From contig NZ_CP097636.1 of NCBI RefSeq assembly GCF_023573145.1, forward strand, positions 1,798,001 through 1,862,000: DNA of 64,000 bases, written 5' to 3'. The notes under the pieces were generated by a model, which did no database searches, had not been told where the DNA came from, and saw only the letters and a list, made by a program, of their open reading frames with translations. Below, one piece after another: positions 1 to 64,000 of this stretch. The stretch comes from Aquincola tertiaricarbonis (GTDB lineage: Bacteria > Pseudomonadota > Gammaproteobacteria > Burkholderiales > Burkholderiaceae_C). Each line of letters starts with the position of its first letter. Positions within the stretch are counted from its first letter, which is position 1. A program made the translations under genes and the position numbers.

Positions 1-1
1 C

Positions 2-772
2 ATCGAAGTCAGCGACGACGGTGGCGGCCTGAACCGCGAACGCATCCTGGCCAAGGCCGTGGAGCGTGGCCTGGTGGAAGCCGGCCGCCAGCTCACCGAC
101 AGCGAGACCTACAACCTCATCTTCGAGCCGGGCTTCTCCACGGCCGAGCAGATCACCAACCTGTCCGGCCGCGGCGTGGGCATGGACGTGGTCAAGCGCA
201 ACATCACCGCGCTGCGCGGCAGCGTCGACATCAGCAGCCGGCCGGGCGAGGGCACCACGGTCACGGTGCGGCTGCCGCTCACGCTGGCCATCATCGAAGG
301 CTTCCAGCTGGCCGTGGGCAAATCGGTCTTCGTGGTGCCGCTGGACGTGGTGGAGGAGTGCATCGAGTACACCCCCGCGCCGGTGGCCGAAGGCGAGGTG
401 CGCAACGACTACACCGACCTGCGCGGCGAGGTGCTGCCGCTGATCCGCCTGCGCGAGATGTTCGAGCTGGACGGCGAGCCCGGCCGGCGCCAGAACATCT
501 GCGTGGTGCGCCACGGCGCCCAGAAAGTGGGCCTGGTGGTGGACACGCTGCTCGGCGAGTTCCAGACCGTCATCAAGCCGCTGTCCAAGATGTTCGCCCA
601 GGTCAAGGGCATCAGCGGCTCCAGCATCCGCGGCAGCGGCGATGTCGCCCTGATCCTCGATGTGCCGGCCCTCATCGGCCAGGCGCTGCACGTCAGTCAT
701 CGTGCGGTGGAGCGGGGCACGGCCCCCGCGGCCGCCCCAGCTTCCGTCACCGGGCCGGCGACTGCGCGTTGA
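2..772 (+). CDS. cheA: Chemotaxis histidine kinase CheA, C-terminal part (5' end outside window)
   Basis: The reading frame is open from base 2, so only about 256 C-terminal residues are seen. The piece begins inside the HATPase domain: a G1-type box (DDGGGL) at the start, then GRGVGMDVV, then [16 protein letters not shown] closing the ATPase fold. The last ~150 residues are the CheW-like P5 regulatory domain. CheA autophosphorylates on His in its N-terminal P1 domain (not visible) and passes phosphate to receivers such as CheB and, probably, the receiver-EAL protein encoded at 7674. It heads an operon with three MCP genes, cheW, cheR and cheB, in the cytoplasmic receptor array. The C-terminal tail after P5 is Ala/Pro rich. 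Confidence 0.93.
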
Positions 773-812
773 GCGCATCCGCAGTCACTGTCCAGCAGTT
801 TCAAGGACCTCC

Positions 813-2480
813 ATGTTTTCCAACTTCAAGATCGGTACCCGGTTGATCACCGGCTTCCTCGTGGTGGCAGGCATCAGCGGCGTGATGGGCGGCGTGGCGC
901 TGCACAACGCCTCGCAGATGAACAGCCTGGCCGAAGGCATGTACAGCCGCGAGCTGATGGGCCTGTCGCACATCAAGGAAGCCAACATCCAGCTGGTGGC
1001 CATCGGCCGCGCACGCTCCAACTACCTGCTGGCCACCACGCAAGAAGAGCGTGACCGCCACGTGGCTGCCATTGGCAAGTACAGCGAGGCCGCCAAGGCC
1101 AGCCTGGACAAGGCGCGGCCGCTGTTTGTCACCGAGCGTGCGAAGGAGCTGTTCGCCACCGCCGGCAAGACCTGGGACGACTACCAGGCCGACATGAAGC
1201 ATGCGCTGGAGCTGGCTTCGCGCACCAAGCTGGCCGAGCGCAGCGACGAGCTGATCGCTTCGCTGGCCAAGGTGCGTGAACGCGCTGATGCGCTGGACGG
1301 CATGCTGGGCGAGCTGACCGACCAGAAGGAAAAGCGCGCCGAAGCCGCCAACGACGAGGTGGAGGCGCTCTACAACAGCAGCCGCAACGCGATGATCGCG
1401 CTGGTGACGGGCGGCCTGCTGCTGGGTGTGCTGCTGGGTGTGTTCATCAGCCGCAGCGTGACGCGGCCGCTGACCCGCGCCGTCAAGGCCGCCGATGCGC
1501 TGGCCGAGGGCGACCTGACGGTGACGCTGGAGCCGCAGGGCAAGGACGAGACCGCGATGTTGCTGCGCGCCATGCAGAACATGGTCGACAAGCTGTCGCG
1601 CGTGGTGCAGGAAGTGAACACCAGTGCCCAGGGCCTGGCCAGCGCTTCTGAAGAGGTGAGCGCCACCGCGCAATCGTTGAGCCAGGCGGCCAGCGAGCAG
1701 GCTGCGGGCGTGGAAGAAACCAGCGCGTCGATCGAGCAGATGACCTCGTCGATCGCGCAGAACACCGACAACGCCAAGGTGACGGACGGCATGGCCAGCA
1801 AGGCCGCCACCGAGGCGACCGAGGGTGGCGAAGCGGTCAAGCAGACGGTGAGTGCGATGAAGCAGATTGCGCACAAGATCACCATCATCGACGACATCGC
1901 CTACCAGACCAACCTGCTGGCGCTGAACGCCGCCATCGAAGCGGCGCGTGCCGGCGAGCACGGCAAGGGCTTTGCCGTGGTGGCGGCCGAAGTGCGCAAG
2001 CTGGCCGAGCGCAGCCAGGTAGCGGCACAGGAAATCGGCACCGTGGCCAGCAGCAGCGTGGAGCTGGCCGAGCGCGCCGGCCAGCTGCTGGACGCGATGG
2101 TGCCCAGCATCAAGAAGACCTCCGACCTGGTGCAGGAGATCACCGCCGCCAGCGAGGAGCAATCCTCGGGCGTCGGCCAGATCAACGCGGCCGTGAGCCA
2201 GCTCAGCCAGACGACGCAGCAGAACGCTTCCAGCTCGGAAGAGCTGGCCGCCACGGCCGAAGAGATGAGCGCGCAGGCCGAGGAGCTGCAACGTGCGATG
2301 GGCTTCTTCAAGCTGGACCGCGAGGCTGCGCAGGCCGAGGCTTCGGGCCCGGCGCGCAAGGCAGTGAGCCAGGCCCAGGCCAGCGCGCGCCGCAGCGCCA
2401 CCGCGCTGGTCAAGCGCCAGTCGGCCAAGCGGGTGACCGCGGCCGCTTCGGTCGACGAGTCCGAGTTCACCAACTTCTAA
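813..2480 (+). CDS. Methyl-accepting chemotaxis protein 1 (4HB sensor, HAMP, MA domain)
   Basis: 555 residues from the ATG at 813, preceded by an AAGGA Shine-Dalgarno; an in-frame extension upstream runs into cheA and is not needed. Order: TM1 about residues 9-31, a helical periplasmic sensor of ~160 residues of the four-helix-bundle type, TM2 about 192-211, HAMP 212-266, and a cytoplasmic signalling coiled coil ~270-510 with the hairpin tip [20 protein letters not shown]. The C-terminus ends EFTNF, which may be a CheR/CheB tether resembling NWETF. The ligand cannot be told from sequence. The signalling module is nearly identical to those of the next two genes. Confidence 0.93.
1635..2311 (+). 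repeat. MCP signalling-module repeat, copy 1
   Basis: About 677 bases coding the MA domain of receptor 1. They align without gaps to 3607-4283 and 5426-6102. Long stretches are identical at DNA level, including synonymous positions, for example around AACACCGACAACGCCAAGG. By contrast the sensor halves of receptors 1 and 2 show no obvious DNA similarity. Confidence 0.85.
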
Positions 2481-2505
2481 CAACGCTCTCTCCCGGAGAC
2501 CTCTG

Positions 2506-4455
2506 ATGTTCAGTTCCATGAAGATCGCCACGCGCATCGGCCTGGGTTTTGCCGCTGTGATCGCCTTGATGCTCGGCTTGGGCGGCTTCGCGATCTACCA
2601 GATGGCGCATATCAACGATGCCTCGTCCGAGATCGCCGACAACTGGATGCCGAGCATTCGCCTGGTCGAGGAGATGAACACCAACACCTCCGACCTGCGC
2701 ATTGCCGAACTGCAGTTCGCGCATGCCGAGTCGGACCAACCGCACATGGCGCAACGCCTGGAGCGCCAGCAGGAAGAGGTGCTGGCCACCTTCAAGAAGA
2801 ACCGCGACGGCTATGTGAAGCTGATTTCCTCACCGGAGGAAAAGGCGCTGTACGACGAGTTCAGCAAGAAGTTCGAAACCTACCTGAGCATGCGCGACCA
2901 GTCGCTGGCCCTGATCCGCGCGGGCAAGTCGAAGGACGCCCTGGTGCTGATCAACGGCGATGCGCAGAAGATCTACGACGAATACTCCGCGCTGCTGCTG
3001 CAGCTGGTGGAACTCAACGTCAAGGGCGGCAACACGGCCAGCATCACGGCCGACCGCGTCTACGACGACTCGCGCCAGATGATCTTCGCCACGCTGGGCC
3101 TGAGCCTGGTGCTGGCGGTGGTGTTCTCGGTCCTCATCATCCGCAACCTGATGCGGGTGCTGGGGGGCGAGCCGGCCGTCGTCGCGGCGGTGGCCAGCCA
3201 GGTGGCCGCCGGCGACCTGTCGGTGGAGGTGCATACCCGGCCGGGTGACAACGGCAGCGCCATGCTGGCGATGAAGACCATGGTCGACAAGCTCAAGCTG
3301 GTGATCGAAGGCCAGCGCACCGTGGTGGAAGCGGTCAACCGCGGCGACTTCTCGGTTCGTGTGCCGCTGGAGGGCCTGGCCGGCTTCCAGCGCACCATGG
3401 GCGAAGGTCTGAACGACCTGGCCAAGACGGTGGGCGAGAGCACCGGCGACGTGGTGCGCGTGATGGGCGCACTGTCCGAGGGCGATCTGACCATGCGCAT
3501 CGAGAAGTCCTATGAAGGCGCCTTCGGCGAGATGAGCACCTACGTCAACAACACCGTGGCCCGCCTGGCCAGCGTGGTGTCCGAAGTGAACGGCGCCGCC
3601 GAAGCCCTGGCCGGCGCCTCGGAGGAAGTCAGCGCCACCGCCCAGGCGCTGAGCCAGGCCTCCAGCGAGCAGGCCGCGGGCGTGGAAGAAACCAGCGCCT
3701 CGGTGGAGGAGATGACCTCGTCGATCGCGCAGAACACCGACAACGCCAAGGTGACGGACGGCATGGCCAGCAAGGCGGCCACCGAAGCGGCCGAAGGCGG
3801 AGAGGCCGTCAAGGCGACGGTCAGCGCGATGAAGCAGATCGCGCACAAGATCACCATCATTGACGACATTGCCTACCAGACCAACCTGCTGGCACTCAAC
3901 GCGGCCATCGAGGCGGCACGGGCCGGCGAGCACGGCAAGGGCTTTGCGGTGGTGGCGGCCGAGGTGCGCAAGCTGGCTGAACGCAGCCAGGTGGCGGCAC
4001 AGGAAATCGGCACCGTGGCCAGCAGCAGCGTGGAGCTGGCCGAGCGCGCCGGCCAGCTGCTGGACGCGATGGTGCCCAGCATCCGCAAGACCTCGGACCT
4101 GGTGCAGGAGATCACCGCCGCCAGCGAAGAGCAGTCCTCGGGCGTGAGCCAGATCAACGCGGCCGTCAGCCAGCTGAGCCAGACCACGCAGCAGAACGCC
4201 TCCAGCTCCGAGGAACTGGCCGCCACGGCCGAGGAAATGAGCGCCCAGGCCGAGCAGCTGCAGAACACCATGGCCTTCTTCCGGCTTTCGGGCACCTCGC
4301 GTCGCCGCGAGGCCGAGGCTGCCGCGCCGGCCCGCCACGCCATCGGCCAGGCCCAGGCCGCGGCTCGTCGAGCACCGGTGAAGAAGGCCGCCCCCGCACC
4401 GAAGGCGCCGCGGCCGGCCGACGTGGTGGACGAAGGCCAGTTCACCAACTTCTGA
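2506..4455 (+). CDS. Methyl-accepting chemotaxis protein 2 (multiple HAMP units)
   Basis: 649 residues; ATG follows CCGGAGA. TM1 about residues 8-30, a periplasmic helical sensor to ~188, TM2 about 190-212. Between TM2 and the signalling domain lie more residues than in the first receptor: GGEPA followed by a HAMP-like unit (AAGDLSVEV), a second (NRGDFSVRV) and a third (SEGDLTMRI), so this is a poly-HAMP receptor. The MA domain, ~365-595, has the same tip and flanking residues as its two neighbours. The tail is Ala/Lys/Pro-rich and ends QFTNF. It presumably joins the same CheA/CheW array. Confidence 0.92.
3607..4283 (+). repeat. MCP signalling-module repeat, copy 2
   Basis: Second copy of the ~677-base module, in receptor 2. 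It aligns gap-free to copies 1 and 3; most differences are third-codon changes plus a few residues such as EEMTSS for EQMTSS and ATVSAM for QTVSAM. Confidence 0.85.
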
Positions 4456-4468
4456 TGGATGACCCGCC

Positions 4469-6262
4469 ATGCTGAACGACTTCAGGATCGGTACCCGCCT
4501 GGTGGCCGGTTTCGTTGCCACGGCTGCCATCGCCGCCCTGGTGGGCGTGGTGGGCATCCGCAACACCTCGCACCTGAACGACCTGGCCGAGAACCTCTAC
4601 AACACCGAGCTGATGGGCGTCTCCCACATCAAGGAGGCCAACATCGAGCTCGTCGAGGTGAGCCGGGCCAAGGCCCATCTGCTGCAGGCGGGCACCGCGC
4701 AGGAGCGTGAAGCCGCCGCCGCGGCGATGGCACGTGCGCTGAAACTGACGCGCGAGGCCATCGATCAGGCCCGACCGCTGTTCAGCACCGATCAGGCCAA
4801 GGCGCAGCTGGCCGAATTCGACCGCCACTGGGACGCCTACCAGCCCCTGGTGCAGCGCTGGACCAGCGTGGCCATGGCCGCACCTTCGCCGCAGCGCAGC
4901 GAGCAGTTGCAGCAGGCCAGCAGCAGCATGGTCGAGCGCGAGGGCAAGCTCGACGAACTGCTGGAGCAGCTGACCGCCGCCAAGGAGGCCTTCGCCCAGC
5001 AAACCCACGTGCAGGCGCAGGACATGTTCGAGACGGGCCGCCTGCTGATGCTGGCGGTGGTGGCGGGCGGCGTGCTGCTGGCCGTGGGCATGGGCGTGGT
5101 GCTCACGCGCAGCGTCACGCGGCCGCTGTCACGCGCTGTGGAGGCGGCAGGTCGCATCGCGCAAGGCGACTTGTCGGTGCAGCTGCAGGCCAGCGGCAAG
5201 GACGAAGCAGCCCAGCTGCTGCAGGCCATGCAGCGCATGGCCGATGCCACGGGCGCCAGCATCGGCGACGTGGGCCGCGTGATGCGCGCGCTGGCCGAGG
5301 GCGACCTGGATCAGCGCATCCAGAAGGACTATGAAGGCGTCTACGCCGAACTGAAGACCTACGTCAACGACAGCTGCGAGCGGCTGGGCCGCGTGGTGGC
5401 CGAGGTGAACGCCGCGGCCGAGTCCCTGGCCAGTGCCTCGGACGAGGTGAGCGCCACGGCGCAATCGCTGAGCCAGGCTTCGAGCGAGCAGGCCGCGGGC
5501 GTGGAAGAGACCAGCGCGTCGATCGAGCAGATGACCTCGTCGATCGCGCAGAACACCGACAACGCCAAGGTGACGGACGGCATGGCCAGCAAGGCGGCCA
5601 CCGAAGCGGCCGAAGGCGGCGAAGCGGTCAAGCAGACGGTGAGCGCGATGAAGCAGATCGCGCACAAGATCACCATCATCGACGACATCGCCTACCAGAC
5701 CAACCTGCTGGCGCTGAACGCCGCCATCGAAGCTGCGCGTGCCGGCGAGCACGGCAAGGGCTTCGCCGTCGTGGCGGCCGAGGTGCGCAAGCTGGCCGAA
5801 CGCAGCCAGGTGGCGGCGCAGGAAATCGGCACCGTGGCCAGCAGCAGTGTGGAGCTGGCCGAGCGCGCCGGCCAGCTGCTGGACGCGATGGTGCCCAGCA
5901 TCCGCAAGACCTCGGACCTGGTGCAGGAGATCGCCGCGGCCAGCCAGGAACAGTCGGCCGGGGTGGGACAGATCAACGCCGCGGTGATCCAGCTGACGCA
6001 AACCACGCAGCAGAACGCCTCCAGCTCTGAAGAGTTGGCCGCAACGGCCGAAGAACTGAGCAGCCAGGCCGACCAGCTGCAGCGCACGATGTCGTTCTTC
6101 AAGCCTTCGCAGGTCGAAGCGCACGAGCCGGAAGCGGCAGCGCCGGCTCGCCGCGCCCTGCAAGGCGCGCAGAGCCGCTCACGCCGCGCCGTGCCGCGAG
6201 GCCGCGCCGCCGCGTCGGCACGCACGGCCGCCGTCGACGAACACCATTTCACTTCCTTTTGA
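4469..6262 (+). CDS. Methyl-accepting chemotaxis protein 3 (two HAMP units)
   Basis: 597 residues, starting 13 bases after the second receptor gene. Its N-terminus ([11 protein letters not shown], then a [13 protein letters not shown] segment in the sensor) is clearly related to the first receptor, which has [15 protein letters not shown]1 about 9-30, TM2 about 191-212, then two HAMP-type units ([10 protein letters not shown] and [10 protein letters not shown]) separated by a short helix. The MA domain is nearly identical to the other two. The C-terminal linker is Arg/Ala rich and ends HFTSF. Receptors 1 and 3 look like duplicates of each other; receptor 2 shares mainly the signalling half. 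Confidence 0.92.
5426..6102 (+). repeat. MCP signalling-module repeat, copy 3
   Basis: Third copy, in receptor 3. It aligns gap-free to the other two. It diverges a little more near the end, with [11 protein letters not shown] and IQLTQTT in place of [11 protein letters not shown] and SQLSQTT. Confidence 0.85.
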
Positions 6263-6276
6263 ACAGGAGACCGCCG

Positions 6277-6819
6277 ATGAACATCACTTCAGCCAGTACG
6301 GCGGCTGCCACCGGCCCGGTGCCCGGGCTGCTGGCCGCGGAACCCCAGCAGTACCTGACCTTCATGCTCGGGGGCGAGACCTTTGCGCTCGGCATCCTCG
6401 CGATCAAGGAAATCATCGAGTACCGCGGCCTGACCGAGGTGCCGATGATGCCGCCCTCGATCCGTGGCGTGATCAACCTGCGTGGCGCGGTGGTGCCGGT
6501 GATGGATTTGCAGGCGCGCTTCGGCCGGCCCAGCAGCGACATCACCAAGCGCACCTGCATCGTCATCATCGAGGTCGAGAGCGACGGCGAGCGCCATGTG
6601 CTCGGCGCGGTGGTGGACGCGGTCAACGAAGTGCTGGAGATCCCGGCCGCCGACATCGAGCCGCCGCCGTCCTTCGGCACCCGCATCCGCAGCGATTTCA
6701 TCCACGGCATGGGCAAGGTGCGCGGCAAGTTCGTCATCCTGCTGGCGGCCGAGCAGGTGCTGTCGGTCGACGAGATCGCCGCCGCCGGGCAAGCCGCCGA
6801 GCTGAGCCTGGCCCACTGA
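6277..6819 (+). CDS. cheW: Chemotaxis coupling protein CheW
   Basis: 180 residues from the ATG at 6277, which has CAGGAGA just upstream; an in-frame ATG 18 bases earlier overlaps the previous gene's stop and lacks a good site. The single CheW domain spans ~20-165: YLTFMLGGETFALGI at the start, VINLRGAVVPVMDL in the middle, and GVVDAVNEVLEI-type strands after. CheW couples the MCP tips to CheA. It lies between the receptors and cheR in the operon. The first ~18 residues are a low-complexity lead. Confidence 0.95.
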   Translation: MNITSASTAAATGPVPGLLAAEPQQYLTFMLGGETFALGILAIKEIIEYRGLTEVPMMPPSIRGVINLRGAVVPVMDLQARFGRPSSDITKRTCIVIIEVESDGERHVLGAVVDAVNEVLEIPAADIEPPPSFGTRIRSDFIHGMGKVRGKFVILLAAEQVLSVDEIAAAGQAAELSLAH

Positions 6820-6835
6820 CGACGACCCCGGTCCC

Positions 6836-7642
6836 ATGCAGCATCCGGCGATCAGCGAGCGCGAGTACCAGCGCTTCCAGGCCTTCATCCATGAGGCCGC
6901 CGGCATCACCCTCTCGTCGGGCAAGAAGGCCCTGGTGTGCGGGCGGCTGGCCAAGCGCCTGGCTCACCATGGCTTTGAGAAGTACGGCGACTACCTGTCG
7001 TTGCTGGACAGCGGCCGCGACCCGGCCGAGGTGCAGATCGCGGTCGACCTGCTGACGACGAACGAGACCTACTTCTTCCGCGAGCCCAAGCACTTCGAGC
7101 TGCTGCGCCGGCTGGCGCTGGAAGCGCCGCGCAGCCAGGCCTTCCGCATCTGGAGCGCGGCCTGTTCCAGCGGCGAGGAGCCCTACAGCATGGCCATGGT
7201 GCTGGCCGACGTGCGGGCCGACAAGCCCTGGGAGGTGGTGGGCTCCGACATCAGCTCCCGCGTGCTGGAGCGGGCCCGGCAGGGCCACTACCCGATGGAG
7301 CGGGCGCGGCAGGTGCCGCCGGCCTACCTGAAGCGCTTCTGCCTCAAGGGCACGGGCGACCAGGAGGGCACGCTGCTCGTGCAGCGTGCGCTGCGTGAGC
7401 GCATCAAGCTGCTGCAGGTGAACCTGAACCAGCCGCTGCCGGTGGACCTGTCGAACTTCGACGTGGTCTTTCTGCGCAACGTGATGATCTATTTCAATGC
7501 CGACACCAAGCGCCAGGTCGTGGAGCGCGTGGTCGCCACGCTGCGGCGCGGCGGCTTCTTCATCGTCGGTCATTCCGAGAGCCTGAACGGCATGATGACG
7601 GGCGTGGAGCAGGTGTCGCCCTCGGTGTATCGCAAGCTGTAA
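6836..7642 (+). CDS. cheR: Chemotaxis protein methyltransferase CheR
   Basis: 268 residues, 16 bases after cheW. It has an N-terminal helical CheR domain (~1-70) with TTNETYFFREPKHF, then a SAM-binding fold with FRIWSAACSSGEEPYSMAM and a later VVFLRNVMIYF motif. It methylates glutamates on the MCP adaptation helices using S-adenosylmethionine. Length matches the compact enterobacterial type with no TPR or tether extension. Expected partners are the three receptors upstream and CheB encoded at 8942. Confidence 0.96.
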   Translation: MQHPAISEREYQRFQAFIHEAAGITLSSGKKALVCGRLAKRLAHHGFEKYGDYLSLLDSGRDPAEVQIAVDLLTTNETYFFREPKHFELLRRLALEAPRSQAFRIWSAACSSGEEPYSMAMVLADVRADKPWEVVGSDISSRVLERARQGHYPMERARQVPPAYLKRFCLKGTGDQEGTLLVQRALRERIKLLQVNLNQPLPVDLSNFDVVFLRNVMIYFNADTKRQVVERVVATLRRGGFFIVGHSESLNGMMTGVEQVSPSVYRKL

Positions 7643-7673
7643 GGCGGCCCACCGGCCGCCGGTAGGAGACGGA

Positions 7674-8945
7674 ATGGATACGGGCAATCCGCCTGAAGCA
7701 GTGGCGGATCGGCACGAAGCCGTGCTGGTGGTGGACGACAGCGTGGTGCAGCGCGAGCATGCCGGCGCGCTGTTCCGGTCGCTGGGCGTGGCGCAGATCC
7801 ACGAGGCACAGCATGGCCTGCAGGCGCTGCAGCTGCTGGCCGAACTGCCGGTGCCGCCTTGTTTGATGGTCATCGACCTGGAAATGCCGGAGATGGATGG
7901 CATCGAGCTGATCCAGCAGCTCAGCCGTCGCGGCATCCGCATTCCTTTCCTGGTGGCATCCTCGCGCGAAGGCGCGCTGGTGCGCGCGGTGGAAAGCATG
8001 GCCACCACGCTGGGCATGCCGCTCCTGGGCGGCGTGGCCAAGCCCCTGACCGCCGAGCTGCTGGCCAGCGCGCTGCAGCGCTGCCATGCGGTGGAAACGG
8101 GCGAGCCGCTGCTGCCGGCCACCGGCCTGCCGATGCCGATCGCGCCCGAGCGGCTGGAAGCCGCGCTGGCCCAGGGCCTGGTGCTGCCCTATTACCAACC
8201 CAAGGTGGACATCCGCACCGGCCTCGTGCGCGGCGTGGAGGTGCTGGCCCGCTGGACCGACCCGGTGCTGGGCGTGGTGCCGCCCGACCGCTTCATCGCC
8301 ACCGCCGAGAAGCACGGCCTCATCCTGCGGCTCACCCAGTCCATCGCCGACCAGGCCATGGGGCAGCTGGCGAGCTGGATGAGCCACGGCCTGGCCATGT
8401 CCATGGCCCTCAACCTGTCGCCGCTGGTGCTGCAGACGCCCGGGCTGGTGGAAGGCATCAGCGCCTTGCTGGCCCGCCATGGGCTGGCGCCGGGGCAGCT
8501 GGTGCTGGAGATCACCGAAGGCTCGGTGGTGAGCTACGACGCCCAGACCATGGGCGTGCTGGGCCGGCTGCGCATGCGCGGCATGGGCTTGTCGATCGAC
8601 GACTACGGCACCGGCTTCTCGTCGATGCAGCAGCTGGCGCGCATCCCGTTCACCGAGCTGAAGATCGACCGCAGCTTCGTGCACAAGGCCCACCAGCAGG
8701 CTCACCTGCGGGTCATCCTGCAATCGGCGCTGGAGATGGCGGGCCGGCTGGGCCTGGTCTCGGTGGCCGAAGGCGTCGAAACACTGGCCGACTGGCGGCT
8801 GCTGCAGCAATTCGGCTGCACCCTGGGGCAGGGCTACCTGATCGCCCGGCCGATGGCCGGCGAGGCGCTGCCCCGCTGGCTCAAGAGCCACGAGGCCCGG
8901 CTGCCTTCGCTGCGCATGCCGACCGCTGAATCGGAGACATCATGA
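7674..8945 (+). CDS. Receiver-EAL response regulator, c-di-GMP phosphodiesterase
   Basis: 423 residues; ATG follows GTAGGAGACGGA. Residues ~15-140 form a receiver (LVVDDS, acceptor Asp in [11 protein letters not shown], Lys in the VAKPL loop). Residues ~160-410 form an EAL domain with the motif as [37 protein letters not shown] and VAEGVET. All metal-binding and catalytic positions I can identify are kept, so it should hydrolyse c-di-GMP to pGpG. It lies between cheR and cheB and overlaps cheB by four bases, suggesting CheA phosphorylates it. That link is inferred from gene order. Confidence 0.9.
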
Positions 8946-10027
8946 AGACGATCAAGGTGCTGGTGGTGGACGATTCCGCCGTGGTGCGCCAGGTGCTCAC
9001 CGGTCTGCTGGCCGAGGCGCCGGGCATCGAGGTGATCGCCGCCTGCGCCGACCCGGTGCTGGCCCAGGAGCGCATGCGCCAGCAATGGCCCGACGTGATC
9101 GTGCTGGACGTGGAGATGCCGCGCATGGACGGCATCACCTTCCTGCGCAAGATCATGGACGAGCGGCCGACGCCGGTCGTCATCTGCAGCACGCTGACCG
9201 AAAAGGGCGCCAAGACCACGCTGGAGGCGCTGGCCGCCGGCGCGGTGTCCATCGTCACCAAGCCCAAGCTGGGGCTCAAGCAGTTCCTGGCCGATGCGGC
9301 GCAGGAGCTGGTGTCCACGGTGCGTGCCGCCGCGCAGGCTAATGTGCGCCGCACCGTCTCGCGGCCGGGCGCACCGGCGCTGGTGCCCACCGCCAAGCAC
9401 ACCGCCGACGTGATCCTGCCGCCGCAGGCCCAGGGCGCACGCGCGATGGCGCAGACCACCGAGCGGGTGGTGCTGATCGGCACCAGCACCGGCGGCACCC
9501 AGGCGCTGGAAGCGGTGCTGACCGAGCTGCCGCGGGTGTCGCCCGGCATCGTCATCGTGCAGCACATGCCCGAGAAGTTCACCGCGGCCTTCGCGGCGCG
9601 GCTCAACTCGCTGTGCCACATCACGGTGAAGGAAGCGGCCACCGGCGACCGCGTGGTGCCGGGCCTGGCGCTGATTGCGCCCGGCGGCAAGCACACGCTG
9701 ATGCGCCGCAGCGGCGCCCAGTACCACGTGGAGGTGGTGGACGGCCCGCTGGTCAACCGCCACCGGCCTTCGGTGGACGTGCTGTTCCGCTCGGCCGCCA
9801 AGTGCGCCGGCAGCAATGCGCTGGGCATCATCATGACCGGCATGGGCGACGACGGCGCTGCCGGCCTGATGGAGATGCGCACGGCCGGCGCTGCCACGCT
9901 GGCGCAGGACGAGGCCACCTGCGTGGTGTTCGGCATGCCCAAGGAAGCCATCAAGCGCGGTGCGGTGCAGCGCACGCTGCCGCTGGGCGCGATGGCGCGC
10001 GAAATCAGCGCGCTGCAGCGTATCTGA
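8942..10027 (+). CDS. cheB: Chemotaxis methylesterase/deamidase CheB
   Basis: 361 residues, start overlapping the preceding stop (ATGA). The receiver covers ~1-120 ([20 protein letters not shown], Lys in VTKPK). The methylesterase domain covers ~170-355 with the Ser nucleophile in GTSTGGTQ, the catalytic His in VQHMPEKF and the Asp in MTGMGDDGA. It removes methyl groups from MCP glutamates when phosphorylated by CheA. It is the last gene of the chemosensory run; the next 250 bases are AT-rich and non-coding. Confidence 0.96.
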
Positions 10028-10040
10028 GTGCGGCCTGAAA

Positions 10041-10080
10041 AATCAGATATGCAGTTTCTTATGAATCTGCATATTTGATT
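10041..10080. repeat. AT-rich inverted repeat after cheB
   Basis: A 14-base arm AATCAGATATGCAG at 10041-10054 is mirrored by CTGCATATTTGATT at 10067-10080 with 13 of 14 pairs and a 12-base spacer. On the minus strand the arm is followed by TTTTT. It could be a weak terminator, or an operator for the glutathione transferase gene. The rest of 10028-10276 is AT-rich for this genome and holds no gene I can see. Confidence 0.5.
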
Positions 10081-10276
10081 GAAAAGAGTTTTGGCGCCAT
10101 TTTGATCGACGCGCACTGCAAGTTTGGGGTTGCGCACCCGATTCAGTTGCCACTGGCGTGGATGGCGACCAGAATATTTGTATCAAGCACGTTAACTGGC
10201 GGCCGATGGGTATAGGGCCCGCCGCGGCTGCAGTGCTTGCATACCGGCGCGGCGCCAATTCCAAGGAGTCGCCAAC

Positions 10277-10897
10277 GTGCCCGACACGCTCTACTACACG
10301 CCTGGTTCCGGCAACAGCCTGAAACCTGCCCTGGTGGCCCACCACACCGGCCGTCCGCTGCACCGTGTGCGCATCGACGTGCTGGCCGGCGAAAGCCGCC
10401 AGCCGGCTTTCCTGGCCATCAACCCGCGCGGTCAGCTGCCTTATCTGGTGACGTCCGACGGGCAGGGCCTGGGTGAATCCAACGCCATCGCCTGGTATCT
10501 GGCCGAGGGTTCCGCCCTGATGCCGGCCCAGCCGCTGGAAAGGGCACAGGCGGTGCAATGGATGATCTTCGAGCAAACCGCGCTCGAGCCTTTCATCTCA
10601 CCCGCGCGCTTTTTCACCGCCATCCTGCCCGGCGAGCGCGAAGCGCGCGCCGCCGAGATTGCCGCCTGGCAGGCGGCGGCCCAACCCGGCCTGGCCCGGC
10701 TGGACGCGCACCTCACCGGCCGCGACTTCGTGGTCGGCCGGCAGGTCAGCGTGGCCGACATCGCGGTGTACGGCTACACCCACCTGGCCGAGGAGGGCGG
10801 CATCGGCCTGGCGGCCTATCCGGCCGTGCAGACCTGGATCGCCCAGGTGCAGCGTGTGTTGCAGGTGCCGCCGCTCGATCGCCTGCTGCCTGCCTGA
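10277..10897 (+). CDS. Glutathione S-transferase family protein
   Basis: 206 residues from a GTG at 10277 preceded by AAGGAG. Residues ~1-80 form a thioredoxin-like N-terminal domain with LYYTPGSGNSLKPALVA and the conserved cis-Pro region (GQLPYLV) followed by GESNAIAWYLAEG. Residues ~90-200 form the all-helical C-terminal domain with VADIAVYGYTH. It probably conjugates or reduces with glutathione; the substrate is unknown. The catalytic position near the N-terminus looks like Ser, as in beta/theta-like classes. It stands alone after the chemotaxis operon. Confidence 0.88.
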   Translation: MPDTLYYTPGSGNSLKPALVAHHTGRPLHRVRIDVLAGESRQPAFLAINPRGQLPYLVTSDGQGLGESNAIAWYLAEGSALMPAQPLERAQAVQWMIFEQTALEPFISPARFFTAILPGEREARAAEIAAWQAAAQPGLARLDAHLTGRDFVVGRQVSVADIAVYGYTHLAEEGGIGLAAYPAVQTWIAQVQRVLQVPPLDRLLPA

Positions 10898-10912
10898 GCC
10901 CGCCGTCGTCCC

Positions 10913-12994
10913 ATGCCGATTTCGGTTTCCCGCCCCCACCACCAGGCCCGACCCGCCGCCGCCATCGCCGAGCTGAAGGCGCGCGAGGTGCTGGAGCGCA
11001 TCCAGGTGCCCGTCTGGGTGTTCGACATCGACCGGCGTCGCGTGCACTGGGCCAACGCCGCGGCACTGAAGGTGTGGAGCGCCCCCAGCCTGGAAGAGCT
11101 GTGCGCGCGCGACATGGGCCGCGACATGTCGGCCAGCGTGGCCGCGCGCCTGGCCCAGTACCAGGCCGATTTCATCTCGCACGACGCGCTGTTCAACGAG
11201 CAGTGGACGCTGTACCCCGGCGGCAAGCCGGTGTCGCTGCATGTGCACTACAGCGGCCATCGGCTGCCCGATGGCCGCATGGCGATGCTGTGCGAAGGCC
11301 TGCCGGTGCAGTCGCCGTCGCCCGAGTCGCTGCGGTCGGTCGAGGCGCTGCTGCACACGCCGATGATGATCGCGCTGTACCGGCTGGACGGGCAGCCGCT
11401 GTACCGCAACCCGGCGGCGCGTGCTTCGGTGCGGTCGCTGGACGAGCCGTTGCAGGAGCGCTTTGCCGACCCCGCCGCGCTGGGCCGTCTGCGCCACGCC
11501 ATCGACGCCCAGGGCCATGCCACGCTGACCATGGCGGTGCGCGCCGCCAACGGCGAGCGCTGGCACGAGGTGTCGGCCCACCGCCGGCTGGACGCCGTCA
11601 CCGGCGAGGCCGCGCTGCTGGTCAGCGAGGTGGACGTGACCCCGCTCAAGCAGAGCGAGGCACGGGCGCTGTTCCTGTCGGAGCACGATCCGCTGACCGG
11701 GCTGCCCAACCGCAACCTGGCCCAGCGGCACTTCCACCTGCTGGCCGAGCAGGTGCAGCGCTGCACCGAAGCACGGCCGCTGCAGGCCGCGGTCATCCTG
11801 ATCGACCTCGACCGCTTCAAGGACGTCAACGATTCCTGGGGCCATGCGGCCGGCGACGAGCTGCTGGTGGAAGTGGCCCAGCGGCTGGGCGCCTCGGTGC
11901 GCCGCGGCGACATGGTGGCCCGCTTCGGCGGTGACGAGTTCCTGATCCTGCTGAGTGCACCCGAGGTGCGCAGCGAGATCGAGCGCATCCACCCGCGGCT
12001 GCGCGCTGCGCTGGCGGCGCCGTTCGAGATCGGCGGCGTGCGCACCCATGTCTCGGCCACCGTGGGCGCCAGCGTGTACCCCGAAGACGGCGAAGCCTTC
12101 GAGACGCTGCTGCAGCATGCCGACTTGGCCATGTACCAGGGCAAGGCCGGCGGCCGCGATGCCCTGAGCTTCTACCAGCGCGGGCTGAGCGACCGCCTGC
12201 GCGCCCGCACCCAGCTGGAGGAAGAACTGCGCCAGGCCATCGCCCGGCGCGAGTTCATCGTCTACTACCAGCCGCGCATGGGCGTACAGCCCGGCGAGGT
12301 GGTGGGCGCCGAAGCTTTGGTGCGCTGGCGCCACCCGCAGCGCGGCCTGGTGCTGCCGGGCGAGTTCATCCCGCTGTGCGAAGAGGTGGGGCTGATGCGC
12401 GACCTGGGGCGCCAGGTGTTCGAACAGGCGGCGCGGCAACAGGCGGCGTGGATCGCCGAGGGCCACCGCCTCAAGCTCTCGGTCAACCTGTCGCCGCGGG
12501 AGTTCGAAGACCCGGCGCTGCTGCCCGACCTGGAACGCACGCTGGCCGCCACCGGCTGCCCGCCGCAGGCCATCGAGCTGGAGATCACCGAGTCGATGCT
12601 GATCGACGAAGGCGACCAGCCGCTGCGCATGCTGCAGGGCATGCGGGCGCTGGGCCTGTCGATCGCGCTGGACGACTTCGGCATGGGTTACTCCAACCTG
12701 GCCTACCTGCAGCGCTTTCCGTTCAGCACGCTGAAGATCGACCGCAGCCTGGTGCAGGCGCCGCCGCATGAGCGGCCGCTGGCCGAGGCCATCGTGGCGC
12801 TGTGCCGTGCGATGAAGCTGCGCCCGGTGGCCGAAGGCGTGGAAAACGCCTGCCAGCACCAATGGCTGCTGGCGCAGGGCGTGCGCGACTTCCAGGGCTA
12901 CCTGTTCGCGCGCCCGATGCCGGTGCTGGAATTCGAGGCCATGCTCAACGGCTGCCGGTCGCTGACGCCCGAGCCGGCATCGCCAGCGCCGTAG
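10913..12994 (+). CDS. PAS-GGDEF-EAL dual c-di-GMP protein
   Basis: 693 residues, cytoplasmic (no membrane helices). The first ~240 residues contain two PAS-like regions (VPVWVFDIDRRRVHWAN, then TPMMIALYRLDGQPLYRN). GGDEF domain ~255-420 with LIDLDRFKDVND and an intact FGGDEF motif. EAL domain ~430-680 with AEALVRWRHP, NLSPREF, EITESM, DDFGMGYSNL, LKIDRSLV and VAEGVEN. Both catalytic sites look complete, so it may make or break c-di-GMP depending on signal. Its 3' end overlaps the convergent cobA gene by 50 bases. Confidence 0.92.
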   Translation: MPISVSRPHHQARPAAAIAELKAREVLERIQVPVWVFDIDRRRVHWANAAALKVWSAPSLEELCARDMGRDMSASVAARLAQYQADFISHDALFNEQWTLYPGGKPVSLHVHYSGHRLPDGRMAMLCEGLPVQSPSPESLRSVEALLHTPMMIALYRLDGQPLYRNPAARASVRSLDEPLQERFADPAALGRLRHAIDAQGHATLTMAVRAANGERWHEVSAHRRLDAVTGEAALLVSEVDVTPLKQSEARALFLSEHDPLTGLPNRNLAQRHFHLLAEQVQRCTEARPLQAAVILIDLDRFKDVNDSWGHAAGDELLVEVAQRLGASVRRGDMVARFGGDEFLILLSAPEVRSEIERIHPRLRAALAAPFEIGGVRTHVSATVGASVYPEDGEAFETLLQHADLAMYQGKAGGRDALSFYQRGLSDRLRARTQLEEELRQAIARREFIVYYQPRMGVQPGEVVGAEALVRWRHPQRGLVLPGEFIPLCEEVGLMRDLGRQVFEQAARQQAAWIAEGHRLKLSVNLSPREFEDPALLPDLERTLAATGCPPQAIELEITESMLIDEGDQPLRMLQGMRALGLSIALDDFGMGYSNLAYLQRFPFSTLKIDRSLVQAPPHERPLAEAIVALCRAMKLRPVAEGVENACQHQWLLAQGVRDFQGYLFARPMPVLEFEAMLNGCRSLTPEPASPAP

Positions 12995-13769
12995 GCTGGT
13001 CGGCCGCGGCGGCCTGCAGCCCCTGCAGCACATCGCCCACGATGATGATGGAGGGGCTGCCCAGGCCATGGTCGGCAATGGCCTGCGGCAGCTGGCCCAG
13101 CGTGGTGACCACGTGCCGCTGCTGCGGCAGCGAAGCCTGCTGCACCACCGCCGCCGGGGTGGCCGCAGGCAGGCCTTGCAGCAGGCCTTGCTGCAGCCGT
13201 GCCACCTGGGCCACGCCCATGTACACCACCAGCGTCAGGCCCTGGGCGGCGGCCTGCGCCAGCACCGGCCAGTCGGGGCCGCTGCCGCCTTCGCGCGCAT
13301 GGCCGGTCACGAACATCACGCCCTGGGCATGGTCGCGGTGCGTCAGCGGTGCGCCGATGCCGGTGGCTGCCGCCAGGCCCGAGGTGATGCCGTTGACCAC
13401 CGTCACCGGCACGCCCTGGGCCTGCAGCGCCTGCACCTCTTCGCCGCCGCGGCCGAAGACGAAAGGGTCGCCGCCCTTGAGCCGCACCACCTGCTCGCCC
13501 TTGAGCGCCTCGGCCACCATCAGCTTTTCGATGAAGGCCTGCGGCGTGCTGGCGCAGCCGCCGCGCTTGCCCACGTGCACGATGCGGGGCCGCCGCCGGC
13601 CCAGCGCAAAACGCAGCAGTGCATCGCTGACCAGGTCGTCCACCAGCAGCACGGTGGCCGAGCGGATGGCGCGCAGGGCCTTGATGGTCAGCAGTTCGGG
13701 GTCGCCGGGGCCGGCGCCCACCAGGGTGCAGCGGCCGGTGCCGGTGGCGGGCTTGAGCGGGGTGTTCAT
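12945..13769 (-). CDS. cobA: Uroporphyrinogen-III C-methyltransferase (SUMT)
   Basis: 274 residues. It carries the SUMT signatures LVGAGPGDPELLTIKALRAI at the N-terminus and VVRLKGGDPFVFGRGGEE in the middle, plus PVTVVNGITSG and PLTHRD. It methylates uroporphyrinogen III at C2 and C7 with SAM to give precorrin-2, the shared precursor of siroheme and cobalamin. It is a stand-alone methylase, not the CysG fusion. It overlaps ybiB by four bases and is the last gene of the nitrate operon, which suits siroheme supply for nitrite reduction. Confidence 0.94.
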   Translation of the reverse strand: MNTPLKPATGTGRCTLVGAGPGDPELLTIKALRAIRSATVLLVDDLVSDALLRFALGRRRPRIVHVGKRGGCASTPQAFIEKLMVAEALKGEQVVRLKGGDPFVFGRGGEEVQALQAQGVPVTVVNGITSGLAAATGIGAPLTHRDHAQGVMFVTGHAREGGSGPDWPVLAQAAAQGLTLVVYMGVAQVARLQQGLLQGLPAATPAAVVQQASLPQQRHVVTTLGQLPQAIADHGLGSPSIIIVGDVLQGLQAAAADQPTALAMPARASATGSR

Positions 13770-14731
13770 GCGGCGGTGCCTACCTGTTGGTTGCCTTGCA
13801 GGCTGCGCAGCGCGGCCAGGCTCTTGAGCACCAGGGCCACCTGCGCTTCCAGCGGATCGGGTGCGGGCTTTTCGCCGCTCATCACCGCCTGGATGTACAG
13901 CGCGGTGGTGGCGGCATCGTGGGTGCGCGGCAGCAGCGGCAGGGTGGCCAGCACGCCTTCCTGCGCAGGGCAGCCCAGCTCGGGCCGCGGCTGGCCGCCG
14001 ATCCAGCCTTCGATGCGGGGCAGGCGGCGCGGGTCGGCCACGGCCTCGCCCTCGGTGCCGCGCAGCAGCATCATGTGGGCGCCGGCCTGGCGGGCGAACT
14101 GGCCCATCAGCTCGCCGAATTCAGGGTGGGTGTAGCTGGCCAGGCGCAGCGCGGGCGCCCCTTGCACCGGGTCCAGCAGCTTGGCCACGGTGTGGCCCGA
14201 GTTGCGCAGGCCGATGGTCCAGCGCACGTCCAGCAGGCGCGCCAGCGGCGGGCACAAGGCATCGATGCACAGGAAGGCCGGCTCGCGCCGGGCCCAGGCC
14301 TGCTCGACCTCGTCCACGCTGTGGGCGATGGGCAGGCCCAGGTCGTGCAGCACGTCGGCCGTGCTCACCCGCTTGGGGTCGTGGCGGGGGCCGTGCATCA
14401 GCACCGGCACGCCTTCCTGCGCCAGGCGCATGGCCAGCAGCGGCGTCAGGTTGGGCAGGCGGCGGGCGCCGTTGTAGGTGGGCAGCACCACGACCGGCTG
14501 GTCGGCCGCCACCGGGGCGCAGCGGGCATGCACCGCGGCCAGAAAGCCGCACAGCTCGTCCAGTGTTTCGCCCTTCATGCGCATCGCGATGGCGAAGGCG
14601 CCCACCTCCAGGTCGCTGACCTGGCCGTCGAGCACCAGGCCCATCAGGTCCTGGGCTTGTTCGATGCTGAGGGACCGTGCCCCGGCGCTGCCGCGGCCGA
14701 TCTCCTTGATGTAGTGACTGATGCTGCTCAT
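13766..14731 (-). CDS. ybiB: YbiB-like, TrpD2-family DNA-binding protein
   Basis: 321 residues from the ATG at 14731, preceded by GCAGGAGA on the minus strand; an upstream in-frame ATG adds ten poorly fitting residues. The fold is that of the anthranilate phosphoribosyltransferase (TrpD) family: N-terminal helical domain with LMGLVLDGQVSDLEVGAFAIA, then VVVLPTYNGARRLPNLTPLLA. The Gly-rich PRPP loop of true TrpD is replaced by YNGARR, as in YbiB/TrpD2, which binds nucleic acid rather than acting in tryptophan synthesis. It sits between nasA and cobA, a recurring but unexplained arrangement. Confidence 0.82.
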   Translation of the reverse strand: MSSISHYIKEIGRGSAGARSLSIEQAQDLMGLVLDGQVSDLEVGAFAIAMRMKGETLDELCGFLAAVHARCAPVAADQPVVVLPTYNGARRLPNLTPLLAMRLAQEGVPVLMHGPRHDPKRVSTADVLHDLGLPIAHSVDEVEQAWARREPAFLCIDALCPPLARLLDVRWTIGLRNSGHTVAKLLDPVQGAPALRLASYTHPEFGELMGQFARQAGAHMMLLRGTEGEAVADPRRLPRIEGWIGGQPRPELGCPAQEGVLATLPLLPRTHDAATTALYIQAVMSGEKPAPDPLEAQVALVLKSLAALRSLQGNQQVGTAA

Positions 14732-14788
14732 GAACGACGTCTCCTGCGCGCAGGTTCGCAAGTTTCGGACCCTGGGCGCGCGGATGTT

Positions 14789-17593
14789 TCAGGCGGTGAC
14801 CGGGGCGGCCACCAGGCGCTTGAGCTCCGGGATGCAGGAGCCACAGTTGGTACCGCATTTCAACCCAGCCTGCAGCTGCTGCAGGCGCTCGGCGGCACTG
14901 CCGCTGCAGCGGGGCAGCGCGGCTTCGATGTCGGTGGTGCTGACGTTGAAGCAGGTGCACACCTGGCGCCCGCGCACCGGCGTGGGCACGGGCGGCTGCG
15001 GGCCGCCCTGCAGCAGCTGGCGGCCATAGGCCTGGGTGGGCAGTTCGTCCTGCAGCAGCGGCTTGAGCCAGCTTTCGGCGCGGGCATCACCCGCCAGCAG
15101 GAAGGCTTCCAGCCGGCGGTCTTCCTGCACATGGCGCAGCCGCACCGCGCGGCGCTGGCCGCGGCGGGCGTCTTCGTAGTGCAGCACCGGCGCATCGTGG
15201 CTGCCGTAGGCCAGGCCCAGCAGGGTTTCGATGCGGCGCACCAGCGACATCGGCGGCGGGCCTTCATGCGCGGCCTTGAACATCAGCCCGCTGCGCTGGT
15301 GGCCGAAGGGCACGCACAGGGCATGGCTGAACTCGTGCATCAAGGCCTGCAGCGCCCGCCGCGCGGGCAGCAGCTCTTCGTCGGGCAGCCAGGCCAGGGC
15401 CGTCAGGCGCCAGGGCAGCTCGGCCTTCAGCAGCTTGACGGCGCAGTGCTTCAGCTCGGGCTGCTTGGAGCGCGGGCAGTAGCGCGGCGTGGTGAGGGCA
15501 TTCACCCCGGCCAGCGGCTCGCCACGGGCGCTGCGGCCGGAGACAAACTCTTCGCCCCAGTGCATCGCGATGTAGGCCTGCATCGGCCCCAGGCCCTCGT
15601 CGGCCGCGGCCGGCAGCACGATGGAGCCGCGCCGCGAGGTGACGTGCACCAGGTCGCCGGGCTGCAGGCCCAGGCGCTGCAGCTCGTGGGGGTGCAGGTC
15701 CACCGTGGGCTCGGGCGCCTGGCCGAACAAGCGCCCCAGGTTGCCGGTGCGGCTCATGCCATGCCACTGGTCGCGCAGGCGGCCGGTGTTCAGGCTGAAG
15801 GGGTGGCGCACGTCGCGCGGCTCGGCCACCGGCTCGAAGGGCGTGTCGAAGAAGCGTGCGCGCCCGTCCTCGGTGGGGAACACGCCGTCCTCGTACAGCC
15901 GGGCGCGGCCGCTGGCCTGGCCGGCGGGCAGCGGCCACTGCTGCGGTCCGGCGCTGTCCAGCAGCGCATAGCTGAGGCCGGTGATGTCGAGGTCGCGGCC
16001 ACGGGTGGTCTCGCGGTGCTCGTTCCACACCTGCTCGGGCGTGCTGTAGTCGAACAGCGGCATCTCGCCCGGGCGCAGCCGGCCTTCCAGCCGTTGTGCC
16101 AGCTCGGTGGCAATGTGCCAGTCGTGCCGGGCCTGGCCGGGCGCGGCCACCGCACGCCGCACGCGGCTGATGCGGCGCTCGCTGTTGGTCACGGTGCCTT
16201 CCTTCTCGCCCCAGGTGGTGGCAGGCAGCAGCAGGTCGGCGAAGGCGGCGGTGGCGGTGGTGGAGAAGGCTTCCTGCACCACGACGAAGTCGCAGCGCCG
16301 CAGGGCCTCGCGCACCAGCGCCTGGTCGGGCATCGACTGGGCGGGGTTGGTGCAGGCAATCCACAAGGCCTTGATCTGTCCTTCGGCCGCGGCCTTGAAC
16401 ATCTCCACCGCGCTCTTGCCCGGCTGCTCGGGGATGCGGGGCACGCCCCAGAAGGCGGCCATCTCGGCGCGGTGCGCCGGGTTGGCCAGGTCACGGTGGG
16501 CGGGCAGCAGGTTGGAAAGGCCGCCCACCTCGCGCCCGCCCATCGCATTGGGCTGGCCGGTGAGCGAGAAGGGTCCGGCGCCGGCGCGGCCGATCTGCCC
16601 CGTGGCCAGGTGCAGGTTGATCAGCGCCGCGTTCTTGGCCGTGCCGCTGGCGCTCTGGTTGAGGCCCTGGCAGTAGAGCGAGAGGGTGGGGCTGCGGCCT
16701 TCGCCCGGTGCGTCCAGCCCGGCGAACCAGGCGGCGGCCTGCAGCAGCGCGGGCTCGGTCAGGCCGGTCAAGCGGCTGGTTTCACGCGGGGTGAACTCGG
16801 CCACGCGGACGCGCAGCGCCTCGAAGCCCTGGGTATGGGCCTCGATGTAGTCGCGGTCCAGCCAGCCTTCGGCCAGCATCAGGTGCAGCAGGCCGTGGTA
16901 CAGCGCCACGTCGCTGCCGGGCAGCAGCGGCAGGTGCAGGTCGGCGGCGGCTGCGGTGTCGGTGCGCCGCGGGTCGGCCACGATGATGCGCAGCCGCGGG
17001 TCGGCGCGCTTGGCATCCTCGATGCGGCGGAACAGGATGGGGTGCGCCCAGGCGGTGTTGGCGCCGGTGATGAAGAGGGTGCGCGCATGGGCAAGGTCGT
17101 CGTAGCAGGCGGGCGGCGCATCGGCACCCAGCGTGGCCTTGTAGCCGGCCACCGCGCTGCTCATGCACAGGCGCGAGTTGGTGTCGACGTTGTTGGTGCC
17201 GATCAGCGCCTTGGCCAGCTTGTTGAAGACGTAGTAGTCCTCGGTGAGCAACTGGCCCGAGAGGTAGAAGCCCACCGCGTCGGGGCCATGGGTGCGGATG
17301 GCCTGCTCGAAGCGGTCGGTGGCCAGGGTCATGGCCTCGTTCCAGCTCAGCGGTTGCGGCGCGGCGTCGCGGTGGGCGCGCCGCATCGGGAACAGCAGCC
17401 GCGCATGCTGGGTGATGGGGGCGCTGGCCGTCAGGTGCAGCGTGCTGCCCTTGCTGCACAGGCGGCCGAAGTTGGCCGGGTGGTCCGGGTCACCGCGCAC
17501 GCCGGTGATCTGTTCGCCCTTCGATTCGATGACCACGCCGCAGCCCACGCCGCAGTAGGGGCAGGTGGAGCGGGTTTCCCGCAGCGCCGTCAC
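14789..17593 (-). CDS. nasA: Assimilatory nitrate reductase catalytic subunit NasA
   Basis: 934 residues from a GTG start overlapping the upstream stop (GTGA). The N-terminal [4Fe-4S] motif CPYCGVGCGV with a fourth Cys in GRLCSKGS is followed by molybdopterin guanine dinucleotide oxidoreductase domains to ~residue 680. The last ~65 residues form a BFD-like [2Fe-2S] domain (CTCFNVS, then CGTNCGSC). No Tat signal, so it is cytoplasmic. It reduces nitrate to nitrite with electrons from the flavoprotein encoded just upstream. Nitrite reductase itself is not in this window. Confidence 0.95.
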   Translation of the reverse strand: MTALRETRSTCPYCGVGCGVVIESKGEQITGVRGDPDHPANFGRLCSKGSTLHLTASAPITQHARLLFPMRRAHRDAAPQPLSWNEAMTLATDRFEQAIRTHGPDAVGFYLSGQLLTEDYYVFNKLAKALIGTNNVDTNSRLCMSSAVAGYKATLGADAPPACYDDLAHARTLFITGANTAWAHPILFRRIEDAKRADPRLRIIVADPRRTDTAAAADLHLPLLPGSDVALYHGLLHLMLAEGWLDRDYIEAHTQGFEALRVRVAEFTPRETSRLTGLTEPALLQAAAWFAGLDAPGEGRSPTLSLYCQGLNQSASGTAKNAALINLHLATGQIGRAGAGPFSLTGQPNAMGGREVGGLSNLLPAHRDLANPAHRAEMAAFWGVPRIPEQPGKSAVEMFKAAAEGQIKALWIACTNPAQSMPDQALVREALRRCDFVVVQEAFSTTATAAFADLLLPATTWGEKEGTVTNSERRISRVRRAVAAPGQARHDWHIATELAQRLEGRLRPGEMPLFDYSTPEQVWNEHRETTRGRDLDITGLSYALLDSAGPQQWPLPAGQASGRARLYEDGVFPTEDGRARFFDTPFEPVAEPRDVRHPFSLNTGRLRDQWHGMSRTGNLGRLFGQAPEPTVDLHPHELQRLGLQPGDLVHVTSRRGSIVLPAAADEGLGPMQAYIAMHWGEEFVSGRSARGEPLAGVNALTTPRYCPRSKQPELKHCAVKLLKAELPWRLTALAWLPDEELLPARRALQALMHEFSHALCVPFGHQRSGLMFKAAHEGPPPMSLVRRIETLLGLAYGSHDAPVLHYEDARRGQRRAVRLRHVQEDRRLEAFLLAGDARAESWLKPLLQDELPTQAYGRQLLQGGPQPPVPTPVRGRQVCTCFNVSTTDIEAALPRCSGSAAERLQQLQAGLKCGTNCGSCIPELKRLVAAPVTA

Positions 17594-18810
17594 TGGGTCA
17601 CCCCCCGTCCGAAGATCAGGCGGTCGCGGATGTCCTCGATGTCGCGGCCTTCGCGCAGCAGGTCGAAGTACCAGGGGCCGTCGGCGGTGTCGCCGTACAG
17701 GCAGGCGCCCACCAGCTTGTTGTCCTGGATCACCAGCTTCTTGTAGACGCCGCCGAACGGGTCGCTCATCACGATCTCCTCGGTGTGTTCACCACCCATG
17801 AAGTTGCCTGCGGAAAACAGGTCGATGCCGGTGACCTTGAGCTTGGTGCTGGTCTGGCTGCCGGTGTAACGGCCCGAGCCCACCTGCGCCAGGTGGGTGG
17901 CGCACACCCGGCCCTGCTCATACAGCGGCGCCACCAGGCCGTAGGCCACGCCGCGGTGGGCGGCGCACTCGCCCACGGCGTACACCCGCGGGTCGGTCAC
18001 CGTCTGCAGCGTGTCGCCCACCACGATGCCGCGCAGGCAGTGCAGGCCCGCCGCCTCGGCCAGCGCGACGTTGGGCCGGATGCCGGCCGACATCACCACC
18101 AGGTCGGCCGCGATCTCGCTGCCGTCGGCCAGGCGCACGGCGCGCACGCGGCCCTCGGCCGGGTCGCCCAGCAGCGCCTGCGTCTGCGCACCGAGCGCAA
18201 AGCGCAGGCCGCGGTCCTCCAGCGCCTGCTGCAGCAGCCGGGCGGCGGGTTCGTCCAGCTGCCGCTCCAGCAGCCAGCGGCCGATGTGCACCACCGTCAC
18301 CTGCATGCCGCGCAGCATCAGGCCGTTGGCGGCTTCCAGGCCCAGCAGCCCGCCGCCGATGACCACCGCATGGCGGTAGCGGGCCGCGGCATCGATCATG
18401 GCCTGGGTGTCGGCGATGTCGCGGTAGGCGATGACCCCAGGCAACGTGTTGCCCGGGATGGGCGGCATGAAGGGCGTGGAGCCGGTGGCCAGCAGCAGCC
18501 GGTCGTAGGTGGCCTCGGTGCCGTCGTCGGCGCGCACCCGGCGCAGGTGGCGGTCGATGTCCACCACCTTGCGGCCCAGGTGCAGTGTGATGCCGTGCTG
18601 CGCGTACCACTCGTGCGGGTTCAGCACGATCTCGTCCAGCGTCTGCTCGCCGGCCAGCACCGGCGACAGCATGATGCGGTTGTAGTTGGGGTGCGGCTCG
18701 GCCCCGAAGACGGTGATGTCGTACAGCCCCGGGGCGATCTTCAGCAGCTCTTCCAGGGTGCGCACGCCGGCCATGCCGTTGCCCACCATCACCAGTTTGA
18801 GTTTGTTCAT
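17590..18810 (-). CDS. FAD/NAD(P)H oxidoreductase, NasC-like (NirB N-terminal half)
   Basis: 406 residues from the ATG at 18810 (MNKLKLVMVGNGMAGVRTL). It has an FAD-binding Rossmann motif at the N-terminus, a second NAD(P)H-binding motif VVIGGGLLGLEAANGL near residue 150, and a C-terminal region with DPFGGVYKKLVI. It matches the flavin half of the large nitrite reductase NirB but stops before the [2Fe-2S] and siroheme domains. With nasA directly downstream and overlapping, it is best read as the electron-donating subunit of the nitrate reductase, like Klebsiella NasC. It is the first gene of the operon. Confidence 0.85.
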   Translation of the reverse strand: MNKLKLVMVGNGMAGVRTLEELLKIAPGLYDITVFGAEPHPNYNRIMLSPVLAGEQTLDEIVLNPHEWYAQHGITLHLGRKVVDIDRHLRRVRADDGTEATYDRLLLATGSTPFMPPIPGNTLPGVIAYRDIADTQAMIDAAARYRHAVVIGGGLLGLEAANGLMLRGMQVTVVHIGRWLLERQLDEPAARLLQQALEDRGLRFALGAQTQALLGDPAEGRVRAVRLADGSEIAADLVVMSAGIRPNVALAEAAGLHCLRGIVVGDTLQTVTDPRVYAVGECAAHRGVAYGLVAPLYEQGRVCATHLAQVGSGRYTGSQTSTKLKVTGIDLFSAGNFMGGEHTEEIVMSDPFGGVYKKLVIQDNKLVGACLYGDTADGPWYFDLLREGRDIEDIRDRLIFGRGVTQ

Positions 18811-18867
18811 CGACGACGACAGACGCACGAAGCTCCTCCGAGAGCGGCAAAGGTGCGGCAGGCCCCA

Positions 18868-18974
18868 GGAAGCCGCAATGCTTCCAGGTCTGCCCGGGAG
18901 GGTCATGGCTGCGCACGTCGGTGTGCACGGCAACCGTGCACTACAGGCACACGGCGGTGGCGCTTCGCTGCGCC
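18868..18974 (-). promoter_or_regulatory. Putative ANTAR-target hairpins in the nitrate reductase leader
   Basis: On the minus strand, GGCGC-AGCGAA-GCGCC (18974-18959) and GGAAGC-ATTGCG-GCTTCC (18885-18868) each form a stem with a six-base loop having A1 and G4, the signature bound by ANTAR proteins such as NasR and NasT. They are ~73 bases apart, longer than usual, with an 8-bp triloop palindrome between them (18923-18941, GTGCACGG/CCGTGCAC). I see no U-tract terminator before the start codon, so control might be of translation or Rho-dependent. Confidence 0.5.
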
Positions 18975-18989
18975 GCCGGGCAGAGACCT

Positions 18990-19004
18990 GCAGCATCCGT
19001 GCCA
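18990..19004 (-). promoter_or_regulatory. Sigma54 (-24/-12) promoter of the nitrate reductase operon
   Basis: The minus strand reads TGGCACG-GATG-CTGC, with GG and GC exactly ten bases apart; the -24 half is a perfect consensus match and the -12 half has one change (CTGC for TTGC). Transcription would start near 18978, leaving a ~168-base leader. The 423 bases between 18810 and 19234 contain this promoter and leader and otherwise no gene. Confidence 0.68.
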
Positions 19005-19233
19005 GTGGCAAATCCCACGCTTGGTGCGGTCGTCAGCCTCTTTTTCACCACACCAGATGGCTGGGGTGCGCACAATTCACGCGCCTGCGGGGTGTTGGTG
19101 CCATGGGCATCGGACGCCAAGCTAGGGAGAATAGGCCTGCATGTGCCCGCCGTGACTTGTGTCGTGGCGGTGGGCGCCTCACCATAGAAAGCCTGCTTGC
19201 TGGTCGTTCCTGCGCGACTTGCGGAATGTCTCG

Positions 19234-20277
19234 ATGGATTTATCCAGCCACCGCCCCAACCACCCGACATCCACGGTGCCGACCCCACCCACGATCGACC
19301 CTGCGGCCCTGGAGGCGGCATTGGCGTTGGTGCTGCCGGCCCTGGCGGAACGGCAGGGCGCGATGCTGGCCGTCAAGGACGCGCAGAGCGGCAGCTACCT
19401 GTGGGCCAATGAACGCATGGCCCAGTGGCTGGGCGTGTCGCCCGACGAGCTGCCCGGCCGTGCCGACGCCGACCTGCTGGACGCGCCGCTGGTCACCACC
19501 TTGCGCGCCGCCGAGCACACCGCCCTGGCCCAGGGCCAGCCGCTGACCAGCGAGCACCGCTTCGAGCGCGATGGCGAGAAGCACGACTACCGCGTGCTGC
19601 GGCTGCTCACGCCCCCCAGTGCGGACGGCCGCCGCCTGCTGTGCAGCGTGTGGACCGACCAAGCGGTGCAAAAGGCCAAAGACGCGCAGCTGCGTGCCGC
19701 GCTCGAGCAGCTGGAGCAGCTGCAACGCAACATCGAGACCCTGCGCCGCGAGCTGCAGGACCATTCGCTGCGCGACACCCGCACGGGCCTGTACACCCGC
19801 GCCCACTTCGACGACCAGCTGCGCCGCGAGGTGGACCTGTCCACCCGCGAGCACCGCGAATTCGCGCTGGTGGCCATCGCGGTCGATCCGCCTTCGCCGC
19901 GCGTGGCCGAGCTGGGCGCGCCGGCCCACACTCGCATCGTCGAGACGCTGGGCCGCCTGCTGCGTGGCAACACCCGGGCGATGGACGCTTCCTGCCGGGT
20001 GGACGACCGCCGCTTCGCGGTGCTGCTGTCGGGCGTGGGCCTGGCCACCGCCCATGCGCGGGTGGAAAGCCTGCGCCGCGAGTGCGCCACGCAGATCGTG
20101 GTGCTGGACGGCGAGGAACTGCGCTTCACGGTTTCCATGGGCGTGGCCAGCTACCCGCACACCGCCCACAGCCAGGAAGAGCTGCGCGAAGCCTGCGACG
20201 CAGCGCTGGCCGAGGCGCAGCGCCGCGGCGGCAACGTGGTCACGCTGGCCGGTATCCGCTTCGAGCGGGTGGACTAG
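19234..20277 (+). CDS. PAS protein with degenerate GGDEF domain
   Basis: 347 residues from the ATG at 19234; in-frame sequence before it reads into the non-coding leader region. A PAS domain covers ~25-145 (YLWANERMAQWLGVSPDEL), a short coiled coil ~150-180 follows, then a GGDEF fold beginning DTRTGLYTRAHFDDQL. At the catalytic loop the motif reads RVDDRRF instead of GGDEF, and the metal-binding Asp segment reads IAVDPPS. It is therefore unlikely to make c-di-GMP and may act as a GTP sensor or scaffold. It converges on the TauE gene with a 4-base overlap. Confidence 0.82.
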   Translation: MDLSSHRPNHPTSTVPTPPTIDPAALEAALALVLPALAERQGAMLAVKDAQSGSYLWANERMAQWLGVSPDELPGRADADLLDAPLVTTLRAAEHTALAQGQPLTSEHRFERDGEKHDYRVLRLLTPPSADGRRLLCSVWTDQAVQKAKDAQLRAALEQLEQLQRNIETLRRELQDHSLRDTRTGLYTRAHFDDQLRREVDLSTREHREFALVAIAVDPPSPRVAELGAPAHTRIVETLGRLLRGNTRAMDASCRVDDRRFAVLLSGVGLATAHARVESLRRECATQIVVLDGEELRFTVSMGVASYPHTAHSQEELREACDAALAEAQRRGGNVVTLAGIRFERVD

Positions 20278-21086
20278 CTGGCAGTGAGGCCGCGGTACAG
20301 CATGTACGCGGCCAGCAGGTAAAGCACCAGCGCGAACACCCGCTTGAGCTTGCGCATGTCCAGCGCATGGGCCACGCGGGCGCCCACCGGCGCCATCAGC
20401 ACGCTCACCGGTGCAATCAGCGCCAGCGCCGGCAGGTAGAGGTAGCCCATCGCGCCGGGCAGGGCGGGCGCCATGTGCCAGCCGCCCACCACATAGCCCA
20501 GCGTGTTGGCCAGCGCGATCGGAAAGCCCAGCGCCGCACTGGTGGCCACCGCGTTGTGCATGGCCACGTTGCACCAGGTCATGAAGGGCACCGACACGAA
20601 GCCGCCGCCGGCCCCCACCAGGCCCGACAGGAAGCCGATGACGCCGCCGGCGGCCGTGGTGCCGGCCGTGCCCGGCATCTGCCGGGTGGGCTTGGGCTTG
20701 CGGTCGCGCAGCATCTGCGTGGCCGAGAAGCCGACGAAGGCGGCGAAGAACAGCGCCAGCGCCGCGCCCTTGAGCACCGCGAACACACCGGCACCGGCCA
20801 GCAGCCCGCCCAGCACGATGCCGGGCGCCAGCCGCCGCACGATGTCCCAGCGCACCGCGCCGCGCTGGTGGTGCGCCCGCACGCTGGACAGCGATGTGAA
20901 CAAGATGGTGGCCATGGAGGTGGCAATGGCCATCTTGACGGCCATGCCCGGCGCCACGCCGCGCGCCGACAGCAGGTGAGTGAGGAAGGGCACCATCATC
21001 ATGCCGCCGCCCACGCCCAGCAGCCCGGCCATGAAGCCGGTGCCGGTGCCCACGAGCAGCAGCGTGACCGCGAAGCCGAGGTCCAT
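20274..21086 (-). CDS. TauE/SafE family sulfite/anion exporter
   Basis: 270 residues from the ATG at 21086, which overlaps the stop of the EVE gene by one base. About eight hydrophobic segments are visible. The two family repeats begin TGFMAGLLGVGGGMMMVP and IGFLSGLVGAGGGFVSVP, the duplicated glycine-rich motif of the family. Such inner-membrane permeases export sulfite, taurine-derived sulfonates or similar anions; the substrate here cannot be told. It lies downstream of the EVE gene in a likely two-gene unit. Confidence 0.9.
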   Translation of the reverse strand: MDLGFAVTLLLVGTGTGFMAGLLGVGGGMMMVPFLTHLLSARGVAPGMAVKMAIATSMATILFTSLSSVRAHHQRGAVRWDIVRRLAPGIVLGGLLAGAGVFAVLKGAALALFFAAFVGFSATQMLRDRKPKPTRQMPGTAGTTAAGGVIGFLSGLVGAGGGFVSVPFMTWCNVAMHNAVATSAALGFPIALANTLGYVVGGWHMAPALPGAMGYLYLPALALIAPVSVLMAPVGARVAHALDMRKLKRVFALVLYLLAAYMLYRGLTAS

Positions 21087-21544
21087 CAACCGGTGGCCAG
21101 CAAGGCCTGCACGGCCTGCCATTCATCGGGCGTCACCGGGGTGATGGACAAGCGACTGCCGGGCTTGAGCACCCCCATCGTGGCCAGCTCGGGCCGCTGC
21201 CGCATCTCGGCCAGCGGCAGCAGTCGCGTCTTGCGGCCCTGGTCCACGTCCACATGCAGCCAGCGCGGCGCGTCAGGCCGGCTCTTGGGGTCGAAGTAGG
21301 GGCTGGCCGCGTCGAACTGCGTCGCGTCCGGGTAGGCAGCGCTGGCCACGCGGGCGAGGCCCGCGATGCCGGGCTCGGGGCAGGACGAGTGATAGAACAG
21401 CACGCCGTCACCCACCTGCATCGCATCGCGCATGAAGTTGCGGGCCTGGTAGTTGCGCACGCCGGTCCAGGGCACGCGGCCCAGGCGCACGAGGTCGTCG
21501 ATCGAGCACTCGTTGGGCTCGCTCTTCATCAGCCAGTAGGCCAC
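21086..21544 (-). CDS. EVE domain-containing protein
   Basis: 152 residues, almost all one EVE (PUA-like) domain: start AYWLMKSEPNECSIDDL, then WTGVRNYQARNFMRDAMQVGD, VLFYHSSCPEPGIAGLARV and the closing LSITPVTPDEW. EVE domains bind modified bases in DNA or RNA; this stand-alone form is widespread near zapA and 6S RNA in Burkholderiales. The cellular role is not settled. It follows the 6S RNA gene on the same strand. Confidence 0.9.
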   Translation of the reverse strand: MAYWLMKSEPNECSIDDLVRLGRVPWTGVRNYQARNFMRDAMQVGDGVLFYHSSCPEPGIAGLARVASAAYPDATQFDAASPYFDPKSRPDAPRWLHVDVDQGRKTRLLPLAEMRQRPELATMGVLKPGSRLSITPVTPDEWQAVQALLATG

Positions 21545-21584
21545 TCTGGGGGATGCGTCAGCGGGAGGGAAGAGGGGGCAAAAG

Positions 21585-21769
21585 AGGGTGTCCGCCGCAA
21601 GCCGCGAGCCGCATTCCCGAACCCCAAAGGGAAGTTCAGGTGGGCGAGGTCAGCAAGGCTTCGGGTTCATCTGACGCGAGACGATCACACCAGCCGAGCG
21701 ATGTTCCAAGCCCTTGGTCATAGACCATCGGTTCGAGGAAATATAGGACCCGCGCGAATGCGACGGACG
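21585..21769 (-). ncRNA. ssrS: 6S RNA
   Basis: The minus strand between zapA and the EVE gene has the 6S architecture. The 5' end GGTCGTCCGTCGCATTCGCG pairs with the 3' end CGCGGCTTGCGGCGGACACC to form the closing stem. Inside lie TTCCTCGAACCGATGG and CTTGGAACATCG flanking the apical region, and CACCTGAACTTCC near the 3' end, which resembles the E. coli 3' half. A -10 box TAGAAT lies at 21780-21775. Ends are approximate. 6S RNA binds the sigma70 holoenzyme in stationary phase. Synteny (zapB-zapA-ssrS) supports the call. Confidence 0.87.
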
Positions 21770-21774
21770 ACCTG

Positions 21775-21780
21775 ATTCTA
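21775..21780 (-). promoter_or_regulatory. -10 box of the 6S RNA promoter
   Basis: TAGAAT on the minus strand, 6-7 bases before the start of the closing stem of the 6S RNA. No convincing -35 hexamer is seen at 16-18 bases upstream. Confidence 0.55.
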
Positions 21781-21865
21781 AGCCCCGACCCGGCTGCAAG
21801 CGGTAGGAGAAGGCCGGCATTTCCATGGCACGCAGCGGGTCTCGGACGTCACTTGACAAGGTGCG

Positions 21866-22171
21866 TCAGAGTAGGTGGCCATCGTCGCCAAGGGCCTGGT
21901 CGATGCGGCGCATCAACGCACCCACGTCCACCGGCGGTGGCACCGGCTCGCCTTCGGCCGGTGGCGCGGGCGGGCGCTCGGCCAGCTGGTAAGCCAGGTT
22001 GAGTGCGGCCAGCACTGCGATGCGCTCGCGGGCCTTCACGCGGCCGGCATCGCGGATCGCGCTCATCTCGCGGTCGACGCTGGCGACGGCGGCCATCAGC
22101 GAATGCTCGCCGCCTTCAGGGCAGCCGAGGATGTAGCTCTGGCCGAGGATGGTGACTTCCATCTGCTTCAT
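21866..22171 (-). CDS. zapA: Cell division protein ZapA
   Basis: 101 residues from the ATG at 22171 (MKQMEVTILGQSYILGCPEG). It has the N-terminal beta-hairpin domain, then a helix with DREMSAIRDAGRVKARERIAVLAALNLAYQL typical of the ZapA dimer, followed by a Pro-rich linker and short C-terminal helix. ZapA cross-links FtsZ filaments at midcell. The start overlaps the zapB-like stop (ATGA). Confidence 0.93.
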   Translation of the reverse strand: MKQMEVTILGQSYILGCPEGGEHSLMAAVASVDREMSAIRDAGRVKARERIAVLAALNLAYQLAERPPAPPAEGEPVPPPVDVGALMRRIDQALGDDGHLL

Positions 22172-22374
22172 CGGGCGTCGCCTCCGTTGGCGGGCAGGCG
22201 GTCGAGCAGCGCGTCGATGCGGGCGCGTGCGGCATTCAGGCGGGAGCGCATCTGGTCGCGTTCGATGGTGACGGCGTCGACCTGCTGCTGCAGCAGCAGG
22301 TTGGTGCGCTTGAGCTCCTCGTGTCGCAGCACGAGGCGTTCGATCCGCTCGGCAAGATCTTCGAGGGTGGGCAT
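22168..22374 (-). CDS. zapB: ZapB-like small coiled-coil division protein
   Basis: 68 residues from the ATG at 22374 (MPTLEDLAERIERLVLRHEE). It is almost wholly one alpha-helical coiled coil with heptads through DQMRSRLNAARARIDALLDR. Its size and its place directly before zapA fit the ZapB/TIGR02449-like family encoded with zapA in beta- and gammaproteobacteria. It likely associates with ZapA at the Z ring. Sequence alone would not separate it from other coiled coils, so the call rests on context. Confidence 0.75.
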   Translation of the reverse strand: MPTLEDLAERIERLVLRHEELKRTNLLLQQQVDAVTIERDQMRSRLNAARARIDALLDRLPANGGDAR

Positions 22375-22401
22375 GGCAGGGGGCGGTTGGCGGAACCCCT
22401 G

Positions 22402-22407
22402 ATTGTA
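22402..22407 (-). promoter_or_regulatory. Possible -10 box for zapBA
   Basis: The minus strand reads TACAAT 28 bases before the zapB start, in the short gap shared with the divergent cobalamin riboswitch. No clear -35 is seen. Confidence 0.35.
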
Positions 22408-22433
22408 GGCGGGGGTACTGGTAGCATCGGCGC

Positions 22434-22662
22434 TGTTGGTGCCTGGGTTGCGCTTCGTTGCAGCTCGGGGTAAACGGGAAGCAGGAAGGCGGGTGCCCCA
22501 CGGGCCAGGCTCAACCTGCGCTGCCCCCGCAACGGTAAGCGGACGGATGGTTGATCTGATCAACCTTCCAGCGACGAGCTCTCTGCCACTGGGTGGCCGG
22601 CCTGCAAGGCCGCGCCTGGGAAGGCGCCGCGTCGAGTCCGCCAGCCCGGATACCGGCCAACG
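22434..22662 (+). promoter_or_regulatory. Cobalamin riboswitch upstream of btuB
   Basis: Conserved cobalamin aptamer elements appear in order: TTGGTGCC at 22436, TAAACGGGAA, the core CTGCCCCCGCAACGGTAAGC, GCCACTGGG, GGGAAGGC and the B12-box region AGTCCGCCAGCCCGGATACC. It ends ~85 bases before the btuB ATG. AdoCbl binding would lower expression of the downstream uptake and synthesis operon. No clear intrinsic terminator follows, so control is probably by ribosome access. Confidence 0.92.
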
Positions 22663-22748
22663 AGCGGTGATGCCCCCTTGCAGGTGGCTCGCCTTGTCGC
22701 AGACACCCGCGGGGAAGCAGGTGGCTGCATCCGTTGTCCTTGCCCCTC

Positions 22749-24641
22749 ATGAATTCAAAGTCTTCCGCGCTGCGTGCGCGCCCGGCGTCATGGACGCTGC
22801 GCCTGGCCGTGGCCGCCTGTTTTGCCGGCGGTGCCGCCGCCCATGCCCAGACCGTCGTCGTCACCGGCAGCCGTGAACCGCTGCCCCTGGACCGCGTGAC
22901 CGCCGACGTGGTGGTGATCGATGCCGACCGCATCCGCAGCAGCACCGCCGACTCGGTGGAAGACCTGCTGCGCCGCGAGGCCGGCGTGCAGGTGTCGCGC
23001 AACGGCGGGCCCGGCAAGAGCGCGGCCGTGTTCATCCGCGGCGCCAGTGCCAGCAACACCGTGGTGCTGGTCGACGGCGTGCGCATCGGCTCGGGCACGC
23101 TGGGCCAGGTGGAGTTCGAGGCCTTGTCGCTGTCGCAGATCGACCGCATCGAGGTGCTGCGCGGCCCGGGCTCCAGCCTGTACGGCGCCGATGCCGCCGG
23201 CGGCGTGATCCAGATCTTCACCCGCACCGGCAAGGCCGGCGGCGGCATCAACCTCGAGGCCAACGCGGCCGTGGGCGGCTACGGCGCGCGCCAGGGCGGC
23301 GTGGCCGTCAGCGGTGGCAGCGGCGCTTTCGACTATGCGGCGTCCATCAGCCATGAAAGCGACGACGGCGTCTCGGCCCTGCGCCCCGGCGACCGCTTCG
23401 GCAACTACAACCCCGACAAGGACGGCCACCTGCGCACCAGCAGCAGCCTCAAGCTGGGCTTCACGCCGGTGGACGGCCACCGCCTGGGCCTGCTGGTGAC
23501 GGACAACCGGCTGCGCTCGCAGTACGACGGCAGCGAATACCTGGCCCCCAGCTTCGCGCAGGACGCCAGCGGCGACATGCGCAACACGCTGAAGACGCGC
23601 GTGGTGGCGCTGGACTACCGCGGCCGGGTGTCCAGCGCCTGGACCACGTCGGTGCAACTGGCGCGCAACACCGACGACCTGGTCAGCGGCTTCCGCGCGC
23701 CCGACACCTACCGCACCGAGCGCGACCAATTCACCTGGCAGAACGCCTGGACGCCCGATGCCGACACCCAGGTGGTGCTGGCCTATGAGCACCTGGGCGA
23801 GCAGGCCGAGAGCAGCAGCTACGTGCGCGGCGAGAGCCGCCACAACAACGCGCTGGTGCTGGGCGTCTCCAGCCGCTTCGGCGACCATACGCTGCAGGCC
23901 GACCTGCGGCGCGACGACAGCTCGGTCTATGGCGGCAACACCACCGGCCGCCTGGGCTGGCGCATGAGCCTCACGCCCGCCTGGAGCGTGCGGGCGCTGG
24001 CCGGCACCACCTTCCGTGCGCCCAGCTTCAACGACCTGTACTTCCCCGACTACGGCGTGCCCACGATCGAGGCCGAGCGTGGCCGCAGCATCGAAGCCGG
24101 CGTGGAATGGCGGCGCAACGGCAGCGAGGCCTCGGCCACCGTCTACCGCAACCGGGTGAAGAACCTGATCGCCTACCAGCCCGATGCCAGCTTCTGCCCG
24201 CCGGACGTCGGCTACCAGTACGGCTGCGCCGGCAACGTCGGCCGTGCGGTGCTGCAGGGCGCCACGCTGAGCGGCGCCCACCGCGTGGGCGCGCTGCAGC
24301 TGCGCGCGACGGTCGACTTCCTCGATGCCACCGACGACGACACCGGCGCCCGCCTGACCCGCCGCGCCGCCCACCAGGAAAGCCTGTCGGCCGATTACGA
24401 GCTGGGCGCCTGGAGCTTCGGCGCCGCGCTGCAGTCGGTGGGCCGCCGGCCCGATGGCAACGTGAACCTGGGCGCCTATGCGCTGCTGGACCTGAGCGCC
24501 CGCTGGCGCTTCATGCCGCAGTGGCAACTGGAAGCCAAGGTGCTGAACGTGGCCGACAAGGACTACAGCCCGGCGCGCGACTACCAGGCGCTGGGCCGCC
24601 AGGCCTGGCTGGGCCTGCGCTACAGCGCACGCGGGCTGTAA
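22749..24641 (+). CDS. btuB: TonB-dependent vitamin B12 receptor BtuB
   Basis: 630 residues from the ATG at 22749; TTG codons just upstream are in frame but poorer. A signal peptide (~1-34, ending AAHAQ) precedes a TonB-box-like TVVVTGSREPLPL, a plug domain to ~160 (RGASASNTVVLVDGVRIGSG, EVLRGPGSSLYGADAAGGVI) and a C-terminal beta barrel ending in an aromatic-rich terminal strand (WLGLRYSARGL). It imports cobalamin or cobinamide across the outer membrane. The riboswitch directly upstream supports the B12 assignment. Confidence 0.93.
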   Translation: MNSKSSALRARPASWTLRLAVAACFAGGAAAHAQTVVVTGSREPLPLDRVTADVVVIDADRIRSSTADSVEDLLRREAGVQVSRNGGPGKSAAVFIRGASASNTVVLVDGVRIGSGTLGQVEFEALSLSQIDRIEVLRGPGSSLYGADAAGGVIQIFTRTGKAGGGINLEANAAVGGYGARQGGVAVSGGSGAFDYAASISHESDDGVSALRPGDRFGNYNPDKDGHLRTSSSLKLGFTPVDGHRLGLLVTDNRLRSQYDGSEYLAPSFAQDASGDMRNTLKTRVVALDYRGRVSSAWTTSVQLARNTDDLVSGFRAPDTYRTERDQFTWQNAWTPDADTQVVLAYEHLGEQAESSSYVRGESRHNNALVLGVSSRFGDHTLQADLRRDDSSVYGGNTTGRLGWRMSLTPAWSVRALAGTTFRAPSFNDLYFPDYGVPTIEAERGRSIEAGVEWRRNGSEASATVYRNRVKNLIAYQPDASFCPPDVGYQYGCAGNVGRAVLQGATLSGAHRVGALQLRATVDFLDATDDDTGARLTRRAAHQESLSADYELGAWSFGAALQSVGRRPDGNVNLGAYALLDLSARWRFMPQWQLEAKVLNVADKDYSPARDYQALGRQAWLGLRYSARGL

Positions 24642-24659
24642 ACAGCAGGGCGGCCGGCC

Positions 24660-25217
24660 ATGCATGAGCTGATCCTCGGCGGGCAGAAGAGCGGCAAGTC
24701 GCGCACCGCGGAAGCGCGTGCCGCGGCCTGGCTGCAGGCCGGCGCCGGCCGTGAGGCCACGCTGGTGGCCACCGCGCTGGCCGGCGACGAGGAGATGGAC
24801 CGCCGCATCCAGCGCCACCGCGAAGAGCGCGCGGCGCGGGTGCCCGGCCTGGCCACGGTGGAAGTGCCGCGGGCGCTGCCCGAGGCGGTGCAGCAGCTGG
24901 CCGCGCCGCAGCGGCTGCTGGTGGTGGATTGCCTGACGCTGTGGCTCACGCAGCTGGCCATGCCCTTGCACGGCCCGGCGGCCGACGAAGCCGCGCTGGC
25001 CGCGCAGCGCAGTGCGCTGTGCCGCGCGCTGGCGCAGGCGGGCGGGCCGGTGGTGCTGGTGTCCAACGAAATCGGCCTGGGCGTGGCGCCGATGTCGCGC
25101 GAAGCGCGGCGCTTCATCGACGCGCTGGGCCTGCTGCACCAGGCGGTGGCCGCCGCCTGCAGCCGCGTGACCCTGATGGTGGCCGGCTGCGAGCTGGCGG
25201 TGAAGGGCCGGGCGTGA
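24660..25217 (+). CDS. cobU: Adenosylcobinamide kinase / guanylyltransferase CobU (CobP)
   Basis: 185 residues; starts MHELILGGQKSGKSRTAE with a Walker A P-loop (GGQKSGKS). Later motifs include VVDCLTLWLTQL and VLVSNEIGLGVAPMSREARR, both CobU hallmarks. It phosphorylates adenosylcobinamide and transfers GMP to give AdoCbi-GDP for the CobS step. It sits 18 bases after btuB, and its stop overlaps the btuF start. Confidence 0.95.
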   Translation: MHELILGGQKSGKSRTAEARAAAWLQAGAGREATLVATALAGDEEMDRRIQRHREERAARVPGLATVEVPRALPEAVQQLAAPQRLLVVDCLTLWLTQLAMPLHGPAADEAALAAQRSALCRALAQAGGPVVLVSNEIGLGVAPMSREARRFIDALGLLHQAVAAACSRVTLMVAGCELAVKGRA

Positions 25218-26143
25218 AGCGCACGCGCCCACCGCAGGCCGGCCGTCACAGGGCGGGCTTTGTGCTGGCCGCGCTGCTGCAGGCCGCGCTGGTCGCATCG
25301 CCGGCGGCGTGGGCAGCGGGCAGCCCGGCGCCCATCACGGTGCAGGACGACCGCGGCCGCAGCCTCACGCTGGCCGCGCCGCCGCAGCGCATCGTCTCGC
25401 TGCTGCCTTCGCTCACCGAAACCGTGTGCGCGCTGGGTGACTGTGCTCGGCTGGTGGGTGTGGACCGTTTTTCCAACTGGCCGGCCGAGGTGGCGCGGGT
25501 GCCCCAGGTCGGCGGGCTGGAGGATGCGCAGATCGAGCGCATCGTCTCGCTCAAGCCCGACCTGGTGCTGGCCGCCGCCTCGTCGCGCGCGGTCGACCGG
25601 CTGCAGGCGCTGGGCCTGACCGTGGCGGTGCTGGAGCCGCGCACCCACGCCAGCGCCCGCCGCACCATGGAAAGCGTGGCCCAGCTGCTGGGCCGCCCGG
25701 GTGCGGGCCTGGCCTTGTGGCAGCAGGCCGACGCGCGCATCAGCGCGGCCGCAGCGCGGGTGCCGGCCGCGCTGCGTGGCCAGCGGGTGTACTTCGAGGT
25801 GGGCAACGGCCCCTATGCCGCGGGCGCCTCGTCCTTTGTGGGCGAGACGCTGCAGCGCCTGGGCCTGGACAACATCGTGCCGGCGTCGCTGGGGCCGTTT
25901 CCCAAGCTGAATCCGGAGTTCGTGGTGCGGGCGCGGCCCGACATCGCGATGGCGCCGCAGGCCAGCATCGACGAGATGCCGCAGCGCCCCGGCTGGGCCA
26001 CGCTGCCCGCGGTGGCCGGCCGCCGCTGGTGCGGCTTCGATGCGCCCACCTACGACATGCTGGTGCGCCCCGGCCCCCGCCTGGGTGAGGCGGCCGACCA
26101 GCTGGCCGATTGCCTGCAGCGCCTGCAGGCCGCCCGGCGATGA
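25214..26143 (+). CDS. btuF: Cobalamin ABC transporter periplasmic binding protein BtuF
   Basis: 309 residues from a GTG at 25214 overlapping the cobU stop (GTGA). A signal peptide covers ~1-36 (FVLAALLQAALVASPAAWAA). The mature protein opens ITVQDDRGRSLTLAAPPQRI and continues with SLLPSLTETVCALG, VGVDRFSNWP and SLKPDLVLA, the class III substrate-binding fold. It captures corrinoids in the periplasm and delivers them to BtuCD, encoded next. Confidence 0.93.
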   Translation: MKRTRPPQAGRHRAGFVLAALLQAALVASPAAWAAGSPAPITVQDDRGRSLTLAAPPQRIVSLLPSLTETVCALGDCARLVGVDRFSNWPAEVARVPQVGGLEDAQIERIVSLKPDLVLAAASSRAVDRLQALGLTVAVLEPRTHASARRTMESVAQLLGRPGAGLALWQQADARISAAAARVPAALRGQRVYFEVGNGPYAAGASSFVGETLQRLGLDNIVPASLGPFPKLNPEFVVRARPDIAMAPQASIDEMPQRPGWATLPAVAGRRWCGFDAPTYDMLVRPGPRLGEAADQLADCLQRLQAARR

Positions 26144-27177
26144 GCAGCCCGGCTGCGCCGCATCGGGCCCACGCGGCTCCGCCCGCCGCGGCCGGCCTGT
26201 CGCCGCGCGGCCTGGCCGCGGTGCTGGCGGCGCTGGGCCTGTTGCTGCTGGCCGCCGGCCTGGCCGCCGGCAGCGAAGGCTTTTCCTGGGACTGGGCCAC
26301 CGACTGGCCGTTGATCGAAGCCATCCGCGCGCCGCGCACGCTGGGCGCGCTGCTGGCCGGCGCACTGCTGGGCCTGGCCGGTGCGCTGGCGCAGGGGCTC
26401 TTCCGCAACCCGCTGGCCGACCCCTACCTGCTGGGCTCGGCCGCCGGTGCCGGCCTGGGCGTGGTGGCGGTGCTGGCGGTGGGCGGTGTCTTCGGCAGCA
26501 CCATCGGCCTGGCCGGCGTCGGCTGGCTGTTGCGGCTGGGCCTGGTGGGCGCCGCCTTCGTCGGTGCGCTGGGCGGCGTTAGCCTCACGCTGCTGCTGGC
26601 GCGGGGCGCCGGCCAGCCGCTGCAGCTGCTGCTGTCGGGCGTGGTGGTGGGCGTGCTGCTGGGCGCGGTGGCCGACCTGGTGCTGCTGGTGTCGCCCGAG
26701 GCCCTGCGCGGCAAGCAGGTCTTCCTGCTGGGCACCACCAGCTTTCTGGGCTGGCCCAGCGTGGCGGTGCTGGCGGCGGCGCTGGCAGTGGCGTTGCCGC
26801 TGGCCACGCGCTTTGCCCGTGCGCTGGATGCCCTGGTGCTGGGCGAAGCCAGCGCCCGCAGCCTGGGCCTGGACCTGCCGCGGGTGCGCCTGCTGTTGGT
26901 GGTGCTGATGGCGCTGGCCACCGGCACTGCGGTGGCACAGGCCGGGCTGGTGGCCTTCGTCGGCCTGGTGTCGCCTCACCTGGTGCGGCGTTGCGTGGTC
27001 GTCACCCACGGCGCGCTGCTGGGCCTGTCGGCCCTGGCCGGCGGCTTGTTGCTGCTGGCCGCCGACGTGGCCGCCCGCACGCTGATGGCGCCGCAGGAGC
27101 TGCCGGTGGGCGTGCTCACCGCGGTGGTGGGCGGGCTCTACCTGATGCTGCTGCTGCGGCGGCGCGCAGCGAAATGA
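26140..27177 (+). CDS. btuC: Cobalamin ABC transporter permease BtuC
   Basis: 345 residues from the ATG at 26140 overlapping the btuF stop. It has about ten membrane helices of the FecCD type. Conserved blocks include RAPRTLGALLAGALLGLAGA, FRNPLADPYLLGSAAGAGLG and GLVAFVGLVSPHLVRR. It forms the inner-membrane channel dimer for B12 uptake with BtuD. Confidence 0.93.
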   Translation: MSSPAAPHRAHAAPPAAAGLSPRGLAAVLAALGLLLLAAGLAAGSEGFSWDWATDWPLIEAIRAPRTLGALLAGALLGLAGALAQGLFRNPLADPYLLGSAAGAGLGVVAVLAVGGVFGSTIGLAGVGWLLRLGLVGAAFVGALGGVSLTLLLARGAGQPLQLLLSGVVVGVLLGAVADLVLLVSPEALRGKQVFLLGTTSFLGWPSVAVLAAALAVALPLATRFARALDALVLGEASARSLGLDLPRVRLLLVVLMALATGTAVAQAGLVAFVGLVSPHLVRRCVVVTHGALLGLSALAGGLLLLAADVAARTLMAPQELPVGVLTAVVGGLYLMLLLRRRAAK

Positions 27178-27989
27178 AGCCCGACCCTCACGCCCACGAC
27201 GTCGCGCCGCTGCAGGCCCGCGCGCTGCGGGTGCAGCGCGGCGGGCGCGACGTGGTGCAGGCCGTGTCGCTGGACCTGCGCCCGGGCGAATGGGTGGCCA
27301 TCGTCGGCCCCAACGGCGCCGGCAAAAGCAGCCTGCTGGCGGCCCTGGCCGGCCTGCTGCCCGCCGCGGGCGGCGATGTGCGGCTGCAGGGCCGCCCGTT
27401 GGCCGACTGGCCGGCGCGTGAGCGCGCGCGCCGGCTGGCCTGGCTGTCGCAACAGGGCGAAGCCGAAGGCGACATCGCGGTGGCCGACGTGGTGCGCCTG
27501 GGCCGGCTGCCGCACCAGGGCCTGTTCGGCGGCGCCACCGCGGCCGACGAAGCGGCGGTGCAGGCCGCAATGGCCGAGACCGAATGCGAGGCGCTGGCGC
27601 AGCGCCGCCTGCAGGAGCTGTCGGGCGGCGAACGCCAGCGCGTGCTGCTGGCGCGGGCGCTGGCGGTGCAGGCGCCGGTGCTGCTGCTGGACGAACCCAC
27701 CAGCCACCTGGATGCACCCCACCAGCGCGCCCTGGTGCGCAGCCTGGTGGCGCGGGCACGGGCCGGCGCGGCGGTGGCCGCGGTGCTGCACGAGATCACG
27801 CTGGCGCTGGCCGCCGACCGCCTGCTGGTGATGCAGGCTGGCCGGCTGCGCGCCGAAGGCCCGGCCGACGACCCGGCGGTGCGCCAGGTGCTGGCCGAGG
27901 TGTTCGACCATGCCTTCAGCATCGAACATCTCAGCACCGCCCACGGCGCCCGCTGGGTGGCGGTGCCGGTGCTGGGGGAGGGCGCATGA
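27174..27989 (+). CDS. btuD: Cobalamin ABC transporter ATPase BtuD
   Basis: 271 residues from the ATG at 27174 (ATGA overlap with btuC). ABC ATPase with Walker A GPNGAGKSSLL (~45), Q-loop LAWLSQQGEAEGDI, signature LSGGERQRVLLARAL, Walker B VLLLDEPTSHLD and switch His in AVLHEITLA. It powers the BtuC channel. Family size and fold are usual; the B12 assignment comes from the operon. Confidence 0.93.
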   Translation: MKPDPHAHDVAPLQARALRVQRGGRDVVQAVSLDLRPGEWVAIVGPNGAGKSSLLAALAGLLPAAGGDVRLQGRPLADWPARERARRLAWLSQQGEAEGDIAVADVVRLGRLPHQGLFGGATAADEAAVQAAMAETECEALAQRRLQELSGGERQRVLLARALAVQAPVLLLDEPTSHLDAPHQRALVRSLVARARAGAAVAAVLHEITLALAADRLLVMQAGRLRAEGPADDPAVRQVLAEVFDHAFSIEHLSTAHGARWVAVPVLGEGA

Positions 27990-28933
27990 ACCTGCTGCCC
28001 ACCGCCCTGGCCGCCGCCGTGCCGGCCCTGGCCATCGCGCTGGCGCTGGCCATCGACCGCCGCTTCGGCGAGCCGCCGCTGCGCTGGCACCCGGTGGTGT
28101 GGATCGGCCACTACCTGGGCCGCGCTGGCCGCCGCCTGCCCGAGCTGGCGCCGCGCCGCGCCTTCGTCGCCGGCCTGCTGGCCTGGGCCGCGGGTGCGCT
28201 GGGGGCAGTGGCGCTGGCCACGCTGGCCGAATCGCTGCTGCGCCACTGGCTGCTGCCGCAGGGCGGCTGGGGCGCGCTGGCGCTGGCCGCCGGGCTGGGG
28301 CTGTTGCTCAAGCCCATGCTCAGCTGGCGCATGCTGCGTGACGAGGTGGCGACGGTGGACACCGCGCTGGCCGAGGGCGTGGACGCCGGCCGCCGGCAGA
28401 TCGCCCGCCTGGCCAGCCGCGACACCACGCAGCTCACGCCCGCCGAGGTGCGCGAAACCGCGATCGAGACGCTGGCCGAGAACCTCAACGACTCGGTCAT
28501 CGCGCCGCTGTTCTGGTTTGCGCTGGCCGGCCTGCCCGGTGCGGTGCTGTTCCGCTATGCCAACACCGCCGATGCGATGTGGGGCTACCGCGGCCGCTGG
28601 GAATGGGCGGGCAAGTTCGCCGCCCATGCCGACGACGTGCTGGCCTGGCTGCCGGCGCGCCTGACCGCGCGGCTGCTGCTGCCCTTGCACTGCCGCTGGG
28701 CCCGGCTGGCGGTGGAGGCCCGCCGCACGCCTTCACCCAACGGTGGCTGGCCGATGGGGGCGATGGCGCTGGCGCTGGGCGTGAAGCTGCGCAAGCCCGG
28801 CGTGTATGCGCTCAATGCCGGCGCCCCCGAACCCGGTGCCGCTGACCTGGCCCACGCACTGGCGCATGCCGGCCGCGGCCTGCGCGGCGGCGTGCTGCTG
28901 CTGGCCCTGCTGGCCGCGTGGGTGGCCGCATGA
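27986..28933 (+). CDS. cbiB: Adenosylcobinamide-phosphate synthase CbiB (CobD)
   Basis: 315 residues from the ATG at 27986 (ATGA overlap with btuD). Multi-pass membrane protein with DRRFGEPPLRWHPVVWIGHY near the N-terminus, TAIETLAENLNDS-type motif (ETLAENLNDSVIAPLFWF) and NTADAMWGYR. It joins adenosylcobyric acid to (R)-1-amino-2-propanol phosphate. The C-terminal half has PSPNGGWPMGAMALALGVKL. No cobD-type threonine-phosphate decarboxylase is seen in the window. Confidence 0.93.
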   Translation: MNLLPTALAAAVPALAIALALAIDRRFGEPPLRWHPVVWIGHYLGRAGRRLPELAPRRAFVAGLLAWAAGALGAVALATLAESLLRHWLLPQGGWGALALAAGLGLLLKPMLSWRMLRDEVATVDTALAEGVDAGRRQIARLASRDTTQLTPAEVRETAIETLAENLNDSVIAPLFWFALAGLPGAVLFRYANTADAMWGYRGRWEWAGKFAAHADDVLAWLPARLTARLLLPLHCRWARLAVEARRTPSPNGGWPMGAMALALGVKLRKPGVYALNAGAPEPGAADLAHALAHAGRGLRGGVLLLALLAAWVAA

Positions 28934-30432
28934 AGCGCCCCGCCGCCACCGTGATGGTGCTGGGCTGCACCAGTGGCGCCGGCAAGAGCTGGCTGGCCAC
29001 CGCGCTGTGCCGCTGGTATGCGCGCCAGGGCCTGCGCGTGGCGCCCTTCAAGGCGCAGAACATGAGCAACCATGCCCGCGTGGTGCCGGCCACCGCGGGC
29101 CGCCCGGCCGGCGAGATCGGCAGCGCGCAGTATTTCCAGGCCCTGGCCGCCCGCGCCGAGCCCGACGTGCGCATGAACCCGGTGCTGCTCAAACCCGAGG
29201 CCGACACCCGCAGTCAGGTGGTGCTGCTGGGCCAGGTGCGGCCCGAGCTCACCACCATGCCCTGGCGTGAACGCAGCCAGCACCTGTGGCCGGCCGCCGA
29301 AGCCGCGCTGCAATCGCTGCGCGAAGAGGTGGACGTGCTGGTGATCGAAGGCGCCGGCTCGCCGGCCGAGATCAACCTGGCCACCAGCGACTACGTCAAC
29401 ACCCGCACCGCCCGCGCCGCCGAAGCCGCCTGCCTGCTGGTGGCCGACATCGACCGCGGCGGCGCCTTCGCGCACCTGTACGGCACCCATGCCTTGATGG
29501 ACGCGCAGGTGGCGCGCCAGGTGCGCGGCTTCGTGCTCAACCGCTTTCGCGGCGATGCCGGCCTGTTGGCGCCGGCCCCGGCCCAACTGCACCGGCTGAC
29601 CGGCGTGCCCACCGTGGCCGTGGTGCCGATGCAGCGCGACCACGGCCTGCCCGAGGAAGACGCCGTGCCCACCAGCCATGCGGCCGCCAGCGGCCCGCAG
29701 GTGGTGGTGCTGGCCACGCCGCATGCCAGCAACCTCGACGAATTCGAGCCGCTGCGCCAGGCCGGTGTGTCGCTGCACTTCAGCCGCGACGCCGCGACGC
29801 TGCGCGCCGCCGACTGGCTGGTGCTGCCCGGCAGCAAGCACAGCCGGGCCGATGCTCAATGGCTGCGCGACCAGGGCCTGGACGCCGTGGTGCAGGCCCA
29901 TGCGGCCAGCGGCAGGCCGCTGCTGGCGGTGTGCGGCGGCCTGCAGATGCTGGGCCGGCGGCTCGACGATCCGCTGGGCCTGGAAGGCGGCCAGCCCGGC
30001 AGCATGCCGGGCCTGGCCGTGCTGCCCATCGCCACGCGGTTCGAGCCGGCCAAGCAGCTCACCCGCCGCCAGCACCGCTTCGGCGCGCTGCAGGGCGCCT
30101 GGGCGCCGCTGTCCAACCTGACCATCGACGCCTATGAGATCCACCTGGGCCGCAGCCAGCTGCTGCCCGCCGAGGCTGGTGCGGTGGCACCGCAGCCGGC
30201 ACTGCCGGCAGCGCCCACGCTGGGCTGGCAGCAGGGCAACGTGCTGGCGCTGTACCTGCACGGCCTGTTCGAGTCGCCGGCCGTGCTGCAGGCCTTGTTC
30301 GGCCGTGCGCCACGTTCGCTGGACGCCGTGTTCGACGGCCTGGCCGACGTGGTGGACACCGCTTTCGAGCCCGGCGTGCTGTGGTCCCTGCTGGACACCC
30401 CCATCGCTTCTCCGCTTCCCGATACCGCATGA
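28930..30432 (+). CDS. cobQ: Cobyric acid synthase CobQ (CbiP)
   Basis: 500 residues from the ATG at 28930 (ATGA overlap with cbiB). The N-terminal P-loop domain opens [20 protein letters not shown] and contains [12 protein letters not shown] and [13 protein letters not shown]. The C-terminal triad glutaminase-like domain starts near residue 250 with [12 protein letters not shown] and has the nucleophile Cys in [12 protein letters not shown] and a catalytic His in YEIHLG. It amidates four carboxyls of adenosylcobyrinic acid diamide using Gln and ATP. Confidence 0.95.
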
Positions 30433-31472
30433 GCATCTTCCAAGTCCCTGCCGTCCCCGCCACCGCCGATGCCGAGCTGGCCGCGCGCCTGCAGCAGCGC
30501 ATCGACCGCAAGACCAAGCCGCTGGGTGCGCTGGGCCGCATCGAGTCGCTGGCGCTGCAGCTGGGCCTGGTCCAGCGCACCGAAGCACCGGTGCTGCAGC
30601 AGCCGCAGATGCTGGTGTTCGCGGGCGACCATGGCCTGGCGCGCCGCGGCGTGTCGGCCTATCCGCAGGACGTGACCTGGCAGATGGTGGAAAACATGCT
30701 GGCCGGCGGGGCGGCGGTGAACGTGTTCTCGCGCCTGGCCGGCCTGGGCGTCACGGTGGTGGACGCCGGCGTGGCCCACGACCTTGCGCCGCGGCCCGGG
30801 CTGCTGCTGCGCAAGGTGGCGCCCGGCACCGCCGATGCCAGCGAGGGGCCGGCCATGAGCGCCGCGCAGTGCGCGCAGGCGCTGGCCGCCGGCGCCGAAG
30901 TGCTGCGCGGCCTGCCCGGCAATGCGGTGCTGCTGGGCGAGATGGGCATCGGCAACACCAGCAGCGCTGCCTTGCTGCTGGCGCGGCTGGCCGGCGTGCC
31001 GATCGAGGCCGCGGTGGGCCGCGGCACCGGGCTGGACGACGACGGCCTGGCGCGCAAACGGGCGCTGCTGGCGCAGGTGCTGGCCCGCCATGCCGATGCG
31101 CAGCAACCGCTGGACGCGCTGGCCGCGCTGGGCGGCTTCGAGATTGCGATGCTGGCCGGCGCCATGCTTCAGGCCGCGCACGAGCGGCGGCTGATCGTGG
31201 TCGACGGCTTCATCTGCGCCGCCGCGGCCCTGGTGGCCTGCCGGCTGCAGCCGGCGGTGCGCGACTACTGCGTGTTCGCCCACCTGGGCGGCGAAGCCGG
31301 CCATGCCGCGCTGCTGCAGGCCCTGGGCGTGCAGCCGCTGCTGCAGCTGGACATGCGGCTGGGCGAAGGCTCGGCCGCGGCGCTGGCCTGGCCGCTGCTG
31401 CAGGCGGCGGTGGCCATGCTGCGCGAGATGGCCAGCTTCGAGTCGGCCGGCGTGTCCGACAGCGGCGGCTAG
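30429..31472 (+). CDS. cobT: Nicotinate-nucleotide:dimethylbenzimidazole phosphoribosyltransferase CobT
   Basis: 347 residues from the ATG at 30429 (ATGA overlap with cobQ). Motifs: [77 protein letters not shown] and [20 protein letters not shown] with the catalytic Glu. It makes alpha-ribazole 5'-phosphate for the lower ligand. No bluB is seen nearby, so DMB may come from elsewhere. Confidence 0.95.
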
Positions 31473-31477
31473 CCCGC

Positions 31478-32284
31478 ATGGGCCTGCGCCACGAAGTGCG
31501 GCTGGTGCTGGTGGCCGCGCAGTTCCTCACCCGGCTGCCGGTGCGCATACCGCTGCAGGAAGGCCGCTTCGACCCCGCCTGGCTGCATGCCTGCGCCCGC
31601 CACTTTCCGCTGGTGGGCGCGGTGGTGGGCGGCTGGGGCGCGCTGGTGCTGTGCGGCGCCGCCGCGCTGTGGCCGCCGCTGGTGGCAGTGCTGCTGTCGA
31701 TGGCGGCCACGGTGTGGCTGACCGGCGGCTTCCATGAAGACGGCGTGGCCGACACCTGCGACGGCCTGGGCGGCGCGGTGACGCGTGAACGTGCACTGGC
31801 CATCATGAAGGACTCGCGCCTGGGCAGCTACGGCGCGCTGGGCCTCCTATTGACGCTGGCGCTCAAGGCCGCGGCGCTGGCCGCTTTGCTGGCCGCCGCC
31901 GGGCCGTTGCGCACCGCGGTGGCGCTGGTGTTGGCGCATGGCCTGTCACGCGCCGCCACGGTGGTGATGCTGCGGCTGCTGCCCTACGGCGGCGACCTGG
32001 AACATGCCAAGGCCAAGCCGCTCGCGCAGCAGATCAGTGGCGGCGGCCTGGCCGTGGCGCTGGGCTGGGGCCTGCTGCTGGCGGGCGCCGCGGTGGCGCT
32101 GGGCTGGCCGCCGGCCCGCGTGCTGGCCGTGGTGCTGGCGATGGCGGCCGTGGTGGCGGTGTGCGCCCGCTGGCTGCGCCGCCGGCTGGGTGGCTACACC
32201 GGCGATGCGCTGGGCGCCACCCAGCAGTGGACCGAGCTGGCCGGCTACCTGGCCTTGGCGGCCACCGTGCCGGGCCTGGCATGA
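31478..32284 (+). CDS. cobS: Adenosylcobinamide-GDP ribazoletransferase CobS (CobV)
   Basis: 268 residues from the ATG at 31478, 5 bases after cobT. Integral membrane protein with FLTRLPVRI near the start, the metal-binding GGFHEDGVADTCDGLGGA and MKDSRLGSYGALGL motifs, and a late GDALGATQQ motif. It joins AdoCbi-GDP with alpha-ribazole phosphate, the final assembly step. Confidence 0.95.
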   Translation: MGLRHEVRLVLVAAQFLTRLPVRIPLQEGRFDPAWLHACARHFPLVGAVVGGWGALVLCGAAALWPPLVAVLLSMAATVWLTGGFHEDGVADTCDGLGGAVTRERALAIMKDSRLGSYGALGLLLTLALKAAALAALLAAAGPLRTAVALVLAHGLSRAATVVMLRLLPYGGDLEHAKAKPLAQQISGGGLAVALGWGLLLAGAAVALGWPPARVLAVVLAMAAVVAVCARWLRRRLGGYTGDALGATQQWTELAGYLALAATVPGLA

Positions 32285-32922
32285 GCGCCGCCACGGACGA
32301 CGCGATGATCTGGCTGTGGCGCCACCCGCGCCCGCAGGGCGCCGAGGGCCGCTGCATCGGCCGCACCGACCTGCGGCTGGACCCGCGCCGGGCGCGGCGG
32401 CTGGCGCGGCGCATCCGGCAGGCGGTGCGGGCCAACCGCCTGCCGCGCATCATCTACACCTCGCCGCTGCGGCGTTGTGCCGATGTGGGCCGCGCGCTGG
32501 CCCGGCTGGGCTTCGAGCACCGCATCGATGACCGGCTGCTGGAGCTGGACTTCGGCCGCTGGGACGGCCGCGCGTGGTCCACGCTCCGTGCGGCAGACTT
32601 CGCCGGCTGGGACGCCGACTTCGAGCACCACGCCCCCGGTGGTGGCGAAACGGTGGCTGCCCTGCGCCAGCGCATGCAGGCCTTCGTGGCCGACCTGCCG
32701 CCCGGCCCGGCGTTGCTGGTGGCCCATGCCGGCTGGATCAATGCGCTGCGGGTGGCGGGGCAGGGCACGCTGCAGCCGGCCGACTGGCCGCGCCCGCCCG
32801 CCTACGGGCAGGCGCTGCTCATCCCCAATCCGTGTCGTTCCAGGCCTTGCCTTGGTGCGGCCGGCGGTACGCCACCCCCAGCGCCAGGCTGGCTTCGCGC
32901 AGCGTCAGGCCCGCACGGCTGA
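32281..32922 (+). CDS. cobC: Histidine phosphatase, alpha-ribazole phosphatase type (CobC)
   Basis: 213 residues from the ATG at 32281 (ATGA overlap with cobS). Phosphoglycerate-mutase fold: catalytic His in LWRHPRPQG (the usual RHG reads RHP), TSPLRRCADVGRAL, LLELDFGRWDGR and the second His in LVAHAGWINALR. It probably dephosphorylates alpha-ribazole phosphate or adenosylcobalamin phosphate. The last ~30 residues are Pro/Gly-rich, look non-native, and are coded antisense to the 3' end of the GAF gene (104-base tail overlap). Confidence 0.82.
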   Translation: MSAATDDAMIWLWRHPRPQGAEGRCIGRTDLRLDPRRARRLARRIRQAVRANRLPRIIYTSPLRRCADVGRALARLGFEHRIDDRLLELDFGRWDGRAWSTLRAADFAGWDADFEHHAPGGGETVAALRQRMQAFVADLPPGPALLVAHAGWINALRVAGQGTLQPADWPRPPAYGQALLIPNPCRSRPCLGAAGGTPPPAPGWLRAASGPHG

Positions 32923-33397
32923 CCAGCTGGCGCACCGTCTGCAGCTGGCGCGCCGACCAGGTGATCGGGCCGTCCACTTGCTCGCAGGTGACGACGCCGA
33001 ACAGCTCGCCATTGACCGAGTGGCACACGTCCAGCAGCGAGTACACGTTCTGCGGCAGCAGGTACTCGTGCAGGAAGCCGACGCAGGCCGGGTGGCTGCG
33101 CGCGTCGTCGGCCACCACGCAGCCTTCGTCCAGCAGCAGCTGGAAGTAGTCGGCATGGTGGGCGCTGTGGATGTCGGTGGGCAGGCCGCTGCGCTGCGGC
33201 AGGCCGGCGTCCACCATCGCCACGCAATGCAGCGCCGGGCCGGTGTCGGTGTCGATGAAGGTCCAGAGGCCCGCGCGCGAGCAGCCCACCCAGCGGGTGA
33301 GCAGCCGGGCCACCTCTTCCAGGTAGCCGCGAGCGTCGATTTCGCCGTCGGTGAGTTGCAGCGACAAGCTGTGCAGCAGCGCGCGGTCGATCAGCAT
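32819..33397 (-). CDS. Stand-alone GAF domain protein
   Basis: 192 residues from the ATG at 33397, which overlaps the nth stop. One GAF domain covers ~20-165 (WVGCSRAGLWTFIDTDTGPALHC, FGVVTCEQVDGPITWSARQLQT). GAF domains bind small molecules; no output domain is fused. It is last in an rnfB-like/nth/GAF unit. Ligand and partner are unknown. It could feed a c-di-GMP protein in trans, but nothing in the sequence shows that. Confidence 0.82.
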   Translation of the reverse strand: MLIDRALLHSLSLQLTDGEIDARGYLEEVARLLTRWVGCSRAGLWTFIDTDTGPALHCVAMVDAGLPQRSGLPTDIHSAHHADYFQLLLDEGCVVADDARSHPACVGFLHEYLLPQNVYSLLDVCHSVNGELFGVVTCEQVDGPITWSARQLQTVRQLVSRAGLTLREASLALGVAYRRPHQGKAWNDTDWG

Positions 33398-34053
33398 GTG
33401 GCGTCCTTCTTGCGCGCCGCACGGTCCAGCGCACGACCAAAGTCGCACCAGGGCCGCACCTGGCAGGCTTCGCACAGCGGCCTGCGGGCTTGGCAAACAT
33501 AGCGCCCGTGCAGGATGAGCCAGTGGTGCGCATCGGCCAGGTAGGCCGGTGGCACGCGGGCCAGCAGCTTCAGCTCCACGGCCAGCGGCGTCTTGCCAGG
33601 GGCCAGGCCGGTGCGGTTGCTGACGCGGAAGATGTGCGTGTCCACCGCCATCGTTGGCTCGCCGAACACCACGTTCAGCACCACGTTGGCGGTCTTGCGG
33701 CCCACGCCGGGCAGGGCCTCCAGCGCTTCGCGGCTGCGTGGAATCTGTCCGCCATGCTGTTCCACCAGGATGCGGCAGGTTTCCAGCAGGTTCTTGGCCT
33801 TGGTGCGGAACAGGCCGATGGTGCGGATGTGCTCGGTCACCTGTTCCAGCCCCAGGTCCAGCATCTTTTGCGGCGTGTTGGCCCGCGGAAACAGCCGCCG
33901 GGTGGCCTTGTTCACGCCCGCGTCGGTGGCCTGGGCCGACAGCAGCACCGCGGCCAGCAGCTCGAAGGGGTTGGTGTATTCGAGCTCGGTCTCGGGCTGC
34001 GGATTGGCGGCCTTGAGGGTGGCGAAGAAGGGTTCGATGTCGGCGGTTTTCAT
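33391..34053 (-). CDS. nth: Endonuclease III
   Basis: 220 residues from the ATG at 34053. Helix-hairpin-helix with catalytic Lys in [14 protein letters not shown], catalytic Asp in [10 protein letters not shown], and a C-terminal [4Fe-4S] site of four Cys spaced 6-2-5 ([17 protein letters not shown]). It removes oxidised pyrimidines in base excision repair. It overlaps the upstream ferredoxin gene (ATGA), so the iron-sulfur cofactor and the ferredoxin are co-expressed. Confidence 0.96.
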
Positions 34054-34754
34054 GGGGTGCCCTGGCCCTGGCGTTGACGATCCCGGGCGCGGGCCAGCGC
34101 GGCCTCGATCACCGCGCGCTTGCGGTCCAGCGCCGCGGGGTCGGTGAGCTGGCTGGCGGCCGGCAGGTCGGCCAGCTTGGCCTGGGCCTTGGCGGCCAGC
34201 CGCGCTTCGTTCTCCTGCGCCGCGCGGGCCGTGCGCATCTGGTGGAAGGCATAGCGCTCGCGCGCCTCGTCGGCCTGCGCGGCGCTCCAGGCGGCCCAGC
34301 CGGTGCGCTCGCCGCTCACCGGCTCGAGCCGGATGCAGTCCACCGGGCAGGCCGGCACGCACAGCTCACAGCCGGTGCACTGCTCGGCCACCACGGTGTG
34401 CATCTGCTTGGGCGCGCCCACGATGCAGTCGACCGGGCAGGCGCCGATGCACAGCGTGCAGCCGATGCACCAGGCTTCGTCGATCACCGCGCGCAGCAGC
34501 GGGCCTTCCTGGCCGCAGGCCGCATCCAGCGGCAGCGCCGGCTGGCCGGTGAGGGCGGCCAGGCGGGCCACGCCTGCCTGGCCGCCGGGCGGGCAGCGGT
34601 TGATGGCGGCCTGCCCCGCGGCAATGGCCTGGGCATAGTGGCGGCAGTCGGGGTAGCCGCAGCGGGTGCACTGGGTCTGCGGCAGCAGGGCGTCGATCGC
34701 GTCGACCGACACCGGTTCTGGAAAGGCGGGCAGGGAAGGGGACGGCAGGCTCAC
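34050..34754 (-). CDS. rsxB: RnfB/RsxB-like ferredoxin
   Basis: 234 residues. The N-terminus (~15-70) is the RnfB Fes domain with [13 protein letters not shown] and a fourth Cys before PPGG. Two [4Fe-4S] ferredoxin motifs follow: [15 protein letters not shown] and [15 protein letters not shown]. The membrane anchor found in true RnfB is missing, and no other rnf gene is nearby. A Gln/Arg-rich helical tail follows. This solo form next to nth is common in Burkholderiales; it may donate electrons to an unknown partner. Confidence 0.88.
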
Positions 34755-34806
34755 CGGCCGATTATCCGGTGGTGAGCCTGCACTTCGCGGCGGCGGCGCA
34801 GGCCGC

Positions 34807-36147
34807 TCAGGCCGCGCCGCGGCGGCGTGCCGGGGCCTTGCGGGCGGCCGGGCGGCTGGGCGCCGCAGCGGAGCCGGCTTCCAGCGGCAGCTGGGCCTGG
34901 GCCGGTTCGGCCGAGAAACGGCGGATGAAGTCGCGCACCTCGGGGTAGGCCTTCTCGCGCCAGCGGCGGCCCGAGAAGATGCCGTAGTGGCCGGCGCCGA
35001 TCACGTCGTAGTGGAACTGGCGCGACTTGTCGATGCCGGTGCACAGGTCGTGCGCGGCCCGGGTCTGGCCGGCGCCGGAGATGTCGTCCAGCTCGCCTTC
35101 GATGGTCAGCAGCGCCGGGCCGGTGATGTCCTGCGGCCGCACCAGCTGGCCCTTGACGTGCCAGGTGCCGTTGACCAGCGCGAAGTCCTGGAACACCGTC
35201 TTGATGGTGTCCAGGTAGTACTCGGCGGGCAGGTCCAGCACCGCGTTGTACTCGTCGTAGAAGCTGCGGTGGGTCTCGGCGCTTTCATCGTCGCCACGCA
35301 CCAGGTCCAGGAAAAAGTCGTAGTGCGAGGTGAGGTGGCGGTCGGGGTTCATCGCCACGAAGCCGGTGTGCTGCAGGAAGCCCGGGTACACCAGCCGGCC
35401 GGCGCCGGGGTAGTTGACCGGCACCCGGTGGATCACGTTGTTCTCGAACCACTCGAAGCTCTTGTTCATCGCCAGGTTGTTCACCGCGGTGGGCGAACGG
35501 CGGGCGTCGATGGGGCCACCCATCATCGTCATCGTGCGCGGCACGGTGCGGCCCAGCGTGGACTGCAGCGACACCGCCGCCAGCACCGGCACGGTGGGCT
35601 GGCACACCGAGATGACGTTGACCTCGGGGCCGATCAGCTCGATGAACTCCTGCACATAGGCCACGTAGTCGTCCAGGTGGAACGGGCCCACGTCGGCCGG
35701 CACCATGCGCGCGTCGGTCCAGTCGGTGATGTAGACCTTGTGGTCCTGCAGCAGGCTGCGCACGGTGTCGCGCAGCAGCGTGGCATGGTGGCCTGACAGC
35801 GGCGCCACCACCAGCACGGTTGGCTGCTGCTTCATCTGCTCCAGCACCGGGCCGTTGTCGGTGAAGCGCTTGAAGCGCAGCAGCCGGCAGAACGGCTTGG
35901 TGGCGGCCACCTGTTCCTGGATGGCCACCTCGGTGCCGCCGACGGTCACCGAGTTGATGTTGAACGGCGGCTTCTCGTATTCCTTGGACAGCCGGTGCAG
36001 CAGCTCGAAGCCCGCCGAGATGCGGTGCGCCAGCGGCGTGTGGGTGAAGGGCGACAGCGGATGGTCGTACAGCTTGGACGAGGCACTGGCGAATTCGGAA
36101 AACGGCGCGAGCAGCGCACGTTGCGATTCATAAAGCTGGTAGAGCAT
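34807..36147 (-). CDS. phaZ: Intracellular polyhydroxyalkanoate depolymerase PhaZ
   Basis: 446 residues from the ATG at 36147 ([20 protein letters not shown]); an upstream in-frame start adds 16 residues with no support. Alpha/beta hydrolase of the PhaZ-type: [20 protein letters not shown], then the nucleophile elbow [15 protein letters not shown] with Cys in place of Ser, as in Ralstonia PhaZa1, and a C-terminal catalytic His in [15 protein letters not shown]. It degrades stored PHB granules in the cytoplasm. The C-terminal tail is Ala/Pro/Arg rich. Confidence 0.93.
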
Positions 36148-36211
36148 CGGAATCAACCTCGGGAAAGGGCCTTGATTGTCGCCGACCTGCGGCAAGCCGC
36201 GGGCCCACGAA

Positions 36212-36235
36212 AAAGGCCCGGCGAACCGGGCCTTT
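36212..36235 (-). terminator. Rho-independent terminator after the aminotransferase gene
   Basis: A 10-bp stem AAAGGCCCGG/CCGGGCCTTT closes a four-base loop (TTCG on the minus strand) and is followed on the minus strand by TTC. It lies 21 bases after the aminotransferase stop and before phaZ, so the two genes are probably separate units. Confidence 0.85.
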
Positions 36236-36255
36236 CAAGCGCTTGTCGTGGTGCC

Positions 36256-37452
36256 TCAGGCCACCGCCGCCATGGCCGCAGCCACCGCGTCGATGTTGTG
36301 GCTGTTGAGCGCGGCCACGCAGATGCGGCCCGAATCGACGCCGTAGACGCCGAATTCGTTGCGCAGGCGCACCATCTGGTCCTTGTTCAGGCCCGAGTAG
36401 CTGAACATGCCCTGCTGGCGGGTGATGTAGCTCAGGTCGCCCTTGAAGCCGGCGGCGGTGAGCTTGTCGACCAGCGCCGTGCGCATCAGCTTGATGCGGG
36501 CGCGCATGCCGGCCAGTTCTTCTTCCCACATGCGGCGCAGCTCTGGCGTGGTCAGCACCGTGGCCACCACCTGGGCGCCGTGGGTGGGCGGGTTGGAGTA
36601 GTTGGTGCGGATGACGATCTTCAGCTGGCTGAGCACGCGGCCGGCTTCTTCGGCGCTGCTGCACACCACCGACAGCGCGCCCACGCGCTCACCGTAGAGC
36701 GAGAAGCTCTTGGAGAACGAGGTGGAGACGAAGAAGTCGATGCCGGCGGCCAGGAACTGCTGCACCACGGCGCCGTCTTCGGCGATGCCCTGGCCGAAGC
36801 CCTGGTAGGCCATGTCCAGGAAGGGCACCAGGCCGCGCGACTTCACCACATCGATCACCTGCTGCCATTGCGCGGGCGTGATGTCGTAGCCGGTGGGGTT
36901 GTGGCAGCAGGCGTGCAGCACGACGATGGTGCCGGCGTCGGCCTGGCCGAGGGCAGCCAGCATGGCGTCGAAGGCCACGCCGCGGCGTTCGGCGTCGTAG
37001 TAGGGATAAGCGTCCACCGGGAAGCCGGCGTTGGTGAACAGCGCGCGGTGGTTCTCCCAGCTGGGGTCGCTGATCAGCACCTTGGCGGCGGGGTTCAGGC
37101 GCTTGAGGAAGTCGGCGCCGATCTTCAGGCCGCCGGTGCCGCCCACGGCCTGCACCGTGGCCACGCGGCCGCCCTTGACCACCTCGCTGTCGGCCCCGAA
37201 CACCAGGCCCTGCACGGCCTTGTCATAGGCGGCGATGCCGTCGATGGGCAGGTAGCCGCGGGCCTTGGGGGCTTCGACCATCTGCTTTTCGGCCTGGGCC
37301 ACGCAGGCCAGCAGCGGCAGCTTGCCGTTGTCGTCGTAGTACACCCCGACGCCCAGGTTGACCTTCTTCGGGTTGGGGTCGGCATTGAACTGTTCCGACA
37401 GACCCAGGATCGGGTCCCGGGGGGCCATTTCTACTTTGGCGAAGAGCGACAT
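36256..37452 (-). CDS. tyrB: Aromatic amino acid / aspartate aminotransferase
   Basis: 398 residues from the ATG at 37452. Class I PLP aminotransferase of the AspC/TyrB subgroup: DPILGLSEQFNADPNPKKVN at the start, HACCHNPTGYDIT, and the PLP lysine in STSFSKSFSLYGERVGAL. C-terminal Arg for the alpha-carboxylate lies in the DSGRICVAAL region. It transfers amino groups between 2-oxoglutarate and aromatic amino acids or aspartate. Divergent from uvrB. Confidence 0.93.
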   Translation of the reverse strand: MSLFAKVEMAPRDPILGLSEQFNADPNPKKVNLGVGVYYDDNGKLPLLACVAQAEKQMVEAPKARGYLPIDGIAAYDKAVQGLVFGADSEVVKGGRVATVQAVGGTGGLKIGADFLKRLNPAAKVLISDPSWENHRALFTNAGFPVDAYPYYDAERRGVAFDAMLAALGQADAGTIVVLHACCHNPTGYDITPAQWQQVIDVVKSRGLVPFLDMAYQGFGQGIAEDGAVVQQFLAAGIDFFVSTSFSKSFSLYGERVGALSVVCSSAEEAGRVLSQLKIVIRTNYSNPPTHGAQVVATVLTTPELRRMWEEELAGMRARIKLMRTALVDKLTAAGFKGDLSYITRQQGMFSYSGLNKDQMVRLRNEFGVYGVDSGRICVAALNSHNIDAVAAAMAAVA

Positions 37453-37569
37453 TGTGTTTTCCTGAAAAGGCCCGATGTGTACGGGCTGCGCCTGGCGTGA
37501 GCGGCTGCTGTACCCTGCAGGGTTGGCCGTTTGGCGTGTAACGGCGCTCGGCATTTTAGGAGATGGCCC

Positions 37570-39672
37570 ATGACCGCAGTGGCGGAAACCGAAGCCTCCA
37601 CCCCGCCGGCGGGTGAGTTCGTCAGTTATCCCGGCTCCCCGTTCCAGCTTTTCCAGCCTTATCCACCGGCCGGCGACCAGCCGCAGGCGATCGCGCAGCT
37701 GGTCGAAGGCGTGAACGACGGCCTGGCCTACCAGACGCTGCTGGGCGTGACCGGCTCGGGCAAGACCTTCACGATGGCCAACGTGATCGCGCGGCTGGGC
37801 CGGCCGGCGATCGTCTTCGCGCCCAACAAGACGCTGGCGGCGCAGCTGTACTCGGAGTTCCGCGAGTTCTTCCCGAAGAACGCGGTGGAGTACTTCGTCA
37901 GCTACTACGACTACTACCAGCCCGAGGCCTACGTGCCGCAGCGCGACCTGTTCATCGAGAAGGACTCGTCGATCAACGAGCACATCGAGCAGATGCGGCT
38001 GTCGGCCACCAAGAGCGTGCTGGAGCGGCGCGACGTGGTGATCGTGGCGAGCGTGAGTGCCATCTACGGCATCGGCAAGCCCGAGGACTACACCCAGATG
38101 CGCTTCATCGTGCGGGTGGGCGACAAGATCGGCCAGCGTGACGCCATCGCGCAGCTGATCCGCATGCAGTACAAGCGCAACGAGACCGACTTCTCGCGCG
38201 GCAGCTTCCGCGTGCGCGGCGACCGCATCGACGTGTTCCCGGCCGAACACTCGGAGCTGGCCATCCGGCTGGAGCTGTTCGACGACGAGATCGAGTCGCT
38301 GTCGCTGTTCGACCCGCTGACCGGGCAGATCCGCCAGAAGATCCCGCGCTTCGTCATCTACCCCAGCAGCCATTACGTGACGCCGCGCGAAAGCGTGCTG
38401 CGGGCCATCGAGGGCATCAAGGAAGAGCTGCGCTGGCGGCTCGATGAGCTGGTCAAGGCCGGCAAGCTGGTGGAGGCGCAGCGGCTGGAGCAGCGCACCC
38501 GCTTCGACCTGGAGATGCTGCAGGAGGTGGGCCACTGCAAGGGCATCGAGAACTACACCCGCCACCTCTCGGGCGCCGCGCCGGGCGATCCGCCGCCCAC
38601 GCTGGTGGACTACATGCCCAAGGACGCGGTGATGTTCTTCGACGAATCGCATGTGCTGATGGGCCAGCTGGGCGCCATGTACAACGGCGACCGCGCACGC
38701 AAGAGCACGCTGGTGGAATTCGGTTTCCGCCTTCCTAGCGCGATGGACAACCGACCGCTGAAGTTCGAGGAATTCGAGCGCAAGGTGCGGCAGGCGGTGT
38801 TCGTCTCGGCCACGCCCGCGGCCTACGAGAAGGAGCATGCCGGCCAGGTGGTGGAGCAGGTGGTGCGGCCCACCGGCCTGGTCGATCCCATCGTGGAAGT
38901 GCGCCCCGCCCAGCAGCAGGTGGACGACGTGCTGCAGGAGATCCGCGACCGCGTGGTCATTGGCGAACGGGTGCTGATCACCACGCTGACCAAGCGCATG
39001 GCCGAGCAGCTGACCGACTACCTGAGCGACAACGGCGTCAAGGTGCGCTACATGCACTCGGACATCGACACGGTGGAGCGGGTGGAGATCCTGCGCGACC
39101 TGCGGCTGGGCACCTTCGACGTGCTGGTGGGCATCAACCTGCTGCGCGAGGGCCTGGACATTCCCGAGGTGTCGCTGGTGGCCATCCTGGACGCCGACAA
39201 GGAAGGCTTCCTGCGTGCCGAGCGCAGCCTGATCCAGACCATCGGCCGCGCGGCGCGCAACCTCAACGGCCGCGCCATCCTGTACGCCGACCGCATCACC
39301 GACTCGATGCGCAAGGCCATCGACGAGACCGAGCGCCGCCGGGCCAAGCAGATCGCGCACAACGAGGCCATGGGCATCGTGCCGCGCGCGCTGAACAAGA
39401 AGGTGCGCGAGCTGATCGACGGCGTGGTGAGCGACAAGACCGCCAAGGACGACCTGAAGAATGCGCAGGCCGCCGCCGAGGTGGAAGCCATGAGCGAGAA
39501 GGACCTGGGCAAGCGCATCAAGCTGCTGGAAAAGCAGATGCTGGAACACGCCCGCAACCTCGAGTTCGAGAAGGCGGCGCGGGTGCGCGACCAGCTGGCG
39601 GTGCTGCGCGAGCAGGCCTTCGGGGCGGCTGGCCACGACAGCAACGTGGTGCCGCTGGTGGGCCGGGCATGA
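37570..39672 (+). CDS. uvrB: Excinuclease ABC subunit B
   Basis: 700 residues from the ATG at 37570, preceded by TAGGAGATGG. Walker [11 protein letters not shown], the damage-gripping beta hairpin [12 protein letters not shown], the DExH-like FFDESHV, helicase motifs [19 protein letters not shown] and QTIGRAARN, and a C-terminal UVR domain ([20 protein letters not shown]). It verifies damage and loads UvrC in nucleotide excision repair. I looked for a LexA box upstream and saw none convincing. Confidence 0.97.
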
Positions 39673-39697
39673 AGGGCTTCATGAAGGTGGGTCGGAC

Positions 39698-40261
39698 ATG
39701 GTGATGCGTTTTGCCAAACAGCTGCTGGGCGTGGGCGGCCGCGATGAGTCGGCGGTGCGCTACCGGGTGTTGATGGTGTGCCTGGGCAACATCTGCCGCT
39801 CACCCACGGCCGAAGGCGTGCTGCGCGCCAAGCTGGAGGCCGCCGGCCTCTCCGAGGCGGTGCAGGTGGATTCCGCCGGCACCAGCGGCTACCACGTCGG
39901 TGAAAAGCCGGATGCCCGCGCCATCCGCCATGCGCAGCAGCGCGGTTATGCGCTGGCGGGCTTGCGGGCGCGGCAGGTGAGCGTGGACGACTTCCGCCGC
40001 TTCGACCTGATCCTGGCGATGGACGACGAGAACCTGCGCGAGCTGCGCCGCGTGCGCCCGGCCGATGCTACGGCCGAGCTGAGCCTGCTGCTGGACCACG
40101 CCACCGACCCGCAACGCCCGCGCGGCAGTGGCCGCGTCCCTGACCCTTATTACGGTCCGGCGGGCGGTTTCGACCATGTGCTCGACCTCATCGAGCACGC
40201 CTGCGACGGCCTGGTGGCACACATTCGGCGGCAGCTGGAGGCGGTGCCGCCACAGGCATGA
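39698..40261 (+). CDS. Low molecular weight protein-tyrosine phosphatase
   Basis: 187 residues, 25 bases after uvrB. P-loop signature C-X5-R in VCLGNICRSPTAEG near residue 30, SAGTSGYHVGEKPDARA, ILAMDDENL and the general-acid Asp loop VPDPYYGPAGGFDHVLDLI. It hydrolyses phosphotyrosine, or arginine phosphate in some members. About 25 extra N-terminal residues precede the core. In Burkholderiales this gene regularly precedes iscR, and I infer no direct link. Confidence 0.92.
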   Translation: MVMRFAKQLLGVGGRDESAVRYRVLMVCLGNICRSPTAEGVLRAKLEAAGLSEAVQVDSAGTSGYHVGEKPDARAIRHAQQRGYALAGLRARQVSVDDFRRFDLILAMDDENLRELRRVRPADATAELSLLLDHATDPQRPRGSGRVPDPYYGPAGGFDHVLDLIEHACDGLVAHIRRQLEAVPPQA

Positions 40262-40316
40262 CGCCTGCCGTGGGGAACTTCGGCGAGCAATCTCGACCGA
40301 AAAGCTCAACTTCAGT

Positions 40317-40341
40317 TATACTTGAGTAACCCACTCGGAAT
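40317..40341 (+). promoter_or_regulatory. iscR promoter -10 box overlapping a type 1-like IscR site
   Basis: TATACT (40317-40322) overlaps the imperfect palindrome ATACTTGAGTAACCCACTCG and neighbouring bases. This resembles the type 1 IscR site (ATASYYGACT...AGTCRR) with a C-to-G swap kept symmetrical in both arms. A TCGACC about 18 bases upstream may serve as -35. [2Fe-2S]-IscR would block the polymerase here, giving autorepression. Confidence 0.6.
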
Positions 40342-40424
40342 CAGTCGGGGGTTAACCCGGTAGGCGCCTCCAGCGCCTGAGGTTGGCCCGCCGTCTGGCA
40401 TTTCCGAAGCAATAGGAGCGATTC

Positions 40425-40958
40425 ATGCGACTCACCACCAAAGGCCGATTTGCCGTTACCGCGATGATCGACCTGGCCCTGCGGTCGAACAACGGCCCGG
40501 TGGCACTCGCGGCCATCAGCCAGCGGCAGCAGATTTCCCTGTCCTACCTGGAACAGCTGTTCGGCAAGCTGCGCCGCCACGAACTGGTCGAAAGCACCCG
40601 CGGCCCCGGCGGCGGCTACTCGCTGGGCCGCAAGTCCGACGAGATCACCGTGGCCGACATCATCGTGGCCGTGGACGAGCCCATCGACGCCACCGGCTGC
40701 GCCGGCAAGGAAAACTGCATGGGTGACGACTCGGGCCGCTGCATGACGCACGACCTGTGGGCCAGCCTGAACACCAAGATGATCGAGTTCCTCGACTCCA
40801 TCACCCTGAAGAAGCTGGTCGAAGACCAGATCGCCAAGGGCGTGTCGATCGAGGAAGCGCCGGTCAAGCGCGCGATCTCGTCGGTGCCGGTGGTCAAGCC
40901 CATCAAGGTCACCGCGCCGAACTCGGTGTTCGCCCTCGGCTCCGCGTTCTCCAAGTAA
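40425..40958 (+). CDS. iscR: Fe-S cluster regulator IscR (Rrf2 family)
   Basis: 177 residues; ATG preceded by TAGGAG. N-terminal winged helix ([42 protein letters not shown]) and the three [2Fe-2S] Cys in [15 protein letters not shown]. It represses the isc operon when it holds a cluster. The C-terminus is longer than needed for binding, ending [12 protein letters not shown]. It leads the isc cluster. Confidence 0.96.
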
Positions 40959-41018
40959 ACCTTCAACGATCCAAGCGGCAGGCTCACCGCAACCGCGGTG
41001 GCCGCCCAGCCCCTCGCC

Positions 41019-42239
41019 ATGGACATGACCCCGCATTTCCCGATCTACATGGATTACGGCGCCACCACGCCGTGCGACCCCCGCGTCGTCGACGCGATGG
41101 TGCCCTGGCTGCGCGAGCACTTCGGCAACCCGGCGTCGCGCAGCCATGCCTGGGGCTGGGAAGCGGAAGAGGCCGTCGAGAAGGCCCGCCAGCAGGTGGC
41201 CGACCTGGTGGGCGCCGACCCGCGCGAAATCGTCTGGACCTCCGGCGCCACCGAGTCCATCAACCTGGCCCTCAAGGGTGCGGCCAACTTCTACAAGACC
41301 CGCGGCAAGCACATCGTCACCATCAAGACCGAGCACAAGGCCGTGCTCGACACCGTGCGTGAGCTGGAGCGCCAGGGCTTTGATGCGACCTACCTCGATG
41401 TGGAGCCGGACGGCCTGATCGACCTCGAGAAGCTGAAGGCGGCGCTGCGGCCCGACACCATCCTGGTCTCGGTCATGTTCGTGAACAACGAGATCGGCGT
41501 CATCCAGGACATCCCGGCCATCGGCAACCTGTGCCGCGAGAAGGGCATCATCTTCCACGTCGACGCCGCGCAGGCCACGGGCAAGGTCCAGATCAACCTG
41601 GCCGAGCTGCCCATCGACCTGATGAGCCTGGCCTCGCACAAGACCTACGGCCCCAAGGGCATCGGCGCGCTGTACGTACGCCGCAAGCCGCGTGTGCGCA
41701 TCGAGGCGCAGATGCACGGTGGCGGCCATGAGCGCGGCATGCGCTCGGGCACGCTGCCCACGCACCAGATCGTCGGCATGGGCGAGGCCTACCGCATCGC
41801 CCGCGAAGAGATGGGTGCCGAGAACGAGCGCATCCGCATGCTGCAGCAGCGGCTGATCAATGGCCTGAAGGACATCGAGCAGACCTTCCTGAACGGTCAC
41901 GCCGAGCAGCGCGTGCCGCACAACGTCAACATCTCGTTCAACTTCGTCGAGGGTGAGTCGCTGATCATGGGCGTCAAGGGCCTGGCCGTGAGCTCCGGCT
42001 CCGCCTGCACCTCGGCCAGCCTGGAACCCAGCTACGTGCTGCGTGCCCTGGGCCGCAGCGACGAGCTGGCGCACTCCAGCCTGCGCATGACGATCGGCCG
42101 CTTCACCACGCAGGAAGAGATCGATTACGCCGTCACCACGCTGAAGGACCGTGTGGCCAAGCTGCGCGAGCTGTCCCCGCTGTGGGAGATGTTCAAGGAT
42201 GGTGTGGACCTGAGCACCATCCAGTGGTCCGCACACTGA
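41019..42239 (+). CDS. iscS: Cysteine desulfurase IscS
   Basis: 406 residues from the ATG at 41019 ([20 protein letters not shown]); a GTG at 40998 or ATG at 41025 are alternatives, and none has a strong Shine-Dalgarno. PLP lysine in [17 protein letters not shown], catalytic Cys loop [17 protein letters not shown], and the C-terminal IscU-contact tail to SAH. It takes sulfur from cysteine and passes persulfide to IscU. Confidence 0.95.
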
Positions 42240-42255
42240 GTTAGAGGAGAAGAAC

Positions 42256-42639
42256 ATGGCATACAGCGACAAGGTCATCGACCACTACGAGAACCCCCGC
42301 AACGTCGGCGGTTTCGACAAGGGTGACGACACCGTGGGCACCGGCATGGTGGGTGCCCCGGCCTGCGGCGACGTGATGAAGCTGCAGATCAAGGTCAACC
42401 CCGCCACCGGCCTGATCGAGGACGCCAAGTTCAAGACCTACGGCTGCGGTTCGGCCATCGCTTCCAGCTCGCTGGTCACCGAATGGGTGAAGGGCAAGTC
42501 GCTGGACGAGGCGCTGACCATCAAGAACACCCAGATCGCGCAGGAGCTGGCGCTGCCGCCGGTGAAGATCCACTGCTCGATCCTGGCCGAGGACGCGATC
42601 AAGGCCGCCGTCGAGGACTACCGCAAGAAAGCGCAGTAA
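42256..42639 (+). CDS. iscU: Fe-S cluster scaffold IscU
   Basis: 127 residues; ATG follows GAGGAGAAG. The three ligand Cys occur in APACGDVMKL, TYGCGSAIASSS and KIHCSILAEDAI. The HscA-binding motif LPPVK is present just before the last Cys. It assembles [2Fe-2S] clusters with IscS and releases them through HscA/HscB. Confidence 0.97.
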   Translation: MAYSDKVIDHYENPRNVGGFDKGDDTVGTGMVGAPACGDVMKLQIKVNPATGLIEDAKFKTYGCGSAIASSSLVTEWVKGKSLDEALTIKNTQIAQELALPPVKIHCSILAEDAIKAAVEDYRKKAQ

Positions 42640-42648
42640 GGGCTCGAG

Positions 42649-42972
42649 ATGGCTGTCACGCTGACCGAAGCCGCCGCGCGGCACGTCACCAAGTACCTGA
42701 GCCGCCGCGGCAAGGGCGTGGGCGTGCGGCTCGGCGTCAAGACCACCGGCTGCTCGGGCCTGGCCTACAAGCTGGAATACGCCGACGAGCTGGCGCCCGA
42801 GGACATCGTGTTCGAGGGCCATGGCGTCAAGGTGTTGATCGACCCCAAGAGCCTGCCGTACCTGGACGGCACCGAACTGGATTTCGTGCGCGAAGGCTTG
42901 AACGAGGGCTTCAAGTTCCACAACCCGCGCGAGAAGGATCGCTGCGGTTGTGGCGAGTCCTTCCGCGTCTGA
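42649..42972 (+). CDS. iscA: Fe-S assembly protein IscA
   Basis: 107 residues, 9 bases after iscU. A-type carrier fold with Cys in [13 protein letters not shown] and the C-terminal pair in CGCGESF. It carries iron or clusters to target apoproteins. It is the last gene before an intrinsic terminator. Confidence 0.96.
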
Positions 42973-42987
42973 CCGCCGTTCCGCCGA

Positions 42988-43021
42988 CCGCGCGGCTGCT
43001 TCGACGGCCGCGCTTTTTTTT
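42988..43021 (+). terminator. Rho-independent terminator inside the isc cluster
   Basis: Stem GCGCGGC/GCCGCGC (42990-43013) followed by eight T residues to 43021. It sits 16 bases after iscA and ends 29 bases before the GNAT start, so it splits iscRSUA from GNAT-hscBA-fdx. Read-through could lower chaperone output; I see no separate promoter after it. Confidence 0.85.
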
Positions 43022-43049
43022 GTCCGCCGCCCCGACGTCGCTTCGTGCC

Positions 43050-43535
43050 GTGACTGAACCTTCCATCCGCCCGACCCCCCCCGATCACCCGCAGGTGGTG
43101 GCCTTGCTGGCCGCGCTGGACGAGTACCTGGCCAGCCTCTATGCGCCCGAGGACAACCACATCCTTGATGTGCAGGCGCTGCTGGCGCCCGAGGTGCACT
43201 TCCTGGCGGCCTGGCAGGGCGAGACCATCGTCGGCTGCGGCGCGGTGCGGCGCATGCCGGCCGAGCCGGAGACCGGCGGCCAGCCCTATGGCGAGATCAA
43301 GCGCATGTACGTGGACCCGGCGCTGCGCGGCCAGCGGCTGGCCGAACGCCTGCTGCAGGCGCTGGAAGCGCAGTTGGCGGGGCAGGGCATCCGGCGTGCG
43401 CTGCTGGAAACCGGCAGCGACCAGCATGCGGCGGTGCGCCTTTATGAGCGCTGCGGCTACGTCCGGCGTGGGCCCTTCGGCGGCTACCCCGACAACGGCC
43501 TGAGCGTGTTCTACGAAAAGCAGGTGGGCGCATGA
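43050..43535 (+). CDS. GNAT family N-acetyltransferase inserted in the isc cluster
   Basis: 161 residues from a GTG at 43050 (V/MTEPSIRPTPPDHPQ). Acetyl-CoA loop GEIKRMYVDPALRGQRLAERLL and LYERCGYVRRGPFGGYPDN are GNAT hallmarks. The substrate is unknown. It overlaps hscB by four bases, so it is translated with the chaperone genes. Such a gene is not part of the classic E. coli isc operon. Confidence 0.85.
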   Translation: MTEPSIRPTPPDHPQVVALLAALDEYLASLYAPEDNHILDVQALLAPEVHFLAAWQGETIVGCGAVRRMPAEPETGGQPYGEIKRMYVDPALRGQRLAERLLQALEAQLAGQGIRRALLETGSDQHAAVRLYERCGYVRRGPFGGYPDNGLSVFYEKQVGA

Positions 43536-44059
43536 ACCTGGCAGACGACGACTTCACCTTGTTCGGCCTGCCGCAGCGCTTTGCGCTGGACCGCGCCGAG
43601 CTCGACCAGCGCTGGCGCGAGCTGCAGGCCAAGGTGCACCCCGACCGTTTCGCGGCCGAAGGTGGCGCCGCCCAACGCGTGGCCATGCAATGGTCGGTGC
43701 GGGTGAACGAGGCCTACGGCCGGCTGAAGAACCCGCTGCAGCGCGCAGCCTACCTGTGCGAGCTGCGCGGCGCGCCGATCAACGCCGAGAACAACACCGC
43801 GATGCCGGCCGCCTTCCTGATGCAGCAGATGGAGTGGCGCGAGGCGCTGGACGACGCTGGCGACGTGCCGGCGGTGGAAGCGCTGGACGACGAGGTTCGT
43901 CAGGCCGAAGCCGGCCTGATGGCCGAACTGGCCACGCTGCTGGATGCGCAAGGCGATGCCGGAGCCGCGCAGCAGGCCGCGCAACGCGTCAGAGCCCTCA
44001 TGTTCGTCGCGCGCTTTCGTGACGACATCGACCGCCGGCTGGACAGCTTGGGACAATAA
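43532..44059 (+). CDS. hscB: Fe-S co-chaperone HscB
   Basis: 175 residues. The N-terminal J domain ([19 protein letters not shown]) carries the HPD motif in [11 protein letters not shown], and the C-terminal three-helix domain binds IscU ([20 protein letters not shown]). It stimulates the HscA ATPase and presents IscU. It starts inside the GNAT stop (ATGA) and ends 8 bases before hscA. Confidence 0.95.
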
Positions 44060-44067
44060 GAAGACTT

Positions 44068-45927
44068 ATGGCATTGCTCCAGATCTCCGAACCGGGCCAG
44101 GCGCCCGACCCACACCAGCGCCGCATCGCCGTCGGCATCGACCTGGGTACCACCCACTCGCTGGTGGCCGCCGTGCGCCATGGCGTGGCCGAGTGCCTGC
44201 CCGATGACGATGGCCGCGTGATCCTGCCTTCGGCGGTGCGCTACCTCGATGCGCAGCGCCGCCAGATCGGCGCCGCCGCGCTGGCCGCGCAGGCCGAAGA
44301 CCCCGAGAACACCGTCGTCTCGGTCAAGCGCTTCATGGGCCGTGCACTGGCCGACATCCAGGGCCATGCCAAGCTGCCTTACCGCTTCGTCGACCAGCCC
44401 GGCATGGTGGCGTTGGACACGCGCGCCGGCATCAAGTCGCCGGTGGAGGTGTCGGCCGAGATCCTGGCCACGCTGCGCCAGCGGGCCGAAGACACCTTCG
44501 ACACCGACGAGATCTTCGGCGCGGTGATCACGGTGCCCGCCTACTTCGACGACGCGCAACGCCAGGCCACCAAGGACGCGGCCCAGCTGGCCGGGCTGAA
44601 CGTGCTGCGGCTGATCAACGAGCCCACCGCGGCCGCCGTGGCCTACGGGCTGGACAACGCCAGCGAAGGCCTCTACGCGGTCTACGACCTGGGCGGCGGC
44701 ACCTTCGACATCTCGCTGCTACGGCTGTCGCGCGGCGTGTTCGAGGTGGTGGCCACCGGTGGCGATGCCGCGCTGGGGGGCGACGACTTCGACGGCGCGC
44801 TGGCCGATTGGGCGCTGCAGCAGGCCGGCCGCCAGGCCGCCAGCGCGCAGGACAAGCGTGCCATGCTGGTGGCCGCCCGCGCCGCCAAGGAGGCGCTGAC
44901 CGATGCGCCCCAGGCCACGCTGACCGCCACGCTGGCCGATGGTCCGCTGGCCGTGCCCGTGACCCGTGCGCAGTTCGATGCGCTGACGCGCCCGCTGATC
45001 GACCGCACGCTGGCGGCCGTCAAGCGCGTGCTGCGCGATGCACGGGTGCCGCGCGATGAGGTGCAGGGCGTGGTGCTGGTGGGCGGCTCCACCCGCATGC
45101 CGGCGGTGCGCGCCGCCGTGGCCGAGGCCTTCGGCCGCGAGCCGCTGACCAACGTAAACCCCGACGAGGTGGTGGCCATCGGCGCCGCGCTGCAGGCCAA
45201 CCAGCTGGCGGGCAATTCGGCCGATGGCGAGATCCTGCTGCTGGACGTGATTCCGCTGTCGCTGGGCCTGGAGACCATGGGCGGCCTGGTGGAGCGGGTG
45301 ATCGAGCGCAACAGCACGATTCCCACCGCCAAGGCCCAGGAATTCACCACCTACCAGGACGGCCAGACCGCGATGGCCATCCACGTGGTGCAGGGCGAGC
45401 GTGAGCTGGTGAGCGACTGCCGCTCGCTGGCGCGCTTCGAGCTGCGCGGCATTCCGCCGATGGTGGCCGGTGCCGCCCGCATCCGCGTCACCTTCGCGGT
45501 CGATGCCGACGGCCTGCTCAACGTGTCGGCGCGCGAGATGCTGTCGGGCGTGGAAGCGGCCATCGCCGTCAAGCCCAGCTACGGCCTGGCCGACGACGAC
45601 ATCGCCCGCATGCTGAAGGAAGGCTTTGCCCAGGCCGAGACCGACATGGCCGCCCGCGCGCTGCGCGAGTCGCGTGTCGAGGCGGACCGCATGCTGCTGG
45701 CCACCCGCTCGGCGCTGGACGCCGATGGCGACCTGCTCAGCGGCGCCGAGCGCACCGAGATCGACCACCTGATGCAGCGCGTGCGTGACATCGCCGCGCT
45801 GGACAACCACCACGACATCGACGCTGCCGTCGAGGCGCTGGCGCAAGGCACCGAGGCCTTCGCGGCCCTGCGCATGAACCGCGGCATCCGCCAGGCACTG
45901 GCCGGCCGCAGCATCGACGACGTCTGA
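44068..45927 (+). CDS. hscA: Fe-S Hsp70 chaperone HscA
   Basis: 619 residues. Hsp70 ATPase domain ~18-390 with [14 protein letters not shown], the linker phosphate motif [16 protein letters not shown] and [14 protein letters not shown]. The substrate-binding domain follows linker [13 protein letters not shown] and has [19 protein letters not shown], typical of HscA. It drives cluster release from IscU through LPPVK binding. Same unit as hscB and fdx. Confidence 0.96.
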
Positions 45928-45947
45928 AGAAGAACACCGCCACCGCC

Positions 45948-46286
45948 ATGACCGTCATCAAGATCCTGCCGCACGCCGAACTCTGCCCCCAGGGCCGCAC
46001 CATCGAGGCGGCGCCCGGCACCTCGGTGTGCGAAGCGCTGCTCGAAAACGGCATCGAGATCGAGCATGCCTGCGACATGAGCTGCGCCTGCACCACCTGC
46101 CACGTGGTGGTGCGCCAGGGCTACGACTCGCTGGGCGAGCTGGACGAGAGCGAAGAAGACCTGCTGGACCGCGCCTGGGGCCTGGAGCCGCAGTCGCGCC
46201 TGTCCTGCCAGGCCATCGTATCGGGCACCGATCTGACGATCGAGATCCCCAAGTACACGATCAACCACGCGCGCGAAAACCACTGA
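45948..46286 (+). CDS. fdx: [2Fe-2S] ferredoxin Fdx of the isc system
   Basis: 112 residues. Cluster Cys pattern C-X5-C-X2-C in ACDMSCACTTCHVVV and a fourth in LSCQAIV; DESEEDLLDRAWGLEP lies between. It supplies electrons for cluster assembly on IscU. No iscX follows; the next 66 bases hold no gene and lead into a terminator facing the other way. Confidence 0.95.
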   Translation: MTVIKILPHAELCPQGRTIEAAPGTSVCEALLENGIEIEHACDMSCACTTCHVVVRQGYDSLGELDESEEDLLDRAWGLEPQSRLSCQAIVSGTDLTIEIPKYTINHARENH

Positions 46287-46352
46287 TCGCGGCATGCGCC
46301 TGTTTGGTGCGCACCGTAACAGGGCGACGACAGGCTGACGGCCCCTACGGGC

Positions 46353-46384
46353 AAAAAAAAACCTCCCGGTGATGCCGGGAGGTT
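46353..46384 (-). terminator. Rho-independent terminator for the GGDEF-EAL gene
   Basis: Hairpin ACCTCCCGG/CCGGGAGGT (46361-46383, loop TGATG on the plus strand). On the minus strand it is followed by nine T residues. It lies 60 bases after the minus-strand stop at 46445. With no T-run on the plus side it serves mainly the minus strand. Confidence 0.85.
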
Positions 46385-46444
46385 GGACAAAACGGGCTCC
46401 TGTGCCCTGCTGAGGAGATAGACAGACACCAAGCTGGTGTCGGG

Positions 46445-48583
46445 TCACTCGTATGCAACGTGCGTGCCAGCCAGCTGCTCCACAGGTTGGGGCGTCACCG
46501 CTGTCGGCGCCGGATCGCGCGCCCAGGTGGCGATCAGGCGTGCGCTCATCGGCTTGGCGTACAGGTAGCCCTGCAGCTGGTCGCAGCCCAGGCGGTTGAG
46601 CAGGCGGCGCTGGGCTTCGGTTTCCACGCCCTCGGCCACCACCGTCAGCCCCAGCGCATGGGCCATGCGGATCACCGCATCGACGATCGCGCAGGCGTCA
46701 CCGCTGGTAGCCAGGTCGAGCACGAAGCTGCGGTCGATCTTCAGCTCGGACACCGGCAGCCGGCGCAGGTAGCCCAGGCTGGAGTACCCGGTGCCGAAGT
46801 CGTCGATCGACAACGGCACCCCGGCGGCGGCCAGCTGGTCGACCAGGCCGCGGGTGATGCCGGTGTCTTCCATCGCGGCCGATTCGGTGATCTCGCAGCT
46901 CAGCAGCCCGGGCGGCACCTGGTGGCGCTGCATGGCCTGGCTGATGCGCTGCGCCAGGTCGGGCTGGCGCAGCTGGTGCACCGACAGGTTGATGGACACC
47001 TTCAGCCGCAGCCCGTCCTGCAGCCAGCGCCGCATCTGCCGGCAGGCTTCTTCGATCACCCAGTCGCCCAGCGCCCCGATCAGGCCTGCGCGCTCGGCCA
47101 GCGGCACGAACACCACGGGCGGCACCCAGCCGCGGTCGGGGTGGCGCCAGCGCAGCAAGGCCTCGACGCCGGTGATGTGGCCGTCGCGTGCATCCACCTT
47201 GGGCTGATACATCAGCTCGAGCTGCCGGCGCTCGATGGCACGGCGCAGGTCGCGCAGCAGCTCGGTCTGGTCGCGGCTGCTCTCGGTCATGTGGCTTTCG
47301 AAGAAGCAGTAGCTGGCGCGGCCGTTCTGCTTGGCGCAGCGCACCGCGGCGCTGGCCTGCGTCACCAGCGTGGCCATCGTGCCGTCCTGCGGGTACATGG
47401 CCAGGCCGATGGAGCAGGACGAGGCCACCTCGCGCGCTTCCAGCAGCAGCACGTCGCTGAGGCGCTGGATGGCATGGCCGGCCGCGCGGGCGGCGGTGTC
47501 GCGGTCGGGGTTGCCGCCCAGCAGCACCAGGAACTCGTCGCCCGAGGCATGGGCCACCAGATCGTTGGGGCCGGCGAGGCGCTGCAGGCGGCGCGCCATG
47601 CTGCACAAGAGCGCGTCGCCCGCCGCCGGGCCGAAGGATTCGTTGATGGTCTTCAGGCCATCGACGTTGATGCACATGACGGCCAGGCGCTGGCACTGCC
47701 GGTCGGCCCGCATGGCCGCTGCCTGCAGGTGGTGCTCGAAGGCCTGGCGGTTGGGCAGCGAGGTGAGGGGGTGGGTGAGGGCCGCCTCATGCCGTTGCAC
47801 GCGGGCGTGGTCGTGCAGCGCCATCACGCGCAGGGCCAGCGCCTGGGCCAGGGCCAGCAGGCCGGCCACCGCGGGCGCCACGGCCAACGCCAGCAGCAGC
47901 AGCACCGTGGGCTGTCGCGTTGTGCTGCCGGCGGTACCGGACAGCCAAGCCCACCCGCCGCCAGCAGCGGCAGAACTGGCAGCCTGCTGGCTGGCCTCGA
48001 GCATCGTTTCGGCGGCATGCAGCACCGCCAGGTCTGCCGCTACGCACATGCCGCCCACCACCGCGGCATGCACCATCAACAGCGGCACAGGACGGCGCTG
48101 CAGGCGCGGCGCACGCAGGCTGAGGGCCGAAGCAGGCAGCAGCGCCAGCGCGGCGCAAGCCAGCAACGGCAGCTGCCAGGACAGCTCGGCGCCGGGCAGG
48201 GCGGCGCCAATGGCGACCATGGGCAGCGCCAGCCAGCCGCCCGCCTGCAACACCACCGCCAGGCAGCGATGGGCCTGGCCGGGCCGCTGGTGCAGCAGGC
48301 GTGCGACCACGGTGCCGCCGATGGGCGGCAGCAGGGCAGCGGGCAACCAGCCGGGGCGCTGCAGCAGCGCGTCGGGTGCCGCATAGGCGGTGACCATCAG
48401 GTGCAGGCCCCACCAGGCCACCGCCGCCAGCAAGGCCCACAGCACCAGGGCCAGACGGCGCGCGGCAAGCTGTTCAGGCGAAGTTGAGGCGCCTTCCTGG
48501 GCGGGCAGCCGCGCGGCCATGCCCACCACCAGCAAGGCTGCCATCCAGGCGTACACCGCCAATCCCATCGCCTCTCTTGTCAT
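46445..48583 (-). CDS. Membrane GGDEF-EAL protein, possible degenerate MHYT sensor
   Basis: 712 residues from the ATG at 48583 (MTREAMGLAVYAWMAALLVV); a GTG seven codons earlier is possible. About seven hydrophobic segments fill ~1-250. Two of them, WWGLHLMVTAYA and GGMCVAADLAVLHAAE, have the spacing of MHYT repeats but lack the Met-His-Tyr core, so the sensor call is tentative. GGDEF domain ~275-430 with SGDEF in place of GGDEF; EAL domain ~445-690 with [41 protein letters not shown] and VAEGVETEA. The EAL site looks active. Confidence 0.87.
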   Translation of the reverse strand: MTREAMGLAVYAWMAALLVVGMAARLPAQEGASTSPEQLAARRLALVLWALLAAVAWWGLHLMVTAYAAPDALLQRPGWLPAALLPPIGGTVVARLLHQRPGQAHRCLAVVLQAGGWLALPMVAIGAALPGAELSWQLPLLACAALALLPASALSLRAPRLQRRPVPLLMVHAAVVGGMCVAADLAVLHAAETMLEASQQAASSAAAGGGWAWLSGTAGSTTRQPTVLLLLALAVAPAVAGLLALAQALALRVMALHDHARVQRHEAALTHPLTSLPNRQAFEHHLQAAAMRADRQCQRLAVMCINVDGLKTINESFGPAAGDALLCSMARRLQRLAGPNDLVAHASGDEFLVLLGGNPDRDTAARAAGHAIQRLSDVLLLEAREVASSCSIGLAMYPQDGTMATLVTQASAAVRCAKQNGRASYCFFESHMTESSRDQTELLRDLRRAIERRQLELMYQPKVDARDGHITGVEALLRWRHPDRGWVPPVVFVPLAERAGLIGALGDWVIEEACRQMRRWLQDGLRLKVSINLSVHQLRQPDLAQRISQAMQRHQVPPGLLSCEITESAAMEDTGITRGLVDQLAAAGVPLSIDDFGTGYSSLGYLRRLPVSELKIDRSFVLDLATSGDACAIVDAVIRMAHALGLTVVAEGVETEAQRRLLNRLGCDQLQGYLYAKPMSARLIATWARDPAPTAVTPQPVEQLAGTHVAYE

Positions 48584-48666
48584 CCCACGGCCCCGTTTCG
48601 CCACGCGAAAGTGCCATTAGATGATAAAAGTGATGTGGCATCGGTTGACGGGGAGATAAAACCCGT

Positions 48667-49467
48667 TCAGGCGGCAGTTCTTGCGGTCTGGCCGTGCCGC
48701 GTGTACAGGAAATCCAACACCTGCTTGCGGCAGTGCACGTAGTCGGCATCCTCGGCCAGCGCCACACGGTCGCGCGGGCGGGCCAGGTCCACCTGCAGGA
48801 TCTCGCCGATGGTGGCGGCCGGGCCGTTGGTCATCATCACGATGCGGTCGGACAGCAGCACCGCTTCGTCCACATCGTGCGTCACCATCACCACGGTGCT
48901 GCGGGTTCTGGCCACGATCTTCAGCAGCTCGTCCTGCAGCTTGGCGCGGGTCAGCGCATCCAGCGCGCCGAAGGGCTCGTCCATCAGCAGCACCTTGGGC
49001 TCCATCGCCAGCGCACGGGCGATGCCCACGCGCTGCTTCATGCCGCCCGAGATCTCGTGCGGGCGCTTGCCGGCGGCGTGGCTCATGCCCACCAGTTCCA
49101 GCGCGGCCTGCGAGCGGGCCGTGAGTTGCGCCTTGGTTTCGCGGGCGCCGAACACCCGTTCCACCCCCAGGTGCACGTTCTCCTGGCAGGTCAGCCAGGG
49201 CAGCAGCGAATGGTTCTGGAACACCACCGCCCGCTCCGGCCCCGGCGCGGCAATCTCGCGGCCGTCGCAGATCAGGGCGCCCGCGGTCGGCCGGGTGAGG
49301 CCGGCGATCAGGTTGAGCAGCGTGCTCTTGCCGCAGCCGGAGTGGCCGATCAGCGTGATGAACTCGCCTTGCGCCACCTGCAGGTGGATGTCGCGCAGCG
49401 CATGGAAGCGGCCCTTGCGGGTGTTGAACACCATTTCGGCGCCGTCCACCTGGATGAATGCGGTCAT
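48667..49467 (-). CDS. nrtD: Nitrate ABC transporter ATP-binding protein NrtD-like
   Basis: 266 residues. Walker A GHSGCGKSTLLN, signature EISGGMKQRVGIARAL, Walker B VLLMDEPFGALD and the switch His in VTHDVDEA. It belongs to the nitrate/sulfonate/bicarbonate subfamily. The nrtA- and nrtB-like genes upstream make nitrate/nitrite (or cyanate) the likely substrate. No fused NrtC-type binding domain is present. Confidence 0.92.
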   Translation of the reverse strand: MTAFIQVDGAEMVFNTRKGRFHALRDIHLQVAQGEFITLIGHSGCGKSTLLNLIAGLTRPTAGALICDGREIAAPGPERAVVFQNHSLLPWLTCQENVHLGVERVFGARETKAQLTARSQAALELVGMSHAAGKRPHEISGGMKQRVGIARALAMEPKVLLMDEPFGALDALTRAKLQDELLKIVARTRSTVVMVTHDVDEAVLLSDRIVMMTNGPAATIGEILQVDLARPRDRVALAEDADYVHCRKQVLDFLYTRHGQTARTAA

Positions 49468-49479
49468 GGTCGGCTCCGG

Positions 49480-50382
49480 TCAGTCGTCGAAGGAGAAGCG
49501 CCGTGCCACCGCCACCAGGGCCTGCTCGAGCAGCAGGCCCACGATGCCGATGACGAAGATGGCGATCAGGATGTGCTGGACGTTGAGGTTGTTCCACTCG
49601 TCCCACACCCAGAAGCCGATGCCCACGCCGCCGGTCAGCATCTCGGCGGCCACGATCACCAGCCAGGCCGTGCCCACCGACAGGCGCACGCCGGTCAGCA
49701 TGTAGGGCAGCACCGCCGGGAACAGGATGCGCGTGATCACCTTCCATTCGCTCAGGTCCAGCACCCGGGCCACGTTGAGGTAGTCCTGCGGCACCCGCTG
49801 CACACCCACCGCGGTGTTGATCACCATCGGCCAGATCGAGCAGATGAAGATGGTCCAGATGGCGGCCGGGTTGGCGGCCTTGAACACCAGCAGACCGATG
49901 GGCAGCCAGGCCAGCGGCGACACCGGCCGAAGCAGGCTGATCAAGGGGTTGACCATGCGGCTGAGGAACTCGAAGCGGCCGATGACGAAGCCCAGCGGTA
50001 TGCCCACCAGCGCGGCCAGGCCGAAGCCCACGGCCACCCGCTCCAGCGAGAACAGGATGTTCCAGCCGATGCCCTGGTCGTTGGGGCCGTTGCGGTAGAA
50101 GGGGTCGGCGAAGAGCTTGACCGCCGCCTCGAAAGTGGCCTGCGGCGTGGGAAAGCTGGTGCTGCCACGGGTGAGCAGCCCCCACACCACCACCAGCAGC
50201 GCCAGCCCCACCACGGGGGGCAGCACCGTCATCCACACAGCGCGCATGTCGATGGGCGTTCGCGCCGGGGCGGCGGGGCGGGGCGGGGCCGGCGGCGCGG
50301 CCTCGTCGGCGGGGGTGGCAGGCACGCCGGCCTGGGCGTCGTCCTGCGTTTGCAGCGGTGAGTGGAACACGGCACTGACCAT
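49480..50382 (-). CDS. nrtB: Nitrate ABC transporter permease NrtB-like
   Basis: 300 residues. A Pro/Ala-rich cytoplasmic lead (~1-45) precedes about six membrane helices. The EAA-loop motif occurs in EWKVITRILFPAVLPYMLTG and WLVIVAAEMLTGGVGIGFWV follows. It pairs with NrtD in the inner membrane. It lies 22 bases after nrtA and 12 before nrtD. Confidence 0.92.
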   Translation of the reverse strand: MVSAVFHSPLQTQDDAQAGVPATPADEAAPPAPPRPAAPARTPIDMRAVWMTVLPPVVGLALLVVVWGLLTRGSTSFPTPQATFEAAVKLFADPFYRNGPNDQGIGWNILFSLERVAVGFGLAALVGIPLGFVIGRFEFLSRMVNPLISLLRPVSPLAWLPIGLLVFKAANPAAIWTIFICSIWPMVINTAVGVQRVPQDYLNVARVLDLSEWKVITRILFPAVLPYMLTGVRLSVGTAWLVIVAAEMLTGGVGIGFWVWDEWNNLNVQHILIAIFVIGIVGLLLEQALVAVARRFSFDD

Positions 50383-50404
50383 GAGGTTCTCCTTGTGTCC
50401 CGCG

Positions 50405-51670
50405 TCAGGCGGCGCTGAGCTTGATCTTGAAGCCGTCGGCGTACCTGGCCGGCTCCTTGCCGTCCCACACCACGCCGTCGATCAGCTTGCTGCTGCGCAT
50501 GACGTCCTTGGGCAGGTTGATCTTCATCGCGCCGGCCACCTGTCTATACAAGTCGACCTGGTTGATCTGCTTGACCACGGCCAGGTAGTCGGGGTGCTCG
50601 CGCAGCAGGCCCCAGCGCTTGTGCTGGGTCAGGAACCACATGCCGTCCGACAGGTACGGGAAGTTCACCGCGCCGTCGTTGAAGAACTTCATGTGGTTGG
50701 GGTCGTCCCAGGTCTTGCCCAGGCCGTTCTGGTAGCGGCCCAGGATGCGCTGGTTGATGGCGTCGACGGCGGTGTTGACGTAGGCCTTGTCGGCCACGGT
50801 CTCGGCCATCTTCAGCTTGTTCTGCAGGCTGGCGTCGATCCAGCGGCTGGCTTCCAGCACCGCCATCATCACCGCGCGGGTGGTGTTGGGGTACTTCTTG
50901 ACGAAGTCGCCGGTGGTGCCCAGCACCTTCTCGGGGTGGTCCTTCCAGATGTCCTGGGTGGTGACGGCGGTGATGCCGATGCCGTCCATGATGGCGCGGT
51001 GGCCCCAGGGCTCGCCGACGCAGTAGCCGTCCATGTTGCCCACGCGCATGTTGGCCACCATCTGCGGCGGCGGCACGGTGATGACCTTGGCGTCCTTCAT
51101 CGGGTTGATGCCCACGCTGGCCAGCCAGTAGTACAGCCACATCGCGTGCGTGCCGGTGGGGAAGGTCTGCGCGAAGGTGTATTCGCGCTTCTCGGCAGCC
51201 ATGGCCTTGGCCAGCGAGGCACCGTCCACCGCCCCCTTGTCCGCCAGCTTCTTGCTCAGCGTGATGGCCTGGCCGTTGTTGTTCAAGGTCATGAGCACCG
51301 CCATGTCCTTGCCCTTGTTGCCGGGCATGCCCACGCCCAGGTGCACGCCGTACACCAGGCCGTAGAGCACGTGGGCCATGTCCAGCTCGCCGTTGACGAG
51401 CTTGTCGCGCACGCCGGCCCAGGAGGCTTCCTTGGTGGGGATGATCTTGACGCCGTACTTGCGGTCGAAGCCCAGCACCGAGGCCATCACCACCGACGCG
51501 CAGTCGGTCAGCGGGATGAAGCCGATGCGCACCTCCTCCTTCTCGGGCTTGTCCGAGCCTTGTGCGTACACGGCGGATTGAAGTCCGGGCACGACGCCCG
51601 CTGCGGTGGCTGCGGTGGCGGCGGCAACGAGTTGGCGGCGTCCCATGTTGATCTGATCCTTGGCTGGCAT
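50405..51670 (-). CDS. nrtA: Nitrate-binding protein NrtA/CmpA-like with Tat-type signal
   Basis: 421 residues from the ATG at 51670 (MPAKDQINMGRRQLVAAATA); an upstream ATG adds 13 residues inside the terminator region. A twin-Arg motif followed by a hydrophobic stretch and AYAQG-like cleavage region indicates Tat export. The mature protein opens EVRIGFIPLTDCASVVMA and has VANMRVGNMDGYCVGEPWGHRA, the CmpA/NrtA/NasS family core. It binds nitrate for NrtB/NrtD. Whether it also acts as the NasS-type sensor is unknown; the signal argues for a periplasmic role. Confidence 0.91.
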   Translation of the reverse strand: MPAKDQINMGRRQLVAAATAATAAGVVPGLQSAVYAQGSDKPEKEEVRIGFIPLTDCASVVMASVLGFDRKYGVKIIPTKEASWAGVRDKLVNGELDMAHVLYGLVYGVHLGVGMPGNKGKDMAVLMTLNNNGQAITLSKKLADKGAVDGASLAKAMAAEKREYTFAQTFPTGTHAMWLYYWLASVGINPMKDAKVITVPPPQMVANMRVGNMDGYCVGEPWGHRAIMDGIGITAVTTQDIWKDHPEKVLGTTGDFVKKYPNTTRAVMMAVLEASRWIDASLQNKLKMAETVADKAYVNTAVDAINQRILGRYQNGLGKTWDDPNHMKFFNDGAVNFPYLSDGMWFLTQHKRWGLLREHPDYLAVVKQINQVDLYRQVAGAMKINLPKDVMRSSKLIDGVVWDGKEPARYADGFKIKLSAA

Positions 51671-51703
51671 GTGGTCCCCGATGCTGACAGACGAAGAAAA
51701 GGC

Positions 51704-51762
51704 AAACAAAAAAGGCGTCCCTCACAGACCCGGGCTTCGCCTCGGGGTGTGGGGGACGCCTT
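51704..51762 (-). terminator. Leader terminator upstream of nrtA
   Basis: On the minus strand AAGGCGTCCC pairs with GGGACGCCTT around a ~28-base internal part that is itself partly paired (CACACCCC/GGGTCTGTG). TTTTTTGTTTG follows. It lies ~35 bases before the nrtA ATG and downstream of two ANTAR-type hairpins, so it is a likely antitermination target and not the end of nasT. Confidence 0.85.
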
Positions 51763-51774
51763 CGTCCGGTACCC

Positions 51775-51827
51775 GGCGCGCCAGCGGTGGCGCACCAGGA
51801 TGTGTTCAGGAGATCGCCGTTGACCTC
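51775..51827 (-). promoter_or_regulatory. Tandem ANTAR-target hairpins in the nrtABD leader
   Basis: Minus strand, 5' to 3': P1 GAGGTC-AACGGC-GATCTC (51827-51810), a 13-base linker, then P2 GGTGCGCC-ACCGCT-GGCGCGCC (51796-51775). Both loops have six bases with A1 and G4, the recognition rule for NasR/NasT/EutV. Stems are six and eight pairs, each with one G-U pair. The terminator begins 13 bases later. Confidence 0.75.
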
Positions 51828-51843
51828 TTGGAGACGTCTAGTC

Positions 51844-51858
51844 GCAAGCCGCATGCCA
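51844..51858 (-). promoter_or_regulatory. Sigma54 (-24/-12) promoter of the nrtABD leader
   Basis: Minus strand TGGCATG-CGGC-TTGC has GG-N10-GC spacing exactly and one mismatch to TGGCACG-N4-TTGC. The predicted start near 51832 gives a ~160-base leader that opens just before ANTAR hairpin P1. Confidence 0.75.
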
Positions 51859-51887
51859 GCCGAATGCGGCTGTAAACCAGGGCTGGT

Positions 51888-51902
51888 GCACGTTTAGCGT
51901 GC
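51888..51902. promoter_or_regulatory. Possible NtrC-type site upstream of the nrtABD promoter
   Basis: GCAC-N7-GTGC (GCACGTTTAGCGTGC on the plus strand) matches the outer halves and spacing of GCACYANNNTRGTGC, though not the inner bases. It lies about 30 bases upstream of the -24 element, closer than typical enhancers. Confidence 0.35.
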
Positions 51903-51952
51903 CGGCCGCGCGCTGCGCTGGTGCCTGTGCAGGCGCGTTGGCGTGCGGGTGG

Positions 51953-52591
51953 TCAGCCCAGCAGGTCGGACACGTCGACGATGCGCTGCGCCACCTCGGC
52001 CAGCTTCAGGCCCTTGTCCATCGCCGTCTTGCGCAGGCGGGCATAGGCCTCTTCTTCGCCGATGGCCTGGCGCTTCATCAGGATGCCCTTGGCGCGCTCG
52101 ATCACCTTGCGTTCGCTGAGCTGGTTGCGCGCCTGGGCCAGTTCGGTGCGCAGTCGCTCCTCGTGCTCGAAGCGCGCCATCGCGATGTCCAGCACCGGCT
52201 TCACCCGCTCGGACGCCAGGCCGGCCACCACATAAGCGGTGACGCCGGCCGCGATGGCATCGCGCACATGGCTGGTGTCTTCGTCGTCGGTGAACAGCAC
52301 GATGGGCCGGCGCGCGTCGCGGGTGGCCATGACCACATGCTCCAGCGTGTCGCGGGCCTGGCTTTCGGCGTCCACCACGATCATGTCGGGCTGGATCTGC
52401 GCCAGCCGGTCGGGCAGGAACACGTCCACCGGCAGCACCGCGACGATGTTGTAGCCGGCCTCTAGCAGGCCGATGCGCAGGCTGCGCGAGCGTTCGGCCT
52501 CCCACCAGGCGTCCACGTCATGCGGCTCGGGCGAGAGCGATTCCGGCGCCACGATGACGATGCGCAGGGGTGACGGAGACGGCGACGGCAT
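51953..52591 (-). CDS. nasT: ANTAR antiterminator response regulator NasT
   Basis: 212 residues. An N-terminal receiver-like domain ~8-140 ([10 protein letters not shown], then MIVVDAES with an Asp at the acceptor position, [11 protein letters not shown]) with an unusual ~15-residue insert after the first strand. C-terminal ANTAR domain ~150-212: [20 protein letters not shown] and [20 protein letters not shown]. NasT-type proteins bind paired hexaloop hairpins in leader RNA and prevent termination. The only such leader adjacent is that of nrtA, directly downstream. A nasS gene, its usual partner, is not adjacent. Confidence 0.92.
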
Positions 52592-52635
52592 GGGGGCGGA
52601 GCGAGCAAGGTTCGCGCCACGAGGACGGCGCTGAC

Positions 52636-52641
52636 TACACT
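52636..52641 (+). promoter_or_regulatory. -10 box of tsaD, suggests leaderless mRNA
   Basis: TACACT ends six bases before the tsaD ATG at 52648, and there is no Shine-Dalgarno between them. A start 6-7 bases downstream would place +1 at or next to the ATG. The -35 is unclear. Confidence 0.45.
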
Positions 52642-52647
52642 GGGCGC

Positions 52648-53682
52648 ATGAATGTACTTGGCATCGAATCGTCCTGCGACGAGACCGGTGTGGCCCTGGT
52701 GACGAGCGATGGCACGAGCGTGCCGCGGCTGCTGGCCCATGCGTTGCACAGCCAGATCGACATGCACCAGGCCTATGGCGGCGTGGTGCCCGAACTGGCT
52801 TCGCGCGACCACATCCGGCGGGTGCTGCCGCTGACCCGGCAGGTGATGGCGAAGGCCGGCCTGGGCCTGGACGCGGTGGACCTGGTGGCCTTCACCCGCG
52901 GCCCCGGGCTGGCCGGGGCCCTGCTGGTGGGCGCCGGCGTGGCCTGTGCGCTGGCGGCCGCGCTGGACAAGCCCACGCTGGGCGTGCACCACCTCGAAGG
53001 GCATCTGCTGTCGCCGTTCCTGTCCGCCGATCCGCCGGAGTTCCCGTTCGTCGCGCTGCTGGTCTCGGGCGGCCACACCCAGCTGATGCACGTGGCCGGC
53101 GTGGGCGACTACGAGATGCTGGGCGAGACCATCGACGACGCGGCCGGCGAAGCCTTCGACAAGTCGGCCAAGCTGCTGGGCCTGGGCTACCCGGGCGGGC
53201 CGGCCTTGTCGCGCATGGCCGCGTATGGCGACCCCACGGCCTTTGCGCTGCCGCGGCCGCTGCTGCACAACGGCAACCTCGACTTCTCGTTCGCGGGCCT
53301 GAAGACCGCGGTGCTGACCCAGGTGCGCAAACTGGGCAGCAACGTCTGCGAGCAAGACCGTGCCAACCTGGCCGCCAGCACGCAGGCCGCCATCGTGGAA
53401 GTGCTGGTCAAGAAGTCGATGCGGGCGCTGAAGGAGGCGGGTGCGCAGCGTCTGGTGGTGGCAGGTGGCGTGGGCGCCAACAGCGAGCTTCGGGCCCAGC
53501 TCAATGCCGCCTGCCAGAAAGCCAGGGTGCGGGTGCACTACCCCGAGCTGGACCTGTGCACCGACAACGGCGCGATGATCGCGATGGCGGCGGCGATGCG
53601 GCTGCAAAGCGGCCGCGCTACGCCGTCACGCGACTATGCCTTCGACGTGCGGCCGCGCTGGCCGCTGCAGTCCAACGACTGA
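52648..53682 (+). CDS. tsaD: tRNA N6-adenosine threonylcarbamoyltransferase TsaD
   Basis: 344 residues from the ATG at 52648 ([18 protein letters not shown]). Metal-binding His pair in [42 protein letters not shown] and [10 protein letters not shown]. With TsaB and TsaE it completes the t6A37 modification of ANN-decoding tRNAs. Divergent from nasT with 56 bases between. Confidence 0.96.
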
Positions 53683-53690
53683 TGGCGACT

Positions 53691-54062
53691 TCAGTGAGGC
53701 CAGCGGCCGCCGTCGCGCGGCTGGTGCTCGGGCACTTCGCGCACGTCCACGTCCACCACGTCGGCTTCACTGAGTCGTTGGCCGCCGGCGCGGGGCGGGC
53801 GGCCGGCACGCGCAGCCTGCCGGGCCAGCATGCTGACCAGGTCTTGCGCGGGCTGGCGCCCCCGCAGCCGCTGCCAGCCCCACCAGCCGAAGAGGGCGAT
53901 GGCGCCCACCACCAGCGAGATCCACAACACCAGCAGGCCGACGACGGCCACCAGGCTGCCGACCACCACCGACACCATGCCGCCGACGGCGCCGAGCGCG
54001 CCCCAGGTGCCTGCACGGTAGCGCGACCTGCCAGGTCCGCCGATTCGATCGTTGAAGTTCAT
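53691..54062 (-). CDS. Small membrane protein of unknown function
   Basis: 123 residues, converging on tsaD. A Gly/Arg N-terminus (MNFNDRIGGPGRSRYRAG), two hydrophobic helices about 24-48 and 50-65 (VVVGSLVAVVGLLVLWISLV then GAIALFGWWGWQRL), then a basic and acidic tail with ADVVDVDVREVPEH. Lacks any recognised domain. The even codon pattern and hydrophobic segments support a real gene, but the function is unknown. Confidence 0.68.
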   Translation of the reverse strand: MNFNDRIGGPGRSRYRAGTWGALGAVGGMVSVVVGSLVAVVGLLVLWISLVVGAIALFGWWGWQRLRGRQPAQDLVSMLARQAARAGRPPRAGGQRLSEADVVDVDVREVPEHQPRDGGRWPH

Positions 54063-54113
54063 GGTGGTGGGAGGCCTGGCGGGCGAAGGAGTTCCGCCGC
54101 ACCGGCAGGCTGG

Positions 54114-55955
54114 ATGTTACGGCTGTGCAAATCCGGGCGGCGGAAGGCCGGCGCAGCCTTGCTGGCCCTGGCGGCGGCGGGCTGGTTCACGCCCGCCACG
54201 GCCCGGCCTGCCGAGCCCCGCCCCGAGGCCGGGCCCTCCGCAGAAGTCTCCATCCAGCAGGTGCAGGGCAGCGGCGCCACCAGCCCGTGGCTGGGGCGTG
54301 TGGTCACAGTGCAAGGCGTGGTCAACGGCCTGCTGAGCAGCGGTTTCACGATGCAGGACGACGCCGCCGACGGCCCGCTCGAGGCCTCGCGCGGCCTGCA
54401 GGTGCACACCCGCCAGCGGCAAGGGCTGGAGCCCGGCGTGCGGGTGCGCGTCACCGGCCGGGTGGAAGAGTTCGCGCCCGGCGGCGAGCGGCTGAAAGCG
54501 CGCCAGCCCGCGGCCGGCACCACCACGCAGCTGACGGACGTCAGCCTGCTCGAGCGCCTGGGGTCTGCCACGCTGCCGCCCGCCGTGCCCGTGCGCCTGC
54601 CGCTGCCGGCCGGCCAGACGCTGGAGCGTTACGAAGGCATGCGCGTCACGCTGCAAGGGCCGCTGACGGTGGTGGACCACGCGCTGCTGGGTCGATTCGG
54701 CCAGCTCACGCTGTCGGCCGAGGGTCGCCAGTTCATGCCCACCGAGCTGCAGCGCCCCGGCGCGCAAGCCCTGGCGCTGGCGCAGCGCCAGGCGCAGCAG
54801 CGCATCGTGCTGGACGACGGCCGCAGCAGCGCCAACCCCTCGCCGGTGCCTTTCCTGGGCGCCGAAGGCACGCTGCGCATCGGCGACACGGTGGCGGCCG
54901 TTACCGGCGTGATCGACGAAGGGCCGATCGGCGCCCGCGTGGGCGATGCCAGCGGCTACCGGTTGCAGGCGCTGCAGCCGGTCAACTTTCAGCGCAGCCA
55001 CCCGCGCACAGCCGCGCCGCGGCCGGTGGGCGGCAGTTTGAAGGTGGCCAGCTTCAACGTGCTGAACTACTTCTTGACGCTGGAAGGCGGCCGCGGTGCC
55101 GAGTCGGCGCAAGAGCTGCAGCGCCAGCGCGCCAAGATCGTGGCAGCGCTGCGCGCCATCGATGCCGATGTGCTGGGTTTGATGGAGATCGAGAACCGGC
55201 CCGATGCCGCGGCCGACCTGGCCCAGGCCCTGAACCAGGCCATGGGCGCGGGCATCTACGCCGCGGTGCCCGCGCCGCTGGCCGCGCCCGCCGACGGCGC
55301 GGACGCCATCCAGGTGGCGCTGCTGTACAAGCCCGGCCGGGTGCGGCCGGTGGGCCCGGCCCGGCGCGATGAGCGGCCGCTGCACCACCGCCCGCCGCTG
55401 GCCCAGGCCTTCGAGCCGGTGGCCGGCGGCGAGCGCTTCAGCCTCATCGTCAGCCACTTCAAATCGAAGCGCTGCGACGACGAACGGCCGGCCGACGATG
55501 CCGATGCCGACCAGGGCGACGGCCAGGGTTGCTTCAACGCCCGCCGGGTGCGGCAGGCCAGGGCGCTGGCCGAGTTTGCACAGGCGCAGGGGCCGCGCAG
55601 CCTGCTGATCGGCGACCTCAATGCCTACGGCCAGGAAGACCCGGTGCAGCTGCTGCGCGAGGCCGGCTTCGTCGACCTGCTGCAGCGCTTCGAGCCCGGC
55701 GCCTGGACCTATGTGTTCCAGGGCCGCGCCGGCCGGCTGGACCATGCGCTGGCTTCCCCCGCGCTGGCCGCCCAGGCCATCGGCGCCACCGTGTGGCACA
55801 TCAATGCCGACGAGCCGCCGCTGCTGGACTACAAGCTCGAAGGTCGGCAGCCGGCCTGCGCCCGTTGCGCGGCCGACGGCTGGCGGCCCGATGCCTTCCG
55901 CTCGTCGGACCATGACCCGGTGATCGTCGGCCTGCGGCCGGCGCGCCGCCCTTGA
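54114..55955 (+). CDS. Secreted endonuclease/exonuclease/phosphatase protein, ExeM/NucH-like
   Basis: 613 residues from the ATG at 54114. A signal peptide covers ~1-33 (AGAALLALAAAGWFTPATA). Residues ~40-150 form an OB-fold-like domain (VVTVQGVVNGLLSSGFTMQD). Residues ~305-610 form an EEP nuclease domain: VASFNVLNYF, LMEIEN, SHFKSKRC, GDLNAYGQEDP, LDHALAS and SSDHDPVIVGL, so the metal and catalytic positions are kept. It likely degrades extracellular or periplasmic DNA. An in-frame extension upstream is antisense to the small membrane gene and is not used. Confidence 0.9.
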   Translation: MLRLCKSGRRKAGAALLALAAAGWFTPATARPAEPRPEAGPSAEVSIQQVQGSGATSPWLGRVVTVQGVVNGLLSSGFTMQDDAADGPLEASRGLQVHTRQRQGLEPGVRVRVTGRVEEFAPGGERLKARQPAAGTTTQLTDVSLLERLGSATLPPAVPVRLPLPAGQTLERYEGMRVTLQGPLTVVDHALLGRFGQLTLSAEGRQFMPTELQRPGAQALALAQRQAQQRIVLDDGRSSANPSPVPFLGAEGTLRIGDTVAAVTGVIDEGPIGARVGDASGYRLQALQPVNFQRSHPRTAAPRPVGGSLKVASFNVLNYFLTLEGGRGAESAQELQRQRAKIVAALRAIDADVLGLMEIENRPDAAADLAQALNQAMGAGIYAAVPAPLAAPADGADAIQVALLYKPGRVRPVGPARRDERPLHHRPPLAQAFEPVAGGERFSLIVSHFKSKRCDDERPADDADADQGDGQGCFNARRVRQARALAEFAQAQGPRSLLIGDLNAYGQEDPVQLLREAGFVDLLQRFEPGAWTYVFQGRAGRLDHALASPALAAQAIGATVWHINADEPPLLDYKLEGRQPACARCAADGWRPDAFRSSDHDPVIVGLRPARRP

Positions 55956-55968
55956 AGAGCTGGACGCG

Positions 55969-56892
55969 ATGGACGCCGTCTCCGACCTCGGCTTCTTCGT
56001 GCTGCTGGCCCGCAGCGGCAGCCTGGCCGCCTGTGCCCAGCAACTGGGCGTGACACCGCCCACCGTGAGCAAGCGGCTGGCCGCGCTGGAGCGGCGGCTG
56101 GGCGTGCGCCTGCTCAACCGCAGCACGCGGCGCATGGCGCTGACGCCCGAAGGCGAAGCCTATGTGGCCGACGGCACCCGGTTGATGGAGGAGCTGAACG
56201 CGCTGGAGCAGCGCGTGGCCGCCGCCCGCGCCACGCCGCGCGGGCTGCTGCGGGTGCAGGCCACGCTGGGCTTAGGCCGCCGCTACGTGGCGCCGCTGGT
56301 GTCGCAGTTCATGCAGCAGCAGCCCGACGTGGACGTGCTGCTGCAGCTGAGCGACAAGCCGCCCACCCGCGACCAGCCGCACTACGACGTGATGGTGCGC
56401 GTGGGCCCCTTGCCCGACGCACGCTGGAACGCCCGCCGGCTGGCGCCCAACCGGCGGGTGCTGGTGGCTTCGCCGCTGTACCTGAAGCAGTTCGGCGAGC
56501 CGCGCACGCCGGCCGAGCTGCATCAGCACCGCTGCATCGTCATCCGCCAGGACGACGACACCTTCGGCACCTGGCACCTGCGCCAGGCCGGCCGCACCGA
56601 GACGGTGAAGGTGCGCGGCCGCTGCAGCACCAACGATGGCGAAACCGCGATGGCCTGGGCGCTGGACGGCCACGGCATCCTGCTGCGCAGCGAGTGGGAC
56701 GCGGCGGCTTACGTGCGCTCGGGCCGGCTGCAGCGGGTGCTGCCGGGCTGGAGCTTCCCGGCGGCCGACATCGTGGCCGTGTACCCCACCCAGCAGAACC
56801 TGGCCGCCAAGACGCGCGCCTTCATCGACTTCCTGGCCGAGTCGCTGGCCGACAAGCGGCCGGCGAGGCGGGGTGAGGAGAGCAGCTGGTGA
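55969..56892 (+). CDS. LysR family transcriptional regulator
   Basis: 307 residues. N-terminal winged helix ~1-60 (FFVLLARSGSLAACAQQLGV, PPTVSKRLAALERRLGVRLL) and a LysR substrate domain ~90-295. It lies 14 bases after the nuclease gene and converges on the TTT binding-protein gene (15-base gap). The target is unknown. The type resembles CrgA-like regulators with LNRSTRRMALTPEG. Confidence 0.92.
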   Translation: MDAVSDLGFFVLLARSGSLAACAQQLGVTPPTVSKRLAALERRLGVRLLNRSTRRMALTPEGEAYVADGTRLMEELNALEQRVAAARATPRGLLRVQATLGLGRRYVAPLVSQFMQQQPDVDVLLQLSDKPPTRDQPHYDVMVRVGPLPDARWNARRLAPNRRVLVASPLYLKQFGEPRTPAELHQHRCIVIRQDDDTFGTWHLRQAGRTETVKVRGRCSTNDGETAMAWALDGHGILLRSEWDAAAYVRSGRLQRVLPGWSFPAADIVAVYPTQQNLAAKTRAFIDFLAESLADKRPARRGEESSW

Positions 56893-56907
56893 AGGCGGCG
56901 TTCCCGT

Positions 56908-57909
56908 TCAGGGCTTCTGCAGGTTCGCGGCCTTGATCGCCGGCGCCCAGTCGTTCACCTGCTTGCCGACGAAGCCCGCGAAGGCCTCGCCGTTGAGCTT
57001 CATCGGCGTGATGCCCAGCTCCTCGAAGCGCTTGACGATGGCCGGCTGGGCGGCCACTTCGTTGAGGGCGGCGGCCAGCTTGTCGGTGATGTCCTTGGGC
57101 AGCCCGGCCGGCGCCGAGACGCCGAAGTAGTTGTCGGCCACCAGGTCGGGGTAGCCCAGCTCCACCACCGTGGGCACGTCGGGCGCCAGCGGCGAGCGTG
57201 TGCGCGAGGTCACGGCCAGGCCCTTGAGCTGCCCGGTCTTGAGCATGGGCACGTAGGCGGTGATCACGTCGATGCCCAGCGGGATCTGCCCGGCCACCAG
57301 GTCGGTGGTCATCGGCGCGCCGCCGCGGTAGGGCACGTGGGTCATGTCCAGCTTCATGTCCACCTTGACCATCTCGCCGACGATCTGGCCGATGGAGCCC
57401 GGGCCGCCGCTGCCGAAGCTCATGCCGCCCTTGGCGGCGGCGGCCACCTTGGGCAGGTCCTTCAGCGTGGCCATGCCGGCCTGCGGATTGGCCATTACCA
57501 GCACCGGCGCCACGCCCAGCATCGCCACGTGGGTGAACTGCTTGACCGGGTCGTACGGCGGCTTGGCCAGCGTGAAGGGTCCGATGGACAGCGGCGTGGA
57601 GTTGGACAGCAGCAGCGTGTAGCCATCGGGCGCCGAGCGGGCGACCTCGGCGCCGCCGATGGTGCCGCCCGCGCCGGGCTTGTTGTCCACGATCACCGGC
57701 TGGCCCAGCACCTTGCCCAGCGGCGTGGCGATTTCGCGCGCCACGATGTCGCTGGCACCACCAGCGGCGAAGGTGACGACGATGCGGATCGGCTTGTCGG
57801 GCCAGGCCGCCTGCACCGCGCCGGCAGCGCCGGCCAGGCTCAGCGCCAGCAACAGGGCGGCGCGGCGGCGCAGGCCGGGGCGACGGGAAGGGGAGGCAGG
57901 GCGCAGCAT
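56908..57909 (-). CDS. Tripartite tricarboxylate transporter (Bug family) substrate-binding protein
   Basis: 333 residues from the ATG at 57909 preceded by CCGGAG. A signal peptide covers ~1-35 (AALLLALSLAGAAGAVQAAWP). Bug hallmarks: WPDKPIRIVVTFAAGGASDI, VDNKPGAGGTIGG, DGYTLLLSN, PYRGGAPMTTDLVAGQI. It captures a carboxylate-like solute in the periplasm. No TctA/TctB membrane genes are adjacent. It lies 44 bases after uraD on the same strand, hinting at a purine-degradation solute. Confidence 0.92.
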   Translation of the reverse strand: MLRPASPSRRPGLRRRAALLLALSLAGAAGAVQAAWPDKPIRIVVTFAAGGASDIVAREIATPLGKVLGQPVIVDNKPGAGGTIGGAEVARSAPDGYTLLLSNSTPLSIGPFTLAKPPYDPVKQFTHVAMLGVAPVLVMANPQAGMATLKDLPKVAAAAKGGMSFGSGGPGSIGQIVGEMVKVDMKLDMTHVPYRGGAPMTTDLVAGQIPLGIDVITAYVPMLKTGQLKGLAVTSRTRSPLAPDVPTVVELGYPDLVADNYFGVSAPAGLPKDITDKLAAALNEVAAQPAIVKRFEELGITPMKLNGEAFAGFVGKQVNDWAPAIKAANLQKP

Positions 57910-57953
57910 GGGCAACTCCGGAGGGTGGGGGCGGGAAGGGACGGGCGAGGCGG

Positions 57954-58481
57954 TCAGGCAGCCGCACGCAAGCGCTGGTCCAGGCGACGGCGCGAGATCT
58001 CGGCGATCTCGTCCAGGGCCTGCTGCAGCTCGGTGCTGCGGTCGTGATGCAGGCGCTGTTCGAAGGCGGCCAGCGCGCTCTCGCGGCTGTGGCGCGCGAT
58101 GCACAGGATGAAGGGAAAGCCGAAGCGCTGGCGGTAGGCGGCATTCAGCGCATCCCAGCGGGCGGCTTCTTCCGCCGCCAGGTCGTGCAGGGCCAGTCGG
58201 CCTTGCTCGCTGGACGAGTCGGCGGTCATCAGCCCGCGGCGGGCCGCGTCGCCGGCCAGCTCGGGGTGGCCGCGCAGCAGGTCCAGCAGGGCCGGCTCGG
58301 GCAGCGCTCGCAGCACCGCCAGCATGGCGGCATGCAGCGCCGGCAGGCTGTCGAAGGGGCGGTGCGGCAGCACGGCTTCGGGCACCCAGGGCGCATGCTC
58401 GAACACGCTGCCCAGCGTGGCCATGAACTGCGCCGGTGCGCAGTGGTTCAGCGTGGCGAGGGTCGGCAGGTCGGTGTCCAT
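57954..58481 (-). CDS. uraD: OHCU decarboxylase UraD
   Basis: 175 residues from the ATG at 58481; upstream in-frame ATGs extend into the LysR intergenic region. Motifs: LNHCAPAQFMATLGSVFEHAPW, HPELAG, SSEQGRLALH (key SxEQ), and FGFPFILCIARHSRESAL. It decarboxylates 2-oxo-4-hydroxy-4-carboxy-5-ureidoimidazoline to S-allantoin, the last step of urate breakdown. It is divergent from a LysR gene that may control it. Confidence 0.93.
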   Translation of the reverse strand: MDTDLPTLATLNHCAPAQFMATLGSVFEHAPWVPEAVLPHRPFDSLPALHAAMLAVLRALPEPALLDLLRGHPELAGDAARRGLMTADSSSEQGRLALHDLAAEEAARWDALNAAYRQRFGFPFILCIARHSRESALAAFEQRLHHDRSTELQQALDEIAEISRRRLDQRLRAAA

Positions 58482-58569
58482 GCCATGCATGCTAGGCAGC
58501 GGGTGCATGGCCGTCCATGAGCATCGGCGCCATACTGCGTACTCAAAATCAGAACGCAAACCGCTGCCC

Positions 58570-59562
58570 ATGCGCCATTCGCTGTTGCCCATCGTGCTGC
58601 GCTACGTCGACCAGGTGGCGCGTTCCGGCTCCGTCCAGGGTGCAGCCAAGGAGCTGCACGTGGCCGCCTCCGCCGTGCACCGACAGGTGCTGCAGCTGGA
58701 AGACGAACTGGGCGTGGCGCTGTTCGAGCGGCTGCCGCGCGGCATGCGCCTGACCTCGGCTGGCGACGCGGTGGTCACGCTGGCACGGCGCTGGCGGCAC
58801 GACGAGCGGCGGCTGGTGGAGGACATCCGCCAGATGCAGGGCGTGTTCCAGGGCCGGGTGCGCATGATGGCGATGGACAGCCATGCCACCAGCGTGCTGC
58901 CGGCGCTGGTGGCGCGGCTGGGCGAGGCGCATCCCCGTATTTCGCTGGACATCGAGATCGCCAGCACCGACGAAGCGGTGGCCGCGCTGGTGGCCGGCAA
59001 GGCCGAGGTGGTGGCTGGTTTCAACCTGCACCCGCGGCGCGAGCTGCTGCCGCTGTGGCAGGCCGCGCTGCCGCTGGGCTGCGTGGTGGCGCCCGGGCAT
59101 CCGCTGGCGGGGCTGGAGACGGTGAGCCTGCAGGAGGTGAGCGCCCATCCCATCGCGCTGCAGAGCAAGGCGCTGCTGATCCGCCGCTACCTGGAGGCGC
59201 ACTACGACTGGCTGTTCAACGACAGCCGGGCGCGGGTGGAGACCAATTCACTGCAGCTGGTGAAGATGCTGGCCCGCCAGGGCCGGCATGTGGCGCTGAC
59301 GTCCGAGCTGGACGCCGCGCCCGAACTGCTGTCCGGCACGCTGTGCTTCGTGCCGGTGCGCGACCCGCGCGCGGAGCCGCAGACGGTGGCCGTGGCCATC
59401 CACGCCGGCAAGCCGCCCGGGCCGCTGGTCAAGACGGTGGCGACGGTGCTGGCGGAGTGCATTGCCGACTGTCTGGCGCAGGTGCGAAGCACCGGCGACC
59501 TCAGCGCCGCCGGGCCGCCCCAAGGCGCTGAGCGCCCCCCCGGGGGGCCGCGAACGCAGTGA
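58570..59562 (+). CDS. LysR family regulator divergent from uraD
   Basis: 330 residues from the ATG at 58570. Winged helix with YVDQVARSGSVQGAAKELHV and ASAVHRQVLQLEDELGVALF; effector domain ~95-300. It ends in a Pro/Gly-rich tail (PPQGAERPPGGPRTQ) written by a GC-rich palindromic repeat. Divergent placement from uraD and the TTT gene suggests it regulates them. That is inference from position. Confidence 0.9.
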   Translation: MRHSLLPIVLRYVDQVARSGSVQGAAKELHVAASAVHRQVLQLEDELGVALFERLPRGMRLTSAGDAVVTLARRWRHDERRLVEDIRQMQGVFQGRVRMMAMDSHATSVLPALVARLGEAHPRISLDIEIASTDEAVAALVAGKAEVVAGFNLHPRRELLPLWQAALPLGCVVAPGHPLAGLETVSLQEVSAHPIALQSKALLIRRYLEAHYDWLFNDSRARVETNSLQLVKMLARQGRHVALTSELDAAPELLSGTLCFVPVRDPRAEPQTVAVAIHAGKPPGPLVKTVATVLAECIADCLAQVRSTGDLSAAGPPQGAERPPGGPRTQ

Positions 59563-59574
59563 GCTGGGGGGCTG
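59511..59574. repeat. GC-rich palindromic (REP-like) element
   Basis: GGCCGCCCC, then GGCGCTGAGCGCC (13-base palindrome), CCCCCCGGGGGG and CGAACGCAGTGAGCTGGGGG. It overlaps the end of the LysR gene and lies between two converging genes. It looks like dispersed intergenic repeats of Comamonadaceae-type genomes, and may also terminate both transcripts. A genome-wide search would confirm copy number. Confidence 0.6.
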
Positions 59575-59577
59575 ACA

Positions 59578-59943
59578 TCAGCCTCCCGAGCGCTTGACGG
59601 TGTAGCCGGCCGCCTGCAGATGCGCGATCACCTTGTCCCGGTGGTCGCCCTGCACCTCGACCACGCCGTCCTTGGCGGTACCACCGGTGCCGCACAGGCT
59701 CTTGAGCTGGGTGCCCATCTTGGCCAGTGCGGCCGCGTCCAGCGGCAGCCCACGCACCACCGTCACCGCCTTGCCGCCGCGACCCTTGGTCTCGCGGGCC
59801 ACCCGCACGATGCCGTCGCCCGCCGGCGTGGCGGCAGCCAAGGCCTTGCAGCGGCACTGGGCCAGTGGCTGGCGGCAATCGGGGCACATGCGGCCAGCGT
59901 CGGTGGAGTACACGAGGCCGCCGGTGGCGGAGCGGGATTTCAT
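59578..59943 (-). CDS. yciH: SUI1/YciH family translation initiation-like protein
   Basis: 121 residues. A small N-terminal zinc-like motif (MCPDCRQPLAQCRCKA) is followed by the SUI1 domain ~45-118: VRVARETKGRGGKAVTVVRG, LKSLCGTGGTAKDGVVEVQG and a KVIAHLQAAGYTVKRSGG end. Bacterial YciH can act in start-site fidelity. It converges on the LysR gene. Confidence 0.93.
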   Translation of the reverse strand: MKSRSATGGLVYSTDAGRMCPDCRQPLAQCRCKALAAATPAGDGIVRVARETKGRGGKAVTVVRGLPLDAAALAKMGTQLKSLCGTGGTAKDGVVEVQGDHRDKVIAHLQAAGYTVKRSGG

Positions 59944-60025
59944 GGCGTGCGGTGCAGGTGATGACAGGGCAGGGCGCCGAGGGTAACTCTGCCCCGCCCA
60001 AGCGGTAACCGTGCTGTCAACTCAT

Positions 60026-60054
60026 TTGCCAAGTTAACCTACTAGGTTTATCGT
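60026..60054 (+). promoter_or_regulatory. mqsRA promoter with MqsA operator in the spacer
   Basis: TTGCCA (60026-60031), a 17-base spacer, TATCGT (60049-60054). The spacer holds AACCT-ACT-AGGTT (60036-60048), a perfect match to the AACCT-N3-AGGTT MqsA palindrome. The mqsR ATG starts 6 bases after the -10, with no Shine-Dalgarno, so the mRNA may be leaderless. Confidence 0.75.
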
Positions 60055-60059
60055 TCGGT

Positions 60060-60359
60060 ATGGAGAAACGGACGCCGCACTGCAAGCTGCGGGTGGTCAA
60101 GCAGATGGTCACCGAAGGCTTGTGCGAGGCCACCATCACTGCGCTTGGCACGGCCAGGGAGATGGGGCTGGGCTTCAGCGATATGAAGCGCGAGTTGCTG
60201 CGTCTAGAGGCGCCTAGCTTTTACAAGAGCATGACCACACATGCGGATCACCGGCTGTGGCAAGACGTCTATCGACACACGCTCGAGAGCGGCCTGAAGG
60301 CCTATGTGAAGCTGACGGTGCATGAGGGTGTGCTGATCGTTTCCTTCAAGGAGTTATGA
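60060..60359 (+). CDS. mqsR: MqsR mRNA interferase toxin
   Basis: 99 residues, no leader. RelE-like fold of the MqsR type: MEKRTPHCKLRVVKQMV, TALGTAREMGLGFSDMKREL and a FYKSMTTHADHRLWQDVY segment, then VYVKLTV-like (AYVKLTVHEGVLIVSFKEL). It should cleave mRNA at GCU. The toxin gene precedes the antitoxin gene, as is usual for mqsRA. GC content looks a little below that of the flanking genes. Confidence 0.93.
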   Translation: MEKRTPHCKLRVVKQMVTEGLCEATITALGTAREMGLGFSDMKRELLRLEAPSFYKSMTTHADHRLWQDVYRHTLESGLKAYVKLTVHEGVLIVSFKEL

Positions 60360-60763
60360 AGATGAAATGTCCCCACTGCGGCGGCGCGTCCATGGCAGCC
60401 GATACCCGCGATGTCGCTTACACCTACAAGGGGCGGGACACCGTCATCCCGCAGGTGACGGGCCGGTTCTGCCCTGCATGCGGTGAGGTGCTGCTCGCGG
60501 GCGAACACGCAGAGCGCTACAGCGATCTGGTAGGGCGGTTTCACAGGGAGGTGAATGCAACTCTGGTGGACCCCGCCTACATCGCTAAGGTGCGTCGCAA
60601 GCTGGCATTAGACCAGCGCGAGGCTGCCGAGATCTTCGGGGGTGGCGTCAACGCGTTCTCCCGTTACGAAACCGGCAAGACCAAGCCGCCAGTGGCGTTG
60701 ATGAAGCTGCTGAAGGTGCTGGACCGGCACCCCGAGCTTCTGCAGGAGGTGAGGGCGGGCTGA
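60356..60763 (+). CDS. mqsA: MqsA antitoxin
   Basis: 135 residues, start overlapping the mqsR stop (ATGA); a second Met two codons on is possible. N-terminal zinc domain with KCPHCGG and FCPACGE; C-terminal HTH_3 ~70-130 (KVRRKLALDQREAAEIFGGG, NAFSRYETGKTKPP). It binds MqsR and its own promoter palindrome. Close to the E. coli protein in layout and key motifs. Confidence 0.95.
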   Translation: MKMKCPHCGGASMAADTRDVAYTYKGRDTVIPQVTGRFCPACGEVLLAGEHAERYSDLVGRFHREVNATLVDPAYIAKVRRKLALDQREAAEIFGGGVNAFSRYETGKTKPPVALMKLLKVLDRHPELLQEVRAG

Positions 60764-60801
60764 ACGCAAACCTACACTGTCGCCCCTCGCCATCGCCCGC
60801 C

Positions 60802-61836
60802 ATGCAACTCGACCACCTCCGCCAACGCCTGCGCGACCTGGGCGCCAAGCCCACCCATACCTCGCGCCTGCTGCGTCAGTGGGTGAACGCACGCCCGCTG
60901 GAAGGCGGGCGCAGCCTGGCCGAGCACTTCCTGCCGCTGCCCGTGCGTGAGCAGCTGCCCGCGCTGGCCGCCGAGCTGGCGGGCCTGGCCACGGTGCGTT
61001 CGGCCCACCCCGCCGAAGACGGCGCCGAGCGCCTGCTGGTGGGCCTGGCCGATGGCCAGACGGTGGAAAGCGTGCTGCTGCCGCGCGATGGCGTGTGCGT
61101 CTCCACCCAGGTGGGTTGCGCGGTGGGCTGCGTGTTCTGCATGACCGGGCAGGGCGGCCTGCTGCGCCAGGTGAGCAGCGGCGAGATCGTGGCCCAGGTG
61201 GTGCTGGCCCGCCAGCGCCGGCCGGTCAAGAAGGTGGTGTTCATGGGCATGGGCGAGCCCGCCCACAACCTGGACGCGGTGATGGACGCCATCACCGTGC
61301 TGGGCCTGGAAGGCGGCATCGGCCACAAGCAGCTGGTGTTTTCCACCGTCGGCGATGCGCGGGTGTTCGAGCGGCTGCCGCAGGGCCCGGTCAAGCCGGC
61401 GCTGGCGCTGTCGCTGCACAGCACCTTTGCCGACAAGCGCGCCGAGCTGCTGCCCCGCGCGCCGCGCTGGGAGCCGGCCGAGCTGGTGGAGGCCGCCGAA
61501 CGCTATGCCCGCGCCACCGGCTACCCCATCCAGTACCAGTGGACGCTGCTGGCCGGCATCAACGATGGCGATGATGAGCTGGAGCGCATCGCCACGCTGC
61601 TGCAGGGGCGCTACGCGATGATGAACTTCATCCCCTACAACACCAACGAGGGCCTGCCCTTCAGCCGCCCCGACGGTGAACGCGCGGCCGAGATGGCCCG
61701 CCACCTCAACCGCCGCGGCGTGCTCACCCGGCTGCGCTGGTCGGCCGGCCAGGACATCGACGGCGGCTGCGGCCAGCTGCGCGCCCGTGAGTCGGTGCCG
61801 CGCGGGCGGCGCGCCATCCCGATCCACGCGGGTTGA
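60802..61836 (+). CDS. RlmN/Cfr-family radical SAM RNA methyltransferase
   Basis: 344 residues, shorter than typical RlmN (~380). N-terminal helical region ~1-85; a radical SAM core with the C-X3-C-X2-C cluster in CAVGCVFCMTGQGG; VVFMGMGEPAHNLDAVM; and the methyl-carrying Cys in GQDIDGGCGQLR with its partner Cys in VCVSTQVGC. It methylates an adenine in RNA; whether the target is 23S A2503 as for RlmN is not certain. A second, standard rlmN may exist elsewhere. Confidence 0.85.
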   Translation: MQLDHLRQRLRDLGAKPTHTSRLLRQWVNARPLEGGRSLAEHFLPLPVREQLPALAAELAGLATVRSAHPAEDGAERLLVGLADGQTVESVLLPRDGVCVSTQVGCAVGCVFCMTGQGGLLRQVSSGEIVAQVVLARQRRPVKKVVFMGMGEPAHNLDAVMDAITVLGLEGGIGHKQLVFSTVGDARVFERLPQGPVKPALALSLHSTFADKRAELLPRAPRWEPAELVEAAERYARATGYPIQYQWTLLAGINDGDDELERIATLLQGRYAMMNFIPYNTNEGLPFSRPDGERAAEMARHLNRRGVLTRLRWSAGQDIDGGCGQLRARESVPRGRRAIPIHAG

Positions 61837-61851
61837 AGGGCCGCGACCGCT

Positions 61852-63186
61852 TCACTTCGCCGCCGTCACCCGCCAGATGATGTTGCCCACGTCGTCGGCC
61901 ACCAGCAGGCCACCGCGCCGGTCGATGGCCACGCCCACCGGGCGGCCCTGGGCCTTGTCTTCGGCGTTGATGAAGCCGGTGAGCACCTCCACCGGCTGGC
62001 CGCTGGGCTTGGCGCCGTCGAAGGGCACGAAGATCACGCGGTAGCCGCTGCGCGGCTTGCGGTTCCAGGAGCCGTGCTGGCCGATGAACATGCCCTTGGC
62101 AAAAGCCGGCGGCAGCGCGTTGCCGGCCGACCAGGCCAGGCCCAGCGACGCGGTGTGCGCACCCAGCGCGTAGTCGGGCTTGATGGCCTGGGCTACCAGG
62201 TCGGGGCGGGGCGGCTGCACGCGCTCGTCCACCGTCTGGCCGTAGTAGCTGTAGGGCCAGCCGTAGAAGCCGCCGTCCTTCACCGAGGTCATGTAGTCGG
62301 GCACCAGGTCGCTGCCGATCTCGTCACGCTCGTTCACCGCCACCCACAGCTGCTGGCCGTCGGGCTGCCAGGCCAGGCCCACGGGGTTGCGCAGCCCCGA
62401 GGCATACACCCGCTTGGCACCGGTGGCGGTGTCGATCTCCAGGATGGCGGCGCGCTGTTCCTCCTCCGCCATGCCGTGTTCGGCCACGTTGCTGTTGCTG
62501 CCCACGCCGACGTAGAGCTTGCGGCCATCGGGGCTGGCGATCAGGCTCTTGGTCCAGTGGTGGTTGCGGCCGCCGGGCAGCTCGGCCACCGGGGTGCCGG
62601 TGCCCTGCAGCTTCAGCGCGCCCGGCTGGTAATCGAAGCGCACCAGCGCGTCGGCATTGGCCACGTAGAACTGGTTGCCCACCAGCGCCATGCCGAAAGG
62701 CGACTTGAGGTTCTCGGCGAACACCGAGCGCTGCTCGGCCACGCCGTCGCCATCGGCGTCGCGCAACAGGGTGATGCGGTTGGCGCTGGGCACGCCGGCG
62801 CCGGCCTTGGCCATCACCTTCTTCATCACCCAGCCCTTGATGCCGCCACTCTTGTCCTCGGGCTTGGGTGGCGCGTTGGTCTCGGCCACCAGCACGTCGC
62901 CATTGGGCAGCACGTACAGCCAGCGCGGGTGGTCCAGGCCCTCCGCGAAGCGCACCACGCGGGTGCCCGGTGCGGCGGTGGGCGCAGCACCGGCCGGCCA
63001 GGCGCTCGCCTCGGCCACATGCACCGTGGGAATCAGCGTCTTGTTCGGCGGCGGCAGCTGCGGGTTGGCGCCGATGCCGTCCTGCAGCTGCAGCTTGGCG
63101 GTGTCGCCGCAGCCGGCCAGGGCCAGCAGGGCGGCCACGGCCAGCACGGCAGGCAGGGGGCGGCCAACGGTGGAGGAAAAAGGCAT
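61852..63186 (-). CDS. Sorbosone dehydrogenase-like PQQ/beta-propeller lipoprotein
   Basis: 444 residues from the ATG at 63186 with GGAGAACG upstream. A lipoprotein signal covers ~1-26 ([16 protein letters not shown], with the lipobox Cys in LAGC). The rest is a six-bladed propeller of the glucose/sorbosone dehydrogenase type: [65 protein letters not shown] and [15 protein letters not shown]. Probably an outer-membrane or periplasmic PQQ oxidoreductase; the substrate is unknown. Confidence 0.88.
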
Positions 63187-63385
63187 GGGGACGTTCTCCG
63201 GCAGGTGTGGTTTGAGCCACGGGAGGGCAACACGCGTACCCGCGGCCACGCCTTTGTCAGACAACAGGCCGACCCCGGGTGGGACTTGCGCGCAAACCAG
63301 GCCAAGGCACTTCCAGCCCGGCCCGCGCGAGCGTAGCCTTGCGTCCATTGTCCGGCGACCCGTGGCCGGACCCAGGAGTGTTGCG

Positions 63386-63634
63386 ATGTCTGCTGTCCAC
63401 CCCACCGTTCGACGGCCCGCCGCGCGTCCCCACCCGGGCATGCATACCCGCGCCCACGCCCGTCGTCTGTCTCAGGCCATCGTGCCTGCCGCCTTTCCGG
63501 CGCCCGAGGATGACGAGCTGATCGGCGCCGTGCCCTGGCTGACGGTGTATGCCGACGAAGACGAAGACGGCAGTGCCGATGAGTTGCTGATGGAAACCCC
63601 GGCGCCGCGCCAGCAGCAGGAGTCCGCCGCTTAA
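63386..63634 (+). CDS. Small hypothetical protein with acidic C-terminus
   Basis: 82 residues from the ATG at 63386, preceded by CAGGAGTG. A basic Arg/His/Pro-rich N-terminus (~1-35) leads into [20 protein letters not shown] and an acidic [12 protein letters not shown] end. No known domain seen. The Shine-Dalgarno and clean frame favour a real gene. Confidence 0.6.
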
Positions 63635-63644
63635 GATTTGGGCC

Positions 63645-64000
63645 ATGAGCGCCCCGATCACCGACACCTCCACCGACGAAGACACCACCTTGCACGAGGC
63701 GCGCCTGTGGCGCGACAACGGCTGGACCGCCCGCGTCATCAAAAACGAAGACGACGACGGCTGGGCGGTGGAGATGATCAAGGACGGCGAGCCCGAGCCC
63801 GCGCTGGTCGGCCCGTGGACCATGGGCCGCGACAAGAAGAACCCCAAGCCGCTGGACACCGCGGCCTTCAACACGCTGGTGAAGACCGCCAGCGAAGTGC
63901 TGCGCCGGCATGAGCAGCAGCTGCATGCGCTGCTGCATCAGCAGCTCACCGTCAACGGTCCGCAGGGCCCGGTGAGCGTGACACTGGACATCGTGCCCGA
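63645..64000 (+). CDS. Hypothetical protein, 5' part (runs off the window)
   Basis: 118 residues and one partial codon visible from the ATG at 63645 (MSAPITDTSTDEDTTLHEAR), open to the end. TAAGAT ends seven bases before the ATG without a Shine-Dalgarno, another possible leaderless start. Segments: LWRDNGWTARVIKNEDDDGW and WTMGRDKKNPKPLDTAAF, then a predicted helix rich in His/Gln (LRRHEQQLHALLHQQL). I do not recognise it. Confidence 0.7.
   Translation, partial: MSAPITDTSTDEDTTLHEARLWRDNGWTARVIKNEDDDGWAVEMIKDGEPEPALVGPWTMGRDKKNPKPLDTAAFNTLVKTASEVLRRHEQQLHALLHQQLTVNGPQGPVSVTLDIVP

Follow-up and report, generated by a model that had tools for sequence, protein, structure and literature searches.

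In the published ANTAR-controlled leaders, the second hairpin, P2, is embedded in the terminator, according to the portions of the reports available to us (PMC3369931, PMC8934654). The accessible text on EutV leaders describes reduced induction after changes of loop position A1, linkers of 5–12 nt in eut leaders and a sharp reduction of induction in vivo with a longer linker (PMC3369931); 20 further linker nucleotides abolished antitermination in vitro, as described in the part of the paper at hand (PMC8934654). For nitrate assimilation, excerpts of the work on Paracoccus state that NasT binds the nasA leader and that two leader hairpins were mutated (PMC3795266, PMC5424462). A 2025 survey predicts 66 sigma54 promoters for ANTAR genes (COG3707), mainly in beta- and gammaproteobacteria, with NasT named; the terms nrtA and leaderless are absent from its text (PMC12316311). 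Here, we describe a nasT–nrtA intergenic leader in a 64,000-nt stretch of Aquincola tertiaricarbonis DNA (hereafter, the window) and compare it with these systems.

Architecture of the leader before nrtA

The leader region lies on the minus strand between nasT (52591-51953) and the start of nrtA (51670). The nrtA gene (50405..51670, minus strand; Pfam NMT1_2, 8e-101) encodes a nitrate-binding protein with a twin-arginine-type signal peptide, as judged by inspection of its N terminus, and its best PDB match is the NrtA structure 2g29 (9e-82). It is followed on the same strand by genes for the permease NrtB (49480..50382; TIGR01183, above its cut-off) and the ATPase NrtC (48667..49467; Pfam ABC_tran, 1.6e-35). 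On the far side of nasT, tsaD (52648..53682, plus strand; Pfam TsaD, 1.8e-94) is upstream and divergent, an arrangement also found in many relatives. Directly behind nrtC, a gene for a GGDEF-EAL protein (46445-48604, minus strand) contains, close to its 3′ end, a 12/12 sigma54-type match at 46469. The assimilatory nitrate reductase genes nasB-nasA (14789-18906, minus strand) and nrtABC are ~30 kb apart; several relatives have nasB a few kilobases from nrtA. A candidate ANTAR-type leader before nasB in the window (sigma54 site 19004-, loops AGCGAA and ACCGAC) was dropped, as its hexaloops are absent in the closest relative.

As proposed in the initial annotation, the leader has a sigma54-type promoter with a GG-N10-GC core (51843..51858, minus strand; TGGCATGCGGCTTGCG; predicted +1 near 51832). 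It agrees at 10 of 12 positions with TGGCACG-N4-TTGCW, which we take to be the sigma54 consensus. Further upstream, a weak NtrC-like inverted repeat (51887..51903, minus strand; GGCACGCTAAACGTGCA) scores 9/12 against a consensus that we presume for NtrC sites. Scores of at least 9 occurred in 44 of 65 distinct upstream regions versus 10% in mononucleotide shuffles, and the distance between repeat and sigma54 site is not constant among loci.

The two A1/G4 hexaloop hairpins that had been noted are also present, separated by 13 nt: hairpin A at 51810..51827 (minus strand; GAGGTC[AACGGC]GATCTC) and hairpin B at 51775..51796 (minus strand; GGTGCGCC[ACCGCT]GGCGCGCC), with RNA folding predicting the B loop as a tetraloop closed by an A-U pair. 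With a search rule of two A1/G4 hexaloops, stems of at least 6 bp and a gap of 4–24 nt, this pair occurs once in the window and was seen in one of ten dinucleotide shuffles of the window. The intrinsic terminator with a T-run claimed before nrtA was recovered at 51708..51760 (minus strand; GGCGTCCC...GGGACGCC followed by TTTTTT), comprising a hairpin at 51760-51714 and the T-run at 51713-51708; a simple terminator scan restricted to loops of 3–8 called none at the leader. Folding of the leader, a check suggested in the annotation, gave z scores of −4.7 (157 nt) and −5.8 (125 nt). At Rfam gathering scores, there was no match in the leader; the sole match in the window was a cobalamin riboswitch (RF00174) at 22420-22676 on the plus strand (60.9 bits).

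The initial annotation had missed a third hairpin, C (51754..51767, minus strand; GGAC[GAAGGC]GTCC), that overlaps the terminator, which starts at 51760. Loop positions 4–6 of C together with its 3′ strand are the first seven bases of the terminator 5′ arm, making C and the terminator mutually exclusive. In agreement with this arrangement, folding predicts A, B and C for RNA truncated after C (−38.5 kcal/mol), and A, B and the terminator in place of C for the leader extended up to the T-run (−69.8 kcal/mol). The P2 hairpin of EutV sits where C sits, and C rather than B is therefore the P2-like hairpin of this leader. Thus, A and B, previously taken for the complete hairpin set, do not represent a canonical P1/P2 pair, and B is an additional hairpin compared with the two-hairpin ANTAR motif.

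All three hairpins have six-nucleotide loops with G at position 4, although 1–6 pairing is predicted to reduce B and C to tetraloops, in C through a G1-C6 pair. Position 1 is A in hairpins A and B and G in C. The linkers measure 7 nt between B and C and 42 nt between A and C, compared with about 5–12 nt between ANTAR P1 and P2. Because the P2-like C has G1, we class the leader as a variant that would work like the ANTAR dual-hexaloop family instead of as a plain member. We read its sequence as that of a three-hairpin ANTAR variant and, ordinary in principle, a real NasT-type antitermination leader.

Conservation of the leader and probable exchange of its regulator

To evaluate the leader in relatives, we combined a NasT locus search, which contributed 67 loci from named records including many metagenome-assembled genomes, with a search of 100 related genomes. 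The latter gave a NasT-like match in 49 genomes, of which two (G047 and G059, 30–31% identity) may be other ANTAR proteins. In total, nasT and nrtA were both matched at 87 loci, repeats of one genome included, and a sigma54 site of at least 9/12 lay between the two genes at 83 of these (24 scoring 12, 43 scoring 11, 15 scoring 10 and one scoring 9). The four loci without a site (L019, L020, L080 and L081) come from beyond the family, and nasT is followed in each by a NasS-like gene.

Hairpin C, searched with only A or G allowed at loop position 1 and G at position 4, was detected at the terminator start in 78 of the 83 related leaders. Its stem reached at least 4 bp in 72 of 83, compared with 2.4 on average and never more than 7 after base shuffling of the segments. 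Displaced windows satisfied the C rule (3 bp) in 6 to 17 of 83 leaders; those at −25 and −50 gave 59 and 40 of 83, as these positions meet B and A. For the five loci lacking C by this first rule, C was assigned through GAC[RNNGNN]GTC anywhere behind the start. Removal of repeats left 76 distinct leaders, of which 72 have two hairpins upstream of C and all have at least one upstream A1/G4 hexaloop. The A1/G4 loop is present in A in 65 of 72 and in B in 47 of 76 leaders. Of the 76, 36 have it in A as well as B, and 12 have it in all three hairpins; position 1 of the C loop is A in 33 and G in 43 leaders. Stem pairs 4–6, which are free of the search rule, still pair despite changes in 54/57, 49/57 and 47/56 cases for A (shuffle maxima 52, 43 and 32) and in 44/47, 40/47 and 40/47 cases for B (shuffle maxima 31, 30 and 34). 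The C stem shows almost no variation among leaders. Among its 63 distinct stems, G4 of the loop is present in all, as the rule requires, and the rule-free G5 and C6 in 56 and 59. Where B lacks the A1/G4 hexaloop, a hairpin is still predicted at its position, and B may therefore serve as a spacer in such leaders.

These patterns bear on the view of the initial annotation that A and B form the whole NasT site, with the terminator a separate downstream element and C only its base. In the window, both A and B carry A1/G4 loops at a gap of 13 nt, C has G1 instead of A1, and the C stem varies too little to show covariation, all of which would suit this view. We nevertheless consider it unlikely, given the retention of C at the terminator start and of its G5 and C6 beyond the search rule, the 29 of 76 leaders in which B has no A1/G4 hexaloop but C is kept, and three leaders (L070, L115 and L116) composed of a single A1/G4 hairpin and an A1/G4 C. 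A plain terminator that ends nasT transcription, with coincidental hexaloops, would fit the position just behind nasT but is barely conceivable, as a sigma54 site separates nasT from the terminator and the hexaloop stems covary across the 76 distinct leaders.

Loci with another regulator extend the comparison. A NasR protein with NIT and ANTAR domains (Pfam NIT, 4.9e-45) is encoded beside nirBD on another contig of the same genome (C1:2985583-2986884). Among the 100 relatives, the searches recovered NasR in 14, NasT in 49 and both in three. At seven of the 14 NasR loci, nasR takes the place of nasT and is directly followed by a sigma54 leader and an nrtA-type gene; the products of five of these genes are 77–84% identical to NrtA, and two genes are of other types. 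GGAC[AACGGC]GTCC is located at the terminator start in all seven leaders, and six have an upstream A1/G4 hexaloop with at least 4 bp. These loci support, at the sequence level, ANTAR control of the nrt operon and an exchange of regulators, and their C-type hairpins (7/7, with the upstream hexaloop in 6/7) further argue against A and B as the entire NasT site and for C as its P2-like part. NasR of this genome could act on the nrt leader as well, since a NIT and ANTAR protein is available beside nirBD. That it controls or shares the leader in place of NasT is, however, very doubtful considering the rarity of NasR relative to NasT and the retention of the leader in many genomes in which NasR was not found.

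The nasR region of the same genome (L017) contains further leader-like sequences. Between nasR and a formate/nitrite transporter gene (~10119-10245 of L017), a sigma54 site precedes a two-hairpin ANTAR-type leader with CGAGCT[AAAGGC]GGCTCG and ACGGAT[GACGGC]GTCCGT, the latter overlapping the terminator and again with G1 in the P2 loop. Before nirBD (~5713-5800 of L017), a sigma54-type site is accompanied by the hexaloops AGCGTC and GATGAC and a terminator that appears weak by eye; in the closest relative, GATGAA replaces GATGAC.

NasT, its promoter and candidate nitrate sensors

As the initial annotation stated, the gene immediately upstream of the leader encodes NasT (51953..52591, minus strand), a protein of 212 aa with a receiver-like and an ANTAR domain (Pfam ANTAR, 1e-21). 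In the alignment, the receiver-like domain begins without the usual acidic pair and also lacks the conserved lysine, and an N-terminal insert of ~15 residues is shared with close relatives and missing from more distant NasTs. The nearest solved relatives by sequence are 6wsh (response regulator), 1s8n, 4akk and 1qo0 (AmiR), the first of which is presumably EutV. An NCBIfam scan of NasT and NrtA returned nothing specific.

The nasT gene has its own sigma54-type site (52604..52619, minus strand; TGGCGCGAACCTTGCT), overlooked in the initial annotation, at a spacing of 12 nt from the start codon and with a predicted +1 near 52593, 2 nt before the ATG. Among loci with a NasT of at least 53% identity, 79 of 81 distinct upstream regions contain a sigma54-type site of at least 9/12 within 150 nt, and an in-frame ATG or GTG follows the 16-mer by 10–14 nt in 74 of 81; this is the first in-frame ATG or GTG in 68 cases and lies behind another in six. 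As +1 is expected ~10 nt after the 16-mer, these nasT mRNAs would have 0–4 leader bases, and by eye no ribosome-binding site precedes nasT. The nasT mRNA is thus predicted to be leaderless. In literature on leaderless, sigma54-dependent and nitrogen-related transcription, nasT is unnamed in titles and abstract openings. The available text on an ntrC deletion of Acidovorax citrulli reports an inability to use nitrate, lowered 'nasS' and raised nasT (PMC10052978); the gene called nasS there may be nrtA. The raised nasT mRNA is a poor fit to a simple NtrC-driven nasT promoter, as far as the accessible part of that study goes (PMC10052978).

The adjacent genes of the nrt/nasT locus do not include nasS. 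The genome encodes two strong NMT1_2 proteins (339 and 286 bits; next 86), the second with a twin-arginine-type stretch near its N terminus and its own permease and ATPase genes behind. NasS was not found in this genome, as both strong NMT1_2 proteins have a signal-type stretch and are followed by transporter genes. A NasS-like query from Sinorhizobium, applied to 100 genomes of which 60 belong to the family, gave no NasS in the 60 family genomes at an E limit of 1e-40, a limit that a more diverged NasS could escape; in the genome of the window, it matched only NrtA at E up to 1e-40. NasT-like matches occur in 35 family genomes. Of these, 32 also matched this query under the same limit, in 31 cases at a distance from nasT of ~5 kb or less on one contig. 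The inspected N termini of these nasT-adjacent matches identify them as NrtA with signal peptides, apart from the signal-less replacement-transporter cases discussed below, and a NasS beside nasT was recognized only in G062 from another family. The locus is consequently not the full regulatory set that the initial annotation had described. Among 76 distinct nasT-adjacent NrtA N termini, 72 contain RR, and 60 of these satisfy a stricter criterion of RR plus a hydrophobic stretch; signal-less proteins make up the remaining four. Two NrtA in tandem, each with an RR signal peptide, are encoded at L244 and L252 (G210).

Loci in which the transporter has been replaced provide further information on the sensor. 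We defined them by a P0004-type binding protein of at least 70% identity, sought at E up to 1e-180 and present in ten of 399 family and five of 399 order genomes; L029 and L066 were added from the NasT locus search. The transporter genes were inspected at seven loci, the others being known by the binding protein only: in L029, L066, G003, G122, G371 and G048, a permease gene and an open frame with two ATPase domains follow the P0004-type gene, and in G062 the ATPase is single. Nine loci have nasT directly upstream (L029, L066, G003, G041, G122, G371, G238, G725 and G062), and all nine keep a further NrtA/NasS-type protein, which is NrtA-derived without a signal peptide in seven, NrtA-derived with a Tat-like N terminus in G238 and NasS in G062; by eye, eight of the nine have no signal peptide. 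In contrast, none of the four loci with nasR directly upstream (G048 and G204 of the same genus, G137 and G488) keeps such a protein (Fisher's exact P = 1/715, calculated by hand and ignoring kinship). A further NrtA-type protein is also missing from G433 (opposite-strand ANTAR gene), G419 (no regulator match) and G528 (nasT ~5 kb away), and the G777 locus is cut off by the contig end. Because of G238 and the former three loci, a signal-less partner as a general rule for P0004-type loci was narrowed to those with nasT directly upstream. The extra protein as a part of the replacement transporter was rejected as the main reading, since G048 has this transporter set behind nasR and no such protein.

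On the basis of the nine nasT versus four nasR loci, NrtA may double as the sensor of NasT, and these gene arrangements are most simply read as a requirement of NasT, but not of NasR, for an NrtA-type partner. The exported NrtA is the only adjacent sensor candidate in the window. We tentatively suggest that NrtA takes up nitrate while folding in the cytoplasm, ahead of its Tat export, and there holds or frees NasT as NasS does. This suggestion agrees with the failure to find NasS in this and the 60 family genomes, with the transporter set of G048 that manages behind nasR without an NrtA-type protein, with the RR motif in nearly all nasT-adjacent NrtA proteins and with the retention of W, Q, H and K, which we take to be the pocket residues of NrtA, in all eight NrtA-derived proteins, including that of G238. 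Several points weigh against it. Six signal-less proteins form one clade (99/98) within Burkholderiales NrtA, perhaps of single origin, in a tree with long-branch warnings (in a second tree, four of them were placed apart from NasS), and they may be a separately evolved sensor, uninformative on exported NrtA. G433 (L286), with a replacement nitrate-binding protein behind a sigma54 site and no extra NrtA, is an exception to the pattern, and G419 and G528 likewise keep no such protein. In addition, signal peptides were assigned by eye and hydrophobicity from assumed starts (GTG in L029 and G122).

NasT could alternatively be active once made, with nitrogen limitation acting through sigma54 as the sole signal and no nitrate sensing at the leader. 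The missing NasS and the sigma54 sites at both nasT and the leader are compatible with this possibility, as is the finding that, in Paracoccus, NasT is active once released from NasS, as given in the portion of the study available (PMC3795266). Against it, the promoter would leave an attenuator and its dedicated ANTAR factor almost nothing to add, and yet the attenuator is widely kept, and nasR with its nitrate-sensing NIT domain replaces nasT before the same kind of operon. We regard it as a serious alternative that falls short of being probable. NrtA as a sensor would make one protein both an exported transport component and a cytoplasmic regulator, thereby tying transcription of the operon to its capacity for uptake, and would reveal an evolutionary route to NasS. 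A broader scenario, likewise possible but held with reservation, is that in Burkholderiales without NasS, the Tat substrate NrtA senses for NasT and, after transporter replacement, a signal-less NrtA became a dedicated sensor as a second route to NasS, combined with a leaderless nasT under sigma54 control and a relay antiterminator of three hairpins.

Proposed mechanism and relation to known systems

The promoter motif, hairpins A, B and C, the exclusivity of C and the terminator and their conservation provide the basis in sequence and folding for a model in which the leader is, with good confidence, a nitrogen-controlled NasT attenuator before nrtABC that operates through a switch between C and the terminator. 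RNA polymerase with sigma54 would start near 51832, probably with involvement of NtrC, and the leader RNA would form hairpins A and B. Without active NasT, RNA after B would fold into the terminator and transcription would stop near 51708. Active NasT would be recruited to one or both of the upstream hexaloops of A and B and then hold C, in a presumed order of binding; as C uses the first bases of the terminator 5′ arm, the terminator would be blocked and nrtABC transcribed. The added hairpin B may offer a second recruitment site in many species and act as a mere spacer in others. Given the A–C spacing of 42 nt, A would act only through B or if B folds the gap away. With sigma54 sites at nasT and at the leader, one system may drive both NasT and its target in a coherent feed-forward loop. 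Points against this mechanism are G1 in the C loop of the window (GAAGGC), in view of the effect of A1 changes in EutV leaders, the A–C spacing far above that of eut linkers, the second ANTAR protein of this genome and, for NtrC activation of nasT, the raised nasT mRNA in the A. citrulli ntrC deletion. Overall, NasT-type antitermination from a sigma54 promoter, as interpreted in the initial annotation, is well backed by conservation; A and B as a canonical pair and the full set did not stand, and the NasR analogy does not account for nitrate sensing.

Titles and abstract openings of the literature on ANTAR hexaloop or dual-hairpin leaders and on NasT, NasS and NrtA, with few subscription journals represented, contained none on the three-hairpin form, a G1 P2-like loop, a leaderless nasT or a missing NasS. 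The leader is compact and widely conserved, and its three tandem hexaloops offer a natural relay test of the successive-binding model, as presented in the accessible part of its description (PMC8934654). It makes the nitrate input of NasT without NasS a testable matter and, likewise, the handover from hairpin to hairpin for ANTAR proteins.

Among known systems, NasS–NasT of Paracoccus, Azotobacter and Bradyrhizobium shares with the window a NasT-type ANTAR regulator and a leader with terminator before nitrate-assimilation genes; in the window, by contrast, NasS was not found, nasT directly precedes the nrtABC leader and nasT is predicted to be leaderless. The analogy to Klebsiella NasR/nasF drawn in the initial annotation applies to ANTAR antitermination in nitrate assimilation but not to sensing, as NasR senses nitrate itself through its NIT domain and NasT has no recognized sensing domain, according to the available text of PMC3795266. 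The sigma54 promoters predicted for ANTAR genes, with NasT named in the accessible portion of that survey (PMC12316311), resemble the promoter of nasT described here. The closest structural parallels are the ANTAR dual-hexaloop antiterminators EutV/eutP, NasR/nasF and AmiR/amiE, which likewise feature small G4-hexaloop hairpins, the last of them in the terminator 5′ arm, and an ANTAR protein encoded nearby. Unlike these, the window leader has three hairpins instead of two, a G1 in the P2-like loop that recurs in 43 of the 76 distinct leaders and a spacing of 42 nt from the first to the last hairpin.
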